Source: a virus | Direction: 5' to 3' (one strand) | DNA length: 41,540 nt | IMG/VR virus record: IMGVR_UViG_3300048838_001126 | Coordinates: 1-41,540 of that record | In this document: positions 1 to 41,540 of the stretch, in pieces | How positions within the stretch are numbered: the stretch's first letter is position 1 | Layout of the letters: each line of letters starts with the position of its first letter | Notes under the pieces: generated by a model | Told to the model about the DNA's origin: nothing | Database searches by the model: none | What the model saw: only the letters and a program-made list of their open reading frames with translations | Made by a program: the position numbers and the translations under genes

Positions 1-127
1 CGACGTCGACGGCGAATTGGTGAATTTCTACCAGGTGGTGCGGGACCGTCATGACGAGCTGATCCGCTGCCTGCGATGGCTGCTGCACTCGCGGCGCTGG
101 TTCAGGGAAATGCTGCAGGCGGACACG
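1..127. repeat. Terminal direct repeat, left copy (circular closure)
   Basis: Identical base for base to 41414-41540. The repeat lies inside one methylase gene whose reading frame continues across the join. A length of 127 is a typical assembler k-mer, so this is most simply the overlap of a circular or circularly permuted assembly rather than a biological terminal repeat. The unique genome is then 41,413 bp. Confidence 0.95.
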
Positions 128-661
128 GCAACGCTGGACAAGGTGGAGCGGGCAGCGCGGTTTTTTTACCTGCGCAAGAGCTCTTTCGGCGGGATGGGCA
201 AACATTTCGGCCGTTCAAAATCGAGAAATGAGGCGATTTACCTGAGCCGTGTGGAAGCGGTGATCACGGCGGCGCATGCGCGGCTGCGTCGGGTGACGAT
301 CGAGGAGCAGGATTTTGAAGAGGTGCTCGCCTTCTTCGACGATCCCTGTTCGTTCGCCTACCTGGACCCGCCCTACCGCGGCATGAGCGACGGGCTCTAC
401 GGGAGAATTCTGGCGGACGGCGAGTACGAGCGGCTGCATTGGTGCCTCGCGGGGGCAAAGGGGAAATGGCTGATGAGCCATGCGGATGATCCGTTCATTC
501 GCGGGATTTTCCGGGACTTCACGATCAGCAATGTCTCAACGACCTACTCCCTCTCCGGCGGAGCCAACACGGAGTCAATTCGGAAAGAGCGTCGGGAAAT
601 CCTGGTCTGCAACTACTCGGTGCGGACCAGCGGGACGGCGGGCTTCGGGGAAACGGCATGA
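2..661 (+). CDS. D12-class adenine-N6 DNA methyltransferase, C-terminal part
   Basis: This is codon 52 onward of a 270-residue Dam-type methyltransferase whose start (TTG at 41262) is at the other end of the window. Across the join the protein has a PWPGGK motif near residue 6, EPFCGGGG near 30 (the S-adenosylmethionine-binding motif) and the catalytic DPPY near 173. These define the D12 alpha class, which methylates adenine N6 as in GATC. The length fits the family. It is the last of three adenine-methyltransferase domains in a row and overlaps the initiator gene by ATGA. A role in protection from restriction or in marking phage DNA is inferred. Confidence 0.93.
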   Translation, partial: DVDGELVNFYQVVRDRHDELIRCLRWLLHSRRWFREMLQADTATLDKVERAARFFYLRKSSFGGMGKHFGRSKSRNEAIYLSRVEAVITAAHARLRRVTIEEQDFEEVLAFFDDPCSFAYLDPPYRGMSDGLYGRILADGEYERLHWCLAGAKGKWLMSHADDPFIRGIFRDFTISNVSTTYSLSGGANTESIRKERREILVCNYSVRTSGTAGFGETA

Positions 662-1809
662 ATGACACGGTGAAAACACGCTTGAACGGCTACGCACAGG
701 TGGGACGCGTAGAGGGGTTTAACCGGTGGGCGGTGGGCTTCCAGAACCTTTACTTGCAGCTGGCATACCGGGCGAATTGGGGGGACGGGGAAATCGGCAC
801 GCCGGAGGGGCGGGTGCGCCTGGCTGCCGGGCAGGCGTGGATGGACCTGGGTGAGGTGGCTCGGATCGCGGGATGGGAACAAGTGGACAAATCGACGGTT
901 AGCCGGAGGCTGGATGAGTTCTGCCGGCTGACGGGGACGGCGCGGACGCGGACGCGGATGGGGATGCTCTTCACCCTCGGCGCCGGCGCTGCCGAGGCGG
1001 CCGGTCGGCTCTCCAAGGAGGGGAAAGACGGCGCAACGCGGATGCAACGCAGACGCAACGCAGACGCAACAGAGACGCAACACCAAACCATTGAATCAGA
1101 AGGAGTTGCGGAGGAAAGCGCAACAGAGACGCAACAGAGACGCAACGCTGATGCAACGCCAGCGCAACACTCATATGACAAAGAAGAAAGCAAAGAAGAA
1201 ACAAAAACTACGAGTACCCCCCCCAACCCCCCCCTGCCGGGGGGGGCGGAGGCCGCGGAGGCGGTGGGTGGTAGTGATTCAAATGCGCAGGAGGGACGGC
1301 CTCCGGCGCTGTGGCCGGAGGGGGGGGCCGGCGAGGACTATTTGACGCCGGCGGATGTGGCGGACCTGTGGAACCGGGCGGCGGCGGTGACGCCGGGGTT
1401 GCAGCGGGTGACAGTGCCGCTCTCGATCGAGCGCCAGGCGCGGGCTGAGAAACGGCTGCGCAGTCTGCCGCGGCGTGAGCAGTGGGTGCGGGCGCTCTCG
1501 CTACTGGTGCGAACGATGGGCGCTGGCGCCGCGGGGCGTGTGACGACGTTCGATCAGCTGCTGCGGGCGAACGAGGTGGAGCGGATCATCGAGGCGGCTG
1601 ACGAGTTTTACGACGGGGCCGGGCAGGCGAGCCTGATGTTGCCGATCGAGACGGTTCCGCTGGTCGGTGCGCAGTGTGCGGCAGGGGATGGGGCCCGGCG
1701 CCGTCCTGCGGACTCTGCCGCGGCGGCTTCGCCGGCGGAGGAGGCGGCGCGGCGCTACGGGAATCAGGAGCGGGCCAGCGCGGTGCTGGCTCGGAGGATG
1801 AAACGTTGA
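658..1809 (+). CDS. Phage replication initiator (lambda O-like) with internal origin
   Basis: A 383-residue protein. Residues 1-110 look like a winged-helix initiator N-domain (GFNRWAVGFQNLYLQL, then WEQVDKSTVSRRLDEF as a helix-turn-helix). Residues about 120-230 are a low-complexity linker encoded by an 11-bp repeat array and a purine-rich AT stretch. Residues about 230-383 are a helical C-domain of unknown family. The next large gene is a DnaC-like helicase loader, so the pair matches lambda O and P: the initiator binds iterons inside its own gene and recruits the loader. Low-complexity linkers over an internal origin are known for lambda O. The function is inferred from arrangement and fold impression, not from a close sequence match. 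Confidence 0.75.
   Translation: MNDTVKTRLNGYAQVGRVEGFNRWAVGFQNLYLQLAYRANWGDGEIGTPEGRVRLAAGQAWMDLGEVARIAGWEQVDKSTVSRRLDEFCRLTGTARTRTRMGMLFTLGAGAAEAAGRLSKEGKDGATRMQRRRNADATETQHQTIESEGVAEESATETQQRRNADATPAQHSYDKEESKEETKTTSTPPNPPLPGGAEAAEAVGGSDSNAQEGRPPALWPEGGAGEDYLTPADVADLWNRAAAVTPGLQRVTVPLSIERQARAEKRLRSLPRREQWVRALSLLVRTMGAGAAGRVTTFDQLLRANEVERIIEAADEFYDGAGQASLMLPIETVPLVGAQCAAGDGARRRPADSAAAASPAEEAARRYGNQERASAVLARRMKR
1033..1174 (+). repeat. Two arrays of five 11-bp iterons
   Basis: GCAAC begins at 1033, 1044, 1055, 1066 and 1077, and again at 1120, 1131, 1142, 1153 and 1164, a strict 11-bp period in each array. The typical unit is GCAACGCAGAC. One inverted GTTGC lies between the arrays at 1105. 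The period is not a multiple of three, so the repeat runs through all reading frames. This suggests that the DNA spacing (about one helical turn) is conserved rather than the peptide. Confidence 0.9.
1169..1250 (+). other. Probable replication-origin unwinding region and C8/G8 hairpin
   Basis: Immediately after the iterons, 1169-1216 is A- and purine-rich (GACAAAGAAGAAAGCAAAGA and onward), the most AT-rich stretch nearby in a GC-rich genome. It is followed by C8 (1217-1224), AA, C8 (1227-1234), TGCC and G8 (1239-1246), so G8 can pair with either C8. Iterons followed by a purine-skewed AT-rich segment inside the initiator gene is the arrangement of lambda ori. Confidence 0.75.
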
Positions 1810-1826
1810 ATTGGGAGGGCAAGACG

Positions 1827-2153
1827 ATGGAGCCGAAACACTGCTACCTGGTGAAGCGGCACAATATGGAGTCGGACCTGGTCTGCGGTCCGATCATGGG
1901 TTTTGCAGGAGATGATGACGAGGACGGCAACGGCGCGATCGTCGGGATTTTCACCGATCGGGAGCGAGCCGAGGCGGCGGCGCGCGCGAGCGTGGCGGGG
2001 TGTGAGGGGTTCGTCGCGCGGGTGGACCAGGTGGAGATGGACCTGGTGCTGTGGCCGGACGTGCCTGAATCGCTGCAAGGCGATGGCGTGCTCGACGTCG
2101 ACTGGTGCGGGCGGCGCTGGGTGTGCGACCGCTGGGTGGAGGAGCGGGCATGA
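1827..2153 (+). CDS. Small acidic hypothetical protein
   Basis: A 108-residue protein starting MEPKHCYLVKRH. The ATG at 1827 follows GGGAGGGC at good spacing, and the upstream part of the same frame overlaps the initiator gene without need. The sequence is acidic with conserved-looking Trp/Cys residues near the end (DVDWCGRRWVCDRW). I recognise no family. It sits between initiator and helicase-loader genes in the replication operon and overlaps the next gene by ATGA. Confidence 0.75.
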   Translation: MEPKHCYLVKRHNMESDLVCGPIMGFAGDDDEDGNGAIVGIFTDRERAEAAARASVAGCEGFVARVDQVEMDLVLWPDVPESLQGDGVLDVDWCGRRWVCDRWVEERA

Positions 2154-2293
2154 ACGGACCTGGTGAGCCGGACCTGGGCGAGGGCATTGCAACGGCCATT
2201 GTGCTCGTTTGCCTCTGGCTGCTGCGGCCGGTGGCAATCATCGCGGCGGCTGCCGTTGCGATCATTGTGATCCGATTGCTGATGGGATGGTGA
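2150..2293 (+). CDS. Small membrane protein
   Basis: 47 residues. After about 11 polar residues nearly the whole chain is hydrophobic (IATAIVLVCLWLL, then VAIIAAAAVAIIVI), giving one or two membrane helices. The start overlaps the previous stop (ATGA), and the stop overlaps the next start (TGATG), so it is embedded in the replication operon by translational coupling. Function unknown. Confidence 0.65.
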   Translation: MNGPGEPDLGEGIATAIVLVCLWLLRPVAIIAAAAVAIIVIRLLMGW

Positions 2294-3225
2294 TGAGGAT
2301 GAGGACGAATCTGCAGCGGGATGAGGGCCCGGCTGCGCTGCGCTTCGCCGTGGCGCCGCCTGAGGCGTCGGCTGGTTTGTACGGCGGGTGCGGGGAGTGC
2401 GGGGAGGGGACGCCGGGATTCGCGCGGGGGGCGGACGGGCGGATGCGGTCGTGCGCGTGCCTGCGGGAGCGGCTGTGGGGCGAGAGCGGGGCGCTGGCGG
2501 TGCCGTTGCGTTACCGGGGGGCGACGGCGGCGGGGATCGAGGCGGACGCGGCGGACAGGGGTTCGGCGGCGCGGGGGGAGATCGTGCGTCGGGTTGCCGA
2601 GGAGGGGCGGAGCGCGTTCCTCTACGGCGGGGTGGGGACGGGAAAATCCTACCTGGCGGCGGCTGCGATGCGGGAGTGGTGGCGCCGGAATGGGGAGGGG
2701 CGGGCGCTGGCGCGGCTGCTGGCTCCGTGCAGTCAGTGCGGCCGACGGGGCTGCGAGTGGTGCGAGGGGACGGGGTTTGCGCTGCGGGGCGAGGAGGCGC
2801 CGCTGCTGCCGGATGACGAGGGGATCGTGCATCACAGTTGCGGGCAGCTGATCCAGCTGTGGCGGGCGGGGTTCGGCATGGGGCAGGGGACGCGGATGGT
2901 GAGCGGGCGGATCGAGGTGGCGGGGCTGGCGGTGCTGGATGAGTTCGGGGCTGGGCTGCGGTCTCTGGGCGGTGAGGAGGGGGAGGAGCAGGCGGCGATG
3001 TTCGGGCGGCCCGGCTCTGCCGCGCAGCGCCGCGGCGGGGGGGCGTGGCTGGTGGAGGAGTTTTTCAGCGTGGTGGACGCGCGTTACGCGCACGGGAGGC
3101 CGACGGTGATCGTGAGCAACCTGACGCCGGACGACGTGCAGCGCTGGAGCCCGCGCATCTGGAGCCGGGTCAGCGAGGCCTACGAGTGGCTGGAGGCGGG
3201 CGGGATGGACCGGAGGGGGCGATGA
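2293..3225 (+). CDS. DnaC/IstB-like AAA+ ATPase, helicase loader
   Basis: A 310-residue P-loop ATPase. Counting from ATG 2293: N-terminal cysteines at about 33, 36, 54 and 56 (GGCGECGEGT and CACL, as in DnaC-type proteins), Walker A GGVGTGKS at 112-119, Walker B LAVLDEFG at 212-219, sensor 1 TVIVSNLT at 271-278 and an arginine at SRVSE near 292. The family loads the host replicative helicase at the origin. A second cysteine set, CSQC then CEWCEGTG (146-157), sits unusually between Walker A and B. An earlier ATG at 2287 is possible; 2293 is preferred for its TGATG coupling. Its position after the initiator gene supports the lambda P role. Confidence 0.87.
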   Translation: MRMRTNLQRDEGPAALRFAVAPPEASAGLYGGCGECGEGTPGFARGADGRMRSCACLRERLWGESGALAVPLRYRGATAAGIEADAADRGSAARGEIVRRVAEEGRSAFLYGGVGTGKSYLAAAAMREWWRRNGEGRALARLLAPCSQCGRRGCEWCEGTGFALRGEEAPLLPDDEGIVHHSCGQLIQLWRAGFGMGQGTRMVSGRIEVAGLAVLDEFGAGLRSLGGEEGEEQAAMFGRPGSAAQRRGGGAWLVEEFFSVVDARYAHGRPTVIVSNLTPDDVQRWSPRIWSRVSEAYEWLEAGGMDRRGR

Positions 3226-3704
3226 AAGCGATCACTGTGAGGCAGCCGTGGGCGTGGTCGATCTTCCATGCGGGGAAAAACGTGGAGAACCGGACGTGGC
3301 GCCCGTCTTTCGATTTTGTGAAGGCGCATCACCGGATTGCGATTCATACGAGCGGACGGCTCTCGATGCAGGAATGTGGCGAGTTCGCAGGGCTGGCGCT
3401 GCAGCGGGAGTTCGAGGGGCGGCAGATCATGCCGGCGGGATGGCAAATGCCGGGGCCGGGGGAGATGGTGTGCGGAGCGATCATCGGGACGGTAGTGCTG
3501 TGGGGATTGATCCACTGGACGGTTGACATGACGGAATGCCGGGAGCGGTATCCCTGGTGGATAGGGGACAAGGACGGGAGCCCGATTTACGGCTGGGTGT
3601 TGACGGAGCCTGTGTTGTTGACGGAGCCGATACCGATGCGGGGGCAATTGGGGTTGTGGGATGTGCCGGGGGATGTGAGGGCGATGATCGATGCCGACCG
3701 ATGA
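3222..3704 (+). CDS. ASCH-domain protein
   Basis: 160 residues beginning MKAITVRQPWAWSIFHAGKN and continuing VENRTW, the hallmark start of ASCH-fold proteins. It ends GQLGLWDVPGDV, also typical. ASCH proteins bind RNA or modified nucleosides and some have amidohydrolase activity; the phage role is unknown. The ATG overlaps the loader gene's stop. Frequent in phage accessory positions. Confidence 0.85.
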   Translation: MKAITVRQPWAWSIFHAGKNVENRTWRPSFDFVKAHHRIAIHTSGRLSMQECGEFAGLALQREFEGRQIMPAGWQMPGPGEMVCGAIIGTVVLWGLIHWTVDMTECRERYPWWIGDKDGSPIYGWVLTEPVLLTEPIPMRGQLGLWDVPGDVRAMIDADR

Positions 3705-4092
3705 CGGGGCGGTGCGGCGGGCGCTGAACCTGGTGCGGCTGCTGCACCAGGGGCAGAGGCTGCGGGCGGCGGCGCTGCGGCCGGGCGCGACGGGGGGGAA
3801 GCGGCGGGACGCGCTGCCGGTGCTGGCGTGGTATGGGGAGGTGACGGGGGCGATCGAGGGGATCGGGGACGCGCGCCGGCGGACGGTGGCGCGGCTGGTG
3901 ATCGTGGAGTACCGGCGTTACCGGGAGGTGGCGCGGGCGGCGCGGTGCGGCACGGCGACGGTGAGCCGGCTGATGAACGGGCGCGGGGGGCTGTGGGACT
4001 GGTGGGAGGAGCTGATCGGGCGCCTGGGCGTGCCGCCGAGGGGCGAGGAGGCCGAGGGCGTGGCCGAGAGCGGGAATGCAGACAACCGTTGA
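3691..4092 (+). CDS. Small HTH protein, candidate late-gene regulator
   Basis: 133 basic residues. The C-terminal half holds a helix-turn-helix (YREVARAARCGTATVSRLM, about residues 74-92) followed by GLWDWWEELIGRL. It is the last gene before the packaging genes, and its stop codon lies within the -35 of a consensus-like promoter (4089-4117) followed by a terminator-like hairpin. Lambda Q, and the ArpU/RinA regulators of other phages, occupy this position. I see no clear sequence match to any of them, so antitermination or late activation is inferred from location. Confidence 0.55.
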   Translation: MPTDDGAVRRALNLVRLLHQGQRLRAAALRPGATGGKRRDALPVLAWYGEVTGAIEGIGDARRRTVARLVIVEYRRYREVARAARCGTATVSRLMNGRGGLWDWWEELIGRLGVPPRGEEAEGVAESGNADNR

Positions 4093-4117
4093 CGTGGAAC
4101 AAAATACCCCCTAAAAT
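4089..4117 (+). promoter_or_regulatory. Probable late promoter, sigma70 type
   Basis: TTGACG (4089-4094), a 17-base spacer, then TAAAAT (4112-4117). It overlaps the end of the HTH gene and points into the HNH, terminase and head genes. It is one of the few strong -35/-10 matches in the genome. Confidence 0.7.
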
Positions 4118-4144
4118 GATCATGCTGGATGAATTTCGAGAGTC

Positions 4145-4175
4145 GGCCGGGCGATGCCCCGGCCATTCGTGTTTT
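4145..4175 (+). terminator. Terminator-like hairpin just after the late promoter
   Basis: GGCCGGG (4145-4151), a 6-base loop, CCCGGCC (4158-4164), then ATTCGTGTTTT. The T tract is interrupted, so strength is uncertain. It lies within about 25-50 bases of the expected start of transcription, like lambda tR' after PR'. Confidence 0.5.
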
Positions 4176-4213
4176 AGGAGCAGAAAATGGTGTGACGACG
4201 AGGTTTTCACCCG

Positions 4214-4576
4214 ATGCCCCTCCGCGCTCCGCGACCGTGCCGGGCGGCCGGCTGCCCCGAACTGGTGACAGGTCGGGACGGCCTGTGCGCCCGGCACGCG
4301 CGCGAGAGGCGAGAGGCGCACGAGCGCACGCGGACGAACGCCGGGAAGCGCGGCTACGGCGCCGCCTGGCGGAAACTGCGGGCGGCGGTGATTGCTCGGG
4401 ATCCGATTTGCGTTGAGTGCCGGGTGAACCCGAGCACGGACGTTGATCACATTCTCCCGCGCGCAAGTGGCGGGACCGACGCGCTGAGCAATCTTCAGGG
4501 GCTGTGCCACCGTTGCCACTCGCGCAAGACGGCGCAAGCCGATGGGCGCTGGAGCCGGCGGGGGGAGGGGGGGTGA
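4214..4576 (+). CDS. HNH endonuclease, packaging-associated
   Basis: 120 residues. An N-terminal zinc-like cluster (CRAAGC and CARHARER), then CVEC, VDHILPRASGG (the catalytic HNH His), LSNLQGLCHRCHSRKT. Small HNH nucleases beside the terminase are standard in HK97-type cos phages and assist the terminase in cutting DNA. The ribosome-binding site is weak (GAGG). The gene is separated from the small terminase by a reverse-strand gene. Confidence 0.9.
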   Translation: MPLRAPRPCRAAGCPELVTGRDGLCARHARERREAHERTRTNAGKRGYGAAWRKLRAAVIARDPICVECRVNPSTDVDHILPRASGGTDALSNLQGLCHRCHSRKTAQADGRWSRRGEGG

Positions 4577-4666
4577 AATCTCTACGCCCTTTTGAAAATG
4601 ACCGGCGCGGGAGTCTCGCGGGGGTAGCCGCGAAATTGTTAGGGGGGGTAATAGAACGGGGGCGGA
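4577..4666. other. Convergent intergenic gap
   Basis: Ninety bases between the ends of the HNH gene and the reverse-strand PLD-like gene. It contains G-rich runs (TAGGGGGGGTAATAG) and a short CGCG inverted repeat around 4606-4620. I see no T-tailed terminator. The cos site could lie near here by analogy with HK97-like phages, but nothing in the sequence proves it. Confidence 0.3.
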
Positions 4667-5371
4667 TTAGGGGAATCGGGAATAGCCCGGTTTTTCTGGA
4701 TCGTCGAGGTTGGCGCCGAGGTGGTCGGTGGCGTTGTAGTCGATGATTTTTGTTTCGAGCCCGAATTTCTGGAACTGGTCGTAGAGGTCGGAGTAGGAGG
4801 CGGAGAAGGCCTCGCCTGGCTGCTGGGTGGTGAAAATTTCATCGACGACGGCCTGGAGGAAATCGGCCATGGCGGGATCGTCGGAGACTTCGAAGTTCTC
4901 CAGGCGGTCGTTCTTGTTCAAGTTCATCGAAGTGCGCAGGACGATGTTCCAGTCGGCATTGCGCGCCAGGACAAATTTGGCGTGGGTGCTGGTGACGCGG
5001 ATGACATCGTCGCCGAAGTGGTGCCGGAGACGGGCACAGTAGGACGGCTGCCGAGCCGGGAATGAGCGGTCAACGAGAAAGCGGAGGGAGCGGATCAGGC
5101 CTGATTTGAGCAGGCGCTCTGACTCATCGATTTCGCGCTGGGCGGCGGTCCAGGTGGCAAGGGAGACGTCGGCCGGGCCGGTCTGATCGAGGATGGCGAT
5201 GATCAGATTGATCATGCTGAACTGGCCTTTGGTGAGGCCGTAGAGTTCCATGCCCCGGTAGATTTTACCGAGGGCCTGGTGGGCGTTGTCGGTGTAGGTG
5301 GCGATGATGCGCCGGTCCTCGACGGGGCGGGAGAATGACCAGGATTTGACGGAGCGGCGGTAGTCCTGCAT
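4667..5371 (-). CDS. PLD-superfamily (HKD-like) protein, reverse-strand insert
   Basis: 234 residues starting MQDYRRSVKSWSFS. The ATG at 5371 has a strong GGAGGTG site. Residues 130-161 carry HAK (H130, K132), SMN (148-150) and NFE (159-161), which resemble the H-x-K, G/S-x-N and N-x-E positions of a single HKD half-site of phospholipase D-type nucleases. The D normally four residues after K is not evident. It opposes all surrounding genes, between HNH and small terminase, and its base composition looks less GC-rich. It may be an independently expressed accessory gene (immunity, exclusion or DNA processing). A weak TTGCGA-16-TATCCT element lies upstream. Function unproven. Confidence 0.75.
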   Translation of the reverse strand: MQDYRRSVKSWSFSRPVEDRRIIATYTDNAHQALGKIYRGMELYGLTKGQFSMINLIIAILDQTGPADVSLATWTAAQREIDESERLLKSGLIRSLRFLVDRSFPARQPSYCARLRHHFGDDVIRVTSTHAKFVLARNADWNIVLRTSMNLNKNDRLENFEVSDDPAMADFLQAVVDEIFTTQQPGEAFSASYSDLYDQFQKFGLETKIIDYNATDHLGANLDDPEKPGYSRFP

Positions 5372-5398
5372 AGGCACCTCCGCGGACAGGATACGGCA

Positions 5399-5887
5399 AT
5401 GCCGCGCGGTCGCAAACCGAAACCGACAGCCCTCCGGCTGATCGAGGGCAATCCGGGAAAGCGGCCCATCAACCGTGAAGAGCCGAAACCGCCGGCGGAC
5501 GTGAAGCCGCCGAAACCGCCCAGCTACCTGGGCAAGCTCGGCAAGAAGGAGTGGAAGCGGGTAGCAAAAGAGCTGACGGCGCTGCGGATGCTGACGGCGC
5601 TGGATCATACGAGCCTGGCGGTCTACTGCTCCGAGTACGAGCGGTGGCGTGAGGCGCTGGAGTTCCTGCGCGAAAAGGGCAGTAACTACATTGTCCGGGA
5701 CAAGGACGGGCAGGTTAAATACGTGGCGCAGTTCCCGCAAGTCTCCATCGCGAGCAATCTGGAGAAACAGATGCGGGCCTGGGCGTCTGAGTTCGGGTTC
5801 TCGCCGGCGGCGCGGACGCGGCTCAAGGTCGAAAAGAAAGACACGCCGGAGGCGTTCCGCCAGTTCCTCAACAAGGCATCAGCCTAG
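5399..5887 (+). CDS. terS: Terminase small subunit, P27 family
   Basis: 162 residues. The start MPRGRKPKPTALRLIEGNPG and the following KRPIN, then LGKLGKKEWKRVAKEL, are characteristic of the P27 family. It recognises phage DNA and recruits the large terminase for packaging. The start lies only 27 bases from the divergent PLD-like gene, so expression probably comes from read-through of the late promoter. Confidence 0.93.
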   Translation: MPRGRKPKPTALRLIEGNPGKRPINREEPKPPADVKPPKPPSYLGKLGKKEWKRVAKELTALRMLTALDHTSLAVYCSEYERWREALEFLREKGSNYIVRDKDGQVKYVAQFPQVSIASNLEKQMRAWASEFGFSPAARTRLKVEKKDTPEAFRQFLNKASA

Positions 5888-5893
5888 GTCAAT

Positions 5894-7552
5894 GTGAATG
5901 CCGCTGAGCAATACATCCGGGATGTGCAGTCCCGGAAGGTGGCGGTGTGCCGTTGGGTGCGTCTGGCGGTCAAACGTCACCTGAAGGATCTGAAAGCGGG
6001 GAGGAAACGCGGCCTTTATTTCGATGAGGGGCGGGCAAATTTCGCCCTGGAGTTCTACGGCTTCCTGCGTCATTCGACGGGGGAGTGGGCCGGGCAGAGT
6101 TTCGAGCTGTCCGGCTGGCAGGCATTTGTGCTGTGGGTGGTATTCGGCTGGCGTCGGGCTGACGGCTCGCGGCGGTTCCGGCGGGTCTATCTCGAGGTTG
6201 CCCGCAAAAACGGCAAGAGCACATGGGCGGCCGGTATCGGCCTGCTGCTCCTGCTGGCCGATGGCGAACAGGGAGCGCAGGTATTCAGCGCGGCGACAAA
6301 ACGCGACCAGGCGCGCATCGTCTTTGAAGAGGCAAAGCGGATGGTGGCGAGTTCGCCGGCGCTGCGGCCTTACGTCGACCGGCACAAAGACTCGCTGAGC
6401 GTGCTGGAGACGAATTCGTTTTACCAGCCGCTCAGCTCCGATGCGAAAACCATGGACGGCCTGAACGTCCATGGAGCGCTGGTGGACGAGGTGCACGCGC
6501 ACCGAACCAGCGATTGCATCGATCTGCTGAACACGGCGACGGGTGCCCGGCGCCAGCCGCTGATCGTGGAGATCACGACGGCGGGGAGCGACCGCAAGAC
6601 GATCTGCTGGCAACACCACGAGCACACCGAAAAAGTGCTCAATGGGATCATCGAAGATGACTCGTGGTTCGGCATCATCTTCACCGTCGACGACGGGGAC
6701 GACTGGGAGGACGAACGGGTTTGGGTAAAGGCGAATCCGAACATTGGGATCTCGCCGAAGTGGGACACGATCCGCGAAGAGGCGGCGCGGGCGAAGGAAA
6801 TTCCTTCGGCCATGAACGCATTCCTGCGCCTGCACTTGAACATCTGGACACAGGCGGAGACGCGGTGGCTGCCGCGGAAGAAATGGGACCTCTGCAAGAA
6901 GCTGCCGCGCCTCGATGTCGCGGCGCTGGCGGGGCGGCCCTGTTACGGCGGCCTCGACCTGGCGAGCACCACGGATATTGGCGCCCTGGTGTGGACGTTT
7001 CCGCCGTGGGGCGAGGATCCGTATTACCGGGTGCTCTGTCGGTTTTTCGTACCGAAGGAATCGATACTGCAAAGGTCGCGCCGTGATGGCGTGCCGTATG
7101 ACCGCTGGGAGCGGGATGGTTTCCTGACGGCGACCGCCGGCGACGTGATCGATTACGACGTGATCCGGGCGCAGGTGGCTGCGGACGCGGACCTGTTCGA
7201 CGTTCGCGAGCTGGCATTCGACCCGTGGAATGCGACGCAGATCAGCAATCAGCTGCAGGGTGACGGGCTGCCGATGGTGGCGCACCGACAGGGTTTCGTC
7301 TCCATGAGCCCGGCCATGAAGGCGGCAGAGAAGCTGATCATCGGCGGCGAGTTGGCACACGGGGACAACCCAGTGCTGAACTGGATGGCCGACAACGTGG
7401 TGAGCAAGGGGGACCCGGCGGGGAACATCAAGCCGGATAAGTCCGCCAGTGTGGAAAAAATCGACGGCGTGGTCGCCCTGATCATGGGGGTTGGCCGCGC
7501 CGTTTTGCATGACACGGGCAAATCGGTTTACGAATCGAGAGGGCTGGCCTGA
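5894..7552 (+). CDS. terL: Terminase large subunit
   Basis: 552 residues with a GTG start just after terS. ATPase domain: ARKNGKST (about 103-110) as Walker A and GALVDEVH (194-201) as Walker B. The nuclease domain begins GGLDLASTTD (352-361), with the first metal-binding aspartate. It drives DNA translocation into the prohead and cuts the concatemer. The length fits the HK97-type family. Its stop overlaps the portal start (TGATG). Confidence 0.96.
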   Translation: MNAAEQYIRDVQSRKVAVCRWVRLAVKRHLKDLKAGRKRGLYFDEGRANFALEFYGFLRHSTGEWAGQSFELSGWQAFVLWVVFGWRRADGSRRFRRVYLEVARKNGKSTWAAGIGLLLLLADGEQGAQVFSAATKRDQARIVFEEAKRMVASSPALRPYVDRHKDSLSVLETNSFYQPLSSDAKTMDGLNVHGALVDEVHAHRTSDCIDLLNTATGARRQPLIVEITTAGSDRKTICWQHHEHTEKVLNGIIEDDSWFGIIFTVDDGDDWEDERVWVKANPNIGISPKWDTIREEAARAKEIPSAMNAFLRLHLNIWTQAETRWLPRKKWDLCKKLPRLDVAALAGRPCYGGLDLASTTDIGALVWTFPPWGEDPYYRVLCRFFVPKESILQRSRRDGVPYDRWERDGFLTATAGDVIDYDVIRAQVAADADLFDVRELAFDPWNATQISNQLQGDGLPMVAHRQGFVSMSPAMKAAEKLIIGGELAHGDNPVLNWMADNVVSKGDPAGNIKPDKSASVEKIDGVVALIMGVGRAVLHDTGKSVYESRGLA

Positions 7553-8856
7553 TGCTGACGGGGCTGCGGATCGGGATGAAACTCGCGACGCAGCGGGTGG
7601 CGGCTGCCTTCAGGGCGCTGAAGTCGGGGATCGCGAATCCTGAGCAGTGGCTGGTCGACTGGTGGGGCGGCGGCGCTACGCACGCCGGGCCGACGGTGGA
7701 CGAGCAGACGGCGCTGAACTACACGGCGTTTTGGGCGTGCGTGCGGGTGGCGAGCGAGACGGTCGGGGCACTGCCGCTGCACCTCTACCGGCGGATGCCG
7801 AGCGGGCGGGGGCGCGAGCGGGCGACGGGACACCCGCTTTACCGTTTGCTGCACCGGGCGCCGAACCCGGAAATGACGACGGTGCGCTGGCGCACGGCCG
7901 CCCAGGCGCACATCGAGACGTGGGGCAATCATTACAGCTTCATCGAATGGAACAACGCTGGGCGGGTGGCGGGGCTGTGGCCGCTGAATCCCGGCAGGGT
8001 GGCGGTGAAGAGAAACGAGACGACGGGGCTGATCGAATACCACTACACGGACGACAAGGGAACGCTGCACATATGGCAGGCGAGCTGGGTGTTGCACGTT
8101 CCCGGGTGGGGATTCGACGGCCTGGTGGGCTACAGCCCGGTGCAGATGGCGCGGCAGGCGATCGGCCTGGGGCTGGCGACGGAGGAGTTCGGGGCGCGGT
8201 ATTTCGGGAGCGGCACGCATCCGGGTGGGATATTTGAACGTCCCGCCGATAAAAAGGCCCTCGATCTGAAAGACGCTCAACGGCTCAAGGGCGACCTGGC
8301 AAAACAGTACGCGGGGATCGGGAAAGCCGGCGGGATCATGCTGCTAGAGGACGGCCTGACGTTCAAGGAAATCAACGTGCCGAACGACACGGCACAGTTC
8401 CTGGAAACGAGGGCGTTCCAGCTGGGGGAAATGGCGCGGATCTTCCGGCTGCCTCCGCACAAGGTTGGCGACCTGGCGCACGCGACGTTCAGCAACATTG
8501 AGCACCAGGCGATCGAGTTTGTGACGGATGCGATCCTGCCGCGGGTGGTGCTGTGGGAGCAGGAGCTCTCACGCGCGCTGCTGCTGCCGCGGGAGCAGGA
8601 GGAGTTCTATTTCGAGTTCAACCTGGACGGCTTGCTGCGCGGGGACACGAAGAGCCGTTACGAGGCCTACGCGATCGGGCGGCAGTGGGGCTGGCTGAGC
8701 GAGGCGGCAATTCAAGAGAAAGAAAATATGAACCCGACCGGAACCGAAACCTACCTGGTGCCGGCGAACATGGACCGCTTCGACGCGGCCGGCAAACAGA
8801 TCCCACGGCTGGCGGCGGCCGGCACGGCTGCCGGGCAGGCACCTCAGGAGAACTGA
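7552..8856 (+). CDS. Portal protein, HK97 family
   Basis: 434 residues. Typical segments include LNYTAFWACVRVASETVGAL, HPLYRLLHRAPNPEMT, GNHYSFIEWN, and FRLPPHKVGDLAHATFSNIE followed by IEFV. It forms the dodecameric ring at the capsid vertex through which DNA enters and to which the tail attaches. It starts inside the terminase stop. C-terminal to about residue 405 it becomes Ala/Gly-rich, as is usual. Confidence 0.96.
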   Translation: MLTGLRIGMKLATQRVAAAFRALKSGIANPEQWLVDWWGGGATHAGPTVDEQTALNYTAFWACVRVASETVGALPLHLYRRMPSGRGRERATGHPLYRLLHRAPNPEMTTVRWRTAAQAHIETWGNHYSFIEWNNAGRVAGLWPLNPGRVAVKRNETTGLIEYHYTDDKGTLHIWQASWVLHVPGWGFDGLVGYSPVQMARQAIGLGLATEEFGARYFGSGTHPGGIFERPADKKALDLKDAQRLKGDLAKQYAGIGKAGGIMLLEDGLTFKEINVPNDTAQFLETRAFQLGEMARIFRLPPHKVGDLAHATFSNIEHQAIEFVTDAILPRVVLWEQELSRALLLPREQEEFYFEFNLDGLLRGDTKSRYEAYAIGRQWGWLSEAAIQEKENMNPTGTETYLVPANMDRFDAAGKQIPRLAAAGTAAGQAPQEN

Positions 8857-8858
8857 CG

Positions 8859-9479
8859 ATGATCGAGAGACGGATTATTCCCGGCACCGTGGAATTCAGG
8901 GCTGCCGGGGAGGGCGGAGGTGTGGGCACGCTCTTGTCGCGGGGGATTGTGTTCAACCAGTGGAGCGTCGACCTGGGTGGTTTCCGGGAGCGGGTGGCGC
9001 CGGCCGCGGTGGTGGAGACGATCGAGCAGGACGACATCCGCTGCCTGTTCGAGCACAAACCGTCACTGATCCTCGGGCGCAACACGGCGGGAACGTTGCG
9101 GCTTTCGATCTTCGACGAGGGCTTGAACTACGAGACGGACCTGGCGGACACCTCGGTCGGGCGTGACGTGCGCGTGCACGTTGTGCGCGGTGATGTGACT
9201 GGCAGTTCGTTTGGGTTCTCCGTTCCGGCGGACGGTGATGTGTGGGAGCGGAGAGAGATTGACGGCGTGGAAACCGTCACCCGCACCCTGTTGAAGATCC
9301 GGCTGTTCGACATCGGGCCGGTGGTTTTCCCCGCGTATCCGCAGACGGATGTGCAGGCGCGGGACATTCTCGAGGCAGCGCGCCGGCGGCGCGCGCTCCC
9401 CGACCTGACGGTCGGGCCTCGCAACCTGAACCTCCTGCGCCGCCGCCTGGAACTCAACGCAAAGAGGTGCTCAGTATGA
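8859..9479 (+). CDS. Prohead maturation protease, HK97 (U35) family
   Basis: 206 residues from ATG 8859; a longer upstream reading frame only overlaps the portal gene. FEHKPSLILGRN (His 66 the likely catalytic histidine), AGTLRL, GLNYETDL and GSSFGF (catalytic serine at 116-117) match the family core. It cleaves the capsid delta domain and itself. The stop overlaps the capsid start (ATGA). Confidence 0.94.
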   Translation: MIERRIIPGTVEFRAAGEGGGVGTLLSRGIVFNQWSVDLGGFRERVAPAAVVETIEQDDIRCLFEHKPSLILGRNTAGTLRLSIFDEGLNYETDLADTSVGRDVRVHVVRGDVTGSSFGFSVPADGDVWERREIDGVETVTRTLLKIRLFDIGPVVFPAYPQTDVQARDILEAARRRRALPDLTVGPRNLNLLRRRLELNAKRCSV

Positions 9480-10726
9480 ACGAAAAAATCCGTGAGCTCC
9501 GCGAGAAGCGCGCCGGCCTCGTCACCCAGCAGCGGGCGCTGCTGGACAAGGCGGAGGCCGAAAAGCGCGACCTGACCGCGGACGAGCAGCAGACCTACAA
9601 CGCGATGGACGCGGACTTCGAGGTCCAAACCCGCGCGATCGAGCGCGAGGAAAAGCTCTATCAGCGCGAGAGCGAAATGCGCGCCAGCGCCACGCCGGAG
9701 ATCCCGAAGGGGAATCCGTCGGGTGAGAACCGCGGCAACGGCGGAAACGAGAAGCATCTGGTCGCGTTTCGCAATTACCTGAAGCACGGCCACCTGGGCC
9801 TCACCGAAAACGACGTCCGAGAAATCCGTGCCATCCAGGCAGACGCCGACGTGACGGGCGGCTACCTCGTCATGCCGCAGCAGATGGTGGATGGCCTGAT
9901 CCAGGCGCTGGACAACCAGGTCATCATCCGCCAGCTCTCCACCAATTTTCGCCTGAACAAGGCGGCGAGCCTCGGCGTGCCGTCGCTCGACTCCGACGTC
10001 GATGATTTCGACTGGACCGCGGAGTTGAAGACGGGCTCCGAGTCCGCCGACATGACGTTCGGCAAGCGCGAGCTGAAACCCCACCCGATGGCCAAGCGCA
10101 TCAAGGTCAGCAATACGTTGATGCGCCTCAGCTCCCGTCCGGTTGAGCAGCTGATCAATCAGCGCCTCGGCTACAAAATCGGCGTCACCGCCGAAAAGGC
10201 GTACATGACCGGTCCGGGGCACAACGGCCCGCTGGGCATTTTCACCGCCAGCGCTGACGGCATTCCGACCAGCCGCGACGTGCAACCCACCGGCGAGGTA
10301 ACGGCCTCTGCGGTCAAGGGTGACGCCTTCATCAGTCTGAAGGCGAAGCTGCCGGTGGCCTACTGGAAGCGCCCTTCGACACGGATCATCATCAGTACCG
10401 ATCTGTGGAGCATGACTCGCAAGCTGAAGGACAGCACGGGCAATTACATCTGGGGTATGGGCCTGCAGGGCCAGCCCGACACGATCGTCGAGGTTCCGAT
10501 GGTCGTCAGCGAGTACTGCCCGGCCACGTTCAGCGCCAGCCAGTATGTCGCCGCCATCGGCGACTTCAGCTACTACTGGACGCTCGACGCGCTTGACGCG
10601 CAGATCCAGCGCCTGCTGGAACTCTACGCCGAGACGAACCAGACCGGATTCATCGGCCGCTACGAGGGCGACGGGATGCCGGTTCTGGCCGAGGCGTTCG
10701 CGCGGCTGAAGCTGGCGGCGAGCTGA
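9476..10726 (+). CDS. Major capsid protein, HK97 fold
   Basis: 416 residues. Residues 1-70 are a charged coiled coil (the scaffolding delta domain). QADADVTGGYLVMPQQ near 121-136 marks the start of the mature fold, and the protease probably cuts shortly before it. FRLNKAASLGVPSLDSD and the closing RYEGDGMPVLAEAFARLKL are typical of the family. The codon pattern is more regular than in neighbours, as expected for a highly expressed gene. Confidence 0.96.
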   Translation: MNEKIRELREKRAGLVTQQRALLDKAEAEKRDLTADEQQTYNAMDADFEVQTRAIEREEKLYQRESEMRASATPEIPKGNPSGENRGNGGNEKHLVAFRNYLKHGHLGLTENDVREIRAIQADADVTGGYLVMPQQMVDGLIQALDNQVIIRQLSTNFRLNKAASLGVPSLDSDVDDFDWTAELKTGSESADMTFGKRELKPHPMAKRIKVSNTLMRLSSRPVEQLINQRLGYKIGVTAEKAYMTGPGHNGPLGIFTASADGIPTSRDVQPTGEVTASAVKGDAFISLKAKLPVAYWKRPSTRIIISTDLWSMTRKLKDSTGNYIWGMGLQGQPDTIVEVPMVVSEYCPATFSASQYVAAIGDFSYYWTLDALDAQIQRLLELYAETNQTGFIGRYEGDGMPVLAEAFARLKLAAS

Positions 10727-10810
10727 GCGCGGCACTGACCGCGTCAACGAGACGACGACATGGGGCGGCGCGCCGCGGCGGGTCGCCCTTTCATTCGAGA
10801 GGACACGATC
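10727..10810 (+). promoter_or_regulatory. Intercistronic hairpin region after capsid gene
   Basis: The 84-base gap holds GGGCG (about 10761-10765) and CGCCC (about 10783-10787) flanking a very GC-rich core, followed by TTTC. It could be a weak terminator or mRNA-processing hairpin adjusting capsid against downstream expression. Not a consensus terminator. Confidence 0.3.
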
Positions 10811-11257
10811 ATGAACCTGGTCAAAGAGGTCGATTCGAACTGGGCCGCTGCCGCGGTTGCGGCTGCCGCCAACACCGACGATGCCTCGGCCATTTTCGAC
10901 ATGGCGAACTACGAGGGCATCAAGTTCATTCAGGTCATCACCGACAGCGTCGAAACCGGCGTGGCGACGCTGACCGCGCAGCAGAACACGATCAACAGCG
11001 CCAGCGGCATGGCCGCGCTCTCGGGCGCGGTGGTCACCGGCACGGCTGGCGCTGACGACGCGCTCAACAACAAGCTGCTCATCCTCGACGTGTTCCGGCC
11101 GCTGGAGCGCTACGTGCGCGTGCGCCGGCAGAGCGCCACCGCCAACATCGCCTTCGGCGAAATGATCGCGATCCGCTACGGCGGACGCGTGAAGCCGGAG
11201 GCGGAGGGCAGCACGGTGATCGATTCCGTGCTGGCGATCAGCCCGGCCGAGGCCTGA
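10811..11257 (+). CDS. Small structural protein, candidate head decoration
   Basis: 148 residues from ATG 10811, which is preceded by GAGAGGACACGATC. The sequence is Ala/Thr-rich with beta-type segments (GIKFIQVITDSVETGVATLTAQ, shortened here; RYVRVRRQSATANIAFG). It lies between capsid and connector genes, where decoration proteins are common. It shares a general style (WRMFLRAK / IKFIQVIT, VDD/VFRPLERYVRV) with the two tail proteins at 14826 and 15204, so a common beta-sandwich origin is possible. No definite family recognised. Confidence 0.75.
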   Translation: MNLVKEVDSNWAAAAVAAAANTDDASAIFDMANYEGIKFIQVITDSVETGVATLTAQQNTINSASGMAALSGAVVTGTAGADDALNNKLLILDVFRPLERYVRVRRQSATANIAFGEMIAIRYGGRVKPEAEGSTVIDSVLAISPAEA

Positions 11258-11291
11258 GCCTGAATTTTAACCCGCATCAACCTCCCCGTGG

Positions 11292-11327
11292 ACAAAGGGG
11301 CGGCCCGTAAAACGGCTGCCCCTTTGT
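11292..11327 (+). terminator. Strong intercistronic hairpin
   Basis: ACAAAGGGGC (11292-11301) pairs perfectly with GCCCCTTTGT (11318-11327), and CCGT/ACGG pair inside. No T tract follows (GAATTGAG), so this may be a stability or processing element or a factor-dependent terminator rather than a classic one. Confidence 0.6.
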
Positions 11328-11369
11328 GAATTGAGCAGCACGAATTGAGAAGTACGAAACGAGACGGAG
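11328..11369 (+). repeat. Degenerate heptad tract A upstream of gene start
   Basis: Reads in sevens: GAATTGA GCAGCAC GAATTGA GAAGTAC GAAACGA GACGGAG. It runs directly into the ribosome-binding site GGAGG and ends 8 bases before the ATG at 11377. Confidence 0.7.
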
Positions 11370-11376
11370 GCGCGCC

Positions 11377-11595
11377 ATGGCGCTTGATCCCAGCTACGCG
11401 ACGAAAAATTACACGGAGCAGGAGGGTGACCGCACGATCATGGGCGGCGACCTGATCCTGCCCGAGGCAGCCCCCTCCAAAACGCCGACGGAGGGCGCGG
11501 CAATCCGCGCCTACGAAAGCGGCGGAACCTACTACTGCACGCTCACCTTCCCGGACGGGACGGTGTGCGACCTGACCGTCACTCCGCGCTCCTGA
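11377..11595 (+). CDS. Small hypothetical protein
   Basis: 72 residues (MALDPSYATKNYTEQEGDRT and onward) ending in beta-like GGTYYCTLTFPDGTVCDLTV. A good GGAGG site precedes the ATG. It lies between the candidate decoration gene and the connector gene. Possibly a minor head protein; no family recognised. Confidence 0.7.
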   Translation: MALDPSYATKNYTEQEGDRTIMGGDLILPEAAPSKTPTEGAAIRAYESGGTYYCTLTFPDGTVCDLTVTPRS

Positions 11596-11597
11596 CC

Positions 11598-12191
11598 ATG
11601 CGGTACCGCCTGGACGTGGTGACGGGGCCGACGGCCGAGCCGGTGACGGCGGCGGAGGTGCGCACGCACCTGCGCATCGATCTGGAGAGCGAGGAGGCAT
11701 TCCTCGCGACACTGATTCCGACGGCGCGTCGGGAGATCGAGAGCTGGCTGGGTCGGGCGTTGCTGCCGCAGACCTGGGACCTGTCCCTGGCGGCCTGGCC
11801 GGCGGAGCGGGAATTGGTGCTGCCGAGGCCTCCGCTGGCGAGCGTGACGAGCGTCGTCTGGAAAGACGAGGACGGCGCCAGCCACACGATGCCGACGGCG
11901 GACTACCAGGTGGATGCGCCGGCGAACAATTGCGGGGCAATCGTCCTGGCGAAAAACGCGAGCTGGCCCTCCGGCACGCTCTACCCGCGCTGGCCGATCG
12001 TGATCCGGTTCATCGCCGGGTGGGCTGCGGCGGCCTACGTGCCGCCAGAGATTTGCCTGTGGATCCGGCAGGCGACCGGGTACCTGTACGAAAACCGAGA
12101 ATTGGCTGACCTGGCGAGCTACCCGCGCCAGCAGCTGATCAATTACCGGGAGTTCTACTACGATGGCACCGAAAGCGAAAAAGCAGATTGA
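11598..12191 (+). CDS. Head-tail connector, gp6-like
   Basis: 197 residues from ATG 11598. The start pattern PTAEPVTAAEVRTHLRID, then LIPTARREIESWLGRALLPQTW and ICLWIRQATGYLYENRE, is typical of the HK97 gp6-like connector family, which forms a ring beneath the portal. The C-terminus overlaps the following gene by 29 bases. Confidence 0.9.
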   Translation: MRYRLDVVTGPTAEPVTAAEVRTHLRIDLESEEAFLATLIPTARREIESWLGRALLPQTWDLSLAAWPAERELVLPRPPLASVTSVVWKDEDGASHTMPTADYQVDAPANNCGAIVLAKNASWPSGTLYPRWPIVIRFIAGWAAAAYVPPEICLWIRQATGYLYENRELADLASYPRQQLINYREFYYDGTESEKAD

Positions 12192-12456
12192 AACCGCGAC
12201 GGCTCCGGCCGCCGAGGAAACCGCGACCATGCCGGCAGTCGATGAGCCGGTGGCCGCGAAACCGGCTCCAAAGGCGAAAGCGATTCCGCTGGGGCCGCCC
12301 TACTACTCCTGCGTGGTGCTGAAACCCTACCGCACGAAGGGCGGGTTGGAGCTGAAGCCGGGCGGCGGGGCGGTGCTGCCGAAGGCGACGATCCGCGGCG
12401 AGCACCTGATCGCCCTCGGGATCATCAAACCGGACCCGCGCAAGCTGTCGGTCTGA
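12163..12456 (+). CDS. Small protein with Ala/Pro/Lys linker and beta domain (paralog 1)
   Basis: 97 residues. Residues 1-43 are a flexible KxxAPAAEE-type linker. Residues about 44-97 form a compact domain (YYSCVVLKPYRTKGGLELKP, then AVLPKATIRGEHLIALGIIK). The same layout, PKAK then Y..C.V.K....GG..L..G..V.L, recurs in the gene at 12948, so the two are probably paralogs. It lies in the head-completion cluster. Function unknown. Confidence 0.75.
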   Translation: MAPKAKKQIETATAPAAEETATMPAVDEPVAAKPAPKAKAIPLGPPYYSCVVLKPYRTKGGLELKPGGGAVLPKATIRGEHLIALGIIKPDPRKLSV

Positions 12457-12466
12457 CGCGCCTGCC

Positions 12467-12985
12467 GTGCAGTTCGGCGAGAAAGTGCTGATCGTGGCCG
12501 GGAGCGCTCCCTGCCTGCAGCGTGAGTTGCGGGCGGCGCTGGAGCGGTTTCCGGGCGCGGACATTGCCGCGGTGAACGCGGCCGGCTGCCGAATCCGCCA
12601 GCGCATCCGCTGGTGGGTGAGCTACCACCCGGAATGTTTCGCGGGCTGGGCGGCGCGCCGGCGGGGGAATCACGACTACCAGCAGATCGAGCCGGACGAT
12701 TTCGCGCACCCTCCCCGGCTCTCCGGCACGAGCACGCTGCTGGCGGCGGCGTGGGGGCTGGAGGCCGGCTACCGGCACGTGCACGTGGTGGGCGCGCCGA
12801 TGTCCCTCTGGAATTACCGCCGTTACCTGGACGCCTGGCGAGATCAGGCTTATGGGAACGACGGGCGGATCACGGCGGAGAGCGGCGCCCTGGCGGCCGT
12901 GCTCGCCGAAAAACGGGCCGCTGCCCTGGCGGCCGAAAGGGAAACCGATGGCCAAGATGAAGAGGACTGGTGCGATGAAAATTGA
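12467..12985 (+). CDS. Rossmann-like protein, DUF115/MptE-like impression
   Basis: 172 residues from GTG 12467. It opens EKVLIVAGSAPCLQRELRAA with GADIAAVNAAG, a nucleotide-binding beta-alpha-beta start, then RWWVSYHPECFAGW and GTSTLLAAAWGLEAGYRHVH with VVGAPM. This resembles Rossmann-like proteins of the DUF115 type linked to sugar-phosphate or pterin chemistry. It sits between two paralogous small genes in the head module, which is unusual for an enzyme-like protein. Assignment is tentative. Confidence 0.7.
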   Translation: MQFGEKVLIVAGSAPCLQRELRAALERFPGADIAAVNAAGCRIRQRIRWWVSYHPECFAGWAARRRGNHDYQQIEPDDFAHPPRLSGTSTLLAAAWGLEAGYRHVHVVGAPMSLWNYRRYLDAWRDQAYGNDGRITAESGALAAVLAEKRAAALAAERETDGQDEEDWCDEN

Positions 12986-13229
12986 CGAGACCACGGCGGA
13001 GACGCCGGCGGTGGAACTGGAAATGCCGGAGGCGGAGGCCTCGGAAGCGCCGGCCGCGAAGTCGGCGCCGAAAGCGAAATCGCCCTACCTGCGCTGCCTG
13101 GTGAAAAAGGACGCCGGCGTCGGCGGGATCAAGCTGCGCAAGGGAGCGACCGTTGTCCTGAAGCGGTCGGTGGCGGAGCGGGCGCTGGTGCTCAACGCGG
13201 TGAAAATCCTCGGCGACGAGTGGAAGTAA
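12948..13229 (+). CDS. Small protein, paralog 2 of the 12163 gene
   Basis: 93 residues if started at ATG 12948 (MAKMKRTGAMKIDETTAE), which follows GAAAGGG and resembles the paralog's start. ATG 12975, with GAAGAGG upstream, is an alternative. A linker rich in E, A and P leads to PKAKSPYLRCLVKKDAGVGG, then IKLRKGATVVLKRSVAERALVL, mirroring the gene at 12163. It overlaps the preceding gene by 38 bases. Confidence 0.7.
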   Translation: MAKMKRTGAMKIDETTAETPAVELEMPEAEASEAPAAKSAPKAKSPYLRCLVKKDAGVGGIKLRKGATVVLKRSVAERALVLNAVKILGDEWK

Positions 13230-13568
13230 ATGGCGATCCCTGGCGGAGCGGGCGAGCTGCGGCACCGGGTGACGCTGGTTCTGGAGACTGAAGGGAAAAA
13301 TGCCTCCGGGGAGCGGGTCACGACGCTAGCGGACGTGGCGGCGCTGTGGGCGGCGGTGGAGCCGAAGGCAGGCGGAGGCGAGCGCGAGGAGGATGACGGT
13401 CAGCGCAGCCTGAACCGCTACCTGGTGCGGATGCGCTGGCGCAGTGGGGTGACAACGAAAAATGCCGTGCGCCTTGCTGATGGCCGGCTGCTGCGGATTC
13501 TGGAAATTGTCAATCCCGCGGAACGGCGGGAATGGTTGGATCTCACCTGCGAGGAGCGGACGGACTGA
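13230..13568 (+). CDS. Head-tail joining protein
   Basis: 112 residues. GELRHRVTLVLETEGKNASG, LADVAALWAAVEPKAG, YLVRMRWRSGVTTKNAVRL and GRLLRILEIVNPAERREWL follow the phage head-tail joining (closure) family pattern closely. It joins the filled head to the tail. It begins directly after the previous stop and overlaps the next start. Confidence 0.93.
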   Translation: MAIPGGAGELRHRVTLVLETEGKNASGERVTTLADVAALWAAVEPKAGGGEREEDDGQRSLNRYLVRMRWRSGVTTKNAVRLADGRLLRILEIVNPAERREWLDLTCEERTD

Positions 13569-13939
13569 TGGCGCCAGGGCTCAAAGTCGAGGTGTTCGGC
13601 CTCAATCTCCTGGAGCAATCGGTCAAGCTGCAACTGGAGAAGGACCGCGAGCGGGTGGCGAAAATCTCCACAAAAAACGCCCGGCTGCTCGCGTCCGAGT
13701 ACAAAAAGGCGATCAAGCCGCGGGAAAAAACAGGCGAGCTGCGCAAGAGCGTGCGAACGCGGGCGGCGCGGAAAAAGAGCGACAAGCCGACGGCGATCGT
13801 GCAGGTGAAAGATCCGGCGGGGCGCTGGCTGGAATACGGGACGGTGCACCAGGAGCCGCAACCGACAATGGCGCCGCTCGCCGCGAAGGTGCGGGAGAAG
13901 CACCTGAAGGAGCTGCGCGGCGAAGTGGGGAAGGAGTAA
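13568..13939 (+). CDS. Tail component, HK97 gp10-like
   Basis: 123 residues. VEVFGLNLLEQSVKLQLEK, TGELRKSVRTRAARKKS and GRWLEYGTVHQEPQPTMAPL match the gp10-like family of head-tail or tail-completion proteins. The family motif E-x-G-T is present as EYGT. It overlaps the joining gene by TGATG. Confidence 0.92.
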   Translation: MAPGLKVEVFGLNLLEQSVKLQLEKDRERVAKISTKNARLLASEYKKAIKPREKTGELRKSVRTRAARKKSDKPTAIVQVKDPAGRWLEYGTVHQEPQPTMAPLAAKVREKHLKELRGEVGKE

Positions 13940-13942
13940 CGG

Positions 13943-14356
13943 ATGCAGGCAACGCGCACACTCCCCGGTCGGGCGGCATTGAAGGCGGTACTGGCACGGC
14001 TGAACGAGACCGGCCGAATCACCGATGCGGACGTGTTCGACACGTGGGCGCCGACGGACGAGGCGCGCAAGTACCTGGTCGTCTGGCTGGACGGGCATGA
14101 GGATGATTCCTCATTCAACACGTTTGGCTGCAAAACGAGGATCCAGATTCACGCGTTCACCCCGAAGGGCGAGGGGTACGGGCCGACGGACGATCTGCTG
14201 TCGCAGGCATTGGCGGCGATCACCGATCCGGAAAATCCGCTTACCGTTCCCGGGTGGGGTGTGGTGGACATCGAGTTTGAAGTTCCGGGCTACGTGACCG
14301 ATCCCGGTGGCGTCCGGCACGGGGTGCTGCAGCTCGACGTCTGGCTCGATCAATAA
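13943..14356 (+). CDS. Tail completion protein, DUF3168-like
   Basis: 137 residues. ALKAVLARLNETGRITDADVF, shortened, then WLDGHEDDSSFNTFGCKTRIQ and HGVLQLDVWLDQ give the usual pattern of this tail-terminator family, which caps the tail tube at the head end. Gene order (gp10-like, this, tail tube) agrees. Confidence 0.87.
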   Translation: MQATRTLPGRAALKAVLARLNETGRITDADVFDTWAPTDEARKYLVVWLDGHEDDSSFNTFGCKTRIQIHAFTPKGEGYGPTDDLLSQALAAITDPENPLTVPGWGVVDIEFEVPGYVTDPGGVRHGVLQLDVWLDQ

Positions 14357-14382
14357 ACCATTTTCATGAAGGAGGCTGCATC

Positions 14383-14799
14383 ATGGCCGAACGCAGATTG
14401 ACGGGCCGGAAGGTTGACCTGCTCGTCTTCGACGGCAACTACGTGCACGTGATGGGCGTGACCAACATCGCCATCGCCGAGCCGACGGCGGAGATCACCG
14501 CGCCGGACAGCGAGAGCGATGGCAATCCGAATCCGCTGCTTGGCGACGACACCCGCTCCCTCACCGTGGACGTCAGCGTCTACCAGAACGACCGCGGTTT
14601 CGCTTTTCTCAAGCGGGCGAAGCGTGAGCACCAGTTTTTCAAGGCCGCCATCCGCACGCGCTGGGACGACGGGCAGGTCGACATGGAGGGCGGCGAGGTC
14701 GGCTGCACGAACATCACCCGCGCCATGCCGCAGGGCGGTGTGATCACCGCCTCGATCACCCTCACCGGCAAGGGCGCCTGGCAGGAAATCGCGGCCTGA
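14383..14799 (+). CDS. Major tail tube protein
   Basis: 138 residues. AERRLTGRKVDLLVFDGNYV, DSESDGNPNPLLGDDTRSLT and GGEVGCTNITRAMPQGGVIT fit a small tail-tube protein of the lambda gpV / TP901-1 type, and the position before the tail chaperones agrees. A strong GAAGGAGGC site precedes the ATG. It lacks a C-terminal Ig-like domain; the two following genes may supply external domains. Confidence 0.8.
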   Translation: MAERRLTGRKVDLLVFDGNYVHVMGVTNIAIAEPTAEITAPDSESDGNPNPLLGDDTRSLTVDVSVYQNDRGFAFLKRAKREHQFFKAAIRTRWDDGQVDMEGGEVGCTNITRAMPQGGVITASITLTGKGAWQEIAA

Positions 14800-14825
14800 T
14801 CTGCCGCTAACCAAGGAGAGAGTCA

Positions 14826-15191
14826 ATGGCCGTAACCCAACTGACCCCGCAGATCATCGACGGTTCGGTGGAGCAGGCCCTCGCCGCGGCCAATGCGGAC
14901 GGGTCGTACTTCGAGGTGCCGGATACCGTCACCCCCTGGCGCATGTTTCTGCGCGCGAAAAACGCGCACACTGGCGCTCAGGGCGTGACAGTGACGGCGC
15001 AGCGCGCCGACAGTCAAGGCAATCTCAATGACAACGAGGTGAGCGTACCGGCGGACACCGGAGACGTGATCATCCCGATTCGCCCCTGGGAAGTGGATGA
15101 CGCCGGCAAGGTGCATCTCGAATTTCCCGACGGCGTGACGAGCCTGACCATCGGTGTGTTCCAGCTCCACAAAACCGCGCTGGTCGACTGA
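14826..15191 (+). CDS. Tail-associated beta-rich protein, tandem copy 1
   Basis: 121 residues with a good AAGGAGAG site. It aligns with the next gene along its length: MAVTQLTPQII / MAKITPQSA, YFEVPDTV / YVQLSDRQ, GVTVTAQR / GVTVTIKRQR, IIPIRPWEVDDAGKVHLEF / IISIRHDEVDDAKRVYLDY. It is probably a decoration or accessory tail protein, given its position between tail tube and chaperones. No family recognised. Confidence 0.8.
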   Translation: MAVTQLTPQIIDGSVEQALAAANADGSYFEVPDTVTPWRMFLRAKNAHTGAQGVTVTAQRADSQGNLNDNEVSVPADTGDVIIPIRPWEVDDAGKVHLEFPDGVTSLTIGVFQLHKTALVD

Positions 15192-15203
15192 GGAGGAACC
15201 ACG

Positions 15204-15548
15204 ATGGCAAAAATCACTCCGCAGAGCGCCGCCCATGGTGGCACCGCTCCCACTTTCACCGGCGCCGACGCCGGCGGCGATTACGTGCAGCTCAGCGACC
15301 GCCAAGACTACCATGGTCTGGCGATTCACGTGCTCAACGGGTCCGGCTCCGGCGTGACGGTGACGATCAAGCGACAGCGCCAGGGTAACCAGGGCGTCTC
15401 GGCGGATCGCACCGTGAGCGTGGCAGCGACGAAGGAACGGATCATCAGCATCCGCCATGACGAGGTGGACGACGCAAAGCGCGTCTACCTGGATTACTCG
15501 GCGGTGACTACCGTCACCGTGGCCGCGCTCGTCCACGCCGTGCGCTGA
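15204..15548 (+). CDS. Tail-associated beta-rich protein, tandem copy 2
   Basis: 114 residues with a GAGGAACC site before the ATG. Paralog of the preceding gene, sharing the GVTVTI and VDDAKRVYLDY core but differing at the N-terminus. It is the last gene before a strong terminator, so the head and tail-tube transcript ends here. Confidence 0.8.
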   Translation: MAKITPQSAAHGGTAPTFTGADAGGDYVQLSDRQDYHGLAIHVLNGSGSGVTVTIKRQRQGNQGVSADRTVSVAATKERIISIRHDEVDDAKRVYLDYSAVTTVTVAALVHAVR

Positions 15549-15573
15549 TTGTTTCTTTCCCTGAACCTCACCC

Positions 15574-15601
15574 GCGGGGGGCTTCGGCCCCCCGCTTTTT
15601 T
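15574..15601 (+). terminator. Intrinsic terminator with UUCG tetraloop
   Basis: GCGGGGGGC (15574-15582), loop TTCG, GCCCCCCGC (15587-15595), then T6. A nine-base-pair perfect stem with the very stable C(UUCG)G loop; the clearest terminator in the genome. It divides the abundant head/tail-tube genes from the chaperone and tape-measure genes. Confidence 0.93.
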
Positions 15602-15610
15602 CGGTGACTC

Positions 15611-16210
15611 ATGACTGATGTTGCAGCTGCCGAGGGCGCCCTGCGGGCGCGTGGCGGGGTGGCGATCACCACCGACGCCGGCGAGCGCCGGGTTCTCTTT
15701 TTCAACCTCAACGCCATCGCCGCGATGGTGGAGCGGCTGGAGGACGAATTCGACGCGCGGCCCGCGAACGTTGATCGTTTGCGCGAGATCCGCGCCATCG
15801 GCGAATTTGAGAAACGTCAGAAAGCGTTTGCTGCCTACGACGAGGATCGCCGCAATGCCTGCTGCGAAGAGGGGGTGATGCACCAGCTCGCCTTGCGCAC
15901 ACCGGGCAAATTGCTGCGGGTAGTGGTGTGGGCCGGCCTGCTGCACGAGAAGCGGGAGGGATGGACGCTGGAGGCCGCGGGTGATGAATTTGACCGCGAT
16001 CCGACGTTGGCGTTTGCCGCCCTTCTGGCGTTGCAGAAAACCACGGTACAGCCTGACGAGTTGGAAAAACGGGACGAAGCGTACCGCAATGCGAACGCCG
16101 ACATTCGTGAGGAGGCGCTCGCGGCCGCTGCGGCGGTGATCCTGGACCCTTTCGTGCGCGCGGCCGGCGATGGGATGCGATCCGGCAAACGGGCGCGCGC
16201 CTCGGCCTGA
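15611..16210 (+). CDS. Tail assembly chaperone (gpG-like)
   Basis: 199 residues, helical and charged (RVLFFNLNAIAAMVERLEDE, then RTPGKLLRVVVWAGLLHEKR). It precedes a -1 frame partner and the tape-measure gene, the arrangement of lambda G and T. Such proteins coat the tape measure during tail assembly. The 3' end contains the slippery heptamer CCCTTTC at 16147. Confidence 0.85.
   Translation: MTDVAAAEGALRARGGVAITTDAGERRVLFFNLNAIAAMVERLEDEFDARPANVDRLREIRAIGEFEKRQKAFAAYDEDRRNACCEEGVMHQLALRTPGKLLRVVVWAGLLHEKREGWTLEAAGDEFDRDPTLAFAALLALQKTTVQPDELEKRDEAYRNANADIREEALAAAAAVILDPFVRAAGDGMRSGKRARASA
16147..16153 (+). promoter_or_regulatory. Probable -1 ribosomal frameshift site (CCCTTTC)
   Basis: In the gpG-like frame this reads C CCT TTC, a canonical X-XXY-YYZ heptamer. 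The -1 frame is open from 16111 (after a TGA at 16108) to 16560, so the slip lies inside the only usable window (16111-16207). The product would be about 316 residues. Confidence 0.75.
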
Positions 16211-16560
16211 GCCCGGATCAACTGTTTGCCTTGACTCACCGAGAGCTTTTCTGGCTGGAAGTGGCTCATCTCGAGGCGCAGCGCAATGCCGACCTGCGGC
16301 TCGCCTGGCGGACCTTCTACCAAGTGATTTCAAACCCGTTCCTGAAGGGCGGGCATGGAATCACGATGAGCGGACTCTACGCCGAATTGCAGCCGGAGGA
16401 CGTGGAGCGTCACGGCCGGAGGCGCTTGAGCCTGGACGAGGTGCGGCGGGAGCGGGCGGAAGCCTACGAAAACGAAAAGGCGCAGAACCTGGCGCGGGAA
16501 TTTTTCGGCGCTGACTTCGCGCCGCTCGAAGAAGCGGAATTACCCCCGGAGAAATCCTGA
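16153..16560 (+). CDS. Tail assembly chaperone, -1 frame extension (gpT-like)
   Basis: Read as the extension of the gpG-like protein after slippage. The -1 frame gives GLSPDQLFALTHRELFWLEV around 16201-16260, protein-like sequence that begins upstream of any start codon with a good ribosome-binding site; the first internal candidate is TTG 16231. The extension is 135 residues, ending EEAELPPEKS. Its stop overlaps the tape-measure ATG. This follows the gpGT pattern conserved across long-tailed phages. Confidence 0.8.
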   Translation, partial: RARGRRWDAIRQTGARLGLSPDQLFALTHRELFWLEVAHLEAQRNADLRLAWRTFYQVISNPFLKGGHGITMSGLYAELQPEDVERHGRRRLSLDEVRRERAEAYENEKAQNLAREFFGADFAPLEEAELPPEKS

Positions 16561-19500
16561 TGGCTGGTCTGACTGGTTTGGCGGTGCGCATTGGCGCGGA
16601 CGTGACCGGCTACCGCAAAGGGATGGACGAGGTCATGGGCACCGCCCGCAAGGCGGCGAAGGAGATCCCGGCCGCAATGGCCGTGGCTAGCGCCGCAGTG
16701 GCAGCCATCGGCGCCATCGCCATCGACGCTGGACGGCAGTACGAAGAGGGGATGAAGAAAATCCGCGCTGGCACAGGTGCGACCGGCGAGGCGCTGAAGC
16801 AACTGGGCGAGGACGCCCGCGCCGTTTTCCGGCAAAATGACGACACGTTCTCAGATGTCGCCGACACCGTCGCCAACCTCAACACCCGCCTCGGCCTGAC
16901 CGGGGCTCCCCTGCGGCAACTGACCGGGCAGTTCCTCGACCTGGCAGACATTACGGGCGAGCAGCTCGTCCCCCTGACGACCGCGGCAACGCAGGCGATG
17001 CAGGGCTGGAATGTCCCCACCGAAAAGCAATCATCCCTCCTGGACTACCTTTACAAAGTTTCGCAATCGACCGGGATCAGCGTCACGAAGCTGTCCACTG
17101 ACCTGGCGGACAACACCGCCAGCTTCCGCTCCCTCGGCCTCTCCGTCGAGCAGAGCGCCGCGCTGTTGGGCAAGTGGGAGAAAGAGGGCGTCAAAAGCGA
17201 GGTCATGCTCGCCGGCCTGAAGAAGGGCGTGAACACGCTGGAGGCGGCGGGGTACGACGCCAGCTCCGGGATGCAGGAGCTGGTGCGCAGCATCAAGGAG
17301 GACGACGAGGCGACCTCGCGGGATGCCGCTACCAAGGTCATGGGGACGCGCGCCGCGAACGACTTTTTCGACGCGGTGAAAAACGGGCGGTTCGACATCG
17401 AGGGGCTGACGGCGGACCTGGAGGCGAACCAGGACACAATCAAGAAGGCGGCGGACGAGAGCAAGACCTCCGGCGAGAAAATGCAGGAGGCCTGGAACAA
17501 GGTCATTGACGCGCTGATGCCCGTGGGCGAGGCGATTCTCGGCGTGACGGCGTTTCTGGTGGACGGCCTGGCTCCGGCGCTGGAGCTGCTGGGGCCGCTG
17601 CTGACGACCATCATTAACGGGCTGCAGGAGTTTTTCAAGGCGAGCAAGGCGGGGCTGGAGCAGTACCTGGAATGGCTCAACGTCGGCGAGACGGCGGCGA
17701 CGCAGGCCAAGAAATTTGCCGTGGTGGACGCGGACAGCGCCAAGCTGATCCGGGAGCGGATCGCCCTGCTGAAGCAGCGCGGCGCGGCGGAAGAGGACAT
17801 CAATCGGGAACTGGAGAATCTGATCCTCACCGGCGTCAAGCTGACGGAGGCCGAGCGCGAGCAGATCAGGGTGCTGCGCGAGAGAGAGGCAACCGAGAAG
17901 GCGGCGGCCGAGGCGCTGAAGAAAACCGCCGAAGTGACGCAGAAGGTGCACGTGGACCTGAGCCGCCTCGGCAAGACGGAGCGGGAGGTAAAGGCCACTA
18001 CCGAACAGTTGCGGGATTCCTGGCGGGAGACCGAGGCGCAGCTGAAGCTGGACATGGCGGCGACGGGGAAATTCAACCTGACGCTGGAGAACCACCGCGG
18101 CACGCTGGAAGGATTGATCAAGAATTACCAGGCGTGGGGAATGGAACTGCCGCCCCTGCTGGCGGACGCGAAGCGACTTTACGATCAGCAGGCGGAGGCC
18201 GACCGCCAGTACGAGGAGCTGCTGGCAAAGATCGAGGCGGTGACCGAGAGCCTGCGCGAGCAGGGGGACGTGGCGCTGGACACCAGCGCGGACTGGCAGC
18301 AGCTGACGGACAAGCTCAAGGGCGTCGGGCTGGGGGACGTCGATTTCGACTTTGGCGAGATTGACTGGACGCAGGCGGCGCCGCCGAAAGGGTTTTTTGA
18401 CCGCCTGGGCGGGACGATGGGGGACGCGTTCCAGGACGGGTTTGCGGAATCATTTAAAAACAATGGCGACATCAAAGCAGCGGTGCAGGTGGGGCTGGGG
18501 CAGGCGATCAGCGCGGGGCTGACGGCGGCGCTGGGCCCGGCGGCGGCAAATCCGATCGTGGCCTCGTTCATCCAGGTGATCGGCGCGAGCGTGGGGAAAT
18601 TCCTGGGATCGAGCCTCTTCGGCGAGAAACTGACGAACGAGCAGCTGGCGAAGGGGTACGGCGAGGCGTTCGCGAAACAGTTCGGGCTGGCGTTCAACAA
18701 GGAGTTCGAGGCGGCCTTGATGCAGGCGGCGAGCCGCATCCCGGCGGTGCGGGACCGCATCGATGCCTCCGTCGCGCAATTCATGCCGGAAATGATTTCG
18801 CACATCCTGAGCGAGATTGATTCCCTCACCCCGCAGATTCAGGCGAGCCTGGCGCAGAGCATCGGGCACGGGGTCAACTACCTGATGGAGAAGGGCGGCC
18901 TGAGCCACAAAAAGGCGTTCGAGCAGTTCCTGCCGCAATTCGGCGAAATCATCCGCCAGGCGCTCGCCGGCGGGCAGGCGCTGGATCAGGGGATTCTCAA
19001 CCTGATCGAGCACGCGCGAAACCTCGGCGTCGACTTCAGCGAGCTGGGGGGCACGTTCGCCGCGGCGCTGGAGGAGTTGCTGAGCGGCACTGAGATTTCC
19101 GCGGAGAAGCTGCGCAACCTGGCGGACGTGGCTGCGGCGGTGGGGGTGGACATCGCGGACGTGTTCGCCGCGGCGCTGGACGATTTTATCGACTCGGAAG
19201 ATTTCAGCATCGAGAAAATGGAGGAGCTGGCGCGGGCGGCGCGGGCGGCGGGGCTGGACGTGAGCGAGTCGCTGACGGAGGCGATCCGGGACGCGCGCGC
19301 GGAACTGGCGGACCTGGACGCGGCCGCACGGGACATCGGCGCGAGCATCCTGGACGCGTTCATCCGCAAGCTCGACCTGAAGGGGGCGGGGCAGGAGCTG
19401 CGGGAAAAGTTCGTCGGCGAGCGGACGAAGGGGATCGAGGACGAAGCGCGGGCCGCGGCGGCGCGGGAGGCGGCGCAGGCGCGGTTCAACGAATTGAAGG

Positions 19501-20168
19501 CGAAAGCTCGCGCGATTGACATTGACGGAAAGAACGACGCGCGGGACATCCGGGAGGCGATCAAGGGCCTGCCGGACGACGAGGCAAAAATCGTGCTCGA
19601 GCTGGCGCGGCAGCGGCTGGAGCGGAAGGAGGCGCGGGAGGAAATCAAACGCCAGCGCAAAGAGCAAAAGCTGGCGAACGAGCAACTGGCGGCGCAGAAC
19701 CGCCTGGTGACGGCGCTGGAGAATCTGTTCAAGAGCCTGAGCGATCCGCTTGAGCAGAACAAAACGACGGCGGAGGGTTTCGCCGGGGCGTTGGGGGCAG
19801 CGAAGGGGAATCTGGAGGAAATCCAAAAACTCTGGCAATGGCTGCTGAACCATCCGCTCGACCTGCCGCAGGGGCAGGGGACGGGGACGACTGGCGCCGG
19901 CGCGTTCGGCGGGAGCGCTGACGTTTTCACGGCCGGATTCGGCGGCGCGGCGGTGCCGGTGGCGCAGTTCGGGTCGCAAGTGTTCGGCTCGGCGCCGGCG
20001 GCGAAGGGGGGCGGCGGGGTGCCGGTCATCATTTCGACGACCGTCAAAATCGAAGCGTTGGACGCGAAGAGCCTGAACGACCGCGGTGTGGACATCGCGA
20101 ACGCGGTGGCGTCCGGGGTCAAACGCGGCCTCTCGAATCTGCGGGCCGACATCGTGAGGGGGGTCTGA
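16560..20168 (+). CDS. Tape measure protein
   Basis: 1202 residues. The N-terminal 250 residues resemble the phage minor-tail/tape-measure domain (MEEVMGTARKAAKEI-like start, then FRQNDDTFSDVADTVANLNT, QLVPLTTAATQAMQGW, TGISVTKLSTDLADNTASF). Hydrophobic segments lie near 35-58, 320-355 and 640-680. The C-terminal third is long alpha-helix (ARAAAAREAAQARFNELKAK). It sets tail length, roughly 180 nm at 1.5 angstrom per residue, and may form the DNA channel. It overlaps the chaperone stop. Confidence 0.95.
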   Translation: MAGLTGLAVRIGADVTGYRKGMDEVMGTARKAAKEIPAAMAVASAAVAAIGAIAIDAGRQYEEGMKKIRAGTGATGEALKQLGEDARAVFRQNDDTFSDVADTVANLNTRLGLTGAPLRQLTGQFLDLADITGEQLVPLTTAATQAMQGWNVPTEKQSSLLDYLYKVSQSTGISVTKLSTDLADNTASFRSLGLSVEQSAALLGKWEKEGVKSEVMLAGLKKGVNTLEAAGYDASSGMQELVRSIKEDDEATSRDAATKVMGTRAANDFFDAVKNGRFDIEGLTADLEANQDTIKKAADESKTSGEKMQEAWNKVIDALMPVGEAILGVTAFLVDGLAPALELLGPLLTTIINGLQEFFKASKAGLEQYLEWLNVGETAATQAKKFAVVDADSAKLIRERIALLKQRGAAEEDINRELENLILTGVKLTEAEREQIRVLREREATEKAAAEALKKTAEVTQKVHVDLSRLGKTEREVKATTEQLRDSWRETEAQLKLDMAATGKFNLTLENHRGTLEGLIKNYQAWGMELPPLLADAKRLYDQQAEADRQYEELLAKIEAVTESLREQGDVALDTSADWQQLTDKLKGVGLGDVDFDFGEIDWTQAAPPKGFFDRLGGTMGDAFQDGFAESFKNNGDIKAAVQVGLGQAISAGLTAALGPAAANPIVASFIQVIGASVGKFLGSSLFGEKLTNEQLAKGYGEAFAKQFGLAFNKEFEAALMQAASRIPAVRDRIDASVAQFMPEMISHILSEIDSLTPQIQASLAQSIGHGVNYLMEKGGLSHKKAFEQFLPQFGEIIRQALAGGQALDQGILNLIEHARNLGVDFSELGGTFAAALEELLSGTEISAEKLRNLADVAAAVGVDIADVFAAALDDFIDSEDFSIEKMEELARAARAAGLDVSESLTEAIRDARAELADLDAAARDIGASILDAFIRKLDLKGAGQELREKFVGERTKGIEDEARAAAAREAAQARFNELKAKARAIDIDGKNDARDIREAIKGLPDDEAKIVLELARQRLERKEAREEIKRQRKEQKLANEQLAAQNRLVTALENLFKSLSDPLEQNKTTAEGFAGALGAAKGNLEEIQKLWQWLLNHPLDLPQGQGTGTTGAGAFGGSADVFTAGFGGAAVPVAQFGSQVFGSAPAAKGGGGVPVIISTTVKIEALDAKSLNDRGVDIANAVASGVKRGLSNLRADIVRGV

Positions 20169-20169
20169 G

Positions 20170-20952
20170 ATGTCCGCCTGGTTCGCCCTCGACAACTACT
20201 TCACGGACGGCTCGCTGGCGCTGACGGCGAGCAGCGCCGCCACCGAGTACCCGGTGACGAATCTGGGCCTCGAGCAGCTGAAGCGCTGGCGCAGCACGGC
20301 GGTTGCCGCGGCGGAGTGGGTGCGCGGGGTTGGGTTCCCGAACGATTTTCAACCGATCGTCTGGGGGCACCGCGGGCACAACCTGCAGACGGGGGCGACG
20401 ATCGGCCTCTACGTCGGGGATCCGGCGGGGGCGAATTCTCTGGCGGCCTCGACCACGGCGGTGGCGGGGCAGCCGTTCCTGCTGGCGGCGGCGATCGAGT
20501 GGGACAACACGTCGTGGTTCGTCAAATTCACGGACACGACGAACCCGGCCGGGTACCTGGAGATTCCGTTCCTGTTCATCGGCCTGCGGCTGACGCTGAC
20601 CAAATCGTTCCGGCCCGGCTCGCGGGAGCGGCAGTTCGCGGAGGGGACGGTGACCGCGGACGGCGCCGGCGGGCGGGTGGTCTACCCGAACACGGGGCAG
20701 CTGTGGAGCCGGACGCTGGAGTTCCAGTGCGAAAACGCGGCGGACGAGGCGATCCTGCGCCAGGTGGCGAGCCGCTCCCTGACGGGGCGCCCGTTCGTGT
20801 TCTGCCAGAATTCGGCCGACCTCACGACCAGCCACCTGTGCTGGAAGGATGACCCTCTGGAATTCGAGTTTGCGCACCTGGCGGCGCGGGCGGGGCTGTG
20901 GCAGAGCCCGATTCACACGGTGCCGATGACATTGAGAGAAGTGGGAAGCTAA
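20170..20952 (+). CDS. Tail tip protein after tape measure (distal-tail-like)
   Basis: 260 residues, beta-rich (YPVTNLGLEQLKRWRST, VWGHRGHNLQTGATIGLYVG, GYLEIPFLFIGLRLTLT). It starts two bases after the tape-measure stop and precedes the large tail-hub gene, the place of distal tail or minor tail proteins. The middle has a carbohydrate-binding-like beta-sandwich feel (WDNTSWFVKFTDTTNPAGYL), but I cannot name a family. Confidence 0.75.
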   Translation: MSAWFALDNYFTDGSLALTASSAATEYPVTNLGLEQLKRWRSTAVAAAEWVRGVGFPNDFQPIVWGHRGHNLQTGATIGLYVGDPAGANSLAASTTAVAGQPFLLAAAIEWDNTSWFVKFTDTTNPAGYLEIPFLFIGLRLTLTKSFRPGSRERQFAEGTVTADGAGGRVVYPNTGQLWSRTLEFQCENAADEAILRQVASRSLTGRPFVFCQNSADLTTSHLCWKDDPLEFEFAHLAARAGLWQSPIHTVPMTLREVGS

Positions 20953-20956
20953 AAAA

Positions 20957-20984
20957 GTGAGAAGTGAGAAGTGAGAAGTAAGAA
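20957..20984 (+). repeat. Degenerate heptad tract B upstream of tail-hub gene
   Basis: Four sevens: GTGAGAA GTGAGAA GTGAGAA GTAAGAA, starting five bases after the preceding stop codon and followed by an A-rich stretch and AGAAGGGGAA before the ATG at 21006. Confidence 0.85.
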
Positions 20985-21005
20985 AAAAACAGAAGGGGAA
21001 AAGAG

Positions 21006-23930
21006 ATGGGCTGGGATGCGGAGATCCTGAAGCGGACGGCGGACCGCTACGTGCTGCTGGAGATGGTTTTGGATGACCAGACGCTGCATTTCGGCAATCG
21101 CGAGCTGGCGGAGGATGATGCGTACTGGGAGCCGTGGATCCTGGGCATGGGGCAGCTGCAGCAGGCGCTCGATCCGGAGACGCGGCGGGTGAGCTTTTCG
21201 GACCTGAGCCTGACGCTGAAAAATCCGGCGGACCAGGAGACGGGGATCGGGTTTTTCTCGGCGCTGCTGGAGGGGGACACGGTGCTGGACGGGCGCACCG
21301 CGAACATCTACCTGGCGTTCAAGGACGCGGCCGGGACGGTGTCCAGGGAGAAAATTTTCAGCGGGCTGATGCTACCGGGGGAAACGGACCAGAAGACGTT
21401 TGAGATGAGCCTGCACGTGCCGCTGGAGGACCGCCTGACGCTGCTGCAGCGGCACGCGACGGAGACGGCGTTTGACTCGACCCTGCCGGCGCCGGTGCCG
21501 ATGAACGCGGTGCTGGGGACAGTGACGGGAGCGAGCCGCGGCGGGCCGGTGAAGTGCATCCCGCTGGACCTGACGGCGAACGCAGAGCGGTTCCTGGTGG
21601 CGCAGCACGCGGTGGCGAGCATCGGCAACGTTTACCGCCTGCGGGCGGGGGCGTGGAGCACGGTCTCCGCCGGGCTGACCAAAGTCACGAAAACACTGGA
21701 CGCGGAGGGGCGCTACTACGCGGCGCTGGAGTTCAGCAGCGGGCACAGCGACGGGGATGAGTACTTCGCCGAGGTGACGGGGCTGACACGTGACGAGGCA
21801 AATTACGTCACGTTCAATGGCACGACGCAGACGTTCTCGGCGACGCCGGCGAATTCGCCGCACGTGCCAGGGCGCACGGGGCACGCTGGCGCATTCTCGG
21901 TCGAATTCATGATCCAGCGCGGGCGCACGGCCACGCTGGAGGTGTTCGGTTCGGTGTTCAACGCCACTGGCGACCAGCGCGCCTGGCAGGTGCTGGCCAA
22001 CACTAGCAATCAGTTGCAGTTCGTGATCAGCAGCACCGGCGCGACCGGCGCGGGGCAGATGATTCTGACGATGACGACGACGCTGCTGAGCAGCACGGCG
22101 GCCCCGTACATTGTCCGAGTCGGTTTCCCGGCGAATGCGTCAGTGACGCCGAGCGTCTGGATCAATGGCGTGGCGCAGGCGACGAGCCTGAGCGGCGCGC
22201 TGCAGGCGTCCGTGTTCGTCAGCACGGCGAATTTCTACTTCGGGCGCAACGAGGCCGGAAATTACTTCCAGGGGCGCGGGTACTATTTCATCAGCGCCGA
22301 CGGGCTGCATGCGCTGGCGGCCGGCACCACGGGCCACTTTGACGGCAGCCCGCTGCCGAACCCGACAATGCTGCTGCCGATCAGCGGCGACGCTGTGGAC
22401 CTGACGGGCAACAACACCCTGACGGTGAACAATGCGCCGGCGTTCACCACGGCGGTGGAGGCGAATCCGGCCTACGCCCTGAAGGCGCTGCTGATGAGCG
22501 CGGAGGGGTGGGGCCTGACGAGCGCTGAGATCGACTGCGCCAGTTTCGACACGGCGGCGGCGTGGTGCACGGCGCAGGGTTTGGACGCTGCGGGCGTGTG
22601 GGGCGGGGCGATCCCGGAGCGGGGCGGGGATCTGGAGAGCGCGGACCTGCAGTGGGAGCTGCTGGCGCTGATCGCGCGCAATTTCGACCACGCGGTGGTG
22701 CCGAACCGTTCCGGACAGATTTCCCTGAAGCAGGTGCCGACGGAGCTGGTGGACCCCACCGGGCTGGTGCACTACCGCCAGAGCGACGGGGACGTGATCG
22801 GGCCGCTGCTGGTGATCCGCCAGCGGCCGATCGCGCTGGTGAACGACGCGCGGGCGATCTTCAAACACGCGCACTCGGCGGAGGCGCTCTACGACAAGTA
22901 CCTGCGGGCGTACAACGCGACGTCGCAAGAGTTTTATGGGCTGACGAAGGAGGTGCAGTGGCCCTACCGCTTCCACCGGGATTTGACGGTGCTGCAAGCG
23001 GTGCTGGGTCCGCAGGTGCAGCTGCGCAGCGGCAAGACGCGCGAGGTCTCGATGACGACGCCGGGCCTGTGGGGCTTGCAGGACGGCAGCGGCGTGGGGG
23101 ATGTGGTGCTGCTGAGCGCGGCGGCGGTGTTCGGCACGTTCAGCGAGCGGCAGATCCTGATCACGAGCGCCAGCGCGGACCTGCTGGCCGGGACGGTGAC
23201 GCTGAAGGGGTTGACCCTCGGCGATTCCGTCGGCACCGTGGCCTTCAGCACGGAGGAAACGGCGGAAGTGGAGGCGGCGCTGACCACGTTCGTGGGCGCA
23301 ACGCAGAACCCGAACCCTGACGATTTTGAGGACGCCGACGCCGGCGCAGCCTACGGGGCGGCGGGCTACCTGCGGCTCGGGCACCACTACCAGATATTGC
23401 CCGTTGACCGGCTCAACATCAACTGGCGGGCGCTGGGGCGGATCACCCTGCCGGCGGCGACCTGGAGCGGGCGCACGATCAAGGCGGTGACGATCCAGGT
23501 GCAGGTAATGTCGGTGCCATCGCTGCTTTACAGCGTGCACATGGAACAATACCCACCTCCGCCTGCTCCTCCAGAGGAGTGGGACGAAGTGTACGATTAC
23601 CGCTCCAATTTCACCGGCGGGACGCTGAACCGGTTCATGGATGAGACGTGGGACGGCGCCGACACGTTCAACTCGCTGGGCGGGTTGGGGGGCTACTCGG
23701 CGGACGTGGGGACGCAATTGGGCTCGTTCTCCGGCGGGACGGGCGTGAAAAACATCATCCTGGATGCGACGGGCAAGGCGCTGTTCGTCAGCGCCGCGGC
23801 GGGCAGCGGCGAGGGGGGCGACGGCGAGGACGTGAACCTCTGCCTCGGGGATTTCTCCAGCGGAGATTTCACGAACGCGGCCATCCTGAGCAAAGTGATC
23901 AAGGCGATCATTACGTACCAGACTTCGTGA
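21006..23930 (+). CDS. Tail hub/tip protein with inserted LamG-like domain
   Basis: 974 residues. The N-terminal 190 residues (SFSDLSLTLKNPADQETGIG, FSGLMLPGETDQKTFEMSL) and the 560-760 region (YRQSDGDVIGPLLVIRQRPI) look like a baseplate-hub structural frame. Between about 260 and 480 is an apparent concanavalin/LamG jelly roll: NYVTFNGTTQTFSA, GAFSVEFMIQRGRT, SVTPSVWINGVAQATSL, ANFYFGRNEAGNYFQGRGYY. Such domains bind glycans, so it may act in adsorption. Near 860 a proline run (YPPPPAPPEEW) separates a Gly-rich C-terminal domain. The large size suggests that hub and receptor-binding roles are combined. Confidence 0.8.
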   Translation: MGWDAEILKRTADRYVLLEMVLDDQTLHFGNRELAEDDAYWEPWILGMGQLQQALDPETRRVSFSDLSLTLKNPADQETGIGFFSALLEGDTVLDGRTANIYLAFKDAAGTVSREKIFSGLMLPGETDQKTFEMSLHVPLEDRLTLLQRHATETAFDSTLPAPVPMNAVLGTVTGASRGGPVKCIPLDLTANAERFLVAQHAVASIGNVYRLRAGAWSTVSAGLTKVTKTLDAEGRYYAALEFSSGHSDGDEYFAEVTGLTRDEANYVTFNGTTQTFSATPANSPHVPGRTGHAGAFSVEFMIQRGRTATLEVFGSVFNATGDQRAWQVLANTSNQLQFVISSTGATGAGQMILTMTTTLLSSTAAPYIVRVGFPANASVTPSVWINGVAQATSLSGALQASVFVSTANFYFGRNEAGNYFQGRGYYFISADGLHALAAGTTGHFDGSPLPNPTMLLPISGDAVDLTGNNTLTVNNAPAFTTAVEANPAYALKALLMSAEGWGLTSAEIDCASFDTAAAWCTAQGLDAAGVWGGAIPERGGDLESADLQWELLALIARNFDHAVVPNRSGQISLKQVPTELVDPTGLVHYRQSDGDVIGPLLVIRQRPIALVNDARAIFKHAHSAEALYDKYLRAYNATSQEFYGLTKEVQWPYRFHRDLTVLQAVLGPQVQLRSGKTREVSMTTPGLWGLQDGSGVGDVVLLSAAAVFGTFSERQILITSASADLLAGTVTLKGLTLGDSVGTVAFSTEETAEVEAALTTFVGATQNPNPDDFEDADAGAAYGAAGYLRLGHHYQILPVDRLNINWRALGRITLPAATWSGRTIKAVTIQVQVMSVPSLLYSVHMEQYPPPPAPPEEWDEVYDYRSNFTGGTLNRFMDETWDGADTFNSLGGLGGYSADVGTQLGSFSGGTGVKNIILDATGKALFVSAAAGSGEGGDGEDVNLCLGDFSSGDFTNAAILSKVIKAIITYQTS

Positions 23931-23931
23931 C

Positions 23932-23966
23932 GAGTGGCGAGTTGCGGGTTTCGAGTTGCGAGTTGA
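23932..23966 (+). repeat. Degenerate heptad tract C
   Basis: Five sevens: GAGTGGC GAGTTGC GGGTTTC GAGTTGC GAGTTGA, beginning two bases after the tail-hub stop. It is followed (23978-24004) by a second simple pattern, ACGCAAGGG CGCAGAGGC GCAAAGGGA, with a period near nine. Both fill the 108-base gap before the gene at 24039. Confidence 0.8.
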
Positions 23967-24038
23967 AAAACAAAGGCCTGACGCAAGGGCGCAGAGGCGC
24001 AAAGGGAAACAGGGAAACAGAATTGGGTGGAGAGACGC

Positions 24039-24329
24039 ATGGCTGAGAAACCGCAGAATGATCCGCTTCTGAAAATGGCTGAGGACATCGGCTTCATCCG
24101 GGGCAAAGTGGCTGGGCTGGTGAAAAGCCTGGATGACCATTCGATCGTGCATGCCGAACTCAACACCCGCCTCAACAAGCACTCGGACGCGATCCGCTCT
24201 CTGCAGGAGACGCGCGCGCAGGGGAAGGGGATGGTGATCCTGGGCCGGATCGTTTCGACGGCGATCGGCGCCATTGCCGGGGCAGCGGCAGCCGCGGCGA
24301 CGATTGCGAGCATGATGGTGAACAAATGA
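24039..24329 (+). CDS. Coiled-coil plus membrane-helix protein (XhlA/holin-like)
   Basis: 96 residues from ATG 24039, preceded by GGTGGAGAG. Residues 1-60 are amphipathic and heptad-like (DIGFIRGKVAGLVKSLDDHS, then HAELNTRLNKHSDAIRSLQE). Residues 66-92 form one Ala/Gly-rich membrane helix. This is the layout of XhlA-type haemolysin/holin partners, and the next gene encodes the peptidase, so a role in lysis is likely. The stop overlaps the endolysin start (ATGA). Confidence 0.75.
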   Translation: MAEKPQNDPLLKMAEDIGFIRGKVAGLVKSLDDHSIVHAELNTRLNKHSDAIRSLQETRAQGKGMVILGRIVSTAIGAIAGAAAAAATIASMMVNK

Positions 24330-24844
24330 GCCTGGACATTGACACGCGGCCCTGGCGGCCGCTGCGGCTGGCGGAGCATTTCACGCTGGGGGAGTTCGCC
24401 GTCTCGAGCGGCTACCCGGCGCTGGCGGCGGGGATCACGTTCACGGGCGGGGAGGTCTGCCGGCTGCACCGGCTGGTGGGGCAGTTCCTCGAGCCGCTGC
24501 GCCGCGCCTTCGGGCCGGTCGAGATCCTGAGCGGCAAGCGCTCGGACCTGCTGAACCGCGCCGTGGGCGGCGCGACGCTGAGCGACCACCTGATGCTCGG
24601 CCTCTCCTGCGCGGCGGATTTTCACGTCGGGGGCCTGACCCCGTGGCAGCTGGGGGCGTGGGTGCTGGCGCACGCGCGCCTGAAAAACCTGCTGTTCAAA
24701 CAGCTGATCCTTTACCCCTCGGGCGGGTTCGTCCACCTCTCCCTGCCGGACGAGAGCGGCAAGACGAATCGCATCCTCGAATTCCGCGGCCGCAACCGCT
24801 ACCTGACGCTGACGAGTGAGCAGGTGTTCGAGCGGGCGGCCTGA
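24326..24844 (+). CDS. Peptidase M15-type endolysin
   Basis: 172 residues. HFTLGEFAVSSGYPAL, LEPLRRAFGPVEILSGKRS, LNRAVGGATLSDHLMLGLSC, AADFHVGG and GGFVHLSL match the M15 zinc peptidase family; the ligands are His 88, Asp 98 and His 137. It cleaves peptidoglycan cross-bridges. No signal peptide, so it needs a holin for access. The family is normally about 120-150 residues; the extra C-terminus is short. Confidence 0.9.
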   Translation: MSLDIDTRPWRPLRLAEHFTLGEFAVSSGYPALAAGITFTGGEVCRLHRLVGQFLEPLRRAFGPVEILSGKRSDLLNRAVGGATLSDHLMLGLSCAADFHVGGLTPWQLGAWVLAHARLKNLLFKQLILYPSGGFVHLSLPDESGKTNRILEFRGRNRYLTLTSEQVFERAA

Positions 24845-24846
24845 AG

Positions 24847-24881
24847 CAAGTACGAATTCCGAAGTTCGAATTTCGAAATAA
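24847..24881 (+). repeat. Degenerate heptad tract D
   Basis: Sevens: CAAGTAC GAATTCC GAAGTTC GAATTTC GAAATAA, starting just after the endolysin stop and followed by AAACGGAGAC before the ATG at 24897. Confidence 0.8.
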
Positions 24882-24896
24882 AAACGGAGACAGACG

Positions 24897-26189
24897 ATGA
24901 AGCGGTGGAATGCGGCGGAAATCGCCGCCGTGGCGCTGGTGTGCCTGGGCGGCTTTGCCGTGCTGGTGCACGGGCCGGCGGTGAACGAGGCGGCGGCGCT
25001 GGAGCAAGTGACGCCGGCGCACCTCGATGCGCTGAAGGCGGAAGTGCTGAAGGCGCAGCAGGTGACGTTTGCGGAGTTCCGGCGCGGGCAGAACGAGAAA
25101 ATCCGCGAGCTGACGCGGCGGGTGGCGGTACTCGAGAAAAAAATCGGCGGCGGGGGGCAGCCTGCGGGGATGGTGCAGCCGTGGGGGATCGGACCCTACG
25201 CGGCGCCGGGCGGCTGGGGCGGCGGTTTCGACCGCTGGCTGAGCGAGAGCGAGAGATTCTCCGCCGGGCAGATCAGGCTGATTCCCCTGGCCAGCGCCTG
25301 GATGGACGGGCTGTCGCACCCGTTCCTGCGCACGCCGGCGGGAAAATTCGATCTGACCAAGCTCGATCCCACCTGGGCGGCGAATTTCCGCGCGGGGCTG
25401 GAGCGGGCGCGGGCGGCGGGGATCACGGTCACCGTTGACCTGTTTGACGAGGTGGGGCTGAAGGCGGGCGACCGGGCGGCGCGGCACCCGTTCAATGCGG
25501 CGAACAATCTGCACCCCTCGGCGCCGACGCCGGGCGAGGCCTGGACGACGTGGGAGGGAATCGACGCCACCGATGCGGCGCGCACCAGGTCCTTCCCGAA
25601 CCAGATCGAGCACGCGCTCAAGGGGGACTGGCCGGGGGCGCAGGTCGGGGAGTTCCGGGCGGTCCTGAAATCCTACGTCGGCGCCGTGGTCGCGCTCTGC
25701 TCTGGCTTCGAGACAACGGTTGTCCTTTGCCCGGGAAACGAGATCGAGAGCCGCGCGGTCGAGGCTGCCGTGTTCGCCTGGCTGGACGAATTCGGCTGGA
25801 CGGGGCGGCGGGAGCTGAATGGCAGCTACCTCTGGAACCTGAAAGAGACGGGGGCGCAGCTGCTGGCCGATTCGGCCAAAAGGGACCTGTTCGCGCGCGC
25901 GCACCTGCTGCGGATCCACCACTGCAAGCTGGCGACCATCCCTGACCTGGTGGGAAACCTCGCGCCGGTGCTGGATGCCTTTCCACACCTCGAGCTGGTG
26001 GGCGACTCAGACGGGGCGGGGAGCGGCAGCGTGCGCGGCGCGAACGGGCGGCCGACGCTGGCGGAGGAAACGGCGGCAATGCGCCTGTTTTTCCAGACGG
26101 CGGGCGCGCGGGCCGCGGCCTGGCTGGCGAAGGGCACGGACGAGGCCGACCACGTGGCGCTGCTCGCGGCGCTGCGGGAGGCGGCCTGA
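24897..26189 (+). CDS. Membrane-anchored TIM-barrel glycosidase-like protein
   Basis: 430 residues. Residues 8-26 are an N-terminal membrane anchor (IAAVALVCLGGFAVLVHG), 40-85 a coiled coil, and 86-95 Gly-rich. The rest reads like a (beta/alpha)8 barrel of the glycoside-hydrolase A clan: GQIRLIPLASAWMDGL, AAGITVTVDLFDEVGLK, TTVVLCPGNEIESRAVEAAV (Asn-Glu, the acid/base position) and HLELVGDSDGAGSG. At the nucleophile position I see Asp rather than Glu, so activity is uncertain. It lies in the lysis module, so a cell-wall or envelope polysaccharide substrate is plausible. Fold assignment is by eye. Confidence 0.65.
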   Translation: MKRWNAAEIAAVALVCLGGFAVLVHGPAVNEAAALEQVTPAHLDALKAEVLKAQQVTFAEFRRGQNEKIRELTRRVAVLEKKIGGGGQPAGMVQPWGIGPYAAPGGWGGGFDRWLSESERFSAGQIRLIPLASAWMDGLSHPFLRTPAGKFDLTKLDPTWAANFRAGLERARAAGITVTVDLFDEVGLKAGDRAARHPFNAANNLHPSAPTPGEAWTTWEGIDATDAARTRSFPNQIEHALKGDWPGAQVGEFRAVLKSYVGAVVALCSGFETTVVLCPGNEIESRAVEAAVFAWLDEFGWTGRRELNGSYLWNLKETGAQLLADSAKRDLFARAHLLRIHHCKLATIPDLVGNLAPVLDAFPHLELVGDSDGAGSGSVRGANGRPTLAEETAAMRLFFQTAGARAAAWLAKGTDEADHVALLAALREAA

Positions 26190-26191
26190 CC

Positions 26192-26764
26192 ATGGACGGG
26201 GGCGGGGCGGATCGGAGCGGCCGGCGCGTGCGGCTGCAAAACGGCTGGGTCGGGGTGGTGACTGCCGACCTGGGCGACCTGCTGGAGGTGCGCATTGGGG
26301 AGGATGATTTTCTGGTCGACGCGGGGGATGTGGAGGATCTGGAGAGCGGCAGCGAGCCTGAGCCGACGGAACCGGAACCGGAGGACCTGATCGAACCGGA
26401 ACCGTTCGAGGGGCCGTGGCCGGAAGGGTTTGAGCCGATCGATTTCCCGGACGAGCCGCCGGCGCCGCGGGAGCGGCCGCAAGCGCCGGCGTTCGACGCG
26501 GGGAAGTGCCGGTTCTGCGGCGGCTGGGGATTCCTGGCCGGCGCCGCGCACCCCTCCGGCGCCGCCTTCATGACGATTTGCGGCTGCAGGCACGGCGCCG
26601 AGGGGGCGCGCAATTTCACCCGCTGGGGCAGCCAGCCCCGGCCGGGAACCACGATTTACCGAGGAGAAGAAAATGAGACGCACTACCTGCGCCGCCATGG
26701 CGGCGGCATTGTTTCTGCTCACCCTCACCGCGTGTCCGCTGGAGCGCGTCCCCGTTCCGCTTGA
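26192..26764 (+). CDS. Acidic Pro/Glu-rich protein with cysteine cluster
   Basis: 190 residues. The N-terminus (RVRLQNGWVGVVTADLGDLL) looks like a small beta domain, residues 55-100 are Glu/Pro repeats (EPEPTEPEPEDLIEPEP), then CRFCGGWGFLAGAA and CGCRHG suggest a zinc site. The last 30 codons overlap the start of the lipoprotein gene in another frame and may be poorly constrained. No family recognised. Confidence 0.6.
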   Translation: MDGGGADRSGRRVRLQNGWVGVVTADLGDLLEVRIGEDDFLVDAGDVEDLESGSEPEPTEPEPEDLIEPEPFEGPWPEGFEPIDFPDEPPAPRERPQAPAFDAGKCRFCGGWGFLAGAAHPSGAAFMTICGCRHGAEGARNFTRWGSQPRPGTTIYRGEENETHYLRRHGGGIVSAHPHRVSAGARPRSA

Positions 26765-27077
26765 ACGCCTGAACTGGTACGGCGCGGAAATTGCCAAGCT
26801 GAAGGCGGACGCCGACGCGCTGATCGCGGACGGGCGGGCGTTTGCCGGAGACCTGCGCGCCTGGCTGGGCGAGCTGGCCGACGGCGGCACGGCGCCGACT
26901 GCGGAAAAGCTGACGGAATTTTCCGACCGCTGGGACGGCCTGGTGGCGCGCGGGCGGGACCTCTACCGGCGCGGCGAGGCGCTCTGGGAGCAGGCGAAGG
27001 CCGAACTCGGGACGCTGAGCACCCAGGCGCAGCAGCTGCTGGACATCATCGGCACGATTGCCAGTTGGGCAAGGTAA
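26673..27077 (+). CDS. Lipoprotein in lysis region (o-spanin-like position)
   Basis: 134 residues. MRRTTCAAMAAALFLLTLTA followed by C is a lipoprotein signal peptide with lipobox LTAC. The mature part is helical (WYGAEIAKLKADADALIADG, then ALWEQAKAELGTLSTQAQQL). A strong GAGGAGAAG site precedes the ATG, which lies 92 bases inside the preceding gene in a different frame, as Rz1 lies within Rz. It has no proline-rich Rz1 signature and there is no obvious i-spanin, so it may be a spanin, an exclusion lipoprotein or a plain envelope protein. It implies an outer membrane. Confidence 0.7.
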   Translation: MRRTTCAAMAAALFLLTLTACPLERVPVPLERLNWYGAEIAKLKADADALIADGRAFAGDLRAWLGELADGGTAPTAEKLTEFSDRWDGLVARGRDLYRRGEALWEQAKAELGTLSTQAQQLLDIIGTIASWAR

Positions 27078-27084
27078 CCCTGGC

Positions 27085-27147
27085 GGGGGGCAGTGAGGAC
27101 GGTCAAGGTCCTCCCCCCGGTGCGAGAACACCGGACGGCGAGCGCCG
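27085..27147 (+). other. Cluster of three hairpins
   Basis: In the 209-base gap before the next chosen start: (1) GGGGG/CCCCC plus GAGGAC (27095-27100)/GTCCTC (27108-27113) with a 4-base bulge; (2) CCGGTG (27117-27122)/CACCGG (27129-27134); (3) CGGC/GCCG (27136-27147). Hairpins 1 and 2 share two bases, so they may be alternatives. No T tract, hence not a simple terminator; possibly an RNA regulatory element. Confidence 0.5.
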
Positions 27148-27286
27148 CGCCCCCCACACGCGGGTTGATCGTGAAGCGGTTCAATCTGTCGCGTGGCGCC
27201 GGCGCTGTCAACGGTGAGCTGTGATTCCCTTTTCGGCGAGCTGGAGCGGCTCGTACCTGTCCCGATTTACCTGGAGCGATGAGTCA

Positions 27287-28174
27287 ATGGCAATGGATCC
27301 CCTGGTGGACGTGACCGCGAGCATTGCCCGCGGCGGGCCGCTGCTGCCGCTGGACATCGTTCTCTGCGGTGCGCCGGCGGGAAAAGAGGGGCTGGTGTCC
27401 GGGGGGATTCTGCGGCGCCAGCGCCGGCCGGGCGAGGGGGCGAGCGAATTCTCGCACGCCGGCGTGATCGGCCGGGGCGGGGCGTTCGCCGAGGCGACCA
27501 TCATCGAGCAGACCTGGCCACGCATGCGCGAGATTTCTCTGGCGAGGGCCTACGGCGGCGCGCGCCTGCGCATTTACCGCCTGGCGGACCTGGACGAGTG
27601 GGAGCGCGACGCGGCGGTCGAGCGCCTGCGGGCGCGCGCGGAACGCTGGCATGACGACGGCACGGTCACCGGGCGCGGCGAGCGCTACGGCACGCTGAAA
27701 ATCCTCGCCTTCCTCGGCGACTCGCTGCTCGGGGATCTGCTGAGCTGGGTCTGGTTCGGCCTGCGGTGGCTGGTCTGGGTGATCACGGCCTGGCCGAGCG
27801 GCGCTCCGGCGCCGGCGCTGACGCCGATCGAGGTGCGCCTGCTAACGCGCCTCAATTTCACCGGCCGGTTCGTCTGCAGTCAGGTGGTGGCGCAGGCCTA
27901 CGCCGGGCGTTTCCAGTTCGTCAATGGCTCGCGTTTCGAGCGCCAGGTCAATGGCCTGATCGGGTGGCTGCTGAAGCCGCTGGAATGGATCGCGCGCCCT
28001 GCCGGGCGGCTCACCGGCTGGCTGTGGAATTTGCTCTCCCGTCGCCGTCTGCGGCGCCGCTCACTCGTCCTGCACAGCGGCCTCGGCGTCACCCCGGACG
28101 ACATCGCCGACGCCTGCCAGCGCTCGCCGGTGATGCAATTGATCGCCGACGTCAAACCTGCCGGAATAGGTTGA
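27287..28174 (+). CDS. Permuted NlpC/P60 (YiiX-like) cysteine hydrolase
   Basis: 295 residues from ATG 27287 (GGAG ten bases upstream); an upstream GTG at 27221 in frame is an alternative. SEFSHAGVIGRGG (His 57) followed much later by GRFVCSQVVAQAYAG (Cys 197) is the His-before-Cys order of circularly permuted papain-like proteins such as YiiX. LSWVWFGLRWLVWVITAW (about 151-169) is probably membrane-embedded, and RPAGRLTGWLWNLL may contact the membrane. Substrates in the family are lipid or peptide amides. It ends the late transcript and faces a leftward gene. Confidence 0.8.
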   Translation: MAMDPLVDVTASIARGGPLLPLDIVLCGAPAGKEGLVSGGILRRQRRPGEGASEFSHAGVIGRGGAFAEATIIEQTWPRMREISLARAYGGARLRIYRLADLDEWERDAAVERLRARAERWHDDGTVTGRGERYGTLKILAFLGDSLLGDLLSWVWFGLRWLVWVITAWPSGAPAPALTPIEVRLLTRLNFTGRFVCSQVVAQAYAGRFQFVNGSRFERQVNGLIGWLLKPLEWIARPAGRLTGWLWNLLSRRRLRRRSLVLHSGLGVTPDDIADACQRSPVMQLIADVKPAGIG

Positions 28175-28210
28175 GGCTGGCGATCGCGAACGCACGGTGC
28201 TTCGAGGATG

Positions 28211-28630
28211 TCATACAGTATTCGTTACCGCGAGGTTGAGCAGCTTTTTAGCTGCATTTGACGGCGTGCTGAGGCCCATACCCCACCGGTTGGCGGAGTG
28301 GGTATCGACGCCGCACGCCTCTGCGATCCGCTTCCAGGTCCAGCCGCGCGAGCGCAAGTGCTCAAGATCGCGCTGCCATTGCTCACCCATGAGCGTCGGC
28401 ACGTAGCACATCTGGTTATCCTGATCCCAGCCGTACTCGACGAGCTCGATCCCGTCATTGTGAGGCTGCTCCCCGCGGGTCGGCATGTCGCCGCCACAGG
28501 CGCAGTGCGGATAGGACGGGCACAGGGTCTTGCGGGCGCGGCGCACCTGAGAGGAGCTCAACGCGACGCCCGGTGTAACGTCGAGGGTGACGCTGGTTTC
28601 GTGGAAGTCGTTGGTAAGGGTGATTTTCAT
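28211..28630 (-). CDS. HTH-type small protein in leftward operon
   Basis: 139 residues from ATG 28630, preceded by GGGAG at seven bases; an ATG six bases upstream is too close to that site. The N-terminus is beta-like (MKITLTNDFHETSVTLDV). A CPSYPHCACGG cluster follows, and the C-terminus has a helix-turn-helix (WTWKRIAEACGVDTHSANRW). Probably a regulator expressed with the next upstream gene from the promoter at 29018-29046. Confidence 0.7.
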   Translation of the reverse strand: MKITLTNDFHETSVTLDVTPGVALSSSQVRRARKTLCPSYPHCACGGDMPTRGEQPHNDGIELVEYGWDQDNQMCYVPTLMGEQWQRDLEHLRSRGWTWKRIAEACGVDTHSANRWGMGLSTPSNAAKKLLNLAVTNTV

Positions 28631-28650
28631 TGCCATTCTCCCGGGGGTGG

Positions 28651-28670
28651 GGGGCGGCCGGAGCCGCCCC
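28651..28670. promoter_or_regulatory. Intergenic hairpin between two leftward genes
   Basis: GGGGCGGC (28651-28658), loop of four, GCCGCCCC (28663-28670): a perfect 8-bp stem in the 51-base gap between the leftward genes. No T tract on either strand. It may limit read-through or stabilise the upstream message. Confidence 0.55.
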
Positions 28671-28681
28671 GGTTGCGATGA

Positions 28682-28990
28682 TTAAAAGGTGTATTGCTTC
28701 CCGAAGTTCCGCATCGGCGCGAGGCAGAACCACGTGACGCCGTGATCGGTCGTTGAGTAGGCTTCCGGCGTATTCAGCGTTTGCGGATTGATAATCATGA
28801 CCTTCACAAGGCCGGCTTCCGGGTTCGCCATCATGTGACGGGCAACGGCGCGGGCGGCCTTGATGCCGTCGCATCCGGGCGTGTAATAGACTGAGTTGTC
28901 GGCGAAAAACTGGGCGACCGTAAGCCCGGAGACCATGTGCGGCAACCGGTGCTGTGTGTGGGTTCTGAATTCGCTCTGCGTGCTTTCCAT
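28682..28990 (-). CDS. Small hypothetical protein, first gene of leftward operon
   Basis: 102 residues from ATG 28990 (AAGGAG seven bases upstream). Sequence includes LTVAQFFADNSVYYTPGCDG, KAARAVARHMMANPEAGLV and KVMIINPQTLNTPEAYSTTD. It looks like a compact alpha/beta protein; no family recognised. It is driven directly by the promoter at 29018-29046, so it may be made in the lysogen as an accessory factor. Confidence 0.7.
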   Translation of the reverse strand: MESTQSEFRTHTQHRLPHMVSGLTVAQFFADNSVYYTPGCDGIKAARAVARHMMANPEAGLVKVMIINPQTLNTPEAYSTTDHGVTWFCLAPMRNFGKQYTF

Positions 28991-29017
28991 TGCCCGTCTC
29001 CTTAACCTTACGTACAC

Positions 29018-29046
29018 AATATACATACAGCGTGTATGATAGTCAA
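29018..29046 (-). promoter_or_regulatory. Leftward sigma70 promoter
   Basis: On the minus strand: TTGACT (29046-29041), a spacer of exactly 17 bases, TATATT (29023-29018). It lies 28 bases before the ATG of the gene ending at 28682. The region is strikingly AT-rich for this genome. Confidence 0.88.
29024..29038. promoter_or_regulatory. Palindromic operator in promoter spacer
   Basis: CATACAGCGTGTATG is CATACA and TGTATG with a 3-base centre, a perfect 6-bp dyad filling the spacer of the leftward promoter. A repressor here would block polymerase. Its half-site TGTA also occurs in the repressor/Cro operator sequences, so the phage repressor is a candidate binder. Confidence 0.8.
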
Positions 29047-29154
29047 GGGGTGCCGAAGATTATTTCACTTTTTTTGCGGAGGCTCGAAGGTGACCGGGCG
29101 GGTAAGCAAAGAGGGGGCGGCTCCGGGCACCGCTGCAAAAATTCTCGCCGCGCG

Positions 29155-29176
29155 GTGACCAAAAAGTGACCAAAAA
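29155..29176. repeat. attP arm-type sites, far arm (2 x 11 bp)
   Basis: GTGACCAAAAA (29155-29165) repeated immediately (29166-29176). The same motif pair occurs on the other side of the attachment core. A single GTGACC also occurs at 29090. Directly repeated short sites flanking a core are the arm-type binding sites of tyrosine integrases. Confidence 0.75.
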
Positions 29177-29265
29177 CCGTCCCCGAAACGGCAAAATCTG
29201 ACCCACGGAGACTCAACCTGCCGAGCCCGTGGTGTGTCTGCAAACTATTGTCATGAAAGGGATAA

Positions 29266-29330
29266 TGGCGGAGGTGGTAGGATTCGAACCCACGAGCGGG
29301 GGGACCCGCTAACGGTTTTCAAGACCGTTT
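29266..29330 (-). other. attP core: 3' part of a tRNA-Ser(UGA) gene
   Basis: On the minus strand this reads, 5' to 3', anticodon stem-loop ACGGTCTTGAAAACCGT (anticodon TGA at 29321-29319), a long class II variable arm, T arm with GGTTCGAATCC, acceptor strand CACCTCC, discriminator G and CCA (29268-29266). The matching 5' acceptor GGAGGTG and a normal D arm are absent upstream, so it is a truncated tRNA, not a functional one. With the integrase next to it, this is the sequence that restores the host tRNA-Ser 3' end on integration. Confidence 0.9.
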
Positions 29331-29364
29331 GAAACACCGCGCCATCAGAGAGATGCGCTGTCCT

Positions 29365-29386
29365 GTGACCATGTTGTGACCAAAAA
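29365..29386. repeat. attP arm-type sites, near arm (2 x 11 bp)
   Basis: GTGACCATGTT (29365-29375) directly followed by GTGACCAAAAA (29376-29386), the same unit and spacing as at 29155-29176. It lies between the core and the integrase gene end. Confidence 0.75.
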
Positions 29387-29394
29387 CTGAAAGG

Positions 29395-30468
29395 TTAGTT
29401 TGCCGACTTTGCTGCGTTGCGCCGCGGATTGCTGACGGGCAATGCGGGGATCGTAACATCTTCGGGGCGCTGTCGGTAGTAGCGGGCGGCGACGGCGGGG
29501 GTGGTCCAGCCCATGATCTGCTGCAGGACGAGCATGCTGACGCGAGGGGCGAGGTGGGTGGCGGTGGTGGCGCGGATGTCATGCACGCGGCCGGGCGGGT
29601 AACCGGCGGTAGAAAGGACCTGATTCAAACGCTTGTGGAGGGCGACGATGGCGCAGGTGCGGCGGCGTTCATCGTCCGGGCTGCCCCAGCGCTCGCGCCA
29701 GACGACGTAGCCGGGGAGGATGCCGACGTCGGCGGGGGGGCGCAGCATCAGCTCGCGGGCCTCGGCGCTGAGGGGGGCGCGGCGGCCGGTGCGGCTGCGC
29801 TTGCTCCAGGGGTAATCGACGGCGCGCTCGCCGACGTGGCTGGTGTGCAGGCTGACGAGCTCGCCGACGCGGGCGCCAGTGAGGTAGAGGAGGAGGAACA
29901 CGTCGCCGTAGGTGGGGTCGGCGAAGAGGGCGCGCAGCTCAAGGTCTGAGTAGAGGCGCTCGCGCCGCTCGTCGGGCATGCGGGTGCCGTCGAACCATTG
30001 GCGGCTGGAGTAGCCGGCGGGCATGAGATCCCACTTGTCGAGCTGATTGAGAATGGCTCGGAGACTGGAGCGCAGGGAGTTGACGCCCATGGGGGCGTGG
30101 TCGCGGGCGAGGTCGGCGATGACCTCGGCGATGAAGCCGGGGGTGAGCTCGTCCAGGTAGCGGATGCGCCGGGCCTCGGCATGGCGGGCGAAATGGGCGA
30201 TTGCCTGCTCGTACTTGCGGATGGTGGCGGGGTGTTTGCGCGGGGTGAGGCGGGCGATGAGGGCGTCGAATGCCTGCCGCCAGGGGCGGCGGGTGAGGCG
30301 CTCGTGCTCACGGGCGAGCCAGACGGCGACGGCATCATCCGCCTGGCGGCGGGTGGCGGAGGCAGGGACGTCCAGCGCGAAACGCCGGCGCACGCCCCAG
30401 GCGTCGTAGAAATCGGCATACCAGCGGCCGCGGCGGCGGATGACGCGACTGTCACGAGATCTGGGCAT
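29395..30468 (-). CDS. int: Tyrosine-recombinase integrase
   Basis: 357 residues. The N-terminal arm-binding/SAM-like domain includes WYADFYDAWGVRRRF. Catalytic set: Arg 200 (LTGARVGELVSLH), Lys near 223, His 296 and Arg 299 (VHDIRATTATHLA), Trp 321 in the second His position (MGWT), nucleophile Tyr 330 (ARYYRQ). It integrates the phage into tRNA-Ser at attP. The start overlaps the preceding nuclease gene by 17 bases, so it may be co-expressed with the cargo genes in the lysogen. Confidence 0.95.
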   Translation of the reverse strand: MPRSRDSRVIRRRGRWYADFYDAWGVRRRFALDVPASATRRQADDAVAVWLAREHERLTRRPWRQAFDALIARLTPRKHPATIRKYEQAIAHFARHAEARRIRYLDELTPGFIAEVIADLARDHAPMGVNSLRSSLRAILNQLDKWDLMPAGYSSRQWFDGTRMPDERRERLYSDLELRALFADPTYGDVFLLLYLTGARVGELVSLHTSHVGERAVDYPWSKRSRTGRRAPLSAEARELMLRPPADVGILPGYVVWRERWGSPDDERRRTCAIVALHKRLNQVLSTAGYPPGRVHDIRATTATHLAPRVSMLVLQQIMGWTTPAVAARYYRQRPEDVTIPALPVSNPRRNAAKSAN

Positions 30469-30874
30469 ACGAGATTTTCACCGAATGATTTTGTGCCCTG
30501 CCCGCCCAGGCTGTGGCGAGGCCGAGGAAGACGAGGGCGGCGCCGAGGTCCTGACCGCCGACGAGGACGCGGGCGACGAGGCGGCGGTAGCGGTCGCGCG
30601 GGAAGACGGTTCTACGCCCGGCTGGGAGCAGCAGAACCTCCTGCCCCTGGCAGGCGCGGCGCACGAATTCGGCGGCGGCGAGGCCGCGGGGGTCCGGGTT
30701 CTTGCGGGAAATCTCCGGGGCGTCGATCGCCGCCAGGCGCACGCGCTCCTCGCGCCCGTCATCGAGGCGGACGATGAGCGTGTCGCCGTCGACCACGCGC
30801 ACCACCAGCGCCGGCACTCCCTGCGCTTGGAAGAAGATGACGCACAATGAAAGGATGGCGACAAACGGTGTCAC
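30452..30874 (-). CDS. Secreted thermonuclease (SNase family)
   Basis: 140 residues from GTG 30874, whose TGA overlap with the upstream gene supports the start; the frame continues upstream but only over that gene. The N-terminus TPFVAILSLCVIFFQAQG is a signal peptide. VVRVVDGDTLIVRLDDGREE and RVRLAAIDAPE carry the catalytic Asp/Arg/Asp residues, and DRYRRLVARVLVGGQDL the later Arg. The family degrades DNA or RNA outside the cytoplasm. In a prophage it could attack incoming DNA in the periplasm or serve the host. Confidence 0.88.
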   Translation of the reverse strand: MTPFVAILSLCVIFFQAQGVPALVVRVVDGDTLIVRLDDGREERVRLAAIDAPEISRKNPDPRGLAAAEFVRRACQGQEVLLLPAGRRTVFPRDRYRRLVARVLVGGQDLGAALVFLGLATAWAGRAQNHSVKISYAQIS

Positions 30875-31248
30875 TTCCTCACCTTTTCCACGCTGGCGAC
30901 CTTGACGAAGAGCCTGTTTGCGGTCTGCCGGTTCGCGCCCTGAAAGACGGTTACCTGCGCATTTACCAGCGTTCCCCTGATCGAGAGACTGCGCCGATTC
31001 AAGAGAGCCCAAGTGACCAGCTTCAAATGGCTTTCACCGGTGATCAGGAGCGGCACTGAAAATGGCGGTTCATTTCGCCTGGCCGGAATGTTGACGACGT
31101 AAAGCACATCCCCGTCACCCGGAAGCATTGACAGAGTTCCGACCAGGTGAGCGCGGGCGAATCCGATTTCTTCGGCGTTAGATTCCTGCGCCGCTGCCGG
31201 GATGGCGAGGGCGAGGACCAAAACCATGCTGATGAGGATGCCCTTCAT
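30871..31248 (-). CDS. Secreted hypothetical protein of cargo operon
   Basis: 125 residues with a strong TAGGAGGT site. MKGILISMVLVLALAIPAAA is a signal peptide with a likely cleavage before QES. The mature part is beta-rich (AHLVGTLSMLPGDGDVLYVV, LRFVKV-like end VASVEKVRK), suggesting an OB-like or binding domain. Its stop overlaps the nuclease GTG, so the two are translationally coupled and may act together outside the cytoplasm. Confidence 0.75.
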   Translation of the reverse strand: MKGILISMVLVLALAIPAAAQESNAEEIGFARAHLVGTLSMLPGDGDVLYVVNIPARRNEPPFSVPLLITGESHLKLVTWALLNRRSLSIRGTLVNAQVTVFQGANRQTANRLFVKVASVEKVRK

Positions 31249-31257
31249 GCTGACCTC

Positions 31258-31776
31258 CTAGTGGGGCCGCTGGCTGAAGTGGCCATTGGTCCAGATCAAA
31301 TCTTCCTCAAATCTGGTGGCATTGCCCGGCTCTCTCGTCTCCGGTCCGGGGGCGCCGTCGGCGCCGTGACTGGTCAAAACGTAGTATTTGGAACCGGCCA
31401 CTGAGTCTGCCTCGTAAGAGAAGAGGTTGCCCCATGGATCGTTGGGAGAAAATGCTTCGCTCCCCTCAACACCGGCGGCCCGCAACGCAGCAATCAGTTC
31501 CTGAATGCTGTCCACCTTCGGAGAGCCGACTTTGTTGTGATCCATGATGTACTGCTCGACCGCCTGGCCGAGGTGCTGCAGGGCGATGACGGTGTCAGTC
31601 TGCAATTTCCGGTTTCTGGCATCGGTCATGGCCTTGCGCTGCATGCCGGAAACGACGTTGTTAACAACCCGGTCTGTGGCGCTGGGGGGCTGATTCAGGA
31701 TCGCCCAGGCGATGATGCCGCCGGCGATGAGGATTGCCGCGGCGATGATGAGTGCAATGACGGTTCCCTGCTTCAT
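31258..31776 (-). CDS. GspG-like pseudopilin
   Basis: 172 residues from ATG 31776 (GGAG six bases upstream; GTG 31788 and ATG 31782 are alternatives). The start is MKQG then TVIALIIAAAILIAGGIIAW: a short basic leader ending in Gly followed by a hydrophobic helix, as in prepilins but without Phe+1 and Glu+5. After a helix, the C-terminus has NDPWGNLFSYEAD (112-124), YYVLTSHGADGAPG (131-144) and FEEDLIW (156-162), the signature of the GspG calcium-binding region. GspG is the major pseudopilin of type II secretion. In a phage cargo operon with secreted proteins this is unexpected. Confidence 0.82.
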   Translation of the reverse strand: MKQGTVIALIIAAAILIAGGIIAWAILNQPPSATDRVVNNVVSGMQRKAMTDARNRKLQTDTVIALQHLGQAVEQYIMDHNKVGSPKVDSIQELIAALRAAGVEGSEAFSPNDPWGNLFSYEADSVAGSKYYVLTSHGADGAPGPETREPGNATRFEEDLIWTNGHFSQRPH

Positions 31777-31809
31777 GGCCATCTCCACACGTTTGTCTTT
31801 TCATCTAAA

Positions 31810-31832
31810 AGAACGTGCATCGGGGTCGTTCT
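31810..31832 (-). terminator. Candidate terminator after repressor gene
   Basis: On the minus strand AGAACG (31832-31827), an 11-base loop, CGTTCT (31815-31810), followed by TTTAG. A 6-bp stem with a short T run in the 65-base gap before the pseudopilin gene. It could partly separate repressor and cargo transcripts. Confidence 0.5.
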
Positions 31833-31841
31833 GACGAAAAT

Positions 31842-32474
31842 TCAGGGCAAAATCATCACAACGCGCCAGATGTGACGGATCTCTGAGGCCTTCAGCTCGA
31901 TGGGATCGTAGGAGGGATTGAGCGGCTGCAGCAGGTAGCGGTCCGGTGAGAGCATGGCCACCTTCTTGATGAAGCTGCGTCCGTTCGTGTCCTGCACGAA
32001 GTGCACCGCCTTGTTCTTGAATCCAACCGTGGGGCTGACAATCACTCGCGACCCATTCGGGTAGCCCGGCTCCATGCTGTCGCCCCGGATCTCGAGCGCA
32101 AAGGCATTCGGATCATTAACGGGGATCGGCACGCTGCCGAGCATTCCGACACCGACCGGTGTGTCGCCGTCCAGGAAAATCGGGGCATCGGTCCCGCCGG
32201 CGGAAACACCGCTGAGCACCGGAATCTCCTTCGCCGCCAAATACTCCGCCCGCTCGTCCGTCAAGTACCAGCCATCAATGATGTCTGAGAGCGGGACGTC
32301 CAGGTATTCGGCGACAGAGAGCGGAAAATCCCAGGGTGGTGAGTACTTGCCGGAAAGCCACCGGCTCACCTGATCCCGGGAAGTGCCGTAGTGCCCGGCA
32401 AGGTCGGTAATGGACCGTCCCCGTGCCTTCAGAAGAGCTTTTACGTGGTCGCCCCGCAGGTTTTTATCGCCCAT
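31842..32474 (-). CDS. LexA/CI-like repressor with S24 self-cleavage domain
   Basis: 210 residues. HTH at about 20-45 (SITDLAGHYGTSRDQVSRWL). Cleavage site Ala92-Gly93 (VSAGGTD). Catalytic Ser 133 (RGDSMEPGYPNGS) and Lys 170 (SFIKKV). The family dimerises on operators, maintains lysogeny and cleaves itself with RecA after DNA damage, so the prophage is probably SOS-inducible. It is transcribed from the promoter at 32506-32534, divergently from the Cro-like gene. Confidence 0.95.
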   Translation of the reverse strand: MGDKNLRGDHVKALLKARGRSITDLAGHYGTSRDQVSRWLSGKYSPPWDFPLSVAEYLDVPLSDIIDGWYLTDERAEYLAAKEIPVLSGVSAGGTDAPIFLDGDTPVGVGMLGSVPIPVNDPNAFALEIRGDSMEPGYPNGSRVIVSPTVGFKNKAVHFVQDTNGRSFIKKVAMLSPDRYLLQPLNPSYDPIELKASEIRHIWRVVMILP

Positions 32475-32505
32475 TGGCCCGCACCTTCAAATCATTTACG
32501 TCACG

Positions 32506-32534
32506 AATTTAGCGTCACGTGTAGAAAAAGTCAA
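32506..32534 (-). promoter_or_regulatory. Repressor promoter (leftward)
   Basis: Minus strand: TTGACT (32534-32529), 17 bases, TAAATT (32511-32506), 32 bases before the repressor ATG. The spacer contains the operator-like sequence ACGTGTAGAA read from the plus strand (32517-32526). Confidence 0.8.
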
Positions 32535-32596
32535 GAGAAAGTGGACATTTGCATCACAATGCGCAGGACACGACATTTTCATCTTGACGTGTAGAA
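32517..32596. promoter_or_regulatory. Paired operator-like repeats in the genetic switch
   Basis: ACGTGTAGAA occurs at 32517-32526 and 32587-32596, 70 bases apart, once overlapping each promoter. Around the first copy TCACG is repeated (32501-32505 and 32515-32519). Around the second, GACG and CGTC form an imperfect dyad (32586-32602). These are the best candidates for repressor and Cro binding sites. Confidence 0.6.
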
Positions 32597-32612
32597 TTCG
32601 TCGCGTTACATT
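32584..32612 (+). promoter_or_regulatory. Rightward early promoter (PR-like)
   Basis: TTGACG (32584-32589), 17 bases, TACATT (32607-32612), 29 bases before the Cro-like ATG. It faces away from the repressor promoter and drives the early operon. Confidence 0.8.
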
Positions 32613-32640
32613 CGTGGGTGAACGAGAGGGAAACCACGAC

Positions 32641-32910
32641 ATGAAAACCTTTGGCGCAACGCTTCGGGAACTGCGCGGCGGCCGGTCTCAAGACGAGGTC
32701 GCCCGCAAGGCGGGCATCACTAAAGAGACCTACGGGCGCATTGAGCGCGGCGAAGTTTCGAACCTGCGAACAGCCACACTGGTGGGAATCATCCGCGCCC
32801 TGGGCGTCTGGCCCGACCAGGAAGGACTCGACGGGCGCACCGCGACAGTGATCGGCATGCTCGACGCAATCAGCAACGAAGTTCCCCAGGCGCAGGAGCC
32901 GGCCGCATGA
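32641..32910 (+). CDS. Cro-like HTH regulator
   Basis: 89 residues from ATG 32641. FGATLRELRGGRSQDEVARK, AGITKETYGRIERGEVSNLR is an XRE-type helix-turn-helix. It is the first rightward early gene, opposite the repressor, and is thus the presumed Cro. AGAGGGAA upstream is the ribosome-binding site. The last 20 residues are flexible. The stop overlaps the next start. Confidence 0.88.
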   Translation: MKTFGATLRELRGGRSQDEVARKAGITKETYGRIERGEVSNLRTATLVGIIRALGVWPDQEGLDGRTATVIGMLDAISNEVPQAQEPAA

Positions 32911-33512
32911 CCATGGACGGGGCATGGGTTGAGAACGACGGCCTGGCCGTGCGCCACACGGCGAAGGATGCCAATCCGGAGAACCCCTGGAGCGTGCGCT
33001 TTCTCCCGGGCGATCTGAGCCTGATCGTGGGCTGGGAGACGTTCCGGGTTGCCGGGCAGACACATGCGATGGGATTCACCTTCGACTCCGCCGGGGATGC
33101 GCGGGCGTTCTTCCGCACGTGCCTGGAGAAGATGGCGGATGGGCCCGACGGGGAAGTGAAACCAATCCGCGTCACGGACGCGGTGGCTGACGCGCTGGTG
33201 GCGTTCCTCAATTCCCTGGTCGAGATCGATCAGTACGCGGTGCATGAGTTGATTTCCTGCCGGGTGCCCTGCAACCGGCAGATGGCGGAGCACCCGAGCG
33301 TGCAGGTGGCGGCGGCGGGCGATGAGGTTTTTGTGCCGCCGGGCCAGTTCCGCGTCGGGATGCTCGGCGTGCTCAACGGTTTCATGGGCGCGGCGGTTGG
33401 CGTGATTTGTGCCGACTTCGACGCACGCGGCCGCCTGGTCGGTTTTCGGCGGACGCTTGCGCACGAGGTGCACACCGTGCCGCTGGATGACGAAGACGGG
33501 AGCGCGTCATGA
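32907..33512 (+). CDS. Early hypothetical protein
   Basis: 201 residues, ATGA-coupled to the Cro-like gene. Contains NPWSVRFLPGDLSLIVGWET, FTFDSAGDARAFFRTCLEKM and HELISCRVPCNRQMAEHPSV. The C-terminal part (GMLGVLNGFMGAAVGVICAD) resembles a small alpha/beta domain. No family recognised. Position suggests a takeover or regulatory function. Confidence 0.7.
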   Translation: MTMDGAWVENDGLAVRHTAKDANPENPWSVRFLPGDLSLIVGWETFRVAGQTHAMGFTFDSAGDARAFFRTCLEKMADGPDGEVKPIRVTDAVADALVAFLNSLVEIDQYAVHELISCRVPCNRQMAEHPSVQVAAAGDEVFVPPGQFRVGMLGVLNGFMGAAVGVICADFDARGRLVGFRRTLAHEVHTVPLDDEDGSAS

Positions 33513-33802
33513 GCCTGAAGAGCCCCAAATTCGGCGCCGTGGCTGTGGGCGATGTGGTGCGGGTGGTCGCCTGGCTGCCGGAGAACAGCGCGGCGGGCGC
33601 ATTCACCCGGCACCGGGCGACGGTGACGCGGGTGACGGCGCGGGAGTTCGAGGTCTCGGCTCCGGCCGGGGTGCGGTTCACGAAAACCTACGGCCTGCAG
33701 GTGGGCGCCGATCTGAGCGGCAAAAAGACGTTTCACGAAGTGACGGAAAACCTCGGTCCGCAGCGCGGCGCTGCCGACGGCGGGCCGAAGGAGGCAGCAT
33801 GA
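33509..33802 (+). CDS. Early small beta-rich protein
   Basis: 97 residues, overlapping its neighbour by ATGA. AVGDVVRVVAWLPENSAA and HRATVTRVTAREFEVSAPAG look like a small SH3/Tudor-like barrel. No family recognised. The C-terminal 20 residues are Gly/Ala-rich and probably disordered. Confidence 0.65.
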   Translation: MSLKSPKFGAVAVGDVVRVVAWLPENSAAGAFTRHRATVTRVTAREFEVSAPAGVRFTKTYGLQVGADLSGKKTFHEVTENLGPQRGAADGGPKEAA

Positions 33803-33975
33803 ACGGCGACCTGGTGACGGTGGCGCTGGTGGCGTTCTGCCTCGGGGCGGTGATCGGGTCGGTGGGGACGGTGCTGGTCGCCGTCGGCTCGATCGACCGG
33901 CACCTGATGGCGCTGGAAGGGGAGCGGAGGAACGCTGCCGGGCAGGCGCCCGGCGCTCCCAGGGGGGCGGCGTGA
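33799..33975 (+). CDS. Small single-span membrane protein
   Basis: 58 residues from ATG 33799, with AAGGAGG upstream. LVTVALVAFCLGAVIGSVGT and VLVAVG form one long membrane helix; the tail IDRHLMALEGERRNAAGQ is charged. Possibly a small membrane effector in the early operon. Function unknown. Confidence 0.65.
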   Translation: MNGDLVTVALVAFCLGAVIGSVGTVLVAVGSIDRHLMALEGERRNAAGQAPGAPRGAA

Positions 33976-34532
33976 GCGTGACACGGCGGATCAACACGAC
34001 GTTCCTCTCCGAGGCGGAGGTCCGGGCGTTGCTGCGGCTGAAACAGGATTTGAAACAGGGAACACGGGAGAGAGCGATGGAAATCGATCCGATGCTGCGC
34101 GAGACGTTTGCGGAAGTAAAGCAGGCGCGGGACGCGAAGGCACAGGCGGGCGCGAATTGGGACCCGTTGGCTCTGGGGCGGCAGCAGTGCGGCAGCCGCT
34201 TTATGCATCGGCGCCGGGAGTTCGAGGCGGCGATGGCGGCGGCGGAGCGGCGTTTGGGCGGCCTGGCGCCGGACGAATTGACCGTCTGCTACGACCCGAT
34301 CACGGGCATCTGCACTGCCTCGCTGGGCGAGGAGCAGATTTACCAGACGCCGATCAATTTGCGCCTGCCGCTGGCGGCGCCGGACTCGGCGGAGGAGGCG
34401 GGGCGCCTGGTGGGGCAGCTGGCGCAGCAGATTCTCGCGCAGCGCGGGCAGATCCACCGCCTGCAGGCGCAACTGGCCAAAAGCAGAGTGCTGGTGCGCG
34501 AGGTGTTCAAGTTCGCCGGCGAGGGGGCCTGA
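33972..34532 (+). CDS. Early helical hypothetical protein
   Basis: 186 residues from GTG 33972, GTGA-coupled to the previous gene. SEAEVRALLRLKQDLKQGTR and a coiled-coil C-terminus (AQQILAQRGQIHRLQAQLAK). The middle includes ELTVCYDPITGICTASLGEE. No family recognised. Confidence 0.65.
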   Translation: MSVTRRINTTFLSEAEVRALLRLKQDLKQGTRERAMEIDPMLRETFAEVKQARDAKAQAGANWDPLALGRQQCGSRFMHRRREFEAAMAAAERRLGGLAPDELTVCYDPITGICTASLGEEQIYQTPINLRLPLAAPDSAEEAGRLVGQLAQQILAQRGQIHRLQAQLAKSRVLVREVFKFAGEGA

Positions 34533-34536
34533 GCAG

Positions 34537-34809
34537 ATGCCGCGCGCATTCCTTTCCCGCGCCCATGAGGGAACGCCCGTCGCGCCGGTGGCGGCGAAAC
34601 GCTGGCTGAGTTTTCAGGAGTTGTGCGCCTACCTGGACTGCGGGCGCACGGTGGCAAAGGAATTCATCCGGGACAATCGGCTGCACGCGGCGCCGAGGAT
34701 CCTGGGGCGGCGCAACCTGCTGTTCGACCGCGAGGAAATCGACCGCGTGCTCGAGGCACGTTTGCATCTGCCGGGCGAGCTGCGCCTGGTGGCGGGGGAG
34801 AGCCGATGA
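34537..34809 (+). CDS. AlpA/excisionase-like DNA-binding protein
   Basis: 90 residues. LSFQELCAYLDCGRTVAKEF, then GRRNLLFDREEIDRVL, is the winged-helix MerR/AlpA/Xis pattern (helix-turn-helix, then a wing, then an E-I-D-R helix). Candidate excisionase or early activator; it lies far from the integrase but in the lytic operon, where Xis would be made on induction. The stop overlaps the next start. Confidence 0.75.
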   Translation: MPRAFLSRAHEGTPVAPVAAKRWLSFQELCAYLDCGRTVAKEFIRDNRLHAAPRILGRRNLLFDREEIDRVLEARLHLPGELRLVAGESR

Positions 34810-35264
34810 ACACCCCGATGCAGATCGAGCCGTCGCGCCATGACGGGCCGCTGGATGTGCTGCCGGGTGAGGAGCGGCTGCTCCCGGACTGGAAACAGAA
34901 GTGGCAGCAGAAATGCGCGGAGATCGAAGGGAAGCGTCCGGTGCGTGGTGACGGGCCGGAGGCGCGGCCGGCGGGCATGGGGTCCGCCGGACCGGACTTG
35001 CGGGGGACTGGATCCCGCGACACCGCACCGGGGGGCGCGGCGCAATCCGCAGTTGACGGATCGCGCCGGCCGGACGGCACCCGGAGCGCGCACTGTCGGC
35101 CTGGCGCCCCCCACGGCGGGCCGATGCCGTCCGCCATTGGCGGACACCCCGGAGACCCGGCAATCCCCACGGAGCCCCCCTGCTCCGCGCCGGGTCTCCA
35201 CTCCCACTCATTTCAACTGACGCAGGAACCGCTCCCTTTCGCGGGGGCACGGAGACCGGCATGA
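34806..35264 (+). CDS. Hypothetical ORF whose 3' half overlaps a structured RNA candidate
   Basis: 152 residues from ATG 34806 (GGGGGAG upstream). The first 55 codons look protein-like (LDVLPGEERLLPDWKQKWQQ, then KCAEIEGK). The rest is Gly/Pro/Arg/Ala-rich with low complexity and coincides with a run of perfect inverted repeats (34981-35199). Its stop overlaps the next ATG (ATGA), which argues that the frame may still be translated to the end. Either a short protein followed by an RNA element, or a dual-use sequence. No family recognised. Confidence 0.5.
   Translation: MNTPMQIEPSRHDGPLDVLPGEERLLPDWKQKWQQKCAEIEGKRPVRGDGPEARPAGMGSAGPDLRGTGSRDTAPGGAAQSAVDGSRRPDGTRSAHCRPGAPHGGPMPSAIGGHPGDPAIPTEPPCSAPGLHSHSFQLTQEPLPFAGARRPA
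34981..35199 (+). ncRNA. Candidate multi-helix structured RNA (three-way junction)
   Basis: Helices read by eye: GGTCC/GGACC (34981-34993); GCGGG/CCCGC (35000-35018); closing helix GGGGGGCGC (35030-35038) with GCGCCCCCC (35104-35112). The closing helix encloses hairpin A: GGCGC (35039-35043)/GCGCC (35063-35067) plus ATCCG (35045-35049)/CGGAT (35057-35061). It also encloses hairpin B: GGCCG.GAC (35068-35075)/GTCGGCC (35095-35101). Then GTCCGCCA/TGGCGGAC (35129-35145). Last, GGAGACCCGGC (35151-35161)/GCCGGGTCTCC (35189-35199) enclosing GGAG/CTCC. The helices nest without conflict. No T tract follows. I know no matching family. Confidence 0.6.
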
Positions 35265-35625
35265 GCGAAATCATCGGCAATGTGACGCTGGTGACCCTGC
35301 GCGGCGGCGCCGCGGTGGAGAGGTGAACAACGAGCTGCGGCGGGTGATCGAGAACATCCTCGACCCGAACACGCCGGCGAAAAAGAAGCGGAGCGTGACG
35401 CTGAAAATCGTGTTCATCCCGGACGAAAGCCGGGAGCAGAACCGCGTGGAGATTTCCTGCACGAGCGTTCTGGCGGCGGCGCGGGAGAGCGCGACCACCG
35501 TCTGGCTGCAGGAGGACGTGCAGGGGAACATCCACGCCAACGAATCGAACTACCGCCAGCCGAACCTCGGCTTCGAGGGCGAGGCGGAAAACGTGGCGCC
35601 GATGCGCCAGGGAGAAAGCGGATGA
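35261..35625 (+). pseudogene. Phage 'replication terminator'-type protein, split by a -1 shift
   Basis: ATG 35261, with GGAGA upstream, opens MSEIIGNVTLVTLRGGAAVER and stops at TGA 35324-35326. The -1 frame continues from GTG 35323: VNNELRRVIENILDPNT, KKKRSVTLKIVFIPDESREQ, to a stop at 35625. From memory, a family in Firmicutes phages has L.GGA..E..N.EL..V..NI.DPNT in one frame, so here one base appears missing or a ribosome must shift. It could instead be two coupled ORFs, the second of 100 residues. The 35323 GTG has no well-spaced ribosome-binding site. It overlaps the next gene by ATGA. The function of the family is not established. Confidence 0.6.
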
Positions 35626-36323
35626 TTGACTCGACCTTCATTGACCGGATCACGGAGCTGGCGCAGGAGCAGGTGCTGGAGATCAATGGCCTGAGCTACT
35701 CGCCGCAGACGCTGCACCTGATCGCGCACCCGGAGCCGAAACCGCTGCAGTTTTCCTCGCTGGGCGGCCTCGTCGACCTGGCGCGGGGAGAGTTCGACGG
35801 CGAGGAGGATGAGCTGCTGGCGCACATCGTGGACCCGTTCACGGTGCAGCTGCTCGGCAAATTGCTGCCGGACACGATGCAGCGCCGGGTCTTCGCCGTC
35901 GCCAAAGCGCCGGCAATCTCGTTCATGTTCGGTTCCTATTTCGAGGCGGAGCCCTTCCTGATCGGCCTGAAAACCCAGTTTGTGCAGACCGAGAAAACGG
36001 CGCTGATCACGCGGCTGGTGGGCAACCTGACGGACGCCAAAGAAGTGAACCAGCTGGACGACGGCTTCAGCCAGAAGGTGGTCGTGAAGGCCGGGATTGA
36101 CACCGCCGACAAAAAGGTGGTGCCGAACCCGATCAAGCTGCAGCCCTTCCGCACCTTCCGCGAGGTGGAGCAGCCGGAGAGCGATTTCCTGCTGCGCCTG
36201 CGCCAGGGCGGCGAGGTGGCGCTGTTCGAGGCGGACGGCGGCGCCTGGCGGCTGGCCGCGATGGCGAGCCTGCTCATCTGGCTGAAGGAGCATCTGCCGC
36301 AAACGGTGACGGTGCTCAGCTGA
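35622..36323 (+). CDS. Conserved phage protein of the 'DGFSQ/EVEQPES' type
   Basis: 233 residues. The stretches QTEKTALITRLVGNLTD, LDDGFSQKVVVKAGI, NPIKLQPFRTFREVEQPESD and ALFEADGGAWRLAA match, from memory, a protein family found next to the 35261-type gene in Firmicutes phages. The function there is unknown; position near recombination and replication genes suggests DNA metabolism. It is complete in length and ATGA-coupled. Confidence 0.75.
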   Translation: MIDSTFIDRITELAQEQVLEINGLSYSPQTLHLIAHPEPKPLQFSSLGGLVDLARGEFDGEEDELLAHIVDPFTVQLLGKLLPDTMQRRVFAVAKAPAISFMFGSYFEAEPFLIGLKTQFVQTEKTALITRLVGNLTDAKEVNQLDDGFSQKVVVKAGIDTADKKVVPNPIKLQPFRTFREVEQPESDFLLRLRQGGEVALFEADGGAWRLAAMASLLIWLKEHLPQTVTVLS

Positions 36324-36338
36324 CATTCCCTACCACAA

Positions 36339-36472
36339 CGGGAGCCGCGTGAGCCGGGCATGTGGCCCTTCGGCAAGGCCGGTGGCGAAAGCCATCCCAG
36401 CATGACCCGGAGCCTCCCGCGCCGCCGTCGGTAGCACGTGGACAGCGAGCAGTGCGACGGAGCAACGGCGCG
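36339..36472 (+). ncRNA. Candidate structured leader RNA
   Basis: In the 175-base gap: CGGGAG (36339-36344)/CTCCCG (36414-36419); CCGGGCATG (36354-36362)/CATG-A-CCCGG (36401-36410); inside, GGCC/GGCC (36364-36380) and GGTGGC-GAAA-GCCATC (36381-36396, GNRA loop). A second domain follows: CGCGCCG (36418-36424)/CGGCGCG (36466-36472) with CCGTCG (36425-36430)/CGACGG (36455-36460). It ends 26 bases before the ATG at 36499, so it may act as a 5' leader. The two domains share two bases, which could allow switching. Confidence 0.6.
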
Positions 36473-36498
36473 GGGGGATTTACCGAGGAGACGCGGAA

Positions 36499-36744
36499 AT
36501 GGCAATTGAACTTGGCATGACGGTGCGGGACCGCATCACGGGTTTTACGGGCGTGGTCACGGGCTACGTTCGCTACATCAGCGGCTGCAACCAGGCGCTG
36601 GTGGTGCCGAAGGTGAAAGAGGACGGCTCCCTGATCGATCCGGCCTGGTACGACGAGCAGCGCCTGGAGGACACGGGCAAGGGGATCATGGAGCTGGACA
36701 ACGGCGCGCATCCCGGCCCGGACAAGCCGGCGCCGAAACGCTGA
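36499..36744 (+). CDS. Small conserved phage protein
   Basis: 81 residues with a GAGGAG site. MAIELGMTVRDRITGFTGVV, TGYVRYISGCNQALVVPKVK, DPAWYDEQRLEDTG is a small beta-barrel-like protein of a kind I recall from many phages (pattern TGF.G...... YL.GC.Q..V.P). Function unknown. It stands alone between two candidate RNA elements, unlike the tightly overlapped genes elsewhere. Confidence 0.75.
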   Translation: MAIELGMTVRDRITGFTGVVTGYVRYISGCNQALVVPKVKEDGSLIDPAWYDEQRLEDTGKGIMELDNGAHPGPDKPAPKR

Positions 36745-36760
36745 TTTTTCCTCACCCCGC

Positions 36761-36799
36761 GGGGGCGGCAGGACGGCGACCCGGTCACCCCCCTTTTTT
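36761..36799 (+). terminator. Probable intrinsic terminator
   Basis: GGGGG (36761-36765) and CCCCC (36788-36792) flank a GC-rich interior, followed by C and T6 (36794-36799). It would end the transcript of the gene at 36499 and insulate the RNA candidate downstream. Confidence 0.6.
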
Positions 36800-36812
36800 C
36801 GATCTTTTGAGT

Positions 36813-36945
36813 TGTGCTCTCGCGAGGGGGACAAAACCTCCTGGTGACGGACTAAATGAGCCGGAAGCCTCCCCGGTTGGCTGATCACCGCCGGGAAAAG
36901 GTTGGAGCCCGGTGATGGACACGGGCCGCGCAGAGCACAGTTTTT
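36813..36945 (+). ncRNA. Candidate small RNA closed by a 12-bp helix, T5 tail
   Basis: TGTGCTCT-CGCG (36813-36824) pairs with CGCG-C-AGAGCACA (36927-36939), 12 bp with one bulge, followed by G and T5 (36941-36945), a terminator-like 3' end. Inside: AGGGGG/CCTCCT (36825-36842, loop ACAAAA); GGTGA (36843-36847)/TCACC (36885-36889) with an inner CCGG/CCGG hairpin whose loop holds GCCTCC; and CCGGG (36891-36895)/CCCGG (36908-36912), or alternatively GCCCG/CGGGC (36907-36926). A terminator at 36761-36799 lies upstream. I see no clear promoter, so it may be processed. Confidence 0.65.
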
Positions 36946-36960
36946 CCACGGGAGGGCGCG

Positions 36961-37203
36961 ATGGACGAGCCACGGGTGATTGTGCTGACGCGGGTGCGCC
37001 GGCGCTACCGGGCGGCGGCGTTTGCCGACCTGGCGGACGCGGCAAAGCTGGTGAATCCAGTGGTGATGGGGGCGGCGCAGCCGACGGTGAAGCGGGCGCT
37101 TCAGAGCCTCGCCTTCACGATCGGGCAGCACGAGGAGCGCGGGGAGTTCGACCCGGCGCCGTCGAAAAATGACTCCGCCGCGGCGGCACCGGAGGGAGAG
37201 TGA
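36961..37203 (+). CDS. Small basic hypothetical protein
   Basis: 80 residues with GGGAGGG before the ATG. EPRVIVLTRVRRRYRAAAFA, then VKRALQSLAFTIGQHEERGE. Mostly helical and basic with an acidic tail. No family recognised. The ribosome-binding site is complementary to the CCTCC loop of the RNA candidate just upstream. Confidence 0.65.
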   Translation: MDEPRVIVLTRVRRRYRAAAFADLADAAKLVNPVVMGAAQPTVKRALQSLAFTIGQHEERGEFDPAPSKNDSAAAAPEGE

Positions 37204-37466
37204 CGATGCTGGGATTCTGGGAGATTTACCTGGCGGTGTTCATTGGCACGGGGTCGGCGGTGCTGGTGCTGCTGGGGGTCTGGTGGGTGTTCTGCCTGGC
37301 GGTGGGCCGACCGGTGCGGCACGGCTCGCGCGAAAGCCGGGAGACATTCGACGCGGCGGGGCTGGAGGAGGTTTCGCAGCTGCGCGTGGAGTACCGCCTG
37401 CAGGAGCGCTCGACGCCGGGGGCGGAAATGAGCGGCAGCGATGACGAGCTGGGGAGCGGGCGATGA
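37200..37466 (+). CDS. Small membrane protein
   Basis: 88 residues from GTG 37200 (GTGA overlap), or 86 from ATG 37206. WEIYLAVFIGTGSAVLVLLG and VWWVFCLAVG form one membrane helix; the remainder is soluble and polar (EEVSQLRVEYRLQERSTPG). Function unknown. Confidence 0.65.
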   Translation: MTMLGFWEIYLAVFIGTGSAVLVLLGVWWVFCLAVGRPVRHGSRESRETFDAAGLEEVSQLRVEYRLQERSTPGAEMSGSDDELGSGR

Positions 37467-37960
37467 AGGAATCGGGAACTGAGACGTCGGCGCCGCGGCC
37501 GCCGAGCCTGAGCGACGTGGAGCGGGAAGGATTGCGGGAGCTGGCGACGGTGGTGCAGAAGGAGGCGCGGGCGCACGACCTCGCTGAACTGCTGACCCGG
37601 CTGGAGCGGCTGGCGGACGAACGGGACGCGCTGGAGCGGATGCAGACGGCGGGCATGGAGCCGATATTGGACCGCCTGCAGTACGAGAAGGGGGCGCTGA
37701 ACATCTGGCTGCGCCACCCGGTGGTGCAGTTCCTGGTGCTGCAGATGACCTCGATGTTTGCCGCCGAGAAGGTGGAGAACTACCTGGAATCGACGCTGAC
37801 CTGGAACGGCGTCGGCTACCTGGTGCTGATCCGCAAATTGCCGGAGGGCAAGACGCCGGCGCAGCTTGCCGCCGAGGCGCGGGAAGAGGCGGACGCCCTG
37901 CGTGTCGAAAACCAGCGGCTGCGCCTGGAAGCGCTGCCCAAACCGGAGATGCGAACGTGA
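37463..37960 (+). CDS. Hypothetical coiled-coil protein
   Basis: 165 residues, ATGA-coupled on both sides. Helical N-terminal half (GLRELATVVQKEARAHDLAE, then LLTRLERLADERDALERMQT), a central NIWLRHPVVQFLVLQMTSMF, and a charged helical end. No family recognised. Confidence 0.65.
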   Translation: MKESGTETSAPRPPSLSDVEREGLRELATVVQKEARAHDLAELLTRLERLADERDALERMQTAGMEPILDRLQYEKGALNIWLRHPVVQFLVLQMTSMFAAEKVENYLESTLTWNGVGYLVLIRKLPEGKTPAQLAAEAREEADALRVENQRLRLEALPKPEMRT

Positions 37961-38895
37961 GCGTCGGCACGGGGATTGAGTGGACAGAGGCGACCTGGAA
38001 TCCGGTCGCAGGTTGCAGCCGGGTGAGCGAGGGCTGCCGCAACTGCTACGCGGAGCGGATGGCGGCGCGGTTCAGCCGCTCCGGTCTCTGGGGGCACGGT
38101 GTGGCGGAAATGCGGGACGGGCGGCCGCGGTGGACGGGAGAGGTGCGGCTTCTGCGGCACCGGCTGGAGATCCCGCTGCGGCGCCGGAAACCGACGCTGT
38201 GGTTTGTGAATTCGACCAGCGATCTGTTTCACGAGCGGCTGAGCTTCGAGGACATCGCCGCCGTGTTCGTGACGATGGCGCGCAGCCCGCAGCACCAGTT
38301 CCAGGTGCTGACCAAACGCCCGGCGCGGATGCTGGAGCTTTTCCAGTGGGTGCGCGAGAGCCAGGCCGGGGCGGACATCACCCGCGATGGCTGGCCGTTG
38401 CCGAATGTGTGGCTCGGCGTCAGCGCGGAGAACCAGGCGGCGGCTGATGAACGGATTCCCCTGCTGTTGAACGCGCTGGCGGCGGTGCGGTTCGTTTCCT
38501 GTGAGCCACTATTGGGGGCGGTGGATCTGAGCGCGCATTTGCCCATGATCGGCCGACGGTGTCCGCACGACGGCGGAACCTGCCACCACAGCTGCACGGA
38601 GAGCTGTTTCCGCCAAGACGTCGGTGGGGAGCTCAGTCACAACTGGAATCTTCATTGGGTAATTGCCGGGGACGAGAGCGGCCCTGGGCGGCGAGGTGTC
38701 GGCTCACCCGCATTTGGATTGCTGGCCTACCAGTGCCGCAAGGCCGGCGTCGCCTATTTCCAGAAACAGTTGCACCAGGGGCAGCGGAAACTCGGTTTCG
38801 AGGAGTTCCCGGCCGAGCTCCAGGTGCGGGAAATGCCTGGCACCTGGCACCGGTGGGCGGAACGCTACCGGCCTGACCTGCTGGAGGTGCGGTGA
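37957..38895 (+). CDS. Phage Gp37/Gp68 (DUF5131) protein
   Basis: 312 residues. GIEWTEATWNPVAGCSRVSE, GCRNCYAERMA, TLWFVNSTSDLFHE, VLTKRPARMLEL, NVWLGVSAENQAAADERIPL and VIAGDESGPGRR define the family. The C-x6-C-x2-C arrangement and barrel-like pattern recall radical-SAM enzymes, but the activity is not established. An added cluster, CPHDGGTCHHSCTESC (about 205-220), could bind metal. Common in phage and mobile-element genomes. Confidence 0.92.
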   Translation: MSVGTGIEWTEATWNPVAGCSRVSEGCRNCYAERMAARFSRSGLWGHGVAEMRDGRPRWTGEVRLLRHRLEIPLRRRKPTLWFVNSTSDLFHERLSFEDIAAVFVTMARSPQHQFQVLTKRPARMLELFQWVRESQAGADITRDGWPLPNVWLGVSAENQAAADERIPLLLNALAAVRFVSCEPLLGAVDLSAHLPMIGRRCPHDGGTCHHSCTESCFRQDVGGELSHNWNLHWVIAGDESGPGRRGVGSPAFGLLAYQCRKAGVAYFQKQLHQGQRKLGFEEFPAELQVREMPGTWHRWAERYRPDLLEVR

Positions 38896-38954
38896 TGCGG
38901 ATGATGAGTTTTGCGGCGACAACCCGGCGGCGGGCAGGCGGGAAGAGGAATTAA
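38895..38954 (+). CDS. Very short basic ORF, doubtful
   Basis: 19 residues (MRMMSFAATTRRRAGGKRN) opened by TGATG coupling to the Gp37/Gp68 gene and closed by TAA just before the next start. It may be a coupling peptide that carries ribosomes to the following gene, or chance. Confidence 0.25.
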   Translation: MRMMSFAATTRRRAGGKRN

Positions 38955-38982
38955 GAATGTCGAATGACGAATTGAGAAAGGG
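38948..38982 (+). repeat. Degenerate heptad tract E across a gene start
   Basis: Five sevens: GAATTAA GAATGTC GAATGAC GAATTGA GAAAGGG. The ATG in the second unit (38957) is the start of the following gene, so units 2-5 encode its first residues. Confidence 0.8.
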
Positions 38983-39724
38983 AGACACCCCGGCCTTGCC
39001 GGAGACGTTCGCGCCGGGCGAGCTGGTGGCGACCTGGCTGGAGGCGGCGGCGGAGGCGGCGCGGCGCTTGCCGTCGGAGCATCCGGAGTGCGTGAAGCGC
39101 ACGGACGGGAGCAAGACAGGGAAAAGGTACGAAACGGCCGGGATCCGCTTTGCGTGGCTGTGGGAGGTGCTGATTGCGCACGTGCCGGCGTCGCTGCTCT
39201 GCCCCGGCCGGGCGGAGGTGACGGTGGAGCAGCGGGAGGATTCGTTCTCCGTCTCAATGGCGGTGAGCCTGCGGATCATGAATCCGAACGGGAGCGGCGA
39301 GGTGCTGGCGGAGACGAGCGCGATCGGCAATCACTCCGGGCGTGAGCGCGGGGACGTGTTGCGCGGGGCGGAAACCAGCGGATTGAAACGCTGCCTGGCG
39401 AATTGGGGGATCGGGATCGAGGCGTTCAAGGGGACGCTGGGCGCGGCGCCGGGGCGCACCCCGTCCGGCACCGCCGGCCAGGGGAATAAAAACCGGTCGG
39501 CGCCGGGGCAGATGGACGATCGGGCTTTGCTGCTGGAGGTGAAAAAGCGGGCGGCGGTGGCATTGCGGGAGCGGAAACAGGATGTTGCGGCCGAGCGGCT
39601 GAGCTGCCCGGACGACGTTTGGGACTTTGCGCGGCTGAACAAGCTGCAGGTGGGGGACCTGACGCCTGAGCTGCGGCACTGGCTGCATGGCCTGCTGCAG
39701 GACCTGCAGAAGGTGACGGCATGA
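38957..39724 (+). CDS. Rad52-like single-strand annealing protein (candidate)
   Basis: 255 residues from ATG 38957, with AAGAGG upstream. Residues 1-120 form an alpha/beta domain (FAPGELVATWLEAAAEAARR, YETAGIRFAWLWEVLIAHVP). RGDVLRGAETSGLKRCLANWGI (shown here in part) matches the Rad52/Sak motif in which an A-x-T-x-x-x-K-R-x-L helix precedes a Gly. Residues 150-180 are a flexible linker; the last 70 form a helical domain. A recombination role is expected next to the replication genes. The N-terminus is encoded by the heptad tract. Confidence 0.68.
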   Translation: MSNDELRKGDTPALPETFAPGELVATWLEAAAEAARRLPSEHPECVKRTDGSKTGKRYETAGIRFAWLWEVLIAHVPASLLCPGRAEVTVEQREDSFSVSMAVSLRIMNPNGSGEVLAETSAIGNHSGRERGDVLRGAETSGLKRCLANWGIGIEAFKGTLGAAPGRTPSGTAGQGNKNRSAPGQMDDRALLLEVKKRAAVALRERKQDVAAERLSCPDDVWDFARLNKLQVGDLTPELRHWLHGLLQDLQKVTA

Positions 39725-41265
39725 CGGCTCCTGGCTCCGTGGAAAACATTGCGCCGCGGCGAGGTCCGGGGCGGCTGCTGGAGCGGATCGGGGGGACGAG
39801 CATGGCGCCGGGGGCGACGGACTGGGCGACGCCGGGGTGGCTGTTCGACTGGCTGGACGGGATTTTCCATTTCACGCTGGACGCGGCGGCGGAGGCGGGC
39901 AACGCAAAGTGCGCGAGATTCCACTCGCGGGAGGATGACGGGCTGGCGCAGAGCTGGGCGGGGGAGACGGTGTGGCTGAATCCGCCCTTCGGTGCGGAGA
40001 TCAAAGGGTGGATGGCAAAGGCGGCGCGGGAGCACGCTGAGCACGGCTGCACGGTGGTGTGCCTGGTGCCGGCGCGGACCTGCACGGCATGGTGGCACGA
40101 GAGCGTGCTGCCGCTGGCGCGGGTGGTGTTTTTCCGGGGGCGGATCGCCTTTGTGCGCCCGGACGGCACGCCGGGCCGCCCGGCGCCGTTTTCGCCGGCG
40201 CTGGTGATTTACTCCTCGGCGCCGGTGACGGAGCTGGGGGCGGCGATCGATCTGCGTGAGGTGAAACGGGAAGTGGACCAAGGCTGGCACAGGGAGCGGC
40301 GGAAATTGACGAGGGTGGAAAAAGCGACGGCGCCGACACGGCCGGTGCTGCGCTGGCACGGGGGGAAATGGCGCCTGGCGCCATGGATCCTGAATCACTT
40401 CCCACCGCACCGGATTTACGTGGAGCCGTATGGCGGGGCGGCGAGCGTGCTGATGCGCAAGCCGCGCTCCTACGCGGAGATTTACAACGACCTGGACGGG
40501 GAGGTGGTGAACCTGTTCCGGGTGCTGCAGGACGAGGCGCTGGCCGGGAGACTGACGCACCTGCTGCGGCTGACACCGTTCGCGCGGGAGGAATTTCTGC
40601 TCTCCTACGAGCCGACGGATGACCCGGTGGAGCGGGCACGGCGGCTGGTGGTGGTGTCGTTCATGGGGTTCGGGAGCAACGCGCACAACAGGGGGATCAA
40701 AACCGGGTTTCGCGCGAATTCAAACAGGTCTGGCACGCCACCGGCGCACGAATGGGAGCATTTCCCGCTGGCTTTGCCGGGGACCGTGACGCGGCTGCAG
40801 GGGGTGGTGATCGAGACCCGGGACGCGCTGGCGGTGATGGCGCAGCACGACGGGCCGAAGACGCTGCACTACGTTGACCCGCCCTACATGACGGAGACGC
40901 GCAGCGGGAAAATGCACCGCAAGTGCAACTACTCGCATGAAATGGACGCGGCGGACCATGAGCGGCTGCTGGAGTTTCTGAATGGCCTGGCGGGGATGGT
41001 GGTGCTCTCGGCCTACCCGCATCCGCTTTACGACGGGATGCTGACGGGCTGGCAGCGGATCGAGCGGGCAGCGTTCGCTGACGGGGCGCGGCCGCGCACG
41101 GAGGTGCTGTGGCTGAACCCGCTGGCGGCGGCGCGGCGGAACACGATGACGCTGTTTGACCAGGTGAACATGGGCGGCGACCCGTTCGGCATGGAGAGCG
41201 TGGAGGAATTGGACATCCGGAAACTGCAGCGGCTGGAAATGGATGCCTCAGGAGGTGAACTTTGA
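39721..41265 (+). CDS. Fusion of two adenine DNA methyltransferase domains
   Basis: 514 residues. Domain 1 (about 28-185) is of the phage N6-adenine methyltransferase type: DWATPGWLFDWLDGIFHFTL, DAAAEAGNAKC, catalytic NPPF at 87-90. Domain 2 (about 205-500) is a D12 Dam: RWHGGKWRLAPWIL (211-224), YVEPYGGAASVL (233-244), catalytic DPPY at 386-389. Each domain has the usual full length, so both may be active. They are normally separate proteins. The start overlaps the Rad52-like stop (ATGA), and another Dam follows. Confidence 0.92.
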   Translation: MTAPGSVENIAPRRGPGRLLERIGGTSMAPGATDWATPGWLFDWLDGIFHFTLDAAAEAGNAKCARFHSREDDGLAQSWAGETVWLNPPFGAEIKGWMAKAAREHAEHGCTVVCLVPARTCTAWWHESVLPLARVVFFRGRIAFVRPDGTPGRPAPFSPALVIYSSAPVTELGAAIDLREVKREVDQGWHRERRKLTRVEKATAPTRPVLRWHGGKWRLAPWILNHFPPHRIYVEPYGGAASVLMRKPRSYAEIYNDLDGEVVNLFRVLQDEALAGRLTHLLRLTPFAREEFLLSYEPTDDPVERARRLVVVSFMGFGSNAHNRGIKTGFRANSNRSGTPPAHEWEHFPLALPGTVTRLQGVVIETRDALAVMAQHDGPKTLHYVDPPYMTETRSGKMHRKCNYSHEMDAADHERLLEFLNGLAGMVVLSAYPHPLYDGMLTGWQRIERAAFADGARPRTEVLWLNPLAAARRNTMTLFDQVNMGGDPFGMESVEELDIRKLQRLEMDASGGEL

Positions 41266-41540
41266 TCAGCCCGATTCCCTGGCCTGGGGGAAAGAAGAAT
41301 TTGCTCAAGCGGATCCTGCCGATGATCCCTGAGCACACAATCTACATCGAACCATTCTGTGGCGGTGGCGGAGTGCTGTTCGCGAAGCAGCCGGCGAAGG
41401 TGGAGGTGATCAACGACGTCGACGGCGAATTGGTGAATTTCTACCAGGTGGTGCGGGACCGTCATGACGAGCTGATCCGCTGCCTGCGATGGCTGCTGCA
41501 CTCGCGGCGCTGGTTCAGGGAAATGCTGCAGGCGGACACG
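41262..41540 (+). CDS. D12-class adenine-N6 DNA methyltransferase, N-terminal part
   Basis: TTG start at 41262, with AGGAGGTG directly upstream, overlapping the fusion gene's stop. It encodes ISPIPWPGGKKNLLKRILPM, EPFCGGGGVLF and INDVDGELVNFYQ, then runs off the window and continues in frame at position 2. The whole protein is 270 residues with DPPY near 173. It is a second D12 protein beside the D12 half of the fusion, but not a close copy (PWPGGK against RWHGGK). Confidence 0.93.
   Translation, partial: MISPIPWPGGKKNLLKRILPMIPEHTIYIEPFCGGGGVLFAKQPAKVEVINDVDGELVNFYQVVRDRHDELIRCLRWLLHSRRWFREMLQADT
41414..41540. repeat. Terminal direct repeat, right copy
   Basis: Identical to 1-127. See the left copy for interpretation. 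Confidence 0.95.

Follow-up and report, generated by a model that had tools for sequence, protein, structure and literature searches.

A GspG-type head on a plain membrane anchor, encoded among predicted envelope cargo between the repressor and integrase genes of a phage

What might a phage gain from a tightly packed set of genes for predicted envelope proteins that lies between its repressor and its integrase, and is the first of these, which resembles GspG (the major pseudopilin of type II secretion), a pseudopilin at all? These questions were addressed for a 41,540-nucleotide stretch of viral DNA, referred to in its entirety as the window. The features of the locus are collected in Table 1. 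On the minus strand, genes for a cI-type repressor, a GspG-like protein (here termed the GspG-head protein), a small secreted protein (predicted), a staphylococcal-nuclease-like protein (SNase) and an integrase (int) follow one another in that order. The cI and GspG-head genes are separated by 65 bp and the GspG-head and secreted-protein genes by 9 bp, the secreted-protein and SNase genes share a 4-bp GTGA overlap, and the SNase and int genes overlap by 17 bp. An earlier note had described three overlapping or nearly touching genes between repressor and integrase, and its order and coordinates proved correct. The reading frames of all three cargo genes are intact and have plausible ribosome sites. 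GGAG lies six bases 5' of the ATG of the GspG-head gene, for which a GTG at 31788 is an alternative start, and AGGAGG lies five bases 5' of the ATG of the secreted-protein gene.

Table 1. Features of the repressor-to-integrase region and the adjoining switch (positions in the window)
Feature	Coordinates	Strand	Evidence
Cro-like HTH protein, divergent, opposite side of switch	32632..32910	+	Pfam HTH_31 E=3.3e-11
Sigma-70-like promoter (predicted), TTGACT-17-TAAATT, 5' of cI	32506..32534	-	
cI-type repressor, HTH + S24 peptidase	31842..32474	-	Pfam Peptidase_S24 E=2.7e-17, HTH_31/HTH_3; PHROG 4 E=6.2e-33
GspG-head protein, membrane-anchored, 172 aa	31258..31776	-	Pfam T2SSG E=1.2e-7
Small secreted protein (predicted), 125 aa	30871..31248	-	Predicted signal peptide, no family
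Staphylococcal-nuclease-like protein (SNase), 140 aa	30452..30874	-	Pfam SNase E=2.6e-11
Tyrosine integrase (int)	29395..30468	-	Pfam Phage_integrase PF00589 E=5.5e-10; PHROG 1 E=1.7e-29

The predicted promoter 5' of cI is the sole minus-strand promoter-like site 5' of the cargo in the region 28200-33000, where 5 promoter-like sites were observed against 0.8 expected in shuffles; divergent plus-strand sites lie at 32570-32612. No convincing terminator was found between the cI promoter and int. Terminator-like sites showed no excess over chance (2 observed against 3.5 expected), and a weak one at 31124-31110 falls within the secreted-protein gene. The genes from cI to int could share the one promoter 5' of cI, and we infer their co-transcription on this basis. 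Values of GC3 are 0.71-0.76 for the cI, GspG-head and secreted-protein genes and 0.84-0.87 for the SNase and int genes. Given that the region thus consists of two compositional blocks, the nuclease gene may have arrived with int.

Of 36 hand-listed CDS in the window, a few with approximate starts, four have products with a strongly hydrophobic N-terminus, among them the three neighbouring cargo genes; the chance of three such N-termini lying adjacent is ∼0.02. Hydropathy is 2.77 over 19 residues for the transmembrane (TM) segment of the GspG-head protein and 2.19 for the signal peptide of the secreted protein. All three cargo proteins are predicted from sequence to go to the cell envelope, and both the packing of the genes and the hydrophobic N-termini agree with the earlier description of a cargo operon whose products are directed to the envelope. 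The SNase would be exported only if translated from the GTG at 30874; were translation to begin at 30817 instead, it would be cytoplasmic.

The resemblance of the first cargo protein to GspG is confirmed by profile search. The match to Pfam T2SSG (PF08334) scored 32.1 bits, above the cut-off of 21, and an HMM built in this analysis from 69 of the 71 GspGs collected gave 44 bits; no score above 7.6 was reached when the post-membrane part of the protein was shuffled 2,000 times. The C-terminal GspG signature, initially noticed from the sequence alone, was therefore upheld. The score for TIGR01710 was 22.7 bits, and the equivalog level (88.85 bits) was not reached. The protein consists of a TM helix (approximately residues 3-27), a hydrophilic stalk, a long helix (33-79) and a head with NDPWGN and GADGAPG. 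An AlphaFold2 model was obtained with a pLDDT of 77.3. When this model was compared with known structures, as the earlier note had proposed, type II secretion pseudopilins occupied seven of the eight best rows in VIA-align (Z 8.3-6.5), the nearest being the GspG crystal structures 3g20, 1t92, 3gn9 and 3fu1. Foldseek by itself returned no match at E<=0.001. Given that GspG sequences were present in the model's alignment, this structural likeness is not independent of that in sequence. The membrane/stalk part also matched DUF2749 below the cut-off (18.6 bits against 25.5; E=0.0019), in a hydrophobic stretch, and the match was set aside. This family, which we take to be associated with TrbK, a protein of plasmid entry exclusion, yielded no literature match by name, and a plasmid search using the membrane/stalk segment yielded no match.

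The prepilin part of the molecule is a different matter. The prepilin motif, comprising the peptidase site (G/F) and Glu+5, was found in every one of the 71 cellular relatives among the matches listed and occurs nowhere in the GspG-head ORF, so that the reported absence of Phe+1 and Glu+5 can be extended to the whole motif. In all 14 GspGs compared, Glu+5 and the aligned Tyr position are exactly 45 residues apart. In the GspG-head protein the membrane helix begins 71 residues ahead of the aligned Tyr position, and the distance from membrane helix to head thus exceeds that in all of these 14 true GspGs by ∼26 residues. The stretch that occupies the prepilin-helix register has a mean hydropathy of -0.5, compared with 1.93 to 2.57 in the GspGs; the hydrophobic polymerising helix expected 45 residues from the conserved Tyr is absent and the stretch is hydrophilic. 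Likewise, no gsp operon surrounds the gene, whose neighbours are cI, the secreted protein, SNase and int. In summary, the protein resembles GspG/PulG/EpsG in NDPWGN, the GADG-PG loop region and the long helix, but differs from them in its anchor and in lacking the prepilin peptidase site, Glu+5 and a gsp operon. It also differs from the products of phage pilin-like genes (PHROG 3433 ‘pilin’ of cyanophages, and those of viral records L081 and L214), which are filament-type subunits that keep the motif. Given that a plain TM anchor replaces the prepilin helix and that the head is displaced outward, the GspG-head protein is no pseudopilin, and the label that it first received has to be withdrawn. 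Its sequence allows neither cleavage nor polymerisation by the normal route.

The secreted protein has a hydrophobic N-terminus, with a predicted signal peptide finishing near AAAQ, and gave no notable match in Pfam, NCBIfam, the PDB or phage proteins. Its AlphaFold2 single-sequence model is of very low confidence (pLDDT 38.8) and unusable, although its strand order alone (β-β-β-α-β-β) is faintly suggestive of an OB fold. In cellular genomes, matches at E<=0.01 were found in 4 of 398 and 2 of 294 (6/692), which is the level of chance. The SNase matched Pfam PF00565 with 44.4 bits against a cut-off of 21, over profile positions 1-87 of 107. In an alignment with staphylococcal nuclease, Asp21, Arg35, Asp40, Glu43 and Arg87, which we take to be the catalytic positions in the numbering of that enzyme, are all identical, and Thr41 is replaced by Ala. 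The catalytic positions are kept and the protein is a putative nuclease. Its C-terminal helix region is short and the GLW segment is missing. Among the 10 viral SNases whose N-terminus is clearly hydrophobic, 9 have this segment; among the best 80 SNase-bearing viral loci, most phage SNases have no hydrophobic N-terminus, and most of these likewise have no GLW. In Curvibacter phage TJ1 an exported or membrane-anchored SNase is encoded 3' of the repressor, and in Anoxybacillus phage A403 a one-chain TM + SNase protein is encoded between repressor and integrase; each is a single example of a repressor-side SNase in another temperate phage. An exported SNase beside the integrase is not supported as a general rule in the SNase-bearing records, an integrase being found in 4 of 50 SNase-bearing records, at its nearest ∼5 kb from the SNase.

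The cargo was also sought elsewhere. Single-sequence scans of viral contigs, which detect close relatives only, found no relative of the GspG-head or the secreted protein, and neither had a relative in the best 80 SNase-bearing viral loci (0/80). Of 76 terminase relatives, 50 were searched for cargo domains, and a T2SSG or SNase domain was present in none of these records, many of which are fragments. Co-occurrence of the trio was thus absent from every search of viral records that are often fragmentary, and the trio was rejected as a conserved system. Given that it was found nowhere else, that it spans two compositional blocks and that the nuclease has a short C-terminus, the idea of one three-part machine is unsupported. 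Of the outcomes that the earlier note named as counting against it, the absence of the trio elsewhere has, on these data, come about, and failure of the GspG resemblance in profile search has not. Profile scans gave only one other viral protein with a T2SSG domain, that of L081 (Pfam N_methyl E=4.9e-7, T2SSG E=8.1e-6). It is a real prepilin whose gene begins 9 bp after an S24 repressor gene, and a viral-contig scan with the protein returned nothing but L081 itself. A pilin-like set was assembled from L081 and the best 80 of at least 143 confirmed records. An S24 repressor was present in 7 of these 81 pilin-bearing viral records listed (3/41 and 4/40) and adjoined the pilin in two, L081 and L214. 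Given that the two genes are neighbours in only 2 of the 7 S24-bearing records, a pilin gene beside the repressor cannot be called a general rule; without L081, which was found by another search, the count is 1 of 6 and gives little statistical support. In cellular genomes, terminase relatives had at most 50% identity in 385 genomes from the class of Maricaulis, 369 from the class of Aromatoleum and 294 from the phylum Planctomycetota. The best of these relatives lies in a contig of ∼40% GC, which does not match the 66% of the window.

The reading that we favour, if tentatively, is that of a lysogeny-expressed envelope cargo of the Ltp/Sie/rex kind, most likely serving superinfection exclusion by means of a membrane-tethered pseudopilin head. 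The window would represent a temperate HK97-type tailed phage with a lysogenic-conversion (moron) module at the classic site 3' of cI and, being read in the cI direction from that site, the module would be expressed during dormancy. It would export three proteins toward the cell envelope. In the inner membrane, the GspG head would be anchored through a lengthened stalk by an ordinary TM helix with no cleavage site, the protein retaining the outward-facing head and having lost the helix required for peptidase cleavage, extraction and filament packing. Once tethered, the head may occupy a periplasmic docking surface, either on a type II secretion or type IV pilus machine or on the injection apparatus of an incoming phage, and the secreted and nuclease-like proteins, if active, would add a periplasmic barrier. 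The phage would thereby probably alter the surface of the infected cell and perhaps keep rival viruses out.

In lying between repressor and integrase on the cI strand, the cargo is placed as are genes of the Ltp/Sie/rex type. The rexA and rexB genes of lambda sit 3' of cI. Here too the cargo comes right after cI on the repressor strand; the proteins differ, and there is no sign of the mechanism by which Rex excludes phages (PMC11436027). The Ltp and Sie proteins (S. thermophilus TP-J34 and lactococcal phages) are membrane-anchored, face outward and have their genes in the lysogeny module (PMC3952083, PMC7693887), as is predicted for the GspG-head protein. Ltp is transcribed in the prophage and stops DNA injection from its membrane tether (PMC3952083). 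No sequence relation to these proteins is shown, however, the heads differ, and the anchor of Ltp is a lipid rather than a TM helix. In lactococcal phages, the integrase-repressor interval includes proven exclusion genes, but three such genes of phage Dub35A, when cloned, conferred no resistance (PMC7693887). Genomic position is therefore no proof of function.

It is possible, if rather unlikely, that the genes are instead heterogeneous, partly decaying morons that share a transcript and have no joint function, the GspG-derived and secreted-protein genes having come with cI and the 3' end of the SNase gene having been clipped by the integrase module. The two GC3 blocks, the C-terminally short SNase running 17 bp into int, the failure to find the trio wherever searched and the chance-level matches of the secreted protein are all consistent with such a history, whereas the three intact frames with their ribosome sites, the retained catalytic positions of the SNase and the improbable run of hydrophobic N-termini argue against it. 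A bolder form of the favoured reading, which we consider unlikely, is that temperate phages captured a pseudopilin head, removed its filament helix and added a fixed anchor, creating a decoy or cap, expressed in lysogeny, that jams type II secretion or the type IV pilus from the periplasm and shuts out pilus- or injection-dependent rivals; the repressor-adjacent pilins of L081 and L214 would then have taken up the same theme independently.

Dominant-negative control of host type II secretion or type IV pili, in which the tethered head binds assembly partners and so cuts secretion, piliation or DNA uptake, with or without phage exclusion, is rated as decidedly unlikely. It would accord with a GspG-type head that has no polymerising helix, and phage proteins that disable the type IV filament machine do exist: Tip, Aqs1 and Zip are small peptides whose binding target is the motor, PilB, or the PilZ-PilB complex, Tip and Aqs1 disabling pili through PilB (PMC11656802). 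Such inhibitors, however, target the cytoplasmic motor and, unlike the GspG-head protein, are not pilin-like. A split injection nuclease resembling SNIPE, with the head protein placing the exported SNase and the secreted protein where foreign DNA crosses the envelope, is highly doubtful. SNIPE is likewise a nuclease stationed at the envelope, being membrane-bound and acting at injection, and the A403 protein could pass for a one-chain version of the arrangement. By contrast, SNIPE is a single chain with a cytoplasm-facing GIY-YIG nuclease and DUF4041, features that the trio does not have (no Pfam match to either domain at E<=1 in the three cargo proteins); moreover, the SNase is short at its C-terminus and the three proteins give no sign of mutual binding. 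An early lytic role, with the nuclease and membrane proteins acting on host DNA or envelope after induction rather than in the lysogen, can hardly be entertained: the cargo is co-directional with int and readable at excision, and most phage SNases in the best 80 loci have no hydrophobic N-terminus, but the cargo shares its strand with cI and is set apart from the early genes, which run rightward, and its products bear predicted export signals.

The earlier note knew of no described phage system of this make-up, and the open-licence literature searched likewise contained none, nor any paper on a phage pseudopilin or pilin-mimic exclusion system. For the favoured reading, exclusion by a lysogeny-expressed envelope cargo, the new part is the membrane-tethered pseudopilin head, the function of which we infer. 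If this head blocks a filament machine, exclusion would operate by mimicry of a filament subunit and not by motor binding, a mode absent from the literature searched, and the protein would offer a natural dominant-negative tool for contacts between GspG and its partners in the periplasm. Even if functionless, it is a clear case of a phage detaching the GspG head from the prepilin pathway.

The resemblance of the GspG-like protein to GspG, claimed in the earlier note, was upheld by profile search. The protein scored 32.1 bits against Pfam T2SSG (cut-off 21, E=1.2e-7). Of the 71 cellular GspGs retrieved, 69 went into an HMM built here, against which it scored 44 bits; the highest score among 2,000 shuffled versions of the region beyond its membrane helix was 7.6. 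Judged from these scores, the likeness is real. In the AlphaFold2 model (15 sequences, mean pLDDT 77.3), residues 3-27 are predicted to form a membrane helix and residues 33-79 a long helix, alongside a small beta head; pLDDT is <50 at residues 146-172. Structural comparison, proposed as a check, agreed: of the top eight VIA-align matches to solved structures, seven were type II pseudopilins (Z 8.3 to 6.5) and one was a type IVb pilin, a likeness to be read with caution given that GspG sequences were part of the model's input alignment. Foldseek alone returned no match at E<=0.001, the top two rows being type IV pilins (E=0.27 and 1.4). The membrane and stalk part also gave a sub-threshold match to Pfam DUF2749 (E=0.0019), a family with a putative link to plasmid entry exclusion (TrbK).

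Prepilin features are missing: Glu+5 is absent, as had been noticed from the sequence, and there is no peptidase site at all. On the tests made, the protein is not a member of GspG. The prepilin motif was present in 71/71 cellular relatives among the matches listed, so anchor-only forms may also occur in cells. In an alignment of the window protein with 14 GspGs (A3), Glu+5 lies exactly 45 residues before the aligned Tyr position in 14/14 GspGs, whereas the membrane helix of the window protein starts 71 residues ahead of that position, and its prepilin-helix register is hydrophilic (mean hydropathy -0.5, versus 1.93 to 2.57 in GspGs). With this spacing and hydropathy, the GspG-type head is carried on a stalk ~26 residues longer, with a plain membrane anchor. 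Given what is established about pseudopilins, a protein of such build would be neither cleaved by prepilin peptidase nor packed into the filament; by the family's own rules, as read from its sequence, it is no pseudopilin.

The second gene of the trio encodes 125 residues with a clear predicted signal peptide and no recognisable family in Pfam, NCBIfam, PDB and phage searches; its model is useless at a confidence of 38.8, though the strands follow one another as in an OB fold. The product of the third gene is an SNase whose catalytic positions are retained in alignment to staphylococcal nuclease. Its predicted hydrophobic N-terminus is weaker and relies on a GTG start at 30874, and its C-terminus is short (Pfam profile positions 88-107 unmatched). 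Ten of the best 80 viral SNases have a clearly hydrophobic N-terminus, 9/10 with a GLW end that is absent from the window SNase and from most of the rest of the 80.

The leftward order is cI, GspG-like, secreted-protein gene, SNase and int, and the trio genes do overlap or nearly touch between repressor and integrase, as the earlier note stated. Ribosome sites are fair to good at every chosen start codon but the one of int. Upstream of cI, at ~30 bp, there is a sigma-70-like site, and two plus-strand promoter-like sites face the cro-like gene; around the module, five promoter-like sites were observed against 0.8 expected from shuffles, and terminator-like sites showed no excess over chance. 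The simplest reading would be a single transcript from the cI promoter to int. Composition splits the module in two, GC3 being 0.76, 0.75 and 0.71 for cI, T2SSG and secreted-protein genes versus 0.84 and 0.87 for SNase and int; the nuclease gene may have been acquired together with int. Beyond int lie a promoter-like site and two minus-strand ORFs, one of which weakly resembles an HTH family (HTH_23, E=5e-4).

Positions and spacings of features (window coordinates unless a record is named)
Feature	Position	Strand	Spacing
cI/GspG-like gene		minus	65 bp
GspG-like/secreted-protein gene		minus	9 bp
Secreted-protein gene/SNase		minus	-4 bp (overlap)
SNase/int		minus	-17 bp (overlap)
S24 repressor and 363-aa prepilin-type protein (N_methyl, T2SSG-like C-terminus), upstream of YqaJ gene	L081:542-2332
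Major-pilin-like gene and cI; another HTH gene on far side	L214:5812-7453
A403 SNase: hydrophobic N-terminal segments, cysteine-containing C-terminal domain	L234:5533-6693
DUF2749 match	31618-31776
ORFs beyond int	28211-29026	minus
Promoter-like site by these ORFs	29046-29018
tRNA-Val (ARAGORN), 99 bases	34992-35090	minus
Dam and D12 methyltransferase fusion	39721-41265
D12 methyltransferase fragment	17-661

The window (41,540 bases, 66% GC) is a single IMG/VR record of linear class in which no end repeats were found. It carries small and large terminase, portal and HK97-type major head protein genes, a tape-measure-like long ORF, a peptidase M15 gene and the minus-strand repressor and integrase module; the phage is therefore tailed and probably temperate. 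Terminase searches, which reached genomes of the Maricaulis class, the Aromatoleum class and Planctomycetota, did not find its host. An adenine methyltransferase fusion lies close to the right end, and a second D12 methyltransferase, a fragment, continues past the left record end. The tRNA-Val among the plus-strand early genes is probably a false positive.

Recurrence of the trio in other phages was not borne out in the data searched. Nothing closely related to the T2SSG or the secreted protein was found among viral contigs or in the phage collection; in the latter the secreted protein gave two chance-level matches. Terminase-related viral records (50 searched of 76 loci, many of them fragments) contained a T2SSG domain in 0/50 and an SNase domain in 0/50.

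Genomic position is the strongest clue to function. The sole other viral T2SSG-domain protein found by the GspG profile, in IMG/VR record L081, retains a true prepilin motif; its gene begins 9 bp past the S24 repressor on the same strand, ahead of the YqaJ recombinase gene, roughly where lambda carries rexA/rexB. In viral record L214 the major-pilin-like gene is convergent with cI, ~55 bp apart. Across the 81 viral records carrying a pilin-like gene (L081 and the best 80 of 143), however, no pilins but these two neighbour a repressor. SNases too lie near repressors: that of Curvibacter phage TJ1, with a short hydrophobic N-terminus, lies one gene after the repressor, and that of Anoxybacillus phage A403 (L234), with two hydrophobic segments and a presumably Excalibur-like C-terminal domain, lies between repressor and integrase. 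Two reports place proven exclusion genes of lactococcal and streptococcal temperate phages, including membrane-tethered Ltp, at the same site (PMC7693887, PMC3952083); three genes there in phage Dub35A had no effect once cloned (PMC7693887).

The trio is therefore judged to be lysogeny-expressed envelope cargo, with superinfection exclusion as its most likely role. Its nearest conceptual relatives in placement are Ltp, Sie and rex, whose positional features it shares; those for attacking filament machines are Tip and Aqs1 (PMC11656802), and that for an envelope-stationed nuclease is SNIPE (PMC13190303). On the tests made, it is not a member of SNIPE. The tethered GspG head is the new and most interesting part of this cargo, and might act by docking to a type II secretion or pilus machine, by interfering with injection or by positioning the nuclease.

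Follow-up and report, generated by a model that had tools for sequence, protein, structure and literature searches.

A palindrome-rich, apparently lineage-specific non-coding spacer in the early operon of an orphan temperate phage, and a separate three-hairpin candidate RNA in Bacillaceae prophages

The early operon of the temperate tailed phage in IMG/VR virus record IMGVR_UViG_3300048838_001126 (41.5 kb, GC 66%; the whole 41,540-nt stretch analysed is referred to as the window) contains, at 34956-35250, a hairpin-dense segment of ~76% GC, assigned to neither strand, in which a reading frame stays open and coding signal is absent. Direct observations are the helices, the disappearance of coding signal and the lack of relatives; the reading that we favour, with a probability of roughly 45%, is that the segment represents a lineage-specific, palindrome-rich non-coding spacer, which in the early mRNA would be no more than a passive cluster of hairpins. 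The spacer is flanked by a small orphan gene on its 5' side and the phrog_997/DUF2303 gene pair on its 3' side, and would be transcribed within the early polycistronic message, where it would fold into a series of very stable hairpins. Any action would most likely be passive, keeping translation of the upstream ORF apart from translation of phrog_997 and slowing ribosomes, nucleases or RNA polymerase at this point, with a presumed effect on expression. Because the excess of structure is modest when the ends are chosen without bias, it is almost as probable that the spacer has no role at all.

The original prediction had placed the structure in an early operon, and the gene arrangement bears this out: an S24-type repressor gene occupies 31842-32474 on the minus strand, tightly packed rightward genes start at 32641 on the plus strand, and an integrase gene is found at 29395-30393. 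The phage itself is an orphan, distant from known relatives: the best relatives of its terminase are 55-57% identical at most and the closest relatives of its DUF2303-like protein only 43-44%. Directly 3' of the spacer lies the phrog_997 gene (35261-35625, plus strand), annotated 'replication terminator', which possesses its own Shine-Dalgarno-like GGAG and starts ~60 nt 3' of the last spacer hairpin; it is followed by the DUF2303-like gene (phrog_1029; 35622-36323, plus strand), which served to seek syntenic relatives. The phrog_997 gene has an unusual structure of its own, in that the conserved N-terminus (35261-35323, MSEIIGNVTLVTLRGGAAVER) and the remainder, from a GTG at 35323, are in different frames, the second part being in the -1 frame relative to the first, and the two parts are continuous in relatives. 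No slippery heptamer was seen around the frame break (35261-35325), which may be genuine, may mark a site of recoding or may stem from an error in assembly.

All of the helices listed in the original prediction are present, as read off the sequence and from folding. Two small plus-strand hairpins, GGTCC-GCC-GGACC (34981-34993, z -1.6) and TTGCGGGG...CCCGCGA (34998-35020, z -2.7), precede a plus-strand three-way junction at 35030-35112, whose 9-bp closing helix pairs GGGGGGCGC (35030-35038) with GCGCCCCCC (35104-35112) around two hairpins, one at 35039-35067 consisting of two perfect 5-bp stems with a 1x1 mismatch between them and a 7-nt loop, the other at 35068-35101, likewise confirmed in the sequence. 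The junction scores z -2.43, with 2 of 200 shuffles as stable, and in the minimum free energy structure of 34981-35199 it is kept, but inside an extra outer helix that starts at 34981. Further 3' are the strand-symmetric 17-base palindrome GTCCGCCATTGGCGGAC (GTCCGCCA-T-TGGCGGAC; 35129-35145), with z -3.72 for the ends 35126-35148, and an 11-bp perfect inverted repeat (35151-35161/35189-35199, no strand assigned) that encloses a GGAGC/GCTCC hairpin. This 49-nt distal hairpin (35151-35199) is the strongest single structure, with z -6.48 and none of 200 shuffles as stable. The distal hairpin and the 17-base palindrome are individually solid and clearly beyond chance, the three-way junction is so moderately and the small upstream hairpins weakly, with the proviso that these element-by-element z-scores also rest on chosen ends.

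How unusual the region is as a whole depends on where it is taken to begin and finish. The claim that such nesting is unlikely by chance stands only in part: structure does exceed chance, with -133.9 kcal/mol, z -4.13 and 0 of 200 shuffles for 34981-35199, but these ends begin and finish on helices, so that the score is biased, and the excess is modest (about -2.4) with unbiased ends. With ends set by the loss of coding signal (34956-35250), z is -2.26 on the plus strand and -2.51 on the minus strand, and for 34920-35262, whose ends were not picked on helices, the values are -2.86 and -2.56. The spacer thus illustrates how helix-chosen ends inflate a folding z, here -4.1 versus about -2.4. Among random 219-nt windows of other high-GC phages, z was -4.1 or lower in 1 of 300, and none of the 300 reached -133.9 kcal/mol; in the same phage, windows 4101, 6301 and 6401 have z as low or lower, two of them within the terminase gene. 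With 15 shuffles per window, the genome-wide fold scan carries much noise, and the windows that ranked highest in it were scored anew.

No relative of the spacer was found in the collections scanned. The original prediction had proposed a search of Rfam, and the spacer matches no Rfam family: the window gave no match at the gathering threshold and, at E <= 10, two chance matches, both outside the region. The spacer DNA has no significant counterpart in 50,697 phages or 72,556 plasmids, none in 35 records with related terminases, and none in the few genomes tried. PHROGs, Pfam, phages and viral contigs contain nothing that matches P0001, the peptide of the open frame spanning the spacer; its N-terminal 60 amino acids and the 186-amino-acid neighbouring protein, used as queries, found no relatives; and a single-sequence covariance model of the junction returned nothing above chance. 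Searches with the phrog_997 and DUF2303 proteins yielded only relatives of ~40-44% identity, in which the upstream DNA is unrelated, and the DUF2303 gene occurs in none of the 35 terminase-relative records. Exact-arm matches to the 11-bp helix (1 with 11-bp arms and 11 with 10-bp arms) share neither flanks nor synteny, and were rejected as relatives. With no detectable relatives, the spacer is, as far as sequence comparison can tell, lineage-specific.

The lack of relatives at the locus also speaks for a functionless scar, in which GC-rich palindromic DNA of foreign or recombinational origin, REP- or MITE-like debris, would have extended the frame of the small upstream gene. GC content jumps to 0.75-0.79 versus ~0.66 around the segment, GC skew flips, and the two strands fold about equally, as palindromic DNA should. 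The REP/BIME or MITE class of palindromic elements, as outlined in PMC3733652, resembles the spacer in its GC-rich palindromes, strand symmetry and intercistronic location, but no repeated copies, conserved tag or flanking duplication were found for the spacer. It is single in the phage, with no second copy in the 41,540-nt window and no copy in the phages and plasmids above or the few genomes tried, and neither flanking direct repeats nor terminal inverted repeats were recognised. A scar ranks second among the readings, close behind the passive spacer.

Less likely is a dedicated regulatory RNA, be it an antiterminator like HK022 put, an attenuator, a decoy or a sponge, encoded in the early message or on the opposite strand. 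The position in the early operon, the nesting of the helices, the z of -6.5 for the distal hairpin and the z of -4.1 for the region by the helix-chosen ends all speak for such an RNA, as does the existence of an intercistronic RNA structure 5' of the same gene family in Bacillaceae prophages (described below). Against it, no homologue of the DNA, the peptide or the structure was found, no promoter-like site was found in the spacer region, and the transcribed strand is not extra stable, the minus strand folding to -145.0 versus -133.9 kcal/mol for the plus strand at similar z. Folding of both strands of the spacer region thus revealed no strand preference and, since the two fold similarly, no sign of selection on the mRNA strand. 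The Bacillaceae RNA is also absent from the window, where model R2 matches best at 28861 on the opposite strand, with an E of 1.9, and model R3 has no match.

HK022 put, EAR and conAn2 are described, in PMC9378689 and PMC8955417, as processive-antitermination RNAs that are structured and found in early or operon-proximal transcripts; the spacer is likewise predicted to form RNA structure in such a transcript, but it is GC-rich and no sequence or structural relative of it was found. Like GOLLD, ROOL and other large Rfam non-coding RNAs, it is a large structure of nested helices from the DNA of a phage or phage-like element, but it has no match at the gathering threshold, and with the Bacillaceae three-hairpin RNA it shares its position relative to the phrog_997/DUF2303 genes, but differs in hairpin order, and no loop-loop complementarity was seen in it. 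Given the absence of detectable relatives and the modest excess of structure, nothing shows that the spacer is a functional RNA; since its helices do exist and it does not code for protein, a regulatory RNA is nonetheless conceivable, if improbable. The strongest version, a large lineage-specific structured three-way-junction RNA controlling early expression or replication in an unstudied high-GC phage lineage, is an improbable candidate, and were relatives with covarying pairs to appear, the spacer would be a new phage RNA.

Equally improbable is that the segment is simply the tail of P0001, a disordered Gly/Pro/Arg-rich coding sequence in which the palindromes are incidental. The frame (34806-35264) runs for 459 nt without a stop and has ATGA overlaps at both ends; at its 3' end it overlaps the next gene by the 4 nt ATGA, as genuine operon neighbours do, so that ribosomes might translate the whole of it, but a stop-free run of this length would not be rare at 76% GC, judging from base composition. 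Only the N-terminal ~50 codons (34806-34955, plus strand) have a positive codon score and a GC content by codon position (0.72/0.42/0.82) that is not flat. The coding signal drops out near 34955 and resumes at the phrog_997 start, and over most of the length of the spacer it is absent in all six frames. Across 34956-35225, codon scores are negative and GC by codon position is flat (0.76/0.73/0.80), the second-position value of 0.73 lying above the maximum of 0.70 in 779 gene windows of the phage. Moreover, the structure exceeds that of synonymous permutations in which peptide and codons are preserved (z -2.1; 6 of 400 match its stability) and of codon-order shuffles (z -3.6, 0 of 400), and so does not simply follow from the peptide. 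The segment 34956-35250 does not code for protein, and the earlier remark that the overlapping ORF is of low complexity here was right.

A DNA-level site, such as an origin, a set of primosome-assembly hairpins or a palindromic operator for an early replication protein, would suit the perfect palindromes, the strand-symmetric folding and the 'replication terminator' annotation of the neighbour, but is very improbable, given that there are no iterons and no AT-rich unwinding element and that GC peaks here.

Two further identities were rejected. A structured 3' end, as suggested in the original prediction, is disfavoured because no U-tract follows the last hairpin (35199 is followed by ACTCCCACTCATTTC), nothing resembling a terminator was found within 34956-35262, and the next gene begins only ~60 nt further on; an intrinsic terminator was discarded on the first two grounds. 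ARAGORN calls a tRNA-Val(aac) at c34992-35090 on the minus strand, and none of 2000 shuffles yields such a call, but position 33 is a C, the T-loop has no TTC, the acceptor stem contains mismatches and the Rfam tRNA model gives no match. We judge the call to be a chance cloverleaf in palindromic DNA, albeit one that would lead annotation pipelines to place a tRNA at 34992-35090 on this strand.

When the sequence 5' of phrog_997 was scored in 85 distinct relatives, a different, conserved element came to light, a three-hairpin RNA of Bacillaceae prophages that is an unnamed, separate and well-supported candidate, likely more interesting than the spacer. Hairpin 1 is formed by GACAGG/CCTGTC or CGACAAGA/TCTTGTCG, hairpin 2 is long and can reach 17 bp, and the third, GATGC/GCATC, stands immediately 5' of the Shine-Dalgarno sequence. 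Copies often lie just 5' of phrog_997 (L132:5488-5578, L135:5472-5578, L150:5458-5568, L083:3450-3553, L145:5471-5566 and L266-L280 at about 1501-1600), and some are found 5' of other small genes instead. In an alignment of five members that was not fitted to the structure, and from which the apical loop of hairpin 2 had been trimmed beforehand, 12 of the 17 hairpin-2 pairs are changed on both sides. An alignment of 21 members, this one fitted to the structure, has 97.3% of its cells paired and shows strong covariation, with changes on both sides in 18 of 22 pairs; none of 500 shuffles and no slid version comes near.

Among 397 genomes of the order, a covariance model of this RNA found it in 27 at E <= 0.01, only the stronger of these matches having been inspected. 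A wider draw from the class gave it in 6 of 399 genomes, and a draw from another phylum in 0 of 198. Plus-strand matches score far above minus-strand matches (for example, 67 versus 16.5 bits), as an RNA predicts. No Rfam match was obtained at E <= 0.1, and plain blastn of single members against phages and plasmids returned nothing, because the sequence varies too much. The loops of hairpins 1 and 3 are more complementary within sequences (68) than between sequences (55.6; 0 of 2000, by an imperfect parsing script), which suggests a kissing interaction between them; that the RNA might be a put-like or conAn-like antiterminator is only a guess based on its position. In a Deltaproteobacteria MAG, a strong hairpin, TCGTCATTCGATTATT...AATCGAATGACGA, was also seen 5' of phrog_997 (L126:5405-5625, z -5.6), and is unrelated to the Bacillaceae RNA.

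Other structured stretches were noted in the phage itself. The early operon has a second structured non-coding gap at 36324-36498, where CTCCCGCGCCGCCGTCGG...CGGCGCGGGGGG forms a long imperfect inverted repeat and the fold z is -2.4 to -3.6, depending on the chosen ends. A further non-coding gap of ~215 nt, at 36745-36960, carries inverted repeats rich in GC as well as T-runs (CCCCCCTTTTTT at ~36789). At 4112-4300, ahead of and into the start of an HNH-type gene, an inverted repeat CCTAAAA...TTTTAGG encloses a GGCCGGG hairpin and a very long GC-rich hairpin occupies ~4235-4297, the windows of this stretch having fold z values of -3.5 to -4.9.

Follow-up and report, generated by a model that had tools for sequence, protein, structure and literature searches.

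A structured non-coding gap among the rightward early genes of a temperate siphophage, possibly a zone of transcription attenuation

Phage early genes are preceded by terminators, with antitermination brought about by an RNA (put) or by a protein (N), as described in an excerpt of PMC9378689. The same excerpt gives put as an RNA of ~70 nt with two stem-loops, situated downstream of early promoters. Two further phage RNAs bear on the locus considered here. The c4 RNA of P1/P7 is described in an excerpt of PMC12197685 and listed with RF01695 in one of PMC2864571, and the DicF-type prophage sRNA, again in the excerpt of PMC12197685, comes from an operon transcript. We compare these systems with a 133-base element at 36813–36945 of a virus genome. 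The window analysed was the whole virus record, 41,540 bases in length.

Genome setting of the non-coding gap

The window carries genes for a large terminase, a portal protein, a capsid protein and a tape measure protein, and on its − strand one for an integrase. A 210-aa gene, also on the − strand (31842–32474), stands opposite + strand genes from 32641 onwards; by its position only, we infer that it may be cI-like. A promoter-like pair, TTGACG-17-TACATT, lies at 32584–32612, ahead of the divergent + strand early genes, and the + strand series reaches near the window end, with a DUF5131 protein and a Dam/D12 methyltransferase among its products. Given the structural genes, the − strand integrase gene, the 210-aa gene opposed to the + strand genes and the promoter-like pair, the layout is that usual for a temperate siphophage. 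No close relatives turned up in the collections searched: the portal protein had relatives at one locus in viral_contigs and distant ones in phages, the terminase at one locus in genome_contigs (37%), and the capsid alignment of 49 loci reached ~50% at best over full length, plus a partial match at 53%.

Two observations concern the terminase region. Within the large terminase gene (5894–7552), a 133-base coding stretch at 6392–6524 folds into strong hairpins. When synonymous codons of the gene were shuffled 300 times, 0 shuffles folded as low (z −7.0), and the signal is sharply local in sliding windows. At the aligned place in six terminase relatives z was −3.4 or weaker, and the structure is, as far as seen, specific to this phage. 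Just before the terminase genes, an ORF at 4214–4576 is HNH endonuclease-like by eye; it is absent from the codon-usage gene calls.

The element lies in a non-coding gap of 216 bases between two genes of a single + strand series (Table 1). Two ORFs in the gap scored −25 and −49 in the codon-usage calls, and coding was rejected on these scores. By our own gene calls this is the second longest gap in the early + strand region after 34810–35322, in agreement with its annotation as one of the two longest.

The neighbouring early sequence has features of its own. The 513-base gap at 34810–35322 has a poor coding score and a strong fold (z −4.8 at 35073–35205), including a perfect 11-pair stem at 35151–35199 (GGAGACCCGGC/GCCGGGTCTCC). 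ARAGORN reported a doubtful 99-base tRNA-Val (aac) on its − strand at 34992–35090, and no supported Rfam match was found in this gap. It is followed at 35323–36323 by a pair of genes for 100-aa and 233-aa proteins, relatives of which occur together in 43 of the loci compared. We take the 233-aa protein to resemble DUF2303; a comparison with PF10065 gave no match. As a guide, the 35323/35622 gene pair was discarded, the distant DNA matches (phage nd4 and others) covering parts only. A structured gap of 175 bases, 36324–36498, follows just upstream of the 81-aa gene; 173 bases of it fold with z −2.8 (2 of 200 shuffles as low) and contain the arm pair CCTCCCGCGCCG/CGGCGCGGGGGG. The small 81-aa phage protein has a conserved core, ITGFTGVVTG..Y.SGCNQALVVP, with relatives encoded by 101 stretches in viral contigs and no match in Pfam.

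Table 1. Positions of the gap, of the element and of adjoining features
Feature	Positions	Strand	Basis
Non-coding gap, from the 81-aa gene (36499–36744) to the 80-aa gene (36961–37203)	36745–36960	+	Codon-usage gene calls
Terminator-like hairpin reaching into the end of the 81-aa gene, T5 at 36745–36749	36728–36749	+	Strict terminator scan
Second terminator-like hairpin, T6 at 36794–36799	36761–36799	+	Fold; pair probability ~0.8 in whole leader
Closing helix, 5′ strand, TGTGCTCTCGCG	36813–36824	+	Helix search, partition function, 701-base context
Hairpin AGGGGG-ACAAAA-CCTCCT	36825–36842	+	Pair probability 0.93–1.0, robust
Bistable middle: CCTCC either in the loop of the MFE hairpin or paired in an alternative fold	36843–36906	+	Partition function
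Hairpin GCCCGGT...ACACGGGC	36907–36926	+	Pair probability 0.80–1.0, robust
Closing helix, 3′ strand with one bulged base, CGCGCAGAGCACA	36927–36939	+	Helix search, partition function
T5 run, presumed termination point	36941–36945	+	Sequence letters, T-run scan
Shine-Dalgarno-like GGGAGGG of the 36961 gene	36950–36956	+	Sequence letters, start-region test

Three of the 22 runs of at least five T on the + strand fall in the gap (36745, 36794 and 36941), and hairpins precede the first two. The strict terminator scan placed the stem of the first hairpin at 36728–36743, with T5 starting at 36745. Its list does not include the hairpin at 36761–36792, which together with T6 folds at −17.5 kcal/mol with z +0.44, no better than shuffles. 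A terminator-like element had been annotated at the end of the preceding gene; hairpins with T runs do lie there. When the 22 + strand runs were placed at random, three fell within 201 bases in 490 of 5000 placements; such a cluster was reached by 1 of 200 dinucleotide shuffles, which hold only 8.8 runs on average. A cluster of four T runs exists on the − strand, and the clustering in the gap is suggestive only. A switch in which the C-run at 36788 would pair with the first inner hairpin's AGGGGG was considered and rejected, no such pairs exceeding 0.05 in the leader.

Closing helix and inner folds of the element

As annotated, the 133-base segment is closed by a 12-pair helix, here found with one bulged base, and is followed after a single base by TTTTT. 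The helix is a G+C-rich stem directly before a T run, as in intrinsic terminators. The partition function gave its outer pairs a probability of 0.92–1.0 and the inner four 0.80–0.84; because the pairs keep a probability of 0.69–0.82 within a 701-base context, the 36813–36945 domain is predicted to be modular. To assess chance formation, the 224 bases ahead of the T run at 36941 were dinucleotide-shuffled 1000 times with the run itself kept, and seven of these shuffles equalled the helix. Its score of 13.0 was the highest among all 69 runs of at least five T on both strands, the next being 12.0, reached twice.

Overall folding was likewise stronger than in most shuffles. The 133 bases, whose ends were picked by eye on account of the repeat, have an MFE of −60.6 kcal/mol against −47.8 ± 3.9 for shuffles (z −3.3; 1 of 500 as low), and a 151-base version gave z −2.3 (3 of 200 as low). 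Among 690 + strand windows of 133 bases the segment ranks eighth by z, seven being lower, coding ones included, and 3.5% of these windows have z below −3. The element is real and above chance, but it is not exceptional or rare for this genome. The annotated view of a discrete non-coding element that folds well and has a T run of its own is supported.

These figures also bear on the alternative that the gap is an untranslated spacer without dedicated function, in GC-rich phage DNA where an inverted repeat happens to precede a T run. The seven equalling shuffles, the 69 T runs on offer with two others at 12.0, and the lower z of seven windows favour such a spacer, as does the fact that conservation was not seen in the relatives searched. 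Taken together, the length of the non-coding gap, the T runs and a modular fold that persists in a longer sequence argue against it, and we regard a spacer as doubtful.

The search for relatives covered both sequence and structure. At gathering score no Rfam family matched anywhere in the window, and at E up to 5 none matched in 36300–37000; three matches in 36740–36965 (E 3.5–6.8) were taken as chance. No DNA relatives of the element were found in phages by blastn or in plasmids, and an exact 18-base piece of it occurred 0 times in viral_contigs. When the three early gaps were compared with 170 loci by blastn and nhmmer, the best E values for this gap were 0.18 and 0.47, which give no support. 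A covariance model, R1, was built from one sequence given twice, and such models reach near relatives only. On the window it returned only the element itself, the next match having E 0.66, so the element is single copy there. On 75 of the 80 loci of 81-aa protein relatives the best E was 0.08, with several non-standard pairs, and on 49 of another set's 80 loci plus locus L091 it was 0.095. Two sets of whole records each gave matches in 0 of 50: the first comprised the records of 48 capsid loci (of the 49) together with L090 and L173, the second those of 50 of the 80 loci with 81-aa protein relatives.

Downstream, the 80-aa and 165-aa proteins had no relatives in viral_contigs, the former also none in phages and the latter none in 50 records. 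In relatives of the 81-aa protein, the gap after its gene has a median of 110 bases and is at least 150 bases in 35 of 77 loci (of 80), lengths that come from a crude rule for finding the next gene, which in the window chooses 36912 and not 36961; the variation in gap length is uninformative. Missing relatives are no evidence against function.

Three hairpins had been annotated inside the helix. This holds for the MFE structure; in the ensemble two are robust and the middle is bistable, its MFE hairpin, whose loop carries CCTCC, making up ~0.25 and the alternative with CCTCC paired ~0.75. The other CCTCC, in the 36825–36842 hairpin, is buried, with an opening cost of 8.6 kcal/mol.

Attenuation and small-RNA readings

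We propose, with a probability of roughly 0.4, that 36745–36960 is a cis-acting transcription termination/attenuation zone within a temperate siphophage's rightward early operon, the 36813–36945 element being its last and largest part. Polymerase from the presumed early promoter near 32.6 kb would transcribe the upstream genes, reach the two terminator-like hairpins and then enter the 36813–36939 domain, where the closing helix, ending one base before the T5 run, would serve as a long-range terminator stem. The enclosed bases, folded themselves, may bring the arms of the helix together. Genes from 36961 on would be expressed by only a fraction of the polymerases, or by those made resistant by a putative antitermination factor. 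We infer transcription through the gap, termination and any regulation; the reading is supported by the lack of an ORF, the three T runs, a helix that is the best of 69 and robust in the longer context, the fold strength, the absence of a promoter-like site upstream and the position within one + strand gene series.

The distance between the arms is the weak point of the attenuation reading. They enclose 102 bases, and a stem closing so many is unusual, unlike the classical hairpin; intrinsic terminators usually have a loop of 3–8 bases. The closing helix is absent from the strict terminator scan, the 36761 hairpin folds at shuffle level, no homologues were found and thus no conservation was seen, and no antitermination gene was identified. 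If the element is an attenuator, it would mark the place where the early operon of this temperate phage is split in time, a standard point but a putative one in a phage without close relatives in the collections searched.

The initial annotation had suggested a phage sRNA acting on translation. Spelled out, this would be a discrete 133-base RNA, acting in trans or in cis, with its own promoter or cut from the operon transcript, ending at 36945 and binding ribosome-binding sites through CCTCC. The modular fold, the paired ends and the T5 run are consistent with this. Two CCTCC in one 133-base segment, found in 4 of 619 + strand segments and in 17 of 2000 shuffles, count mildly for the idea on a purine-rich strand. 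By analogy, the c4 RNA of P1/P7 (excerpt of PMC12197685) would be its best model and precedent; the c4 family (RF01695) gave no match at gathering score, nor at E up to 5 and 10.

Promoter and pairing analyses spoke against such an RNA. No sigma70-like promoter with at least 9 of 12 was found near 36813, using a consensus that may not be the host's; the best site there had 7 of 12, the commonest best value of 140-base windows (174 of 302). As no promoter-like site lies upstream, the element probably belongs to the operon transcript, the negative being a weak one since the host's promoter rules may differ. CCTCC is a general anti-Shine-Dalgarno sequence, and GGAGG occurs within 20 bases upstream in 10 of 49 predicted + strand genes. 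Net pairing energies, including the opening costs of the element, were computed for 15 early start regions. The predicted value for the 36961 region was −7.2 kcal/mol; six of the 14 others paired more strongly, at −9.1 to −7.8 (39721, 33972, 34588, 32907, 37463 and 33799), and one gave no pairing. Because of these six starts and the frequency of upstream GGAGG, the predicted complementarity to ribosome-binding sites is generic.

The annotated pairing to the 36961 ribosome-binding site is therefore not preferential. The CCTCC loop assigned to purine-rich sites is present in the MFE structure, but it is open in only ~25% of the ensemble and its complementarity is the generic one. A separate candidate, mimicry of the 16S rRNA 3′ end (GGTTGGCTGATCACC), was rejected, its local score of 11 being reached by 89 of 2000 shuffles and also by 9 of 312 windows. 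With no promoter found, one CCTCC buried and the adjacent start region not preferred, the evidence is weak for a stand-alone RNA acting as a block on translation, and we consider a discrete sRNA unlikely. Overall, the earlier interpretation is partly supported.

A more elaborate version would make the element an orphan phage RNA class, in which a 12-pair closing helix holds a bistable middle that exposes or hides an anti-Shine-Dalgarno loop, and which, released from the early operon transcript, would tune several GGAGG-type early and late messages. We think this very unlikely. Were such an RNA released, the known phage sRNAs would gain an anti-Shine-Dalgarno type; as things stand, there is one lineage-specific sequence without comparative support.

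An antitermination RNA acting in cis like put of HK022, which would ride RNA polymerase past later terminators, would account for a structured RNA in an early operon downstream of terminator-like hairpins. The element is about twice the length of put and lies ~4.2 kb from the presumed early promoter, whereas put sits downstream of early promoters (excerpt of PMC9378689); it also ends in a T run. We regard this reading as highly improbable. A small MITE-like mobile element with 12-base terminal inverted repeats would explain the inverted-repeat ends around 133 bases, and is hardly credible for a sequence present once in the window, with no match in plasmids, no target duplication obvious by eye and one indel between the repeats. 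We return to the termination/attenuation zone as the preferred reading, in which this orphan structured gap would plausibly act in cis.

Comparison with known systems

With DicF-type RNAs the element shares the character of a terminator-like RNA inside a prophage operon, the sequences having been compared through Rfam scans only; unlike them, it shows no sign of processing, being known here from sequence alone. Like HK022 put, it would be a cis-acting structured RNA in an early phage operon; its size of ~130 nt, a fold of several branches held together by the closing helix, and its distance from 32.6 kb set it apart by description from that class, to which we do not assign it. Like the c4 antisense RNA of P1/P7, it would be a structured RNA of a phage, situated upstream of a gene, and its loops might pair with ribosome-binding sites; it differs in having no Rfam match and in that its predicted complementarity to the next gene is not preferential.

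A further likeness is to the terminators and attenuators of lambdoid early operons. There the stem has a loop of the usual size, whereas here it encloses structured sequence, and the antitermination partner of the lambdoid attenuators is here only putative. In both, a GC-rich stem followed by a T run stands between genes of a rightward early operon.
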